In this document: positions 1 to 35,266 of the stretch, in pieces | How the letters are laid out: every line of letters starts with the position of its first letter | Position numbering within the stretch: the first letter of the stretch is position 1 | Source of the DNA: Rhodocyclaceae bacterium | Lineage (GTDB): Bacteria; Pseudomonadota; Gammaproteobacteria; Burkholderiales; Rhodocyclaceae | DNA length: 35,266 bases | Assembly (NCBI GenBank): GCA_020445665.1 | Contig: JAGRGD010000159.1 | Span: 1-35,266 of the forward strand | Direction of reading: 5' to 3' | The notes under the pieces: model-generated | Databases searched by the model: none | The model's input: the letters and a program-made list of their open reading frames with translations, nothing else | Told to the model about the DNA's origin: nothing | Translations under genes and position numbers: made by a program

Positions 1-107
1 CCAGACGAAGCCGGTTCAATCATGGGCCGCGTTTCACGACCCCTGACCTGTGGCTCTCGGATTCAGCGTACCGAGTAGGCCAGGCACCTATGCGACTCGC
101 GTCGCAC
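1..107 (-). other. structured sequence interrupting a tRNA-Gly gene; candidate 5' end of a group II intron (runs off the window)
   Basis: Read on the minus strand, this segment directly follows the tRNA-Gly anticodon loop and begins GUGCG, which fits the group II intron 5' consensus GUGYG. The first bases fold into a perfect 6-bp hairpin with a GCGA (GNRA-type) loop (91-106). A 10-nt-loop stem CUCGG/CCGAG follows (56-75), flanked by a second helix (46-50/81-85). Then comes an 8-bp stem with an AAA loop (24-42). That last stem closes only in minus-strand RNA, where two positions are G-U wobbles; the plus strand would have C-A mismatches there. An early hairpin right after GUGYG is also seen in known group II domain I structures. 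Catalytic domain V, the EBS sites and any reverse transcriptase would lie outside the window, so the intron identity is inference. The alternative is the edge of some other inserted element. Confidence 0.3.
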
Positions 108-146
108 GCTTGGGAAGCTGAGGTAATACCATTATACGACACCCGC
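108..146 (-). tRNA. tRNA-Gly(CCC), 5' half only
   Basis: On the minus strand the sequence starts GCGGGTG (acceptor 5' strand). It continues with the D-arm GTAT-AATGGTA-TTAC and then CAGC-TTCCCAA-GC, giving a 7-nt anticodon loop with anticodon CCC. This agrees with proteobacterial tRNA-Gly of the GCGGGNRTCGTATAATGG type. After the GC at 108-109 the expected anticodon-stem partner, T-arm and acceptor 3' strand are missing. No CACCCGC complement to the acceptor occurs in the remaining 107 bases. The gene is therefore either a displaced 5' fragment or is interrupted by an intron or element whose 3' exon lies outside. Its promoter (186-215) looks intact. Confidence 0.6.
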
Positions 147-185
147 ATCGGTGCCCACGCCCCACACCGGGGACGGAGCGCGCGC

Positions 186-215
186 ATTGTAGCGGGGCGG
201 TGTCGGCCTTCGCAA
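186..215 (-). promoter_or_regulatory. sigma-70 promoter for the tRNA-Gly half
   Basis: On the minus strand TTGCGA (210-215) is followed by an 18-bp spacer and TACAAT (186-191), both close to the sigma-70 consensus. Transcription would start about 30 bases before the tRNA 5' end at 146. This fits a stable-RNA gene and suggests that the interrupted tRNA is still transcribed. Confidence 0.5.
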
Positions 216-244
216 CGTGGCCGGCAACGGCGCCCCGCGATGGC

Positions 245-2059
245 TCAGAAGGGCATCCGCAGCGAGGCAGCCAGGCGGGTGTCGGAGAGGTCGTCGTTGC
301 CGACCACCGAGGTCAGGTCGAGACCCAACTGAAGGTTGTCGCCGAGCTGGCCGACGACACCGAGGTGGGCCGTGGCATAGCTGTCTGCGGCAGGTGCCGC
401 CTCGAACTGGACGAAGCTGGGCGATACGGACGTTGCCATCTTGACCTGCCGCCCGTCTGCTTCCGCGTCGTGGCTCAAGACCACGCTGGCGTACGGCGTC
501 CAGGCGCCGGCACGCAGGAAGGCCTGCCAGCCGACCGACAGCAGGGTCGCGCGTCGACGCTGCTTGCCGAAGGTGAGGGTGCTTGAGGTCGAACCGTCAC
601 TGGCGGTCTCGGCGAAGCTCTGCACCGACACCTCCTGCAGAAGCACGCTGGCCAGCGGGCCGTGGTGCACGGCGCCGGCGCTCATTGCGTAGGCTGCGCG
701 AATGCCCAGGGCCGCGCGGTTGCCGTCCGGTTCGCCCTTGAGGCGGCGGCTCGCCGTGCCGAGGGTGACGCGGCGGTCGGTTTCGTAGTCGGTGCTGGCG
801 AGGGTCATGTGGCCGGTGATCGACATGGCGCCATGGCGATAGCCGACATAGCCCGACAGCGCGACTTCCTCGGCATCGAAGCTGCCGCCGTCGTCCCAGT
901 CGGGCTCGCTGCGGTCAAAAGAGAGGGCCGCGCCGGCGATGAGGTCCTCGCCGATGCGCCGATCGACGCCGATCGCGAGGCCCCAGGGCGTGCCGTCGTC
1001 TTCGCCGAGCTCGGTGCGGCCGCCCTCGACGCTCGCCCAGGTCCCGTTGGCCGCGTCGCCGCGGGTGCTCAGCGCGATCTCCGCGGTCTGCCACAGGCGC
1101 TGCGAGAGTGCGGCCTGGGTGCGCACCGGCAGTTCGGCGAGTTGTGAGATCTGGGCCGGCGCCGCGAGCACGCTGGCGGCGTAGCTGGCGAGCACGGCGT
1201 GGCCGGCGGTGGTCGGGTGGACGCCGTCGGCAAAGACGAAGCTCTGATCGGCACCCGCCGCGACGAAGCTGGCCTCGGTGCACAAGAGCGACGGCGTCGC
1301 GCCGCAGGCCGGCAGGCTGGCGTTGGCAAAGCCATAGCGGGCCGGGTCGGCGACGATCTCGTTGAGCAAGCCGAAGCTATCGAGCATCACCACCGGCACG
1401 CCCGTGGCAGCGAGACCGACGCCGAGTAACTGGTTGTAGCCCGTGGACAGCTGCGTCAGGCCAGCCGCGCCGGCCGCCCCCTGGGACTGGCCAAAGGGCG
1501 TCGCGCCGATGTCCGGCAGATTCCAGACGATGATGCGGCGGGCGCCGGTCGCCGCGAGGCGGGCGACCTCGGTGGCCAGCTGGGCCGTCGTGGTCTGCAG
1601 GTAGGCCTGAGCCGCGGCCGGGTCGGTCGCGGCGGTCGGCGCGATCGTGAAGATGTCGTTGGCGCCTGCCCAGACCGAGTAGAGGGCGTTCGGATCGGCT
1701 TGCCCGCCGGTGCTTGCCAGGTAATTGGCAACCTGCGTCGTCACCGGCGTCGCGTTGTTGGTGGGGGGGGTGTCGGGCACGCCAGGCAACTGGCTGACCC
1801 GGGCACCCCCTTCGGCGTAGTTGGTGCCGCCCTGGTTGCCCGGCGTTACGACAATCCCCAGGCGCTGGCCGAACACCTCGGACCACACCGGGCCGGGGTT
1901 GGTGGTGAAGCGGCCGGTGCCGGGCGGCAGGGCCGGGGCGTAGCTGCCGGCATCGGTCAGGCTATCGCCAAAGAAGATCGCGTTGGAATAGTCCGCGGCA
2001 TGCAAGGGGGCGCAGCAAAGCGCTCCGAGCGCCGCACCCAGAAGGCGCAGTTTCGGCAT
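245..2059 (-). CDS. GDSL-family esterase autotransporter (EstA-like)
   Basis: Predicted outer-membrane esterase/lipase of 604 residues. A signal peptide covers about residues 1-21. The passenger has the GDSL block with nucleophile FFGDS (Ser33), the block III motif GANDIF, and a block V DGVHPT motif with the Asp/His pair, as in SGNH hydrolases. Residues from about 345 to the end alternate polar and hydrophobic segments and finish RMPF with a terminal Phe, as expected of an autotransporter beta-barrel. The start at 2059 was chosen because GAGGAG lies 8 nt upstream and the signal peptide follows at once; the frame stays open upstream but lacks such support. An 8-C run (1763-1770) lies inside the passenger. 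The gene is monocistronic and divergent from thiS. Family assignment is firm; the substrate is unknown. Confidence 0.88.
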
Positions 2060-2102
2060 TGATGTCTCCTCGTTATGCTTGTCTGCCGCCACAGCCCCCC
2101 TG

Positions 2103-2148
2103 CGGTCGTGGCGACGACCGATGCTGGCACGAGCGGCCCGGAGGCCGC
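2103..2148. repeat. two adjacent perfect hairpins in the esterase/thiS intergenic region
   Basis: CGGTCGT-GGCG-ACGACCG (2103-2120) is a 7-bp perfect stem with a 4-nt loop. GCGGCC-CGGA-GGCCGC (2133-2148) is a 6-bp perfect stem with a 4-nt loop. They fill the gap between two divergent start codons, upstream of a weak TAGAAT (-10-like, 2162-2167) ahead of thiS. No T-tract follows either stem, so they are not classical terminators. They could be operators or leader structures. Confidence 0.35.
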
Positions 2149-2204
2149 AAGCGCCGCATGCTAGAATCTGCCACCGTTCGAAGCCCATTCCCCTTCCGGT
2201 TGCA

Positions 2205-2408
2205 ATGATTCACGTCGTCCTCAACGGCCAGCCCGAGTCCCTCCCGGACACCCTGTCGATCGCCGCGCTGCTCGAGGCGCGGGGACTCGTGGGCAAGCGT
2301 CTGGCGGTTGAGCGCAATGGCGAGATCGTGCCCCGCAGCCGGCATGCCGAGACGTGGTTGGCGGAGGGGGACCGGCTCGAGATCGTCGTCGCCGTCGGCG
2401 GCGGCTGA
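2205..2408 (+). CDS. thiS: sulfur carrier protein ThiS
   Basis: A 67-residue ubiquitin-like sulfur carrier for the thiazole half of thiamine. It ends in Gly-Gly-Gly, giving the C-terminal Gly-Gly that is adenylated by ThiF and converted to the thiocarboxylate used by ThiG. The start ATG at 2205 gives a protein that begins MIHVVLNGQ, as in the family; longer in-frame starts lack the fold's first strand at the N-terminus. thiG follows 22 nt downstream in the same direction. No TPP riboswitch (THI box) is visible in the upstream 145 nt. thiF and thiO are not in the window. Confidence 0.92.
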
Positions 2409-2430
2409 ACCCACCCTGACGGAACACAGA

Positions 2431-3216
2431 ATGAACGATTCGCTGGTGATCGCGGGCAAGGCCTATGGCTCTCGCCTGCTTGTCGGAACCGGGAAATACC
2501 GGGACTTCGCCCAGACGCGGGAGGCCATCGACGCCAGCGGCTCGGAGATCATCACCGTGGCCATCCGCCGCACCAACATCGGCCAGAACGCCGACGAGCC
2601 GAACCTGCTCGATGTGCTGCCGCCCGACCGCTTCACGATCCTGCCCAATACGGCCGGCTGCTTCAGCGCCGACGAGGCGGTGCGGACCCTGCGCCTGGCG
2701 CGCGAGCTGCTCGACGGCCATGGACTGGTCAAGCTCGAGGTGCTGGGCGACGCCCACACGCTCTTCCCCAACATGCCGGAGACGCTGAAGGCCGCCGAAA
2801 CCCTGGTGAAGGATGGCTTCCAGGTCATGGTCTATTGCGCCGACGACCCGATCCAGTGCCGCATGCTCGAAGACATCGGCTGCGTTGCGGTGATGCCGCT
2901 CGCGAGCCTGATCGGCTCGGGCATGGGCATCCTGAATCCGTGGAACCTGCAACTGATCATCGATCAGTCGAAGGTGCCGGTGCTGGTCGACGCCGGCGTC
3001 GGCACGGCCTCCGATGCGGCCATCGCGATGGAACTGGGCTGCGACGGGGTGCTGATGAACACCGCCATCGCCAAGGCCGACGACCCGGTGCGCATGGCCC
3101 GCGCGATGCGGCTCGGCGTCGAGGCCGGGCGCGAGGCCTTCCTGGCCGGGCGGATGCCGAAGAAGACCTACTCGGCCAGCCCCAGTTCGCCTACCGGCGG
3201 CCTGATCGGACGCTGA
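2431..3216 (+). CDS. thiG: thiazole synthase ThiG
   Basis: A 261-residue TIM-barrel enzyme. It condenses 1-deoxy-D-xylulose 5-phosphate, dehydroglycine and ThiS thiocarboxylate to form the thiazole phosphate of thiamine. Visible family signatures are LVGTGKY near the N-terminus, the RRTNIGQ segment, the Schiff-base lysine in VKLEVLGD (Lys101), PLASLIGSG and the phosphate-binding [11 protein letters not shown] stretch. The length is normal for the family. The start ATG at 2431 lies 22 nt after the thiS stop, with a modest purine-rich ribosome site (GGAACACAGA). It is cotranscribed with thiS and probably trmB. Confidence 0.95.
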
Positions 3217-3242
3217 CGGCCCACCCGCTTCGCCTGACCATC

Positions 3243-3950
3243 ATGAGTGACACCCGCGAGGACAACACCGGCGCGCGCCTCACGTCCCAGTCCATCCGCA
3301 GCTTCGTGCTGCGTCAGGGGCGCATGTCGCCGGCCCAGGTCCGCTATCTCGAGCAGATGATGCCGCGGGTCGGTATTCCCTACCGCGCTGCCCTGCTCGA
3401 CACCGCCGCCACCTTCGGTCGGCAGGCGCCGGTGATCCTCGAGATCGGCTTCGGCATGGGGGCCGCTACCGCCGACATCGCCGAGGCGCGGCCGGAGGAC
3501 AACTTCATCGGCATCGAAGTCCATGCGCCGGGCGTCGGCAACCTGTGCAAGCTCATCGATGAGCGGGACATCGGCAACCTGCGCATCGTCCAGCACGACG
3601 CGGTCGATGTGTTGCGCGACATGATCGCCCCCGGCTCCCTGGCCGGCGTGCACATCTATTTCCCCGACCCCTGGCCCAAGAAGCGCCACCACAAGCGGCG
3701 CCTCGTGCAGCCGCCGCTGGTGCGGACGGTGGCCGAGCGGCTGGCGCCGGGCGGCTACCTGCACTGCGCCACCGACTGGGAGGACTACGCGGTGCAGATG
3801 CTCGATGTGCTGGGCGCTGAACCGCTGCTCGAGAACACCGCCGACGGCTACGCCCCGCGGCCGGACTTCCGCCCGCTGACCAAGTTCGAGCAGCGCGGCA
3901 TCCGCCTCGGGCACGGCGTCTGGGATCTCGTCTTCCGCCGTCGGGGCTGA
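3243..3950 (+). CDS. trmB: tRNA (guanine-N7-)-methyltransferase TrmB
   Basis: A 235-residue SAM-dependent enzyme that makes m7G46 in the variable loop of tRNAs. The SAM motif EIGFGMG is at about residues 65-71. The family hallmark [16 protein letters not shown] lies near residues 138-153, with the catalytic Asp and tRNA-contacting basic residues. The C-terminal TKFEQRG segment is typical. The start ATG at 3243 is 26 nt after thiG with no strong Shine-Dalgarno, so translation may depend on readthrough from thiG. The thiG-trmB neighbourhood is common in betaproteobacteria. Confidence 0.94.
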
Positions 3951-3959
3951 GCGTCGCCC

Positions 3960-3987
3960 CGAGGCGCCGGCGGGCCGGGGCGCCTCG
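3960..3987. terminator. GC-rich stem-loop between convergent genes
   Basis: CGAGGCGCC (3960-3968) pairs perfectly with GGCGCCTCG (3979-3987) across a 10-nt loop. It sits 9 nt after the trmB stop and directly beside the stop of the opposing gene at 3989. It could end transcription from both sides. No run of T follows on either strand, so termination strength is uncertain. Confidence 0.45.
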
Positions 3988-3988
3988 C

Positions 3989-4897
3989 TCAGCGCCCCTG
4001 CCGCTCCCAGAAGATCTGACTCCAGATCAGCGGGTTCGGGTGCCGCTCGCGATTGACAAGGAGACGCGAGCCGTCCGGCAGCGCCCAACCCGCCAGCCGG
4101 GTCCCGTGCCGCGGCAGCCACTCGGCGAACTGTGTGGCGCCGAGGTCGGACGTGAGGGTGTCGTGCATGGTGCCGTGGCGCCACCAGGGGACGGCGATGG
4201 CGAGGCGGACGAGACGGCCCGTCCGGAAGTAGGCGCTCGCGAACATCGCCGGAATCCCGTTGAAGGCGCTGATGTCGGCGTCGCAGCGCCGGTCGCCGAG
4301 CCCGCTGTCGTCATCGAGCGGCCAGCAGCGGAACTCGAGGGGGGCCAGAGCAGCGCGGACGCTCGTCTCATCCTGCAGGGCCGGGAGCCTGTGCCAGTCG
4401 AGTCGCGCGGCCGGGCGGGATTCCGTGAGGTGTCGCTGGTACTCGCGGGCGAAGCCCGGGTTCAGCGCGATGTCGGTGAGCGCAAGGGCCAACAGCGCGG
4501 TGACGACCCAGCCGAGGGCTGCCACCACGCGGCCCCGGGGTCGGAGCCGATGCTCCGCTGCCGTCGGCGCGCGTGGTCGGCCCGGGCTGCGAGCGCGGCG
4601 GACGTCGGCCTCGATCGCCGCCAGGGTCGAGGGGTTGGCGAGGGCTGTCGCGACCACCAGGCTGCGGTAGTAGAGTGCCGCCATGACGGTGCCGACCGCC
4701 AGCCCGACGGCCGCCTGTCCCAGTGCCCAGCCGACCCGATAGCCCGCCACGATCACCACCGGTGCCAGCGCCAGGCGCAGCCAGAACCCAGCGCTTCGCG
4801 CGGCGGCGCGCCGCATCGTGCGCCAGGCCCGCGTCAGTTCCTCCGCGTCCAGCGGACGGAGGACGCGAACGCCCCGCAGCGACAGGACGAGTCTCAT
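3989..4897 (-). CDS. uncharacterised membrane protein with a soluble C-terminal domain
   Basis: A 302-residue protein I do not recognise. An Arg-rich N-terminus (1-38) precedes two closely spaced hydrophobic stretches (about 39-57 and 59-78). A basic cytosolic-looking loop (100-125, many Arg/Pro) and a third helix (about 128-147) follow. The remaining ~150 residues are soluble with several Trp and a Cys pair (CWPL and RRCDAD), likely on the periplasmic side. The start at 4897 is the first ATG of the frame. It lies 68 nt downstream of the slipin gene in the same direction and may be the last gene of the nfeD-slipin unit. Function unknown. Confidence 0.7.
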   Translation of the reverse strand: MRLVLSLRGVRVLRPLDAEELTRAWRTMRRAAARSAGFWLRLALAPVVIVAGYRVGWALGQAAVGLAVGTVMAALYYRSLVVATALANPSTLAAIEADVRRARSPGRPRAPTAAEHRLRPRGRVVAALGWVVTALLALALTDIALNPGFAREYQRHLTESRPAARLDWHRLPALQDETSVRAALAPLEFRCWPLDDDSGLGDRRCDADISAFNGIPAMFASAYFRTGRLVRLAIAVPWWRHGTMHDTLTSDLGATQFAEWLPRHGTRLAGWALPDGSRLLVNRERHPNPLIWSQIFWERQGR

Positions 4898-4965
4898 GGG
4901 GCACCCGGGTCTTTAATGAGGCGAGATTATGACATCTGGCGTCTCTCGAGTCGTCCTCGGGCGCC

Positions 4966-5745
4966 TCACGGAGCGCTTGGACCGTCGCTTGTCGACTGGG
5001 AGAAGAAGCGCTCCATCATCTGGACCGGCACCGGGAAGACGATGGTCGAGGAGCGGTCGCCGGCCACCTGGGTGAGGGTCTGCAGGTAGCGAAGCTGCAT
5101 TGCGGCCGGCTCGCGCGAGAGCATCTCCGCCGCCTCCATCAGCGCCTGGGCGGCCTGCTTCTCACCCTCGGCGTGGATCACCTTGGCGCGGCGCTCGCGC
5201 TCTGCCTCGGCCTGGCGGGCGATGGCGCGGACCATCGATTCGTTGAGGTCCACGTGCTTGATCTCGACGTTCGTCACCTTGATACCCCAGCTCTCGGTCT
5301 GGGCGTCGAGGATCTTCTGGACGTCCAGGTTCAGGCGCTCGCGCTCCGACAGCATCTCGTCGAGCTCGTGCTTGCCGAGCACCGCGCGCAGCGTGGTCTG
5401 GGCCAGCTGGCTGGTGGCGACCATGAACTGCTCGACCTGGATGATGGCCTTCTGCGGGTCCACGACGCGGAAGTAGAGCACCGCGTTCACCTTGACCGAG
5501 ACGTTGTCGCGGGAGATGACGTCCTGGGACGGCACGTCCATCGCGACCACTCGCAGGTCAACCCGAACCATCTGCTGGATGCCGGGCACGACGATGATCA
5601 GCCCCGGCCCCTTGACCCGCCAGAAGCGGCCGAGCAGGAAGACCACGCCGCGCTCGTACTCGCGCAGGATCTTCAGTGAGGCGGCGACCAGGATCAGCAG
5701 GGCGATGATCAGTGGGGCGACGCCGAAGGTGATGTCCATGGGCAT
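4966..5745 (-). CDS. slipin family protein (stomatin/SPFH domain)
   Basis: A 259-residue membrane-anchored stomatin-like protein. One N-terminal hydrophobic hairpin (about residues 6-24) is followed by the SPFH domain, with [26 protein letters not shown] and the [15 protein letters not shown] segment. A helical region rich in [17 protein letters not shown] follows. Slipins form oligomers at the inner membrane and are proteolytic substrates or partners of NfeD proteases. The start ATG at 5745 was picked for its AAGGAGC ribosome site, which lies within 12 nt downstream of the nfeD stop and indicates coupled translation. A second ATG lies two codons later. Confidence 0.9.
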
Positions 5746-5758
5746 GTCGTGCTCCTTG

Positions 5759-7141
5759 TCAGTGAGTCTCGTGATCCGTCGCACCGACCTGCAGGGTCAG
5801 GCCGCGCACCGCCAGCACCCGCACCCGCTCGCCGACGCGCAGGGCGGCATCGCTCTCGACGCGCCACGACTCGCCGCCCACCTCGGCCCAGCAGCCGTCC
5901 GCGCCGGCCGTCGTGACCTGGCCTTCGCTGCCGACCAGCAGGCCGTCGCCGCTGGCCAGCGGGCGCCGATGGCTGCGCGCCGCGAGGCTGCCGATGGCGA
6001 ACAGGGTTGCCGCGCTCAGCACCGCGATGCCCGCCAGGAACGGGATCGACAGGCCCAGGGCCGGCAGCTCCGAGTCCACCAGGAACAGGCCGCCGAGCAT
6101 GAAGGCCAGCACCCCGCCGACGCCGAAGGCACCGAAGCTCGGCACGAAGGCCTCGGCCAGCATCAGGCCGGCGCCGAGGGCGATCAGCGCGACGCCCACC
6201 CAGTTCACCGGCAGCATGTGAAAGGCATAGAGCGCCAGCAGCAGGCAGACTGCGCCGGCGATGCCGGGCACGCCGAAGCCGGGGCTGGTGAACTCGAAGA
6301 ACAGGCCGTAGATGCCGATCATCATCAGCACCACCGCCAGCTGCGGGTTGGCCAGCGCGCCGAGCAGGCGAAGCTGCCAGCCGGGTGCGACCGACTGGAT
6401 CGTCGCGCCGACGGTGGCGAGTTCGACCTCGGTATCGCCGAGCCGTACCGCGCGGCCATCCACCGCTTCGAGCAGCGCAGGAACATCCGCGGCGATCACG
6501 TCGATCACGCCGGCCGCCAGGGCCTCGCTGGCCGACAGGCTGGCCGCCTCGCGCACCGCCCGCTCGGCGAAGTCGATGTCGCGGCCGCGCAGCTCGGCCA
6601 GGCTCCGGAGATAGGCCGAGGCGTCATTGACCGCCTTGCGGGACATCGCACTGCCACCCGTGGCCGGGGCCGCGTCGGCGCGTTTGCCTTCGTCGGGGTC
6701 GCGCTTGCCGGCGGGCGTCCCGGTGTCGTCGCCCCCCGGCGAGAGGCCGATCGCCACCGGGGTTGCGGCGCCCAGGTTGGTGGCCGGCGCCATCGCGGCG
6801 ACATGGCTGGCGTAGAGGATGAAGGTGCCGGCGCTGGCCGCCCGGGCCCCCTCGGGGTGGACGAAGGTAGCAACCGGCACGGGCGAGGCGAGTATGGCGC
6901 GGATGATCTCCCGCATCGCGCTGTCGAGGCCGCCCGGGGTGTCCATACGCAGCACGACGATCGTGTCGCCTGCACGGACTGCCGCGTCCAGCTGCCGCGC
7001 GACAAAGGTTGCGGTCGCCGGACCGATGATGCCATTTACATCGATGACCCGCGCCGAAGGCGCTGCGCCCGCCACCGTGGACCCGAGCAGGGCGAGGGTC
7101 ATGACCCAGGCTCGAAAGAGCCGTTCCCAAGAGTTGCACAT
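5759..7141 (-). CDS. NfeD family membrane serine protease (ClpP-like domain)
   Basis: A 460-residue protein with a signal/anchor segment (about 10-27) and a periplasmic ClpP/crotonase-fold domain (about 30-230). [13 protein letters not shown], the nucleophile within ARAASAGTF (Ser103) and Lys169 (SRKAVND) match the Ser-Lys dyad known from PH1510-type NfeD. Four or so membrane helices span 255-390, and an OB-fold NfeD domain covers 400-455. A low-complexity insertion (135-165) separates the nucleophile and the lysine. The start at 7141 places the signal sequence at the N-terminus; the frame is open further upstream without a ribosome site. It is followed at once by the slipin gene, the classic nfeD/slipin pair, presumably in membrane protein quality control. 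Confidence 0.9.
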
Positions 7142-7259
7142 GGCATTCCCGCAGTGTGGCGGACTTGCAGCTTGGAGGGCGCCGGGCGTGGGCGAGTTCC
7201 CCGGCGATCTTGAGCGGCGGCGGTATTGGATCCAAATGTGTCGGCGCGCGGATGTGCGG

Positions 7260-7289
7260 TTGCCCATGCGGGCGGCGCCCTGCTAGCCT
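7260..7289 (+). promoter_or_regulatory. possible sigma-70 promoter for the AsmA gene
   Basis: TTGCCC (7260-7265), an 18-bp spacer and TAGCCT (7284-7289) lie 33 nt before the start codon at 7323. Both hexamers are partial matches. Tentative. Confidence 0.25.
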
Positions 7290-7322
7290 GCCCTGGAATT
7301 CCTGGCCACGGGGCGACTGTCG

Positions 7323-9446
7323 ATGAAAACGCTGGTACGTGTGGTGCTTGGGGGGGGCGTGCTGGTGCTGCTCGCTGCAGCCGCCTTGTTCGCCTATCTC
7401 AAGTTCGTCTTCGACCCCAACGACTTTCGCGAACGTCTCGGCGAGGCGACGCGCGAGGCGACCGGCCGAGAACTCGTGATCGAGGGGGACCTCGGCTTGT
7501 CGGTGTTTCCCTGGCTGGGTGTCAGCATCGGCGCAGCCCGGCTCGGCAACGCCGAGGGCTTCTCGCAGCAGACTTTCGCCAGCATCCGCTCAGCCCAGGT
7601 GCGGGCCTTGCTGATGCCGCTGTTCTCGGGCCGCATCGAGGTGGATCGGGTGAACCTGGACGGCCTCGTGCTGAACCTCGAGGTCGATGACGGTGGGCGG
7701 ACCAACTGGGCGGATCTGGCGCGGTCCGGCGGTGGCAGCGCGGGCGATGCCGCGTCACCACCGGACGCGCCGGAGCCGGCAGCAGGCGGCGGCTTCGACC
7801 CGGCCGGCCTGGTGTTTGGTGGCCTGTCCCTGCGCGATGCCACGATCCGCTGGAACGATCGCCAGAGCGGCGCCAGCTATCGCGTACAGGAGCTCGAAGT
7901 GGACACCGGGCGGTTCGCCACCGGCGAACCTTTGCCTCTGAGCCTGAAGGCGCGGGTGATGGGCGAGCAGCCCTCCCTCGACGCGCGGCTTGCGCTCGAC
8001 GCCACGGCGCACCTCGACCTCGCAGTCGGCCGGCACCGCCTCGAGGGCTTGCGCCTCGAGGTGGAGGCCACGGGCGACGCGCTGCCAGGGCGCCAGCTAG
8101 CGGCGAAGCTCCAGGCCGAGGTCGCCGCAGATCTGGCCCAGGGCACGCTGCGCATCGACGACCTGGCATTAAAGGCTTACGAGCTGGGGCTCTCCGGCGC
8201 GCTCGCGGTCGAGGGGCTGGAGACGGCGCCGCAGGTGTCTGGCGCGCTTGCGCTGGCGGCGTTCAATCCGGCGCAGCTTGCAGGCGCCCTCGGTGTGACC
8301 CTCCCTCCGACCCGGGATGCGACGGTCCTGCAACGGGCCTCGGCCACGCTCACGCTGGCCGCCTCGCCGAACTCGGCCGCGGTTGACGAGCTGGTGCTCG
8401 TGCTCGACGACACCACGGCCCGTGGGCGGGTCCAGGTCAGCGACTTCACCGGTCCGTCCCTGGCCTTCGAACTGACGGTGGATGCCTTCGACGCCGATCG
8501 CTACCTGCCACCGGACGCCGAAGGCAAGGCGTCCGGCTCGGGCGCGGGGGATCCGCCAGCGGATCAGCCGGCCCCCGCCGGACCGCTGATTCCGCCCGGG
8601 CTGGTGGTCGATGGCACGTTCTCGCTCGGTCGTCTGAAGGTGTCCGGGCTGAGCCTGTCGGACATTCGCCTGCCGGTCACGGTCAAGGGCGGACAGGCGC
8701 GGATCACCCCGGAAGCCTCGCTCTACGAGGGACGCTACCAGGGCAATATCGGTCTCGACGGCCGCGGTCCGGTGCCCAGGGTGGGCCTGGACGAAACCCT
8801 CGCCGGGGTCGCCATCGGCCCGCTCACCCGCGACCTCACCGGCGAGGCGCCGAAGCTCACCGGCAAGGCCAGCGTCGCGGCGAAACTCGCCCTTGAGGGA
8901 CTGGGCGATGCGGCCATCCGTCGCTCGCTGGCCGGTACCGTCCGCCTCGACTTCGCCAATGGCGCCGTCAAGGGCGTCAACCTGGCGGCCATGATGCGCC
9001 AGGCCGAAGCCTTGCTCACCGGTCAGCCGGCGCCGAAGGAGAGCGGCCCCAACGAGACCGACTTCACCGATATGAAGGCCACGCTGCAGATCCGCGACGG
9101 TGTCGCCCGCAACGATGACCTGACGATGCGCTCGCCGCTGCTCCGGGTGCGTGGCGACGGTTCGGCCAATCTCGTCGAGGAGTCGGTTGATTATCTGGTG
9201 CGCACCTCGGTGGTCGGCACCCTGACCGGGCAGGGGGGGAAGCCCCTCGAGAAGGTCAAGGGCGTGACGGTGCCGGTGCGTGTGCGGGGCAGTTTCGACG
9301 ACCCGAAGGTCGCGCTCGACGCCCAGGCCCTGCTCGAGGACAACTTCAAGGAGAAGCTCGAGGAAAAGAAGCAGGAGGTCAAGAAGAAAGCCGAGGACAA
9401 GCTCAAGCAGGAGTTGCAGAAAGGCTTGCAGAACCTCTTCAAGTAG
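7323..9446 (+). CDS. AsmA family protein
   Basis: A 707-residue inner-membrane-anchored periplasmic protein of the AsmA/YhjG/TamB-like group. Members of this group are implicated in outer-membrane biogenesis and phospholipid transport. One N-terminal helix (about 4-25) leads into the AsmA N-domain: FDPNDFRERL, then GRELVIEGDLGLSVFPWLGV. A long beta-rich region contains two Pro/Ala/Gly-rich linkers (about 140-160 and 398-420). A conserved C-terminal AsmA segment follows, with LTGKASVAAKLALEGLGD, FANGAVKGVNLAAMMRQAE and FDDPKVALD. The last ~50 residues are a Lys/Glu-rich amphipathic helix ending in FK. A run of eight G (7350-7357) occurs at codons 10-12 within the membrane anchor. Function within the family is inferred. 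Confidence 0.88.
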   Translation: MKTLVRVVLGGGVLVLLAAAALFAYLKFVFDPNDFRERLGEATREATGRELVIEGDLGLSVFPWLGVSIGAARLGNAEGFSQQTFASIRSAQVRALLMPLFSGRIEVDRVNLDGLVLNLEVDDGGRTNWADLARSGGGSAGDAASPPDAPEPAAGGGFDPAGLVFGGLSLRDATIRWNDRQSGASYRVQELEVDTGRFATGEPLPLSLKARVMGEQPSLDARLALDATAHLDLAVGRHRLEGLRLEVEATGDALPGRQLAAKLQAEVAADLAQGTLRIDDLALKAYELGLSGALAVEGLETAPQVSGALALAAFNPAQLAGALGVTLPPTRDATVLQRASATLTLAASPNSAAVDELVLVLDDTTARGRVQVSDFTGPSLAFELTVDAFDADRYLPPDAEGKASGSGAGDPPADQPAPAGPLIPPGLVVDGTFSLGRLKVSGLSLSDIRLPVTVKGGQARITPEASLYEGRYQGNIGLDGRGPVPRVGLDETLAGVAIGPLTRDLTGEAPKLTGKASVAAKLALEGLGDAAIRRSLAGTVRLDFANGAVKGVNLAAMMRQAEALLTGQPAPKESGPNETDFTDMKATLQIRDGVARNDDLTMRSPLLRVRGDGSANLVEESVDYLVRTSVVGTLTGQGGKPLEKVKGVTVPVRVRGSFDDPKVALDAQALLEDNFKEKLEEKKQEVKKKAEDKLKQELQKGLQNLFK

Positions 9447-9574
9447 GGTCGTGGCGCGCTGGCATCTTCCGCACTTTCCGTTGGTTTTCTCGGTGAAGGC
9501 CACACTCAAGCTGCATGGTGGTATGCCGATAGCCCAAGTGCGGGCCGCTGTCCCGCGGCCAACCGGGAGGCGAC

Positions 9575-10804
9575 ATGAAGATCGATCCGCATCGCGTCAT
9601 CTGCGCGCTGACCAGCGTGCTGGATTTCGTTGGCATCGACGAGGTCCAGCACGGCAAGCGGGTGGCCTGGATGGCCGAATCGATCGCGCGCGAACTGGAT
9701 TGGCCGGACGAGGAACTCGGCTTCGCCTTCTACGCCGGCATGCTCCACGACTGTGGCGTCTCCAGGGCCTCCGAACATCGCAAGCTGACCGATGCCCTGC
9801 TGTGGTCCGGTGCCGACGATCACTGCCTGCGGGGCGAGAACTATCTGCTCGAGTGCGCGCCGCTGAGGCGCTTCGCACCGGTTGTGCGCTGGCATCACAC
9901 GCCATGGTCGGTGCTCGCGTCGCAGGAACTCCCCGAACGCGTGAAACGGCACGCCAACCTGATCTTCCTGGCCGACCGGATCGATGTGCTGCAGGCGCCG
10001 CACCTGAACACCCGCCAGGTCGATGACGCGATCCTGATGGCGCGTGACGGGCTCGTCGAGACGGTGCGGGAGTACGCCGGCCACCTCTTCTCGCCGGCGC
10101 TTGTGGACGCCTTCGCATCGGTCGCGCGGCGGGAGTCCTTCTGGCTCGCAATGGACCCGTTCTATCTGCTCGAATACCTGGAGAACTACCGCCTGGCCTC
10201 ACCGGTGAGCGATCTGGGCAGCGCCGAGGTGCTGGCCCTCGCGCGCCTGTTTGCCCGCGTCGTGGACGCCAAGAGCCCATTCACCCACGAGCACTCGGTG
10301 CGGGTCGCCAAGGTCGCACGACGTCTGTTCGAACTGGCCGACGGCGACGCGGACCAGATCGACAATTTCGAGGTGGCGGCGTTGTTGCACGACATCGGCA
10401 AGCTGCGGGTGCCGGACGAGATCCTCGACAAGCCGGGCCCGCTTGACCGGGCCGAGCGGGCCATGATCAGCCGCCACAGCTACGACACCTTCCGGATCCT
10501 GAATCGGGTCTTTCCGGATTCGCCGATTCCGTCCTGGGCGGCTGCCCATCACGAGAACCTGCTCGGCACGGGTTACCCCTTCCATCGCGGCGCCGGTGAA
10601 ATCGATGTGGCGACCCGGGTCCTTTCTGTCGCCGATGTGCTGCAGGCCCTGTCCCAGGACCGTCCCTACCGGGGCCGCCTCGGCAGCCACGATGTGGGCA
10701 TGCGGCTGGAGGCCATGGGAGACGAGGGCAAGCTCGACGACGAGATCGTCCACCTTGCCCTGTTGAACCTGGAGGAGCTTTACCACCTTGCCACCGTCGG
10801 CTGA
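9575..10804 (+). CDS. tandem HD-domain protein with C-terminal HD-GYP (putative cyclic-di-GMP phosphodiesterase)
   Basis: A 409-residue cytoplasmic protein with two HD domains and no receiver or membrane segment. The first (about 20-140) has MLHDCG (His57/Asp58), a His pair at 107-108 and LADRID. The second (about 220-395) has the HD-GYP signature: EHS, LLHDIGKLRVPDEIL (His272/Asp273), the HH pair at 325-326 and GTGYP at 331-335. Canonical HHExxDGxGYP is here HHENLLGTGYP, so the Asp-Gly step is changed to Leu-Gly. HD-GYP enzymes hydrolyse cyclic-di-GMP. The ribosome site GGGAGG precedes the ATG at 9575. It is 128 nt downstream of the AsmA gene and convergent with the next gene. Confidence 0.85.
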   Translation: MKIDPHRVICALTSVLDFVGIDEVQHGKRVAWMAESIARELDWPDEELGFAFYAGMLHDCGVSRASEHRKLTDALLWSGADDHCLRGENYLLECAPLRRFAPVVRWHHTPWSVLASQELPERVKRHANLIFLADRIDVLQAPHLNTRQVDDAILMARDGLVETVREYAGHLFSPALVDAFASVARRESFWLAMDPFYLLEYLENYRLASPVSDLGSAEVLALARLFARVVDAKSPFTHEHSVRVAKVARRLFELADGDADQIDNFEVAALLHDIGKLRVPDEILDKPGPLDRAERAMISRHSYDTFRILNRVFPDSPIPSWAAAHHENLLGTGYPFHRGAGEIDVATRVLSVADVLQALSQDRPYRGRLGSHDVGMRLEAMGDEGKLDDEIVHLALLNLEELYHLATVG

Positions 10805-10839
10805 CGGGATAGCCAGCCGGACGTGGCACGCCAGGCGAC

Positions 10840-12147
10840 CTACCAGTAGCGCATCGCGTCGCCGAACAGCATGCCGAGGCCTTCCTCGGTGACGGCTTTC
10901 GGCGCGTTGCGCACCAGCCGCTGCTGGGCCCAGGCCCCGGCCGCCAGGGTCGGCAGGTCGTCCGTGGTGAAGCCCACGCCACCCACGCCGTTGGGGATGC
11001 CGGTGGTGCGCATCAGGTCGATCAGGCGACGGGCGACCCGTTCGCCCGCGTCGTCGAGGGAGGCGCCGGCCACGTCGGCCCCCAGCCAGCGGGCCGCATC
11101 GAGATGGCGTTCCGGGCAGGCGTCGGCGGTAAAGCGGAACACTGCCGGGGCGTTGACGATCACCGACATGCCGTGGGGCACCATCGGGTGGTCGTCGGGG
11201 TAGTCGGGGGCGTGGAAGTCGCGCACGCCGCCGGCCACCGCGTAGGACATGCCGTGGGGCAGGTGCACGCCGGCGTTGCCGAAGGCGATGCCCGCCAGCG
11301 TCGCGGCGAACATCATGCCGTCACGGGCCTCCCGGTCGTCGGCACTGGCCACCGCGCGCTCGAGGAAGCGGCCGGTCAGCTTCAGCGCCTCCTTGCAGCC
11401 CACGTCGCTCCACGGGTTGGCACCCTGGCTCATCGGGCGCAGGGAAGGACGATCGGCCGCCGCGCGCTGGGTGTGGGGCAGGGCGGTGAAGGACTCGATG
11501 GCGTGGGAGAGCACGTCGAAGCCCGAGGCCGCGACCACCGAGGCCGGCAGGGTGTAGGTGGTCATCGGGTCGATCAGCGCCTGGGTCGGGCGCAGCCGCT
11601 TCGAGACGATGCCGGTCTTCACGTGTTTCTCTACGTAGTCGAAGATCGCGATGCCGGTGCATTCGGCGCCGGTGCCGGAGGTGGTCGGGCAGGCGATGTG
11701 GGGCTTGAGCGGGCCGGGCACCGGGCGCGCCTCGCCGATCGGGGCGTTCACGTAGGCGGCGAACTCGGCCGGGTAGCTGGCGTAGAGGTTGGCGGCCTTG
11801 GCGGTGTCGATGACCGAGCCGCCGCCCAGCGAGACGTAGCCGTCGAAGCGGCCCTCGGTGGCGAAGCGGGCCGCGGCCAGGAACGAGGCGTCGGTGGGCT
11901 CCACCTTGACCTCGTCATAGACCACCACGTCGAGACCGGCCGCCTTGAGGGAGTCGCGCACCACGGCCAGGTGCTCGAGACCGGCCAGGCGCGGATCGGT
12001 GAACAGCGCGACCCGTTTCATGCCGTGGCTGGCGGCGTGGTCGCCGGCCTCACGCAGGCAGCCCGGCCCGAAGGTGATGGCCGAGACGTCGACGGCGAAG
12101 GCGGCATCGCCGCCCGGGGTCAGGGCGTAATGGTGGCAACAGGACAT
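10840..12147 (-). CDS. hydroxyacid-oxoacid transhydrogenase (iron-containing alcohol dehydrogenase family)
   Basis: A 435-residue group III iron-dependent dehydrogenase resembling mitochondrial ADHFE1 along its full length. Shared stretches include [57 protein letters not shown] and [10 protein letters not shown]. The nucleotide loop GGGS is at 108-111. Metal ligands by family alignment are Asp211, His215, His298 and His325. HOT transfers hydride from 4-hydroxybutyrate (and related 2-hydroxyacids) to 2-oxoglutarate without free NAD exchange. The N-terminus MSCCHHYAL has a Cys-Cys-His-His cluster of unknown role. The ribosome site GGGAGGAGA lies 7-8 nt before the ATG. It lies downstream of the RlmI-like gene (93-nt gap) and may be transcribed alone. 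Confidence 0.88.
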
Positions 12148-12240
12148 GGGCGTCTCCTCCCGGTTATGGTTTTGGCATGGCCCGGCGGGCCGCGTTTCGA
12201 CCCATTGTCGTCACCCGGGCCGTCGCGGGCAAGCCGGGGC

Positions 12241-13260
12241 TCAGACGCGCAGCGCCACGGTCTTCAGGGGCGGGCGGCCATCGAAGCTCGGGAAGTCGGC
12301 ATCGGGGACGATCCATTCGGCGTCCCGTACCGTGCGGCCGGCCTTGGCGGCGGAGCGTCGCAACTGGTCGAGCCAGGCGTCGGCGTCCGCTTCGGCGACG
12401 TTGTTGCAGCATACGATCGTGCCGCCCTCGGCCGTCGCCAGCAGGGCCGGCTTGAAGAGCGCCGGGTAGTCGCGCACCAGGTCCACAACGCCGAACGGGC
12501 TCTTGGCGTAGCGGGGCGGGTCCAGGAACACGAGGTCGAACTGTCGCGGCGCGAGCTCCGGGAACGGGGGAAGGCGCTTGCCGCGGACGACCTTCGCCTG
12601 GCCGATGCCGGCGAGTTGTCGCACCGCCGGGAAGATGTCGCTGTGGACGAAGCGGGGGCGGCGGGGCAGCTCGTTCTCGCGGGCGTTGTCCTTGCCGACC
12701 CGAAGCGCCGATTCTGCGAAGTCCACGTTCATGACGAAGCTGGCGCCGGCCTGCGCCGCCACGGTGCCGACGCCGCAGGTGTAGGCGAAGAGGTTCAGCA
12801 CCGAGCGGCCGGCCGCTTCGGCCTTGACCCAGCGGCGGGCGGCGCGCAGATCGAGAAACAGCCACGGGTCCTGGCCCGCGTGGCGCGCCTGGAAGCGGAA
12901 GCGAATGCCGTGCTCGCGGACCGTCCGGGGCGTATGGGCGATGGCCTTGAGGTCGTCGGACAGCGGGTTCGCGACGCGCGAGCCGCGGCCGCTGCGATCA
13001 TTGACGATCAGCGGCATGGCGGGGTGGAGGGTGGCCACGAAGCGCGCGACGGTCTCGGTCGAGGGCGTGTCGACCGGTGTGTGGAAGCTCTGCAGCAGGG
13101 CCACATCGCCATAGCGGTCCAGCGTCACGCCGGGCCAGCCCTCGACGGTGCCGTGGAACAGCCGGTAGCAGTCGGTCTGCTCGCGGGAGAGCTGCGCCAG
13201 CAACTCGTCGCGGGCGTCGTGGGCGCGGACCAGCGCCGCGGTCAGTTCGTCGGGTGTCAT
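12241..13260 (-). CDS. RlmI/RlmK-like class I SAM-dependent RNA methyltransferase
   Basis: A 339-residue protein. An N-terminal domain (about 30-120) carries the YRLFHGTVEGWPGVTLDRYGD motif seen after the PUA domain in RlmI. The Rossmann methyltransferase domain (about 140-339) has SAM motif I in LNLFAYTCGVGT, the acidic NVDFAE motif, DPPRYAKS (motif IV, Asp-Pro-Pro) and a CCNN segment. It lacks the N-terminal PUA domain and is about 55 residues shorter than E. coli RlmI (m5C1962 of 23S rRNA), so target and position are uncertain. The gene is separated from the upstream cys operon by a terminator. Confidence 0.82.
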   Translation of the reverse strand: MTPDELTAALVRAHDARDELLAQLSREQTDCYRLFHGTVEGWPGVTLDRYGDVALLQSFHTPVDTPSTETVARFVATLHPAMPLIVNDRSGRGSRVANPLSDDLKAIAHTPRTVREHGIRFRFQARHAGQDPWLFLDLRAARRWVKAEAAGRSVLNLFAYTCGVGTVAAQAGASFVMNVDFAESALRVGKDNARENELPRRPRFVHSDIFPAVRQLAGIGQAKVVRGKRLPPFPELAPRQFDLVFLDPPRYAKSPFGVVDLVRDYPALFKPALLATAEGGTIVCCNNVAEADADAWLDQLRRSAAKAGRTVRDAEWIVPDADFPSFDGRPPLKTVALRV

Positions 13261-13312
13261 GGTCCGGTCTCTGGGGAAGGTGCCGCGATGGTAGCGCGCC
13301 CGGCCGCGCGCG

Positions 13313-13339
13313 CAAGAAAAAGGCCGCGTCGCCGCGGCC
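13313..13339 (-). terminator. rho-independent terminator of the cys operon
   Basis: On the minus strand GGCCGCG-GCGA-CGCGGCC (7-bp perfect stem, 4-nt loop, 13322-13339) is followed by TTTTTCTTG (13313-13321). It lies about 25 nt after the cysH stop and before the RlmI-like gene. Confidence 0.8.
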
Positions 13340-13362
13340 CGTGATGTGGCGTCGTGCAGTGC

Positions 13363-14130
13363 TCAGCCCTTGACGTGGAGCCCGCACTCCTTGAGCGTCG
13401 GGTCCTCCCACCACCAGCGGCCGGCGCGGACGTCCTCGCCCACCGCGATCGCCCGGGTGCAGGGCGCACAGCCGATGCTGGGGTAGAACTGGTCGTGCAG
13501 GTCGCTGTAGGGCACCTCGTGGATGCGGATGAAGGCCCACACCTCGTTCTCGCTCCAGTCGGTCAGCGGATTGAGCTTGACCAGGCCGTTGCCCTCGTCG
13601 AACTCGCGTGCCGGCAGGCCGGTGCGGGTCGTGGACTGGGCGGCCCGCAGGCCGGTGATCCAGGCCTGCATGCCCGACAGGGCCCGGCGAAGGGGCTCCA
13701 CCTTGCGGATCTGGCAGCAGCGCTTGCGCAGGTCGATCGACTCGTAGAAGGCGTTGATACCCTCGCCGCGGACGTAGGCCTCGACCGCTGCCGCGTCCGG
13801 GAAGTAGATCTTGAGCCGCGTGTCGTAGTGCTTCTCGACGCGCGACATCAGGTCGTACGTTTCGCCGGGCAGGCGGCCCGTATCGAGGGAGAAGATCTCG
13901 ATGGGCAGTCCGAGCCGCAGGATCAGCTCGGTCAGCACCATGTCCTCGGCGCCGAAGCTGTTGGCGAAGGTGACCGCGCCGTCACCGCCGAACTCGGCGA
14001 CCGTGGCCGTCAGCAGTTCGCGGGCCGCGGTGGCCTTCTGTTCCACCGACGCGCGCAGGGCATCCGTCAGCTCGGGCCGGGTGGCCGGGTTGCCGGCGCG
14101 GGGGCGCAGCATCGAGACGCTGCCGCTCAT
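13363..14130 (-). CDS. cysH: assimilatory adenylyl-sulfate (APS) reductase, CysH family
   Basis: A 255-residue thioredoxin-dependent reductase that makes sulfite from activated sulfate. The N-type ATP-pyrophosphatase fold shows TFANSFGAEDMVL and SLDTGRLPGETY. Cys138-Cys139 (KRCCQIRKVEPL) and Cys221/Cys224 (GCAPCTRAI) form the [4Fe-4S] ligand set. This set distinguishes APS-using reductases from the cluster-free PAPS enzyme of enteric bacteria. The catalytic cysteine is Cys249 in KECGLHVKG near the C-terminus. The ATG at 14130 overlaps the stop of the DUF934 gene (ATGA type), so translation is coupled. It is the last gene of the operon. Confidence 0.93.
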   Translation of the reverse strand: MSGSVSMLRPRAGNPATRPELTDALRASVEQKATAARELLTATVAEFGGDGAVTFANSFGAEDMVLTELILRLGLPIEIFSLDTGRLPGETYDLMSRVEKHYDTRLKIYFPDAAAVEAYVRGEGINAFYESIDLRKRCCQIRKVEPLRRALSGMQAWITGLRAAQSTTRTGLPAREFDEGNGLVKLNPLTDWSENEVWAFIRIHEVPYSDLHDQFYPSIGCAPCTRAIAVGEDVRAGRWWWEDPTLKECGLHVKG

Positions 14131-14642
14131 GCCGCCACCTGCTGCCGCTGGTGGCGGCGCCAGACCGGCTCGGGTCGGTCGATCGCCCCCTGGTAGGGCT
14201 CCGAGAAGTCGCCCAGGCTGGCCAGGGACGCGACCAGCTGTTCGTCCGTGTAGCGGCCTTCCGCCGGCTGCAGGGCGTCGAAGCCGCAGCGCGTCAGGTA
14301 GAAGAACTGGTCGCGCAGCACCTCGCCGATGGCCCGCAGTTCGCCGCGGTAGCCGTAGCGGCTGCGCAGCAGCGCCGCGCTCGAGTAGCCGCGCCCGTCG
14401 GCGAACTTGGGAAACTCGATGGCGACCACCGCCAGGGATGGGAGGGCGTCGGCGAGTTCTGCCGGATCCTCGTCGGGCGCCAGCCAGACACCGAGGTCGC
14501 CCCGGTCGGCCAGCTCGCCTGCCGCGCTCTGCCACAGGGCCAGCGGCACGATGACCGGCCCGGCCGGCACCTCGGTCGCGTCGGCCGGCAGCACCTGCCA
14601 GTTGTCGTCGACCACCTTTCCGTTCTTGATCAGCTTAGCCAT
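14127..14642 (-). CDS. DUF934 protein of the sulfite-reduction operon
   Basis: A 171-residue cytoplasmic protein recognisable as DUF934 from its context and from the EFPKFADGRGYSSAALLR segment followed by GELRAIGEVLRDQFFYLTRCGFDA. The N-terminus MAKLIKNGKVVDDNWQ is also typical. Proteins of this family sit between cysI and cysH in many alpha- and betaproteobacteria; their biochemical role is not settled. Its start overlaps the cysI stop by 8 nt, and its stop overlaps the cysH start by 4 nt, so the three are translated as a unit. Since no flavoprotein cysJ is present, a role in electron supply or assembly for CysI is possible, but this is inference. Confidence 0.85.
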   Translation of the reverse strand: MAKLIKNGKVVDDNWQVLPADATEVPAGPVIVPLALWQSAAGELADRGDLGVWLAPDEDPAELADALPSLAVVAIEFPKFADGRGYSSAALLRSRYGYRGELRAIGEVLRDQFFYLTRCGFDALQPAEGRYTDEQLVASLASLGDFSEPYQGAIDRPEPVWRRHQRQQVAA

Positions 14643-16317
14643 TGACCACCTTCTTCTTCACGTCACGGTCCGCATACACGCGGGTCTTGAACGGGGCGAT
14701 GCCGATGCGGCGGGCGGTGTCGATGAAGCGCTCGTCCGCGTGCCGTTCCTCGATGTAGATCTGGATGATGCGCTCGAGCACGTCGGGCATCTCGGCGCGG
14801 GCGAACGACGGGCCGATGACCTTGCCCAGCGAGGCCTGATTGCCCTGGGCGCCGCCGATCGTGACCTGGTACCACTCCTGCCCGTTCTTGTCGACGCCGA
14901 GGATGCCGATGTGGCCCACGTGGTGGTGACCACAGGCGTTCATGCAGCCGGAGATGTTGATCTCGATGTCGCCGATGTCGTGCAGGTAGTCGAGGTCGTC
15001 GAAGCGCTCCTGGATGGCTTCGGCCACCGGGATCGACTTGGCGTTCGCGAGGTTGCAGAAGTCGCCGCCGGGACAGCAGATCATGTCGGTCAGGAGGCCG
15101 ATGTTGGGCGTCGCCAGGCCGGCGTCCCGCGCCGCCTGCCAGACCGCGTAGAGGTCGGACTGGCGCACGTCGGCCAGCACCAGGTTCTGCTCGTGGGTGG
15201 AGCGGACCTCGCCGAAGCTGTAGCGATCGGCCCAGTCGGCCACCTGCTCGAGCTGCTCGGAGGTGATGTCGCCCGGCGCCACGCCGGTCTTCTTCAGGGA
15301 CAGCACCACCGAGGCGTAGCCCGGCTGCTTGTGGGTGCGCACATTGCGGCGCGCCCAGGCGGCGAAGGCCTTGTTGTCGGCCAGCTGGCGGTGGTAGCCG
15401 GCATCCTCGGCGGGCAGTGTCTCGTAGGCGGGATCGACGAAGTGCCCGGCGACGCGCGCCACCTCGGACTCGGTCAGGGTGCCCGGGCCGCCGCGGCTGT
15501 GCTGCCACTCGGCCTCGACCTGCTCGCGGAAGGCCTCGATGCCCATCGACTGGACCAGGATCTTGATCCGCGCCTTGTACATGTTGTCGCGCCGGCCGAA
15601 GCGGTTGTAGACCCGCAGGATCGCCTCGCAGTAGGTGATGATGTCCTGCCACGGCACGAAGGCCGAGATCTCCTTGCCGATGATCGGGGTGCGACCGAGG
15701 CCGCCGCCGACCAGCACCCGGAAACCGGTCTCGCCGGCGTCGTTGCGGACCAGGTCGAGGCCGATGTCGTGGCACTGGATGACGGCCCGGTCTTCGCTCG
15801 CGCCATTGACCGCGATCTTGAACTTGCGCGGCAGGTAGGCGAACTCCGGATGGAAGGTCGCCCACTGGCGCAGGATCTCCGCCCACGGCCGCGGATCGAT
15901 CACCTCGTCACCGGCCACGCCGGCGTACGGGTCGGACGTGAAGTTGCGGATGCAGTTGCCGGAGGTCTGGATGGCGTGCATCTCCACCTCGGCCAGTTCG
16001 GCGAGGATTTTCGGCACGTTCTCGAGGGCCGGCCAGTTGTACTGGATGTTCTGGCGGGTGCTGAAGTGCACGTAGCCCTTGTCGTAGTCGCGGGCGATGC
16101 GCGCGACGCGGCGCAGCTGCGCCGCGCTGAGCAGCCCGTACGGCACCGCGATGCGCAGCATCGGCGCCTGCTTCTGGATGTACAGGCCGTTCTGGAGGCG
16201 CAGGGGGCGATACTCGTCCTCGCTCAGCTCGCCCGCCAGGTAGCGGGTCGTCTGGTCGCTGAACTGCGCGACGCGCTCATCGACGATGCGCTGGTCGAAT
16301 GCGTCGTATCGATACAT
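14635..16317 (-). CDS. cysI: nitrite/sulfite reductase hemoprotein (assimilatory sulfite reductase)
   Basis: A 560-residue siroheme/[4Fe-4S] enzyme reducing sulfite to sulfide. Two ferredoxin-like repeats and two siroheme-binding halves are visible: GYVHFSTRQNIQYNW and TSGNCIRNFTSDPYAG in the first, STHEQNLVLADV in the second. Cluster ligands are C415-x5-C421 and C458-x3-C462 (GCMNACGHHH). The length is close to that of E. coli CysI. The ATG at 16317 gives MYRYDAFDQRIV with a purine-rich AGAGAGAG upstream. It belongs to tauE-cysI-DUF934-cysH. No CysJ partner is encoded nearby, so ferredoxin or another donor is expected. Confidence 0.94.
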   Translation of the reverse strand: MYRYDAFDQRIVDERVAQFSDQTTRYLAGELSEDEYRPLRLQNGLYIQKQAPMLRIAVPYGLLSAAQLRRVARIARDYDKGYVHFSTRQNIQYNWPALENVPKILAELAEVEMHAIQTSGNCIRNFTSDPYAGVAGDEVIDPRPWAEILRQWATFHPEFAYLPRKFKIAVNGASEDRAVIQCHDIGLDLVRNDAGETGFRVLVGGGLGRTPIIGKEISAFVPWQDIITYCEAILRVYNRFGRRDNMYKARIKILVQSMGIEAFREQVEAEWQHSRGGPGTLTESEVARVAGHFVDPAYETLPAEDAGYHRQLADNKAFAAWARRNVRTHKQPGYASVVLSLKKTGVAPGDITSEQLEQVADWADRYSFGEVRSTHEQNLVLADVRQSDLYAVWQAARDAGLATPNIGLLTDMICCPGGDFCNLANAKSIPVAEAIQERFDDLDYLHDIGDIEINISGCMNACGHHHVGHIGILGVDKNGQEWYQVTIGGAQGNQASLGKVIGPSFARAEMPDVLERIIQIYIEERHADERFIDTARRIGIAPFKTRVYADRDVKKKVVNG

Positions 16318-16363
16318 GAGGCAAATCTCTCTCTGTCGTGAATCGGGTGGGGGTGCGACGCCC

Positions 16364-17143
16364 TCAGTGGGCGATCAGCTTGGCGCCGACCAGCACCAGC
16401 ATGGTCGCCAGGATCGGCCGCAGGATGCGGTCGGGGATCTTCGTCGAGACGTGGCTGCCGAGCCAGATGCCGGGCAGGGAGCCGATGATCAGGCTGCCCA
16501 GCAGCGCCCAGTCGACGCTGCCCAGCCACCAGTGTCCCATGCCTGCCACAGCCGTCAAGGGCACGGCGTGGGCAATGTCGCTGCCGACAATGCGCAGGGC
16601 CGGCATCGACGGGTACAGGAAAATCAGCGCGGTGACCCCCAGGGCGCCGGCACCGACCGACGAGATCGACACCAGCACGCCCAGCACGGCGCCGGTCAGG
16701 ACCGTCAGCGCGGCGGTGCGGCGGCGGTTGGGATTGTCGCCGAAACGGCGGATGGCGTAGGTCTGGATGCGCTTGCGGAAGATGATCGCCACCGCGGTCA
16801 GCACCAGCGCGACGCCCAGCGCCACCTTGATGATGCCGGCTGCGCCCTCGATGCCGCCGGGGGCGTGGTTGCCGACGACGTAGAGGGTCACCAGCGAGGC
16901 CGGGATGCTGCCGGTCGCGAGGCGGCGGGTGACGCTCCAGTCCACGGTGCCCTTGAGGCCGTGGGCCAGCGTGCCGCCGGCCTTGGTGATGGCCGCATAG
17001 AGCAGGTCGGTGCCGACCGCCACGGACGGGTGGATGCCGAACAGCAGCACCAGCAGCGGCGTCATCAGCGAGCCGCCACCGACACCGGTGAGGCCGACGA
17101 TGGCGCCGACTGCGAAGCCGGCTACTGTGTAAGCAAATTCCAT
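16364..17143 (-). CDS. TauE/SafE family sulfite/organosulfonate exporter
   Basis: A 259-residue polytopic membrane protein with about eight helices. It has the N-terminal VGAIVGLTGVGGGSLMTPLLVLLFG repeat half of the TauE/SafE (DUF81) fold, and a second half beginning GAVLGVLVSISSVGAGALGV. Its place as first gene of the sulfite-reduction operon, right downstream of the CysB-type site, suggests export of excess sulfite or sulfonate to avoid toxicity. Import is also possible for this family. The ATG at 17143 has AGGAA upstream. Confidence 0.88.
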   Translation of the reverse strand: MEFAYTVAGFAVGAIVGLTGVGGGSLMTPLLVLLFGIHPSVAVGTDLLYAAITKAGGTLAHGLKGTVDWSVTRRLATGSIPASLVTLYVVGNHAPGGIEGAAGIIKVALGVALVLTAVAIIFRKRIQTYAIRRFGDNPNRRRTAALTVLTGAVLGVLVSISSVGAGALGVTALIFLYPSMPALRIVGSDIAHAVPLTAVAGMGHWWLGSVDWALLGSLIIGSLPGIWLGSHVSTKIPDRILRPILATMLVLVGAKLIAH

Positions 17144-17218
17144 GGGGTGATTCCTGTGTTGTGCAGCGCATCGTAAGGGGGAGGCATAGATGGGAGAAGG
17201 CGATGGAGGTTAAACTCT

Positions 17219-17235
17219 AAGAACCAAAAGTTATT
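17219..17235. promoter_or_regulatory. probable CysB operator between cysB and the cys operon
   Basis: AAGAAC-CAAAA-GTTATT is an inverted repeat (5 of 6 positions symmetric) in an AT-rich island inside the 132-bp divergent region. On the minus strand it reads AATAAC-TTTTG-GTTCTT. It resembles AT-rich LysR-type operators. Downstream toward tauE there is a TATGCC (-10-like) with no good -35, as expected of an activator-dependent promoter. The same site could mediate cysB autoregulation. Confidence 0.5.
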
Positions 17236-17275
17236 TGGCGTGCGCTGCGACGCACCCGGCCGGGAGGCCCGAGCC

Positions 17276-18217
17276 ATGAACCTCCAGCAACTGCGCTATG
17301 TCTTCGAGGTGGCCCGCCACGGTTACAACGTGTCGGAGGCTGCCGAGAGCCTTTTCACGTCCCAGCCCGGCGTCTCGAAGCAGATCCGCCTGCTCGAGGA
17401 GGAACTCGGCATCGAGATCTTCTCGCGCCATGGCAAGCGTCTGGTGGGCATCACCGAGCCCGGCCAGCAGGTCCTGAACATCGCCGAGCGGGTGCTGCGC
17501 GACGTGGACAACCTGCGCCAGGTGGGCGAGGAGTTCACCAACGAGAGCCGCGGCCGGCTGTCGATCGCCACCACCCACACCCAGGCCCGCTACGCCCTGC
17601 CCAGGGTCGTGCAGGAGTTCCTCAAGCGCTATCCGGCGGTGCGGCTCGAACTGCACCAGGGCAGTCCGCGCCAGGTCTGCGAAATGGTCCTGTCCGGCGA
17701 GGCCGATGTGGCCATCGCCACCGAGGCCATCGCCGAGTACGACGACCTCGTGATGCTGCCCTGCTACCAGTGGAACCGCTGCGTGATCGCGCCGGCGAAG
17801 CACCCGTTGCTGCAGGCCCGGCCGCTGACGCTCGAGGAGATCGCGCGCTGGCCGGTGATCACCTACGACTCGGCCTTCACCGGCCGCAGCCAGATCAACA
17901 AGGCCTTTCTCGGCCGCGGCCTCAAGCCCAACGTGGTCCTCACCGCGATCGATTCGGACGTGATCAAGACCTATGTCGGGATGGGGCTCGGCGTCGGCAT
18001 CGTCGCCCGCATGGCCTACGACCCGCTCGCCGACAAGGGCCTCGGCATGCTCGACGCCGCCCACCTCTTCGAGACCAGCACGACGCGCATCGGCATCCTC
18101 AAGAACGCCTGGCTGAGGGGCTATGTGTACGCCTTCATTGAACTGTTCGCCCCGCACCTGCCGCGCCGGATGGTCGAACTGGCGCTGGCGGGCGGTGGCA
18201 GCGATCCGGGGCTGTAG
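17276..18217 (+). CDS. cysB: LysR-family transcriptional regulator CysB
   Basis: A 313-residue activator of sulfur assimilation. The winged HTH spans about residues 1-60 (NVSEAAESLFTSQPGVSKQIRLLE), followed by the linker helix and the effector-binding domain from 90. Thr100, Thr102 and Gln103 in ATTHTQARYALP match the ligand-contact residues described for enteric CysB. The TYDSAFTGRSQIN segment supplies the second contact region. The CysB-length C-terminus is intact. The ATG at 17276 follows GGGAGG; an earlier in-frame ATG or GTG would add a non-conserved extension. It is divergent from the tauE-cysI-DUF934-cysH operon. Confidence 0.93.
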   Translation: MNLQQLRYVFEVARHGYNVSEAAESLFTSQPGVSKQIRLLEEELGIEIFSRHGKRLVGITEPGQQVLNIAERVLRDVDNLRQVGEEFTNESRGRLSIATTHTQARYALPRVVQEFLKRYPAVRLELHQGSPRQVCEMVLSGEADVAIATEAIAEYDDLVMLPCYQWNRCVIAPAKHPLLQARPLTLEEIARWPVITYDSAFTGRSQINKAFLGRGLKPNVVLTAIDSDVIKTYVGMGLGVGIVARMAYDPLADKGLGMLDAAHLFETSTTRIGILKNAWLRGYVYAFIELFAPHLPRRMVELALAGGGSDPGL

Positions 18218-18360
18218 CCGACAGGGAACGCGTGAGCGCGACCCATTGACGCGGCAATCAATCAGGCGATTCCAGTTCAGTCACGACGCGGTCCACTCAC
18301 TCCCTCACCTTGAAGGGGGAGGAGGACCCGCTCGCAGTCGTTGCCTGTTTGCTTGCCGGG

Positions 18361-19317
18361 TCAATAGAAGAAGTGATCCGGCGCCAGTCCGCCGGCCAGG
18401 GCCAGCATCAGGGCCACCCGCGCCTGGGCCGGGCCCAGCCGGCCCGCTGCGAACAGGCGCCCGCCATCGTCGGGCTGGCGCGCGACGCGGCCGCGGCCGG
18501 TCCGGCTGGCCCGAACCACGACGGTATGGCAGGCGAGCGCCTTGTGTACGGCGTCCGACCAGGTCTCGGGCAGGCTGCCGTTGCCCGGCAGGCACAGCAC
18601 GATGGCGCGGGCGCCGTGGGAGATGCTGGCGGCCAGCAGGTCGGGTTCGCTGCCGGCCCCGACCCACAGCACGTCTACCCGCGGCAATTCGTCGAGCCGG
18701 CCGAGCAGCGATGGCATCCGGGCGGGCACCTCGGGTCGTCCGTCGAGGCCCGGCGGGTCGCTCCAGCCGATGGCCGAGTCGCCGTGCTCGAAGGCATCCA
18801 GCGCGTGGCTGTGGCCCTTGCGCAACCGGCTGGCGGCGTGGATCCGCTCGTTGACCACGGCCACCACGCCCGCCTCCCGGGTGGCGCCGCTGGCGGCGAC
18901 CCGGAGCGCATGCAGCAGGTTCAGGGGGCCGTCGGCGGAATGGGCGCTGGCGGGGCGCATCGCGCAGGTCATGACCACCGGCTTGCCGGGCGGGAGCAGC
19001 CGGTCGAGCAGGAAGGCCGACTCCTCCAGGGTATCGGTGCCGTGGGTCACGACGACCGCGTCCACCGCCGGGTCGGCCAGCGCGCTGCTCACGTCGCGGG
19101 CCAGCTGCAGCCAGTGGCCGGGGCCGAGATCCTTGCTGTCCAGGTTGAAGGGCTGGGCAATCGAGATCGACGCGGCCCGGTGGGCTTCGGGAATCGATTC
19201 GAGCAGGGCGTGGCCGGCGAGGCTGCCGGCCTGGTAGCGGGTCGTCGCGGCGGGGTCGTCGGCGACGCCGGCAATCGTGCCGCCGGTGGCGATGAGGTGA
19301 ACGCGGGGAAGGCTCAT
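18361..19317 (-). CDS. L-asparaginase, type I/II family
   Basis: A 318-residue amidohydrolase converting asparagine to aspartate and ammonia. The two catalytic triad regions are present: ATGGTIAG with Thr14, Tyr28 and THGTDTLEES with Thr94/Asp95. A lysine at 167 (RLRKGHSHALDAF) matches the family's Lys162. No signal peptide is seen, so a cytoplasmic enzyme is likely. The C-terminal domain is complete, ending DHFFY. The ATG at 19317 is 16 nt downstream of the antiporter stop, in line with an mscS-kef-asparaginase operon. Glutaminase side activity cannot be judged from sequence. Confidence 0.9.
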   Translation of the reverse strand: MSLPRVHLIATGGTIAGVADDPAATTRYQAGSLAGHALLESIPEAHRAASISIAQPFNLDSKDLGPGHWLQLARDVSSALADPAVDAVVVTHGTDTLEESAFLLDRLLPPGKPVVMTCAMRPASAHSADGPLNLLHALRVAASGATREAGVVAVVNERIHAASRLRKGHSHALDAFEHGDSAIGWSDPPGLDGRPEVPARMPSLLGRLDELPRVDVLWVGAGSEPDLLAASISHGARAIVLCLPGNGSLPETWSDAVHKALACHTVVVRASRTGRGRVARQPDDGGRLFAAGRLGPAQARVALMLALAGGLAPDHFFY

Positions 19318-19333
19318 GGCTGTCACAAGGGGC

Positions 19334-21079
19334 TTACCTGGGCAGCAGCATACTGGCAATGCGCTGCTCGCGCTCCTGCTGGAGGTGGCGGTGAATCTCC
19401 TCCTCGCCGAGCTCGAAGCGCTCGAGCGCCGCACCCGCCAGCTGCAGGCCGGCCTCGAGGGTTTCCGGGATCACGGCGTCCGCGCCGGCGCGGCGCAGCA
19501 CCACCGCGTGGGCCTCGTCGCGGGCGCGCGCGATGATGCTGACGGTCGGCGCCAGCGCCCGCAGGCCCTCGACGGCCCGGGTCGCCTCATCGGGCGCGGC
19601 GAGGGTCAGCAGCACCGCCTTGGCCGCATCGACGTTGAGCCGGCGCAGCAGTTCGGGCCGGCTGGCATCGCCGTAGCAGGCCGGGATGCCCCGCCGGCTC
19701 AGCCGCTCGACGAGCTTCGGGTCGCTGTCGATGGCGACATACGGCAGCGCCCGGTGGGCCAGGATCTGGCAGACCATCTCGCCGACGCGGCCGCAGCCGG
19801 CAACAATGATGTGGTCGTGCAGGCCGTGGCCGGGCAGATCGGGCTCCACGTGGCGCCGGCCGAGCCGGGCGTCGATGGCGTCGCCGATGCGCCGCCCCAG
19901 TCGGCTGGCCGGGGGTGTCGCGAGCATCGACAGGCTGACCACCAGCAGCATGAAATGACCCACGCCTTCCGGCAGCAGGGCGGTATGCATCGCCACACCG
20001 ATCACGATGAAGGCGAACTCGCCGCCCTGCGAGAGCAGGATGGCCCCCTCGGTCGCCCGCCCCCAGGACAACTTCATCAGGCGCATCAACGGGAACAGGA
20101 CCGCGCCCTTGATCAGCATCAGCCCGATCACCGCGAGGGGCACCTGCCAGGGGTAATCGAGCAGGGCGTGGAGATCGATGCCCATGCCGACCGACATGAA
20201 GAACAGGCCCATCAGCAGGCCCTTGAAGGGTTCGATCGTGATCTCCACCTCGTGACGGAACTCGGTCTCGGCGATGATCAGGCCGGCCAGCATCGCCCCC
20301 ATCGCCATCGACAGCCCGGCGGCCCAGGTCAGCGCCGCCACGCCGAGGCTCGCCAGCAGCGTCAGCGCCATGAAGGTGTCCGGCGCCCTGGTGCTGGCCA
20401 GGTGGTGGAAAAGGGGGCGGATCAGGCGCCGCCCGATGAGGTAGATCGCCGCCACCGTCACCGCCCCCTTGATGACCGCGATCGCCAGCAGCGAGACGAA
20501 GCTGCCTTCGCCGCCCGCCTGGCCGAGAATGCCGACCAGCACCAGCAGGGGCACCACCGCAAGATCCTGGAACAGCAGCACCGAGAAGCTGGCCTGGCCG
20601 AGGGGGGTGCCCAGGTCGCGCCGCTGCACCAGCAACTGCATCACCACCGCGGTGGACGAGAAGCCGAGCACCAGGCCGAGGATCAGCGACGCTTCCCCCG
20701 AGTTGCCCCAGCCGTAAGCCAGGGCGCCGATGATGGCCGCCGACAGGGCCACCTGGGCACCGCCGCCGCCGAATACCCGCGCCCGCATCGCCCACAGACG
20801 CTCGACCGACATCTCGAGGCCGATCGTGAACATCAGGAAGATCACGCCCAGCTCGGCGAAGGTCGCCACATGGTCGGAGCGGGTGAAGCTGATGTAGGAG
20901 AGCTGCGGCCACTCCCCCGCCAGGGCCCCGAGGCCGAAGGGACCGACCACCGTACCGACCGCCAGGAAGCCGAGCACCGGGTTGATGGCGCGCTTTTCCA
21001 GCAGGGGAATCAGGACGCCCGCGAGTACCAGGAAGAGGATGGTTTCACTGAGATAGGGCAGGGCCGCGTGTTCGGACAT
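19334..21079 (-). CDS. CPA2-family monovalent cation:proton antiporter with RCK domain (KefB/KefC-like)
   Basis: A 581-residue inner-membrane K+/H+ (or Na+/H+) antiporter. About 12-13 helices (residues 8-395) include GVIFLMFTIGLEMS, LGFSSTAVVMQLL and FQDLAVVPLLVLVG, all typical of CPA2. A cytosolic TrkA-N/RCK domain (about 405-530) begins HIIVAGCGRVGEMV (Gly-x-Gly-x-x-Gly nucleotide loop). A short helical tail follows. The canonical Kef glutathione site cannot be confirmed by eye. It is the second gene of the mscS-kef-asparaginase unit (30 nt after mscS). Confidence 0.9.
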   Translation of the reverse strand: MSEHAALPYLSETILFLVLAGVLIPLLEKRAINPVLGFLAVGTVVGPFGLGALAGEWPQLSYISFTRSDHVATFAELGVIFLMFTIGLEMSVERLWAMRARVFGGGGAQVALSAAIIGALAYGWGNSGEASLILGLVLGFSSTAVVMQLLVQRRDLGTPLGQASFSVLLFQDLAVVPLLVLVGILGQAGGEGSFVSLLAIAVIKGAVTVAAIYLIGRRLIRPLFHHLASTRAPDTFMALTLLASLGVAALTWAAGLSMAMGAMLAGLIIAETEFRHEVEITIEPFKGLLMGLFFMSVGMGIDLHALLDYPWQVPLAVIGLMLIKGAVLFPLMRLMKLSWGRATEGAILLSQGGEFAFIVIGVAMHTALLPEGVGHFMLLVVSLSMLATPPASRLGRRIGDAIDARLGRRHVEPDLPGHGLHDHIIVAGCGRVGEMVCQILAHRALPYVAIDSDPKLVERLSRRGIPACYGDASRPELLRRLNVDAAKAVLLTLAAPDEATRAVEGLRALAPTVSIIARARDEAHAVVLRRAGADAVIPETLEAGLQLAGAALERFELGEEEIHRHLQQEREQRIASMLLPR

Positions 21080-21109
21080 CGGATGGGGGCTTTCAGCGGC
21101 GAAGGACGC

Positions 21110-22261
21110 TCATGACTCGGCCGCCGCGGCCGTGTCCGGCGGGCTGTCGTCCGACGCACCGCGCCGGTCCAGCTGCAGCGGGTCGCCGAAGTGCACCGTG
21201 GTGGTCGGAAAGGCGATGTCGGCGCCGTGCTCGCGGATGATGTCGTAGATCGTGAGCAGCACGTCCTCCTTGATGCGGTGGAACTCCACCCATTTCGTCG
21301 TCTTCGTGAAGGTATAGACGAAGAAATCCAGCGACGACGGGCCGTAGCTGTTGAAGTGCACGATCAGCGTGCGTTTCTCGGTCTCGAGGTCCGGGTGCGC
21401 CTGGATCATCGCGGTGACGTCGCGAACGATGTCGCGCATCTTGTCGGCGTCGGCATAGCGGATGCCGATGGTCTCGTAGATGCGTCGGTTGAGCATCCGC
21501 GACGGGTTCTCCACCGAAATGCTGGTGAAGGTGGCGTTCGGCACGTAGAGGGGCCGCTGGTCGAAGGTGCGGATGCGCGTGACGCGCCAGCCCACGTCCT
21601 CGACCGTGCCCTCGATGTTCTTGTCCGGTGAGCGGATCCAGTCGCCGACCGCGAACGGGCGATCCAGATAGACCACCAGCGCCCCGAAGAAATTGGCGAG
21701 CAGGTCCTTGGCGGCGAAGCCGACCGCGATGCCGCCGATGCCGCCGAAGGCCAGCACGCCGGAGATCGAGAAGCCCAGCGTCTGCAGGACCACGAGCACC
21801 GCGGTGATCATCGTCGAGGCCCGCAGCAGCTTGCCGATCGCCTTCGCCGTCGTGTGGTCCATCGGCTTCTCGGAGCGCTCCGGGTCCACCAGGACGCGCT
21901 CGGCGCCGCGCACCAGCCGCACCAGGAACCAGGCGAGCAGGCCGATCACCGCCACCCGGCGGCCCGGATCGACGATCTCGAACAGGGCCGAGTCGGTCTC
22001 CTGCTGGACGATCTCCAGCGCCCAGAACAGGCCCACCGCCCACACCATCATCGTGGCCGGGCGGCGCGCCGCCTCGAGCAGCGTGTCGTCCCAGCGGTTG
22101 TTGGTGTGCTCGAAGCGCGAGGCGAGCCTGTCGAAGAACCGGTTCAGGACGAGCTTGGTCAGCAACGCCAGGAAGATCACCACGAACACCTCGAGGATCC
22201 AGCCGAAGCCCTCGGGCATCAGCGCACGCACCTCGTCCAGCTTGCCAAGCCACTCCGTCAA
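21110..22261 (-). CDS. MscS-family small-conductance mechanosensitive channel
   Basis: A 383-residue channel protein that releases solutes on hypo-osmotic shock. Helices lie at about 23-42, 68-90, 105-125 and 150-170. The pore helix GGIGGIAVGFAAKDLLANFFGAL joins the MscS beta domain (YLDRPFAVGDWI, GTVEDVGWRVTRIRT, YVPNATFTS) and the C-terminal alpha/beta cage. The start is taken as TTG at 22261, because a perfect AGGAGG lies 7 nt upstream. An in-frame ATG extension to 22342 has no ribosome site and adds a non-conserved segment. It is first in the operon with the antiporter. Confidence 0.88.
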   Translation of the reverse strand: MTEWLGKLDEVRALMPEGFGWILEVFVVIFLALLTKLVLNRFFDRLASRFEHTNNRWDDTLLEAARRPATMMVWAVGLFWALEIVQQETDSALFEIVDPGRRVAVIGLLAWFLVRLVRGAERVLVDPERSEKPMDHTTAKAIGKLLRASTMITAVLVVLQTLGFSISGVLAFGGIGGIAVGFAAKDLLANFFGALVVYLDRPFAVGDWIRSPDKNIEGTVEDVGWRVTRIRTFDQRPLYVPNATFTSISVENPSRMLNRRIYETIGIRYADADKMRDIVRDVTAMIQAHPDLETEKRTLIVHFNSYGPSSLDFFVYTFTKTTKWVEFHRIKEDVLLTIYDIIREHGADIAFPTTTVHFGDPLQLDRRGASDDSPPDTAAAAES

Positions 22262-22409
22262 AACCTGCCTCCTGTGTAGTTGCGTGAATTGCGTCGCACG
22301 GACGGGCCGCCACCATGGCCCCGCCCGCGTGCCGCAGGGCACACGTCACGGGTGCCGCCGCAGACCCCAAATATACTCGACCGACCCTAGCCTCCGCCTG
22401 CCTTCCCCC

Positions 22410-25214
22410 ATGACGAACACCCTGCGCGCCGGCCTGCTGGCGCTCTCGCTCGCCGGCCTCGTGATTCACTCCCCTGCGTTCGCCGAGGACGCCAACCGGG
22501 CGGCTCGCTATTACGAGGACGGGCTCGAGCGGTTCAACAAGGGCGACGTGGACGGCGCCGTCGTCCAGCTCAAGAACGCCCTCCAGCAGAGCCCGGACAT
22601 GCTCCAGGCCCACGTCCTGCTGGGGCGGAGCCTGCTCGAGCAACTGGAACTGCCGGCTGCGGAGGCATCGTTCGACAAGGCGCTCGCCCTCGGTGTCAGC
22701 CCACGAGAGATCGCGGTTTACCGCGCGCGGCTGTATCTGTCGCTCGGCCGCTCCAAGGCCGTGCTCCAGGAGATCACCGCCGATGGCCTGCCGACCCGGG
22801 CTCGCGTCGAGGTCCTGACCGCGCGGGCCCGCGCGCACGCGATGGAAGGCGACGGCCAGGCTGCCGCTGCAGGCTTCGACGCTGCCATGGCGGCCGATCC
22901 CCAGTCGGTCCTGCCCTACCTTGACCTGATCCCCTTCCTGCTCGAGTCGGGGCGCGTCGAGGTGGCCGATGCGCGCCTCGCGGACCTGGCGAGGCTGGCG
23001 CCGAACGACGCGCGCACATGGAACCTGCGCGCGTCCATCAGTCATCTGCGCGGACAGCTGACCCAGGCGCTGGCCGAATACGACAAGGCCGTCGAACTGG
23101 AAGCGGACTACGTCGACGCCAGAATCGCCCGCGCGTCGATCCGGGTCGACCTGAAACGCTTCGACGAGGCCGGGGCGGATCTGGCCTACGTCAAGGCGCA
23201 GGACGCGCGGGAACCGCGCGCCCTGTACCTCGAGGCGGTGATCGCCGCCGCCAACGGCGACTCGTCTGCGGCCCGGGCGGGGCTGGAAGGCGTCGTCTCG
23301 CTGATCGACACGCTTCCCCCGGAGTACGTGCAAGCCAGCGAACAGCTGTTGATGCTGGCCTCGCTGTCGAGCCAGGGGCTGGGCGACCTGCAGCGCGCCA
23401 AGACCTACCTGGGCGTGCTGACCTCACGTTTCTCGCGGAACGTCGCGGCGCGCAAGCTGCTGGCGGGGGTCTATCTGGCCGAGCGGGACAGCGCCCGCGC
23501 ACTGAGCACCATCGAGCCGGTCCTGAACGCACGCCCGAATGACCCGCAGGCGCTGATGGTTGCCGGGCGGGCCTACCTCGCCGACGGGCGATATCTGGTG
23601 GCGACGGAACTGCTGGATCGCGCGGCGAGCCTCATGGAGGGGGACGCCGGAGCCCAGGCAGCCCTCGGATTCAGCCTGCTGGGCCAGGGTGAGACGTCGA
23701 AGGGGCTGGAGTCGCTCGAGCGGGCCTTCGACAGCGACCCGTCCAGCACCGGCGTGGGTATCGCAATCGCATTTTCTTACATGAGGCAGGGGCGGACCGA
23801 CGAGGCCCTCAAGGTCGCGCGCACCATGGTGGATCGCGATCCGGGCAATCCGGCGCTGCTCAACGTGCTGGGTGCGGTGCACGCCGCGGCCGGCCAACTC
23901 GATCAGGCGCGTACGGCCTACCAGTCGGTCCTCCGCAGTGCGCCCGACTTCGCCCCGGCAGCGCTGAACCTGGCGCGGGTCGAAGCGCAGGACGGTCAAT
24001 TCGATGCGGCCACCCGGATCCTCGACGGCCTGCGGGCCAAGCGCAAGGACGATGCCCGCGTGCTGTATGAGCTGGGGCGGGTGCAGCGCCTGCGGGGCGA
24101 CCTGGAAGGCGCCGCGCAGTGGCTCTCCAAGACCGTCGCCGTGAGCGCCGGCAATGGGCGTGCTCAGGTCGAGTTGATCGAGACCCTGCTGGAAGCCCGG
24201 CGTACGGCCGATGCGCTGGCTGCGGCAAAGGAGGCGATGCTCCATCATCCGGAGCGTCTTGATGTGCTCGCGGCCTTTGCACGCGCCAATCTTGCCGCGG
24301 ACAAGCCCGCCGAGGCGCGCATGGCCTACAAGGCGATGACCCGTGTGGCAGAGTTCGATCCGGCGGCGCAGGTGCGGATCGGCCATCTGTTGCTGGCCTC
24401 CGGGTTTGCCGAGGATGCCGAGTACAACGCCCAGAAGGCGCTCGCGTCCCAGCCGGACTTTCGTCCCGCCAGGACGCTGCAGATCAGCGTTGCGATCGCC
24501 CGCGGTCGACTGAAGGAGGCCCGGGCGGAACTCGACCGGCTCGCCGCGGCATCCCCCCGCGACCCCGAACTGATCCGGCTCGAGGCAAACCTGGCTGGCG
24601 CCTCGGGCAATGTGGCGGCATCGGTGGCCGCGTACCAGCGGGCCTACGCGCTGGCGCCTGCGCCCGACCTCGCCCTGGCGCTGGCCCGTGTCCAGTTTCA
24701 GGCGGATCGTCGCCCCGACGCCGTGGCGACCCTGAAACGGGAACTCGCCCGAGCCGAGTCTGCCGCGGTGCGCCGGGGCATGGCGGAGATCCTGATGCGG
24801 AGCGGGCAATGGCAGGCCGCCCGCAGTGAGCTGGAGCACCTGCGGCGCCTCGAGCCCAGGAACCCCGATGATCTGAACGCGCTGGCCATCGTGCTGATGG
24901 AACTCGAGGATCCGGCGGCCGTCGAGACCGCGCAAGCTGCCCTGGCGCTGGCGCCTCAGGACCCGTTCGTGATCGACACCGCAGGCTGGGTGCGGCTGCG
25001 CACGGGCGACGCGGACGGCGCGCTGGCGCTCTTGCGCGAGGCCAGGCTGCGTGCGCCCGGCAACCGGGAGATCCGCTTTCATCTTGCCGTCGCGCTCCAC
25101 CAGACGGGCCGGTCGGCCGAGGCGCGGGATGAGCTTCAGGTGGCGCTCGATGACGGTGCCTGGTTCGCCGGCATCGACCAGGCCCGGCAACTCCTGGACA
25201 CCATTGGCCGCTAG
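22410..25214 (+). CDS. prsT: PrsT-like PEP-CTERM system TPR-repeat protein
   Basis: A 934-residue exported solenoid. Signal peptide residues 1-26 end AFA before EDANRAARYYEDG. Then come some 20 or more tetratricopeptide units, e.g. GDVDGAVVQLKNALQQSPD, GQLTQALAEYDKAVEL and GQLDQARTAYQSVLRSAPD. Size, N-terminal tandem and C-terminal DTAGWVRLRTGDADGALALL match the PrsT family (about 900 residues) linked to exosortase/PEP-CTERM and exopolysaccharide loci. Known PrsT members are described as lipoproteins, but no Cys is present near this signal peptide, so this one should be soluble in the periplasm. The ATG at 22410 was chosen for the signal peptide; the long upstream open frame is antisense to mscS. 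Its downstream neighbour is a PEP-CTERM substrate. Confidence 0.82.
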   Translation: MTNTLRAGLLALSLAGLVIHSPAFAEDANRAARYYEDGLERFNKGDVDGAVVQLKNALQQSPDMLQAHVLLGRSLLEQLELPAAEASFDKALALGVSPREIAVYRARLYLSLGRSKAVLQEITADGLPTRARVEVLTARARAHAMEGDGQAAAAGFDAAMAADPQSVLPYLDLIPFLLESGRVEVADARLADLARLAPNDARTWNLRASISHLRGQLTQALAEYDKAVELEADYVDARIARASIRVDLKRFDEAGADLAYVKAQDAREPRALYLEAVIAAANGDSSAARAGLEGVVSLIDTLPPEYVQASEQLLMLASLSSQGLGDLQRAKTYLGVLTSRFSRNVAARKLLAGVYLAERDSARALSTIEPVLNARPNDPQALMVAGRAYLADGRYLVATELLDRAASLMEGDAGAQAALGFSLLGQGETSKGLESLERAFDSDPSSTGVGIAIAFSYMRQGRTDEALKVARTMVDRDPGNPALLNVLGAVHAAAGQLDQARTAYQSVLRSAPDFAPAALNLARVEAQDGQFDAATRILDGLRAKRKDDARVLYELGRVQRLRGDLEGAAQWLSKTVAVSAGNGRAQVELIETLLEARRTADALAAAKEAMLHHPERLDVLAAFARANLAADKPAEARMAYKAMTRVAEFDPAAQVRIGHLLLASGFAEDAEYNAQKALASQPDFRPARTLQISVAIARGRLKEARAELDRLAAASPRDPELIRLEANLAGASGNVAASVAAYQRAYALAPAPDLALALARVQFQADRRPDAVATLKRELARAESAAVRRGMAEILMRSGQWQAARSELEHLRRLEPRNPDDLNALAIVLMELEDPAAVETAQAALALAPQDPFVIDTAGWVRLRTGDADGALALLREARLRAPGNREIRFHLAVALHQTGRSAEARDELQVALDDGAWFAGIDQARQLLDTIGR

Positions 25215-25254
25215 TGGGCTCCGCCGAACCGCGTTTGCGGCGCGAGTCCCAGCC

Positions 25255-25307
25255 TGTCGGAAATTTTGACGCAGAAGGCGATATGTCAGATGAATTGCGA
25301 TCTAACA
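25255..25307 (+). promoter_or_regulatory. candidate enhancer sites for a sigma-54 activator (PrsR-type)
   Basis: Two dyads precede the sigma-54 promoter. TGTCAGAT-N8-ATCTAACA (25284-25307) has 7 of 8 matching arm positions. A weaker GTC..AA-A-TT..GAC element lies at 25256-25270. Both include a TGT(C) half-site. They are centred about 65 and 97 bp before the expected transcription start, within or near the usual range for NtrC-family activators. Function is inferred. Confidence 0.4.
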
Positions 25308-25333
25308 GGTTGATAGTAAATAGAAAATTATTG

Positions 25334-25349
25334 TGGACCCAGAATTGCT
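25334..25349 (+). promoter_or_regulatory. sigma-54 (RpoN) promoter of the PEP-CTERM gene
   Basis: TGGACC-N5-TTGCT matches the -24/-12 consensus (TGGCAC-N5-TTGCW). The invariant GG (25335-25336) and GC (25347-25348) are exactly 12 bp apart. The start site would fall near 25360, giving a leader of about 27 nt that contains the GGAGG ribosome site. PEP-CTERM genes in betaproteobacteria with PrsK/PrsR two-component systems are known to depend on RpoN, which agrees. Confidence 0.65.
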
Positions 25350-25386
25350 AGGTGATGACTGCAAACAGAAGAATTGGAGGTTTTCC

Positions 25387-26202
25387 GTGCGACCGATTTT
25401 GACAACCATGCTGCTGGCCCTGGGTGTTGCCGTGGCGGCACCGGCAACGGCGGCAACGCAGTGGAGCCTGACCGGCGGGTCGAATACCAGCAACCCGCTG
25501 CCTTATGGCAATGCTCGCGTGTTTTCCGGCACGGGAACGGCGGTCACCGTCTCGGCGACTGCCTGGTCCAGCACTGTCGGCACCAGCAACGTCCAGATCG
25601 AGGATGCCTACCTTGCCGTCTATGGCAGCAGCGGCCTGGGCGTCATCAACCGGGACGGCATCTCGACCACCGACCAGGACGTCAACGACGTGATCGGCAA
25701 CTCGTCCGAGCACTCGATGGACAACGACCAGCGCTCGGACATGATCCTGCTGTCGTTCAGCCAGGCGATCAATCTGTCGTCCTTCTCGATCGGCTGGAGA
25801 GGCGGGGATTCGGACATGTCGCTGATGGCCTATACCGGCGCGGGTGGCCCGAATCTGAGCGGTGTTGCCAACACCAACGCCGGCCTCGTCTCGGCGGGCT
25901 GGACCGGCATCGGCGACTACATGAACGTCGCCACCAATACGCAGACGTCGGTATCGACCTCGATCTACTCGTCGTTCTGGCTGGTCGGCGCCTTCAACCC
26001 GGCCTTCAACAACGGCAGCACGAGCTACCTGGGCGCCAAGGACCTCGTCAAGCTGTCCGGCGTGGGTGGCACGATCTGCACCGGAACCGTCGTCGGCGGC
26101 ACCTGCGGTCAGACCTCCACCGGTGTGCCGGAGCCGGCCTCGCTGGCCCTCGCCGGCCTGGGTCTGTTCGGCCTCTACGGCGCCCGTCGCCGCCGTCGCT
26201 GA
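25387..26202 (+). CDS. exosortase-dependent PEP-CTERM surface protein (XDP1-like)
   Basis: A 271-residue exported protein. Signal peptide residues 1-21 end PATAA before TQWSLTGG. The Ser/Thr/Asn/Gly-rich body has the XDP1-type order GLGVINRDG, the EHSMDN segment, SDMILLSF, SIGWRGGDSDMSLMAYTG, FWLVGAFNP and DLVKLSGVGG. The PEP-CTERM sorting tail is VPEPASLALAGLGLFGLYG followed by five Arg. Exosortase should recognise the PEP motif and release the protein toward the surface or extracellular matrix. Start: GTG at 25387 with GGAGG 6 nt upstream, which puts the signal peptide at the N-terminus. Expression from a sigma-54 promoter fits coordination with exopolysaccharide production. No exosortase gene is in the window. 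Confidence 0.88.
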   Translation: MRPILTTMLLALGVAVAAPATAATQWSLTGGSNTSNPLPYGNARVFSGTGTAVTVSATAWSSTVGTSNVQIEDAYLAVYGSSGLGVINRDGISTTDQDVNDVIGNSSEHSMDNDQRSDMILLSFSQAINLSSFSIGWRGGDSDMSLMAYTGAGGPNLSGVANTNAGLVSAGWTGIGDYMNVATNTQTSVSTSIYSSFWLVGAFNPAFNNGSTSYLGAKDLVKLSGVGGTICTGTVVGGTCGQTSTGVPEPASLALAGLGLFGLYGARRRRR

Positions 26203-26228
26203 GCGATAAAAGGCCGAAATCGGTCACG

Positions 26229-26256
26229 AAGAGCGGCGCCTTCGGGCGCCGCTCTT
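26229..26256. terminator. strong UUCG hairpin terminator
   Basis: AAGAGCGGCGCC (26229-26240) and GGCGCCGCTCTT (26245-26256) form a perfect 12-bp stem closed by a TTCG tetraloop. It lies 26 nt after the PEP-CTERM stop and 29 nt before the end of the opposing ABC gene, so it may stop both. The T-run after it is short. Confidence 0.8.
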
Positions 26257-26285
26257 GCGTTCACCGGCGCCGCTGACCCATCGGG

Positions 26286-28094
26286 CTACTCGGCGTCCTT
26301 CGCCTCTTCCTGCTGCTGCAGCGTCCACATCTGCGCATAGGCGCCGCCCGCCGCGAGCAACTCGGGGTGGGTGCCCCGCTCGACCACCCGGCCCTCGTCC
26401 AGCACGATGATCCGGTCGGCCTTCATCACCGTGGACAGGCGGTGGGCGATCACCAGCGCGGTGCGGCCTTCGGCGGCCTGGTCGATCTGGGCCTGGATGG
26501 CCTTCTCGGTCTTCGAGTCGAGGGCCGAGGTGGCCTCGTCGAAGATCAGGATCGACGGGTTCTTGAGCAGCGCCCGGGCGATCGCGACACGCTGCTTCTC
26601 GCCGCCGGAGAGCTTCAGGCCCCGCTCCCCGACCCGGGTCTCGTAGCCGTCCGGCAGGCGGGCGATGAAGTCGGTGAGCTGGGCGGCTCGGGCGGCGGCC
26701 TCGACTTCCTCGCGGCTGGCCTCGGGGCGGCCGTACTGGATGTTGTAGAGCAGGCTGTCGTTGAACAGCACCGTGTCCTGGGGCACGATGCCGATCGCCG
26801 CGCGCAGGCTGGCCTGGGTCAGCTGGCGGATGTCGTGGCCGCCCACCTTCACGGCGCCGCCCTGGACGTCATAGAAGCGGTACAGCAGCCGCGCCAGGGT
26901 GGACTTGCCGGAGCCGGAATGGCCGACCACCGCGACGGTGCGGCCGGCCGGGATCTCGATATCGACGCCAAACAGGATCTGGCGGCGCGCGTCATAGCCG
27001 AAATCGACCGCTTCGAAGCGCACGTCCATCATGCCGGCCGGCAGCTCGCGGGCGTCGGGCGCGTCGGCCACCTCCCGGTGGGCGTGGAGCAGGCCGAACA
27101 TCCGCTCGATGTCGGTCAGGGCCTGACGGATCTCCCGATAGAGCACGCCGAGGAAGTTGAGCGGGATGTAGAGCTGCAACATGAAGGCGTTGACCATCAC
27201 GATGTCGCCCAGGGTCATCTCGCCGGAGGCGACCCGGCTGGACGCCTGCCACATCATCAGGGTGACGGTGATGGCGATGATCAGCGCCTGGCCGGTATTC
27301 AGCGCGGCCAGCGAGTTCTGGTTGCGGATCTGGGCGCCGATCCAGGCCTGCAGCTGGGTGTCGTAGCGGCGGGCCTCGAAGGCCTCGTTGTTGAAGTACT
27401 TGACCGTCTCGAAGTTGATCAGGCTGTCGATGGCCTGGGCGTTGGCGGCCGAATCGAGTTCGTTCGCCTGCCGTCTCAGCGCGGTGCGCCAGTTGGTGAC
27501 CTTGACCGTGAAGGTGATGTACAGGGCCAGCGCGGTGCCGGTGATCAGCGCGAAGACCGCGTCGTAGTTGTAGAGCAGGATGCCGATCACCAGGCCGATC
27601 TCGATCAGCGTTGGCAGGATGCTGTACAGGGTGTAGCTGATCAGCGAGCCGATCGAGCGCGTGCCGCGCTCGATGTCGCGGGTCAGGCCGCCGGTCTGGC
27701 GCTCCAGGTGGAAGCGCAGGGAGAGGGCGTGGAGGTGCTCGAAGACCTGCAGCGAGATGCGCCGCACGGCCTGCTGGGTCACCCGCACGAAGACGATCTC
27801 GCGCAGCTCGGTGAACATCGAGGTGGAGAAGCGCAGCGCGCCGTAGGCCAGCAGCAGCGCCGCCGGCACGACGATCACCGCCTGGTCGCGGGTGATGTCG
27901 AGACGGTCGATGACCTGCTTGAAGATGATCGGCACGCTGACGTTGGCGCCCTTGGCAGCGAGCAGGCAGCCCAGTGCGATGAGCACCCGGACCTTGTAGG
28001 CCCACAGGTAGGGGAGCAGCTCCTTGAGGGTCTGCCAGTCCCGGCGTTCCGAAGGCTCGGGGCCGGGCAAGGCGGTGGCACGTCCGTGTCTCAT
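26286..28094 (-). CDS. Atm1-type ABC exporter (fused membrane and ATPase domains)
   Basis: A 602-residue half-transporter of the Atm1/HMT1 group. Six membrane helices lie between about 30 and 320, with the group's INFETVKYFNNEAFE motif at about 227-240. The ATPase domain follows: Walker A GHSGSGKST (391-399), Q-loop VPQDTV, signature LSGGEKQ (495-501), Walker B ILIFDEATSALD (515-526) and the H-loop His551. Atm1-like bacterial exporters carry glutathione conjugates or metal-glutathione complexes and help in metal detoxification. The ATG at 28094 is 28 nt after the LysE-family gene stop, in the same direction. Confidence 0.92.
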   Translation of the reverse strand: MRHGRATALPGPEPSERRDWQTLKELLPYLWAYKVRVLIALGCLLAAKGANVSVPIIFKQVIDRLDITRDQAVIVVPAALLLAYGALRFSTSMFTELREIVFVRVTQQAVRRISLQVFEHLHALSLRFHLERQTGGLTRDIERGTRSIGSLISYTLYSILPTLIEIGLVIGILLYNYDAVFALITGTALALYITFTVKVTNWRTALRRQANELDSAANAQAIDSLINFETVKYFNNEAFEARRYDTQLQAWIGAQIRNQNSLAALNTGQALIIAITVTLMMWQASSRVASGEMTLGDIVMVNAFMLQLYIPLNFLGVLYREIRQALTDIERMFGLLHAHREVADAPDARELPAGMMDVRFEAVDFGYDARRQILFGVDIEIPAGRTVAVVGHSGSGKSTLARLLYRFYDVQGGAVKVGGHDIRQLTQASLRAAIGIVPQDTVLFNDSLLYNIQYGRPEASREEVEAAARAAQLTDFIARLPDGYETRVGERGLKLSGGEKQRVAIARALLKNPSILIFDEATSALDSKTEKAIQAQIDQAAEGRTALVIAHRLSTVMKADRIIVLDEGRVVERGTHPELLAAGGAYAQMWTLQQQEEAKDAE

Positions 28095-28122
28095 GCGCGG
28101 ATCCTGGTGGTTGGGGTGGGGG

Positions 28123-28758
28123 TCAGTGTCGGCCGACGAGGGCCAGCCGGGCGGCGAGCCCGAGGAACACGACGCCGGTCAGGCGGTCGAGCCAGCGGGC
28201 AACGCCGGGCCGGCGGCGGAGCAGGGCACCGAAGCGGCCTGCGGCGAGTGCGATGGCGCCGAAGATCAGGATCGTCTGGAGGACGAAGACGCCGCCCAGG
28301 ACGATCATCTGCAGGCCCGCATGCCCCGCCGCCGGGTCGACGAACTGGGGCATGAAGGCGAGGAAGAAGAGGCCGACCTTGGGGTTGATCGCGTTGGCGA
28401 TGAAGCCCCGCCGCAGGTAGCGCCACCAGGACTCGGGTGGAGAGGCGCTGTCACTGCCGGTGAGGCGCGCGCCAGGGCTCCGCAGCGCGCCGATGCCGAG
28501 CCAGACGAGGTAGGCCGAGCCGGCGAGCTTCAGGGCCGTGAAGAGGGCCGGCGACGAGGCCACCAGGGCACTCACGCCCAGCGTCGCCCACAGGGTGTGG
28601 GTCAGGCATCCGAGCGCGCAACCCAGGGCCAGCCCGAGTCCCGCCGCGCGTCCGCGTGAGAGGCTCTGGGAGAGCACCATCAGGTTGTCGGGGCCGGGGG
28701 CGAGGGTGATCAGCGCGGAGGCCGCGAGGAAGGCCAGCAGGGCGTCGAGGCCGGGCAT
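28123..28758 (-). CDS. LysE/RhtB-family amino-acid exporter
   Basis: A 211-residue inner-membrane exporter with about six helices. The N-terminal ITLAPGPDNLMVLSQSLSRGRAAGL is the family hallmark (PGPD), and GFIANAINPKVGLFFLAFMPQFV is the second conserved stretch. The substrate is likely an amino acid or a related small metabolite. Two starts are possible: ATG at 28758 (used) or GTG at 28764, directly at the dehalogenase stop. Neither has a clear Shine-Dalgarno, so translation is probably coupled to the upstream gene. It is the middle gene of the dehalogenase-exporter-ABC unit. Confidence 0.9.
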   Translation of the reverse strand: MPGLDALLAFLAASALITLAPGPDNLMVLSQSLSRGRAAGLGLALGCALGCLTHTLWATLGVSALVASSPALFTALKLAGSAYLVWLGIGALRSPGARLTGSDSASPPESWWRYLRRGFIANAINPKVGLFFLAFMPQFVDPAAGHAGLQMIVLGGVFVLQTILIFGAIALAAGRFGALLRRRPGVARWLDRLTGVVFLGLAARLALVGRH

Positions 28759-28764
28759 CGCCAC

Positions 28765-29442
28765 TCAGGCCAGCCGGCCGGGCAGATCGGCGAGGCTGCG
28801 GATCTCGCCGTCGGGCGTCTCGGGAATCCGCTCCGGCGCCTGGCCGAAGCGGTTGCACCACAGCACCCGGTAGCCGAAGGCCTTGGCCGAGAAGGCGTCC
28901 CAGCCGTTGGACGAAAGAAAGCACATCTCGCCGGCGGGCAGGCCCAGGGTGTCCACGGCCAGTTGATAGACCGAGGGGTGCGGCTTGAAGACCCCGACCG
29001 ACTCCACCGACAGGACCGCGTCGAAGACGTCCTCGAGGCCGGCGTTGGCGACCGCCGCCGACAGCATCTGCGGCGAGCCGTTGGAGAGGATCGCGAGCTT
29101 GAGGCCGCGGGCCTTGAGCGTGCGCAGGGTGTCGGGGACCTCGGGGTAGTGGCCGAGCCGGAGGTAGAGGTCCATCAGCGGCTGGCGCAGGCGGGCCGCA
29201 TCGAGGCCGAGGGTGGCGAGCGCGAAGTCCAGCGCGTCGCCGGTGACCTGCCAGAAATCGGCGTGCCGGCCGCCGAGACCCCGCAGCCAGGTGTACTGGA
29301 GTTGCTTGGTGCGCCAAAGCTCGGCCAGCGGCTGCCACTGGCCATCCAGTTGATCCTGCATGTCGCGGGCGGCGGCGGCTACGTCGAACAGGGTGCCGTA
29401 GGCGTCGAAGACGCAGGCGCGGATGTCGGTCAGGGGCGGCAT
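28765..29442 (-). CDS. (S)-2-haloacid dehalogenase, type II (HAD superfamily)
   Basis: A 225-residue enzyme hydrolysing L-2-haloacids to D-2-hydroxyacids. The full set of type II residues is visible: nucleophile Asp13 (FDAYGTLFD), Thr17, Arg44 in WRTKQLQYTWLR, Ser120 (LSNGSP), Lys153 and Tyr159 in FKPHPSVYQ, and Ser177, Asn179 and Asp182 in SSNGWDAF. This is stronger than a generic HAD phosphatase call. The ATG at 29442 gives the usual N-terminus. It is the first gene of a three-gene unit with an exporter and an Atm1-like transporter. A -10-like TACAAT (29475-29480, minus strand) lies 33 nt upstream. Confidence 0.9.
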   Translation of the reverse strand: MPPLTDIRACVFDAYGTLFDVAAAARDMQDQLDGQWQPLAELWRTKQLQYTWLRGLGGRHADFWQVTGDALDFALATLGLDAARLRQPLMDLYLRLGHYPEVPDTLRTLKARGLKLAILSNGSPQMLSAAVANAGLEDVFDAVLSVESVGVFKPHPSVYQLAVDTLGLPAGEMCFLSSNGWDAFSAKAFGYRVLWCNRFGQAPERIPETPDGEIRSLADLPGRLA

Positions 29443-29474
29443 CGATGGAATCTCCCGAGAGGGCAGGTGACGCC

Positions 29475-29480
29475 ATTGTA
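29475..29480 (-). promoter_or_regulatory. possible -10 box for the dehalogenase operon
   Basis: TACAAT on the minus strand, 33 nt before the dehalogenase ATG. The hexamer 17 bp upstream of it (CGGCTT) is a poor -35, so this is tentative. Confidence 0.25.
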
Positions 29481-29521
29481 TCGGGGCTGGTGGATCGAAG
29501 CCGCCCGTCCCGCGGTGTGGA

Positions 29522-29905
29522 TCAACGGCAGAGCACCTCGTCCCGGACCGACTCGGCCACCTGCGCGACCTCGCCGATCAACGGCTCGGCGACGCCCATT
29601 TCGGTCAGCGTCGCGGCCAGTTGCTCGACGACGGCGTCGAAGTGGCTGTCGTCCAGGCCGAGCCGGTCGACCAGGCCCTGGTGGGCTGTGCGCAGGCTGC
29701 GGCCCGCATAGGCCGGCGCGCCACCGAAGGCAACCGTGAGGAAACGCTTCTGGTGGGCGCTCTGCTGCGCCATGTCGGTGTTGGTGAAGAAGTGGGCGAT
29801 GCGCGGGTCGGCCTGCACCCGCCGGTAAAAGGTGTCCACCGCGGCATCGATGGCGGCGCTGCCGCCCAGTCGGTCGAAGAGGCTTCCCTCGGTCATGGTA
29901 CTCAT
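29522..29905 (-). CDS. group I truncated haemoglobin (TrHbN-like)
   Basis: A 127-residue 2-on-2 globin. FDRLGGSAAIDAAVDTFYRRV has the glycine motif and the B10 Tyr (Tyr27). Polar Gln residues sit in the E helix (Gln48, Gln52 in QQSAHQKRF), and the proximal heme ligand is His75 in RTAHQGL. Group I proteins bind O2/NO and often detoxify nitric oxide. The ATG at 29905 has AGGAGA upstream; the frame stays open further upstream but without globin similarity. A long perfect inverted repeat lies about 50 bp upstream in the leader/promoter region. It appears monocistronic. Confidence 0.92.
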   Translation of the reverse strand: MSTMTEGSLFDRLGGSAAIDAAVDTFYRRVQADPRIAHFFTNTDMAQQSAHQKRFLTVAFGGAPAYAGRSLRTAHQGLVDRLGLDDSHFDAVVEQLAATLTEMGVAEPLIGEVAQVAESVRDEVLCR

Positions 29906-29953
29906 CGGGTTCTCCTGTGGGGTTGGGGCGGCGCTCGCTGCGCGCCGACAGCG

Positions 29954-29992
29954 AACGGCTTGCCAGTGCCATGCCAGCACTGGCAAGCCGTT
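29954..29992. repeat. perfect 16-bp inverted repeat upstream of the globin gene
   Basis: AACGGCTTGCCAGTGC (29954-29969) and GCACTGGCAAGCCGTT (29977-29992) are exact reverse complements around a 7-nt loop. The repeat lies in the 305-bp gap (29906-30210) between the divergent globin gene and the next plus-strand gene, which otherwise shows only GC-rich sequence and no gene. No T-run follows, so it is not a standard terminator. It may be an operator, an mRNA-leader hairpin or a remnant of a small mobile repeat. Confidence 0.75.
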
Positions 29993-30210
29993 GAATGCCA
30001 AGCCATGTCGCTCTGCGCGGCGGCGCTCCCCGGTGTCGGGACGCACCACGCGGGGGCGCGGCGCCCGGTCGCTGGGCACGCCGGGCCGTCAAGGAATTCA
30101 TGGACCGCGCTGCCGCTTTGCGCGACCCTGCCAGATCGGCCCGCCGGAACCGGGGTGTTTCCGGGCGCCCGGCCGGGCGGGCTGCCCGAAGCGACGTGAG
30201 GATCAGGAGC

Positions 30211-30645
30211 ATGGAACGCCAACGGCGGGGCGAGGACTTCTCGCTGCTTGTCGACGACCTTCGGCGGCGGGAGCCGGCGGGCGCCCTGGCGGCGGCGTCC
30301 CATCGCGGCCGGCATCCGGCCCGGCGGTACTGGGTCGTGGCCTTGCTGGGCTGGTGCGTGCTGGCCGTGCTGGCCCATGTCACGCTGCGGTCCGAGCCGC
30401 TGGTGGCGGCGGATGTCCGCTCCGACCTGATCCAGCTGCTCGAGAAGTCGCGCGCGGCGGTCGAGTCCGGACGCAGTCGCGATGGCCGGCTGCCGGTGGT
30501 GCTGCCGGACCCGGCCTGCGCCCGCCTTGTCGCCTACACGGTGAATGGGGCCGGTGACGCCTATGTGCTGCGGGCCGGTCTGGCCGGGCGCACGCTGGTC
30601 TGGAACAGCCTGGTGCCCGACCGCTTTGAGGAGTTTCACTGGTGA
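30211..30645 (+). CDS. small bitopic membrane protein, unknown
   Basis: A 144-residue protein I do not recognise. A charged cytosolic N-terminus (1-38; MERQRRGEDFSLLVDDL) precedes one transmembrane helix (about 40-58; YWVVALLGWCVLAVLAHV). An ~85-residue likely periplasmic domain ends in FEEFHW. The start ATG at 30211 follows AGGAGC. Its stop overlaps the GTG of the next gene by 4 nt (GTGA), so the two are translationally coupled and probably act together. The single-helix-plus-domain layout loosely recalls pseudopilin-type or division-associated proteins, but no diagnostic motif is present. Confidence 0.65.
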   Translation: MERQRRGEDFSLLVDDLRRREPAGALAAASHRGRHPARRYWVVALLGWCVLAVLAHVTLRSEPLVAADVRSDLIQLLEKSRAAVESGRSRDGRLPVVLPDPACARLVAYTVNGAGDAYVLRAGLAGRTLVWNSLVPDRFEEFHW

Positions 30646-31208
30646 GCCGGCACCTGTCATGGCGCCGCGCCCTGCCCGGCGGTCTGGCCGCTCTGGCCGG
30701 GCTGGGCATCATCGGGGTGCTGGCCGTGCCATTCGTCGCGCAAGTTCAGGAGCGCCGAGATGTGGCGGCGCTCGTTGCCCGCTTCGAAGGGTTGCAGGCG
30801 CGCCTGCAACAGGCGACCCGCGACGGCCCGGTGGCCTCCTGCGACGACCTCCAGCGGACCCTGGAAGGGGAGGCGGCGGGTGAGTGGCGGATTCTCGACG
30901 TGGGCTTCCAGTTGCTGCCCGGCTCGCAGCAGGGTGCCTATCGCCCGGTGGCGACCGTCTGCGCGGCGGCCACCGATCCCGAGGCCCGCGCCGTTGCGCG
31001 TGCCGCGCGAGCCCGCTTCGGCGAGATCGCGGCGCTTTCGGCGCCCGCCAACCCGCGCGATACGGTCACCAGCTACATGGTCGCCCTCTCGCCGCCGGGG
31101 CGGGTCGGCTGCCTCGGCCATCCGACCCTGCCACCGCGACCCTGTGCCGGGGTGCCGCCGCTGCCGGGGCGCAGCCAGGCCAGCCGGCAGATGCTGATGC
31201 CGAACTGA
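30642..31208 (+). CDS. bitopic membrane protein, unknown, coupled to upstream gene
   Basis: A 188-residue protein starting at GTG 30642 inside the stop region of the previous gene. A basic N-terminus (MSRHLSWRR) leads into one helix (about 11-34), a short coiled-coil-like segment (VQERRDVAALVARFEGLQARLQQATRD) and a likely periplasmic domain. That domain has four Cys (Cys67, one near 104 and two near the C-terminus), which may form disulfides. The C-terminal ~35 residues are Pro-rich. No family is recognised. The partner gene has the same membrane topology, which suggests a two-subunit complex. Confidence 0.65.
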   Translation: MSRHLSWRRALPGGLAALAGLGIIGVLAVPFVAQVQERRDVAALVARFEGLQARLQQATRDGPVASCDDLQRTLEGEAAGEWRILDVGFQLLPGSQQGAYRPVATVCAAATDPEARAVARAARARFGEIAALSAPANPRDTVTSYMVALSPPGRVGCLGHPTLPPRPCAGVPPLPGRSQASRQMLMPN

Positions 31209-31287
31209 GGGTCGCACTGCGGCGCGCCCTGGCCACTGTCGACTATGCTAGGCAGATCGGCCGCGCCGCCGCCCACTGCCCGCCACC

Positions 31288-32841
31288 ATGCTCCAGGCCA
31301 GCATCGCCTTTGCCCTGCTTGTCTCCCTCGGCCTTGCCGCGCTCGCAGCGAGGCTCATCACCGCGCGCTACCGTCGCCGGATGGTGGCCCTGATGGCGGG
31401 CGGGGCGGCACCCGCGACGGCACCGGACGCGGCGGAGCCGACCCCGCTCCCTCAGCGGCCCGCGGCGCCCGCCATGACGGGCGCTGCCAACCGGCGTGCC
31501 CAGTGGCGACTGACCGCGGTGCTGGTGGGGCTCTCGGCCCTGGTGGCGCTGAGCCAGACGCTGATCGCGCTGCCCCTCTTCTACGATGTCACGCCGACGC
31601 CCCTGCGCGTGCTGGTGGTCAGCGTCGTCCACGGCTGGCCGGCGATCTTCGCCGTGGCGCTGGTATGGCGCTGGCGGGCCCTGCGCCTGCTCGGCGTGCT
31701 GGCGGCCTATCTGGTCGCGGCGGTTGCGCTGGTTGCCCTGTCGTCCGGCGACGAGCAGACCCTCGTCGGCGTGGCGGCGTGGGTCGGCAGCCTCACCGTG
31801 GTACCGGCGCTGATCCTCTTCGCCCTGGTCGCCAGCCCGCGCATCCGCGCCGCCGGGCCCTACCTGTTTCCGCTGATTGTCCCGCTGGTCGCCGCCTCGC
31901 TGCTCGGGCTGGCGCTGGTCGCCGCGATGCTCGAGGGCGACCCGTCGCCGCTCCTGATGGATCTCGCCGCCGGTCTGGGGGCGATCCCGACCCTCGTCCT
32001 CTTCGCCGTCGCCCCCTGGGCCCTGGCCCTGTGGCCGAGCCTCGCCCTGGCCCGGTGGCTGGCGCGGGCCTACCGGCGCCACCGCTTCTCGGACCTGATC
32101 TACCTCTTCGGCGCGTGGTGGCTGATCGTGCTGCTCCAGTTCGCCCTCACCGGCTTCGTCGCGGTCGGCGCCCTCGCCCTCGTGGTGCTGCTGGCGTGGC
32201 TGTGGATTCCGCTGGGCTTTCGCCTGCTGCGCCCGACGTCGGCGCGCGCGGTGCCGACCCTGCTGGTGCTGCGCGTCTTCCAGCGCGACCGGGAGGTGGG
32301 CGCCCTGTTCGACGCGGTGGTCCATCGCTGGCGGGCCAGCGGCGAGACGGTGCTGATCGCCGGCACCGACCTGCTCAGCGAGACCATGGATGTGGACGAC
32401 ATGTTCACCTTCCTCTCGGGCCGACTGCACGAGCGCTTCATCGCCACCAGCGAGTACGTGCCGCGCTTCCTCGCCGGCTTCGACACCCGGGCCGACGCCG
32501 ACGGCCGCTACCGGGTCAATGAATGCCACTGCACCGACCACAGCTGGCAGGCCGCCCTGCGCGCCCTGGTGGCGCGCTCCGACGTGGTGCTGATGGACCT
32601 GCGCGGCTTTAAGGCGACCAACCAGGGCTGCCTGTTCGAACTCGAGACGCTCGCTGCCGCGTCCGGCGGACCGGGGGTGGTGGTGCTGGTGGACCGCCAT
32701 ACGGCGCGCGATGTGGCCGGCGCTGCGGTGGCCGCGGCACCGGCCGGGCGCTTCCGCTGGATCGAGGCCGACGCTTTCGATGCGCGGCTGGCGGACCGCG
32801 TCCTCGATGCACTCTGCGATGCGGCGGGCGGGGGTAAGTGA
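31288..32841 (+). CDS. polytopic membrane protein with C-terminal TIR/deoxyribosyltransferase-like domain
   Basis: A 517-residue protein. An N-terminal helix (5-24) and a Pro/Ala linker (38-70) precede about eight membrane helices (75-312). A cytosolic domain occupies 318-517. It reads as an alternating alpha/beta fold: strand TLLVLRVF, strand ETVLIAGTDLL, strand SDVVLMDLRGF, then the FELETLAAA helix with Glu451 and Glu453, and strand GVVVLVDRHT. A strand ending in an acidic DxRG-type loop, followed by a Glu-bearing helix and another strand, is seen in TIR and nucleoside-deoxyribosyltransferase-like Rossmannoid domains, many of which cleave NAD or nucleotides. That fold is inference. A Cys/His patch (NECHCTDH, 412-419) lies in the insert. 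The ATG at 31288 lacks a clear ribosome site and is 79 nt after the previous gene. Confidence 0.6.
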   Translation: MLQASIAFALLVSLGLAALAARLITARYRRRMVALMAGGAAPATAPDAAEPTPLPQRPAAPAMTGAANRRAQWRLTAVLVGLSALVALSQTLIALPLFYDVTPTPLRVLVVSVVHGWPAIFAVALVWRWRALRLLGVLAAYLVAAVALVALSSGDEQTLVGVAAWVGSLTVVPALILFALVASPRIRAAGPYLFPLIVPLVAASLLGLALVAAMLEGDPSPLLMDLAAGLGAIPTLVLFAVAPWALALWPSLALARWLARAYRRHRFSDLIYLFGAWWLIVLLQFALTGFVAVGALALVVLLAWLWIPLGFRLLRPTSARAVPTLLVLRVFQRDREVGALFDAVVHRWRASGETVLIAGTDLLSETMDVDDMFTFLSGRLHERFIATSEYVPRFLAGFDTRADADGRYRVNECHCTDHSWQAALRALVARSDVVLMDLRGFKATNQGCLFELETLAAASGGPGVVVLVDRHTARDVAGAAVAAAPAGRFRWIEADAFDARLADRVLDALCDAAGGGK

Positions 32842-32916
32842 GCCCGCAGCGGGCGGGACTTGCAGCGGCGCGCGGCGACCTCATGTACTCTGGAAGTGAG
32901 CCAAGAGGAGGTGCGC

Positions 32917-33786
32917 ATGAGCTTCGATTCCCCGCAAACGCACTACCGGCGCTGGGCCAACAACCTGCTGGTGCATGCCAGCCCGGAGGAGCGGGCCGGC
33001 TTCCGCGCCTGGGCGGCGCGCCTGCTCGAGATCCGCGAGAGCCGCGAGTTCCCGCCGACCAAGGTGCAGCAGGCCCTGCAGGCCAGCATCGACCCGGCCT
33101 TCTCGGCCCGATCCCTGCAGCTGCTGGGGCGGGAGCTCAAGCGCATCGGCTGGGACGAGCGCGACACCTACGAGCGGCTGGGCATCTCGGTGGCGGGCAC
33201 GATGGCGATGCTGACCTCGGTCGGCGCCATCGCCTTCGCCGCCTTCGGCAGCGCCTTCAGCGTGCCGATGTGGGTCGTCTTCGGCTCCGGCGACGAGTTC
33301 GCCCGCATCCTGGTCGATGCCTGCGACGGGGTGCAGGACGATGGCCCGGAGACCGCCCGCGCCGACGCGCCCGAGGCAGATTCCGCGCCGCCGCCGGCGA
33401 GCGAACCGGACGACCCCGACCCCGCCGCCGCGCCGATGGTGCTGATCCACATTGGCGCCGCCTACACCCCGTCGATGAGCCGCAAGGCCCTCTACGAGGC
33501 CACCCGTGGCTGCTGGCGCATCGCCGCCACCAAGCGGCCCCGGCTGCGTTACGCGCTGGCGGTCGCCGACGGCGCGGTGCATGAGGCCTACCGCATCGAG
33601 GCCTGGCACCCGGCGGGCACCACCCCCTACAGCACCCGTGACAAGGACGAAGTCAGCCGCGCCGGGCGCTGGGAGTTCACCGGCCACGTCACCTCGGGGG
33701 CGACCCGCGAAGCGCTGCTGGCGCTGGATGTGGGGGCGCTGTTCGAGACCGGTCAGGTCAACCCGATCCGTTATCGCAACCTGTAG
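32917..33786 (+). CDS. membrane-associated protein with C-terminal PUA/EVE-like domain
   Basis: A 289-residue protein. An N-terminal helical region (1-85) rich in charged residues precedes a hydrophobic Gly/Ala stretch (about 89-122), long enough for one or two membrane passes. An acidic Pro/Asp linker spans 140-172. A compact C-terminal domain (173-289) follows, with MSRKALYEATRGCWRI, YALAVADGAVHEAYRIEAW, RWEFTGHV and NPIRYRNL. I recognise this ATRGxW / AVxxGxVxExYxI / NPIRYxN pattern from proteins with PUA-like (EVE/ASCH-related) folds, which bind RNA or modified DNA; this is from memory and unverified. The start ATG at 32917 has an excellent AGAGGAGGT site. It follows the TIR-like gene by 75 nt and converges with the nSTAND gene. 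Confidence 0.65.
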   Translation: MSFDSPQTHYRRWANNLLVHASPEERAGFRAWAARLLEIRESREFPPTKVQQALQASIDPAFSARSLQLLGRELKRIGWDERDTYERLGISVAGTMAMLTSVGAIAFAAFGSAFSVPMWVVFGSGDEFARILVDACDGVQDDGPETARADAPEADSAPPPASEPDDPDPAAAPMVLIHIGAAYTPSMSRKALYEATRGCWRIAATKRPRLRYALAVADGAVHEAYRIEAWHPAGTTPYSTRDKDEVSRAGRWEFTGHVTSGATREALLALDVGALFETGQVNPIRYRNL

Positions 33787-33831
33787 CGCCGCCTGCCCGC
33801 CAGACCGGGCCACTGGCGGAAGGGGCGTGGC

Positions 33832-35266
33832 TCAGTAGGACACGTCGCCGCGCTTCAGGATGTCCCGGATCGCCCGCTGGCGCTCTTCGATCTCGACCGA
33901 GCGCTTGCGCACGTACACCTCCTGGCGCTGGGAGATTTCGCGGGTTTCCTGCACCGCCCGCTCGATCGACGCGGTTGCCTGGTCGGCCGCGCCCGGGTTG
34001 TCGCGCAGGGCCACCATGGCCTCCTCGAGGGAGGCCTGGAGCCGCTTCAGTTCGGTCTCGGCATCGCGCCGCAGCTCGGTCGCGATGTTGCGTTCGTTCT
34101 CCAGCCCCTTGAGCTTCTCGAGCAGCGAGAAGTAGTCCCGCGTGCGCTGCAGCTCGGTCTGCTCCCGGTCGAACATCACCCAGCCGGTGGCCGCGGTGGC
34201 GGCGACCGACACCAGGATCGTGCCGACTGCGGTGCGCCGTCGCATCTGCCGGCGGGCGCCCGCCTTGCGCTGGGCGACGCTGGCATTCACGTAGGCCATC
34301 AGGTCGCGGCTGATGTCGGCCGCGTGGGTGGCCGCCATCCGCTCGGCCTCCTCGAGCCCCCCGCCGAGCAGCAGCAGGTCGTTGTCGCGATCGGCGCCGA
34401 TCCACTGCTCGTACTCGGCGTGGACCCGGTGCAGCCACTCGAGGAAATCGCGCTCCTCCTCGAGCCAGCGGGGCACCTTCGGCCAGTCCCGGGCGAGGGC
34501 CTCGTGGGCCAGCTCGATGGCCGTCTCGCCGCGCTCCCGGCTCGCCACCAGCAGCCTGCGCCGGAGCATCTCGGCGGCAACCGCCGCCGCCGGGCTGCCC
34601 GCTTCGGCCACCGCGTTGAGGCGCGCCCGGTGGGGGGTGGCCCGGGTGCCGCCCGGTGCTACCTGCAGCAGGTGCAGGACCAGGCCGCGCATGACCCGCT
34701 GGGTGGATTCGTCGAGGCCGTCATAGTAGGCGTCGGCCGCTTCGACCACGACACCCCGCAGGCCGCCGAAGCGGTCGTAGGCGGCATTGGTGAGCCAGCC
34801 GTTGCGACGCAGCTCCCACAGCCGCACCAGGGTGGTCTGCAGGAAGGGCAGCACCCCCGGCTCGCTCTCGGTGCGGGACATCAGCCGATCCACCAGACCC
34901 GGCTCGAAGGCCAGGCCGAGGCGGTCCGCCGGCCGCTCGATGATGTCGCGCAGGGAGCGCTCGTCGAGCTGGCGCAGTTCGAGCCGGGCGGCCTCGGCCA
35001 GCAGCGTGCCCTTGACCGCGTCGTTCCACTCGCCGATCTCGTCGGCGCGCAGATTGACGACCACGCGGGCACCGCGTTCGGCGAAGGTCCGCACGGTGGA
35101 GGCCACCAGCGCACCCCGTTCGGTGCCGGGCGGCAACTCGGCCGCGATGCGGGTGGTGGCGTCGCCGGCGTCCCCGGCCTCGAGGGAGAGGTGGTCGATG
35201 ACCACCACCACCGAGCCCCGCGGCCGCTCGGCCAGGGCGTCGTAGGCGCCGGCCGGCAGCTCCGCC
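33832..35266 (-). CDS. nSTAND-type NTPase with transmembrane helix and coiled-coil tail (5' part outside the window)
   Basis: 477 C-terminal residues are visible; the frame stays open through the window edge. The fragment opens with VVVVIDHLSL, the Walker B strand. It continues through the nSTAND arm region: VVVNLRADEIGEW, EPGLVDRLM..EPGVLPFLQTTLVRLWELR, GGLRGVVVEAADAYY, and the winged-helix element IELAHEALARDWPKVPRWLEEERDFLEWLHR. These are close to STAND NTPases fused to protease, TIR or repeat domains. A basic stretch and one membrane helix (about 340-365 of the fragment) follow. The last ~110 residues are a charged coiled coil with no WD40 or TPR repeats. The Walker A and any N-terminal effector lie outside. 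STAND proteins act as switch-like scaffolds, often in antiviral or stress responses. Confidence 0.78.
   Translation of the reverse strand, partial: AELPAGAYDALAERPRGSVVVVIDHLSLEAGDAGDATTRIAAELPPGTERGALVASTVRTFAERGARVVVNLRADEIGEWNDAVKGTLLAEAARLELRQLDERSLRDIIERPADRLGLAFEPGLVDRLMSRTESEPGVLPFLQTTLVRLWELRRNGWLTNAAYDRFGGLRGVVVEAADAYYDGLDESTQRVMRGLVLHLLQVAPGGTRATPHRARLNAVAEAGSPAAAVAAEMLRRRLLVASRERGETAIELAHEALARDWPKVPRWLEEERDFLEWLHRVHAEYEQWIGADRDNDLLLLGGGLEEAERMAATHAADISRDLMAYVNASVAQRKAGARRQMRRRTAVGTILVSVAATAATGWVMFDREQTELQRTRDYFSLLEKLKGLENERNIATELRRDAETELKRLQASLEEAMVALRDNPGAADQATASIERAVQETREISQRQEVYVRKRSVEIEERQRAIRDILKRGDVSY

What the first reader, a model, noticed from the sequence alone, without database searches (positions are those of the whole stretch)
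1..146. tRNA-Gly(CCC) gene broken after the anticodon loop by a sequence starting GUGCG
The minus strand has a good promoter and a 39-nt match to the 5' half of tRNA-Gly, and then no anticodon-stem partner, T-arm or acceptor strand. The sequence beyond begins GUGCG and at once forms a GNRA-capped hairpin, as group II introns do. A group II intron inside a bacterial tRNA gene would be highly unusual. If it is instead an integrated element, the element kept the 5' rather than the 3' half of the tRNA, which is also atypical.
Basis: partly seen in the sequence, partly recalled or inferred. Interest (0 to 1): 0.7.

Follow-up and report, generated by a model that had tools for sequence, protein, structure and literature searches.

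The report
tRNA-splitting intron carrying a tRNA
The broken tRNA gene at the edge of this contig is cut by a mobile self-splicing (group II) intron which, in relatives where it can be read in full, nearly always carries a complete tRNA of the same kind inside itself, apparently as a spare for the gene it breaks.

Summary
The window is a whole contig that ends 107 nt into a group II intron in tRNA-Gly(CCC), between tRNA positions 40 and 41. The same junction occurs in 23 genomes or records. Relatives show the missing pieces: RF02012, an RT/maturase/HNH protein, RF00029, a branch A at -7 and the exact tRNA 3' half. EBS1 GCUUGG pairs with CCAAGC, which includes two anticodon bases.

These 15 comprise 12 sequences, all CCC, none equal to its host tRNA. 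In 19 of 23 carriers the intron-borne gene is the only contiguous tRNA-Gly(CCC) found by pattern; in four none was found. My reading: a retroelement that brings a replacement for the gene it interrupts. Splicing, expression and mobility are untested, and the window's own intron is seen only for 107 nt.

The parts
108..146 (-). 5' exon: first 39 nt of tRNA-Gly(CCC), through standard position 40 in the 3' strand of the anticodon stem; its last six bases CCAAGC are IBS1
   Evidence: Sequence. In relatives the matching 3' half follows the intron, and the joined halves are called tRNA-Gly(ccc) in 14 of 14 tested.
1..107 (-). First 107 nt of a group II intron (GUGCG start, start of domain I), cut off by the contig end
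   Evidence: 97, 95 and 92% identical over the 146 nt in G001, G002 and G003; relatives continue into RF02012 and RF00029.
186..215 (-). Sigma-70-like promoter of the tRNA gene (TTGCGA, 18 nt, TACAAT)
   Evidence: 1 found, 0.1 expected in shuffles. In relative L035 the only plus-strand promoter-like site between 950 and 4100 is at the same relative place (where shuffles give 2.2 on both strands).

Best explanation
The window ends inside a mobile group II intron (RT closest in PDB to 6me0, recalled as TeI4h, class CL, type IIB) that homes into tRNA-Gly(CCC) between standard tRNA positions 40 and 41. EBS1 GCUUGG pairs with CCAAGC, which includes two anticodon bases. The intron lineage carries a complete tRNA-Gly(CCC) gene in domain IV, in the apical loop of a hairpin that pairs with the RT ribosome-binding site. 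Shown by sequence in relatives: the split, precise ends, ribozyme domains, RT, second tRNA, and its being the only contiguous tRNA-Gly(CCC) found in 19 of 23 carriers. Inferred: transcription starts at the host tRNA promoter and runs through the intron; RNase P and 3' nucleases cut the inner tRNA out, so the cell keeps tRNA-Gly(CCC) whether or not the intron splices; splicing, in cis or from two pieces, can also remake the host tRNA; the RT serves retrohoming. The spare tRNA makes insertion into a usually single-copy gene tolerable. That the window's own intron carries the tRNA is inferred from congeners: G002 has it, G001 has its 3' end before the RT; G003 intron 1 does not.
For: Junction in 16 of 395 family genomes, reversed control 0; plus G544, G994 and G920. 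Joined exons and inner tRNA each tRNA-Gly(ccc) by ARAGORN, 14 of 14; a 15th full intron, read last and after the pattern was known, also has both. EBS1 loop invariant in a changing 7-bp stem and branch A at -7, 14 of 14. RT with RVT_1, GIIM, HNH; 6me0 613 bits; median dN/dS 0.11, 78 pairs. Only contiguous tRNA-Gly(CCC) is intron-borne in 12 of 16, 3 of 3 and 4 of 4. 12 inner versions, all CCC; the L143 one differs from the tRNA-Gly(UCC) of four carriers only at positions 32 and 34. Introns without a tRNA have a short SD loop. Decayed G030: no RF02012 or RF00029 hit, outer half reads CGC, inner tRNA intact. Empty-site alignment to congener G092, about 650 bp through upstream flank and tRNA.
Against: No RNA data: neither splicing nor release of the inner tRNA is shown. 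A tRNA-Gly(UCC) is present in 8 of 9 carriers tested and may read GGG, so CCC may be dispensable. The host halves are undamaged, so splicing alone might suffice, or insertions may be recent. One full-length intron (G003 intron 1, in the window's own genus) lacks the tRNA. Only 3 of 15 introns end in the canonical AC; 10 end GCC and 2 UCC. In 2 of 14 folds the SD is not paired to the flank, and 4 of 15 flank pairs do not beat shuffles. Cutting out the inner tRNA would split the intron RNA. None of the second half of the argument can be read in the window's own genome.
Confidence: 0.8

Rival explanations
1. The inner tRNA serves the intron, not the host: as a folding module capping DIVa, a docking or priming RNA for the RT, or an RNase P site that cuts the intron to free the RT message.
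For: It sits in the SD-covering hairpin (12 of 14 minimum-energy folds pair 4-5 SD bases with the left flank), a place where related introns are already regulated (recalled for Ll.LtrB).
Against: This does not explain why 12 different tRNA versions all keep anticodon CCC, the identity of the gene that is broken, nor why the inner tRNA stays intact in G030 after the ribozyme and RT are gone.
Confidence: 0.13
2. The inner tRNA is an idle passenger; splicing alone restores the host tRNA.
For: Both halves are intact and pair in 14 of 14; intron ends, EBS1 and the branch A are kept.
Against: Idle tRNAs should decay, yet the 12 versions are intact, the trait is kept between deeply split RT lineages, and the cargo is exchanged for other tRNA-Gly(CCC) sequences rather than lost. 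G003 intron 1, however, did lose it.
Confidence: 0.12
3. The interrupted tRNA is dead and the intron no longer splices; the inner tRNA has simply taken over, as replacement tRNAs carried by genomic islands do.
For: Most introns end in CC rather than AC; G030 shows this end state; an island with its own tRNA-Gly occurs at the same gene.
Against: Purifying selection on the RT, conserved DV, EBS1 and branch A. Host halves equal those of an intron-free congener in 2 of 4 pairs compared by eye (G166-G131, G292-G092); G100-G012 differ by one base and G177-G097 by several.
Confidence: 0.2
4. Assembly artefact, contamination or pseudogene fragment.
For: The window is a contig end in a 341-contig assembly.
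Against: The same junction lies inside single large contigs (G100 C1, 5.17 Mb; G166 C1, 4.17 Mb; G994 C1, 3.96 Mb) and in 23 distinct genomes or records.
Confidence: 0.02

Closest known systems
Chloroplast group II introns in tRNA genes (trnK with matK; trnG, trnI, trnA, trnV recalled)
   Same: A group II intron interrupts a tRNA gene; the trnK intron encodes the maturase MatK (PMC4424553, passages).
   Different: Those are organellar and splicing-dependent and, as far as recalled, carry no tRNA. Here the host is bacterial, the RT has an HNH domain, and a full tRNA of the same identity lies in domain IV.
TeI4h-type mobile group II introns (6me0)
   Same: RT aligned over residues 9-542 at 613 bits; RF02012 and RF00029 ribozyme parts.
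   Different: The target is a tRNA gene, and a tRNA fills the DIVa loop; related introns L114 and L123 have a short loop there.
Group I introns in bacterial tRNA genes (such as Azoarcus tRNA-Ile)
   Same: Self-splicing intron in a bacterial tRNA (PMC3984707, passages).
   Different: Group I ribozyme, other chemistry; no tRNA cargo that I know of (recalled).
Genomic islands that integrate into tRNA genes and restore or replace them
   Same: The element compensates for the tRNA it disrupts (recalled; one search gave listings only).
   Different: Those are DNA elements with integrases that usually restore the 3' end; here it is a retroelement with a whole second tRNA inside a ribozyme.
Intron-encoded tRNAs of fungal mitochondria
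   Same: A tRNA gene inside an intron (PMC7902536, one figure-legend passage).
   Different: Intron type not checked by me; nothing read there links tRNA identity to the interrupted gene.

Membership tests
Group II intron | 5' end GUGYG | tested here: met
   Window GUGCG; GTGCG in 15 of 15 full introns with cargo. G003 intron 1 has GCGCG. The search patterns required G(T/C)GYG, so this is partly built in.
Group II intron | Ribozyme core D1-D4 and domain V by covariance model | tested here: met
   In relatives RF02012 93-111 bits and RF00029 59-71 bits. Not testable in the window, which holds 107 nt. Decayed G030 shows neither.
Group II intron | Domain VI with bulged branch-point A 7-8 nt from the 3' end | tested here: met
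   UUACCC with the A at -7 in 14 of 14; that motif was used to place the 3' end, and the exact tRNA join confirms the placement.
Group II intron | EBS1-IBS1 pairing | tested here: met
   GCUUGG in a hairpin loop with a compensating 7-bp stem, complementary to CCAAGC, 14 of 14.
Group II intron | 3' end AY | tested here: not met
   AC in 3 of 15 (G166, G994, G920); GCC in 10 and UCC in 2. A usual rather than a defining feature (recalled).
Mobile group II intron | Intron-encoded RT, maturase and endonuclease | tested here: met
   P0001: Pfam RVT_N, RVT_1, GIIM, HNH; TIGR04416 at 377 bits, cut-off 300. Open RT frame in 14 of 15 full introns with cargo; the CALJZP copy is deleted inside.
Group II intron | Precise splicing and lariat formation | not testable with these tools
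   Needs RNA.
tRNA gene (inner copy) | Cloverleaf, glycine identity, CCC anticodon, encoded CCA | tested here: met
   ARAGORN tRNA-Gly(ccc) 14 of 14, all ending CCA; RF00005 58-74 bits.
tRNA gene (inner copy) | Transcribed, processed and aminoacylated | not testable with these tools
   Needs northern blot or tRNA-seq.

The most novel reading that the evidence does not exclude
The intron is a self-insuring retroelement in which tRNA maturation is the switch. The inner tRNA is the loop of the hairpin that hides the RT ribosome-binding site. RNase P and 3' trimming would release a working tRNA-Gly(CCC), cut the intron in domain IV and open the RT message, so host translation, splicing and mobility compete for one transcript. 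The cargo is also exchanged precisely for other tRNA-Gly genes, once apparently for a tRNA-Gly(UCC) recoded to CCC, perhaps by RT template switching onto mature tRNA.
Probability: 0.3. Interest if true: 0.92.

Novelty: new variant of a known kind. Interest (0 to 1): 0.82.

Why it matters
Most bacterial group II introns lie outside housekeeping genes (PMC4424553, passages). This lineage aims at the anticodon arm of a usually single-copy tRNA gene and seems to pay for it by bringing a replacement, a solution otherwise associated with DNA islands. It offers a direct test of how a retroelement can use a core RNA gene as a safe harbour, a natural case of a functional RNA carried in domain IV of an active-looking group II intron, and a system where tRNA maturation, splicing and RT expression may meet on one transcript. 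It also means a tRNA finder reports one gene where there are two: one split, one inside an intron.

Tried and rejected
Integrated element keeping the 5' half: rejected, because an RT-bearing ribozyme lies between two halves that join exactly. Pseudogene: rejected for the full copies, because the halves pair; the outer half in G030 is decaying. Viral carriers: two junction-pattern hits (L124, L125) show no tRNA-Gly, DV or RT and are chance; six viral RT relatives (34-56% identity) have no tRNA. Inner promoter: none found on the plus strand of L035 between the halves, so co-transcription is preferred; the scan as a whole gave 1 site against 2.2 in shuffles. DIVa pairing against shuffled left flanks: 11 of 15 copies reach 10 or fewer of 200, four (G166, G100, DILW, G144) do not; rows are related and G994, G920 and L143 were not in that test. 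Pattern controls: the reversed pattern hit 1 of 300 and 2 of 50, and one forward hit there (G061:C77) is not a tRNA. The window piece alone is too short for Rfam. The C142 tRNA end of G000 was first suspected to be the missing inner tRNA; its upstream sequence is not intron. Contig C210 of G000 matched the tRNA part only and reads by eye as another tRNA-Gly. The search for papers with Accumulibacter gave none. No structure prediction was run.

Full report
What is in the window. The minus strand 146..108 is the first 39 nt of a tRNA-Gly(CCC), behind a promoter-like site at 215..186. At 107 it runs into GUGCGACGCGAGUCGC, and the contig ends 107 nt later. The window is the entire contig C49 of a 4.79 Mb, 341-contig assembly. 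A second, cut-off tRNA-Gly(CCC) stands at the end of contig C142 beside non-intron sequence; whether it belongs to this organism is unknown.

The same junction elsewhere. A scan of one genome per species (84,980 species) for TAATGG-type tRNA-Gly(CCC) followed by GTGYG gave 9 loci, all betaproteobacterial by record title, among them Candidatus Accumulibacter sp. 66-26, Azonexus, Propionivibrio and Zoogloeaceae (one title says only Betaproteobacteria). Other tRNA types were outside that pattern. A looser pattern hit 16 of 395 genomes drawn from the window's family, with 0 in the reversed control. At order level 2 of 300 matched, the window and G544, against 1 reversed-control hit; at class level 3 of 321, the window, G994 and G920, with no control hit seen. 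After removing overlaps judged by equal contig lengths I count 23 genomes or records: 16 + 3 + L003, L005, L007 and L008.

Anatomy in full copies. In relatives the intron continues through RF02012 (93-111 bits) and an RT open frame to RF00029 (59-71 bits) and a domain VI with an A seven bases from the end. Then comes the missing tRNA 3' half, complementary to that host's own 5' half. In 14 introns read end to end with cargo (2.04-2.79 kb) the joined halves are tRNA-Gly(ccc) by ARAGORN in 14 of 14. EBS1 is GCUUGG in every one, in a loop whose 7-bp stem changes by compensation, and is complementary to CCAAGC, the last six bases of the 5' exon. The RT (P0001) has RVT_N, RVT_1, maturase and HNH domains, best solved relative 6me0 at 613 bits. 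Thirteen RTs give a median dN/dS of 0.11 over 78 pairs (there the G292 row was a 428-residue part, JAKLLI ended at its contig edge, and G994 and G920 were not included). Empty sites: the joined flanks of G292 align over about 650 bp to intron-free congener G092, and those of G166 over about 630 bp to G218 and G131; these alignments cover the upstream flank and the whole tRNA, not the downstream side. G036 aligns over tRNA and downstream to G218 of another genus.

The tRNA inside the intron. Between domain III and the RT start each of these 14 introns holds a complete tRNA-Gly(CCC) with encoded CCA. A sixteenth end-to-end intron, G003 intron 1, lacks both the tRNA and the RT. Of 23 loci, domain IV is readable in 21: 19 show an intact inner tRNA, G300 one split by an island, and G003 none. 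The other two are the window and G001, whose separate contig C52 shows only the tRNA 3' end just before the RT. The RT frame is open in 14 of the 15 cargo-bearing full introns; CALJZP has an internal deletion. The 15 inner tRNAs comprise 12 sequences, all CCC; in the 12 introns compared numerically they are 73-86% identical to their own host tRNA, and none of the 15 equals it. Two equal the host tRNA of another carrier: CALJZP inner equals G371 host, and G994 inner equals G920 host. The L003 inner tRNA equals the tRNA-Gly(UCC) of G036, G371, G172 and G168 except at positions 32 and 34, that is, a UCC body with a CCC anticodon (compared by eye). Cargo turns over faster than its surroundings: between CALJZP and G371 the 150-bp flanks are 92 and 100% identical but the tRNAs 78%.

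Where it sits. The tRNA is the loop of a hairpin that pairs CCUCC- or CUUCC-like bases with GGAGG, the presumed ribosome-binding site, and continues with bases of the first RT codons. In minimum-energy folds of 14 copies the acceptor stem forms with 6-7 of 7 pairs in all, and 12 of 14 pair 4-5 SD bases with the left flank; G166 and G100 do not. Against shuffled left flanks 11 of 15 copies were in the best 5%, four were not. Two related introns without a tRNA, on an Aquincola plasmid (L123) and in G544 contig C43 (L114), have a short loop there; G544 C69 and six viral RT relatives also show no tRNA. The 15 RTs from tRNA-associated introns in the tree (CALJZP and L003 not included) group apart from three outgroups with 98/97 support, G994 and G920 as a deep branch; the root was placed at the midpoint.

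Is it a replacement? I scanned 50 genomes, the 16 carriers and 34 of the 379 other family genomes, for contiguous tRNA-Gly(CCC) by pattern. 12 of 16 carriers have exactly one true copy and it is the intron-borne one (a second G061 match is not a tRNA). The other four are G000, G001 and G003, with contig breaks, and G300, whose inner tRNA is split by an island. Of the 34 others, 31 have exactly one, G018 two, and G005 and G006 none; G005's contig ends inside the tRNA, so its state is unknown. The three carriers outside the family and the four further records also have exactly one, inside the intron. That makes 19 of 23. tRNA-Gly(UCC) was found in 8 of 9 carriers tested, G061's of another body type and G177 none, so loss of CCC need not be lethal. 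In G030 the intron has decayed (no RF02012 or RF00029 match, no close RT, no outer 3' half in the 6 kb held) and the outer 5' half reads CGC, while the inner tRNA is perfect and the only one. In G300 a 21.7-kb island sits in the inner tRNA and brings its own tRNA-Gly. These cases suggest selection for keeping one working tRNA-Gly(CCC).

How it probably works. Shown: structure, target, cargo and its identity. Inferred: transcription from the host tRNA promoter through the intron, since the only plus-strand promoter-like site between 950 and 4100 of L035 is that one and no plus-strand terminator-like site was found; release of the inner tRNA by RNase P and 3' trimming; optional splicing of the outer halves, possibly from two pieces, as trans-splicing group II introns do (PMC4424553, passages; the split in domain IV is recalled). 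Weak points: no RNA evidence, 3' ends that are mostly CC instead of AC, one tRNA-less intron in the window's own genus, and intact outer halves that could mean splicing suffices.

Literature. Nine searches of the held library listed no report of a group II intron in a bacterial tRNA-Gly gene or of a tRNA gene as cargo of a bacterial group II intron. Four of these listings were partial (20 of 63, 15 of 44, 12 of 21 and 8 of 10 papers shown). I read passages, not whole texts, of PMC4424553, PMC4390854, PMC8919778, PMC7902536 and PMC3984707. The passage of PMC4390854 mentions group I and II introns in bacteria only in general. Subscription papers are not held, so absence here is not proof.

Noticed in passing
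L069 about 1693, and L111 (G300:C23:618192-639896): A 21.7-kb island splits the intron-borne tRNA at GAGGGTTC and carries, just inside its left end, a full tRNA-Gly(CCC) without CCA. A similar left end (GAGGGTTCTTGTTGCAG) follows a truncated tRNA in G008 (L072).
   Followed up: partly
L033 (G003:C231), last 97 bases of the contig: Tandem introns: a second intron start, 100% identical to the window's over 97 nt, begins directly after the last base of the first intron, which lacks tRNA and RT.
   Followed up: partly
L032 (G002) and L112 (G001:C52): In G002 the intron-borne tRNA is followed by an integrase-like gene (judged by eye, no family search); in G001 foreign sequence joins the tRNA 3' end just before the RT. 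Islands seem to use the intron-borne tRNA as attachment site. Similar integrase-like frames follow the host 3' half in L009 and L143.
   Followed up: partly
3' ends of 15 introns and G300: Terminal bases are GCC in 10, UCC in 2, GAC in 3, and GCG in G300, instead of the usual AY.
   Followed up: no
L038 (G000:C142:3231-3287): A tRNA-Gly(CCC) of the GTAGTTCAATGG type cut by a contig end in the window's own assembly; may be a second copy or a contaminant.
   Followed up: no
L036 (G005:C209) and L039 (G006:C86): G005's contig also ends inside tRNA-Gly(CCC), after 25 nt; G006's tRNA-Gly(CCC) is broken in the T arm by unrelated sequence.
   Followed up: no
window 245-2188, minus strand: The gene upstream of the tRNA codes for a GDSL lipase autotransporter (Pfam PF00657 and PF03797).
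   Followed up: no
L143 and L065 inner tRNAs: These inner tRNAs nearly equal the tRNA-Gly(UCC) of related genomes (2 and 3 differences by eye) but with a CCC anticodon, as if an isoacceptor had been recoded.
   Followed up: partly
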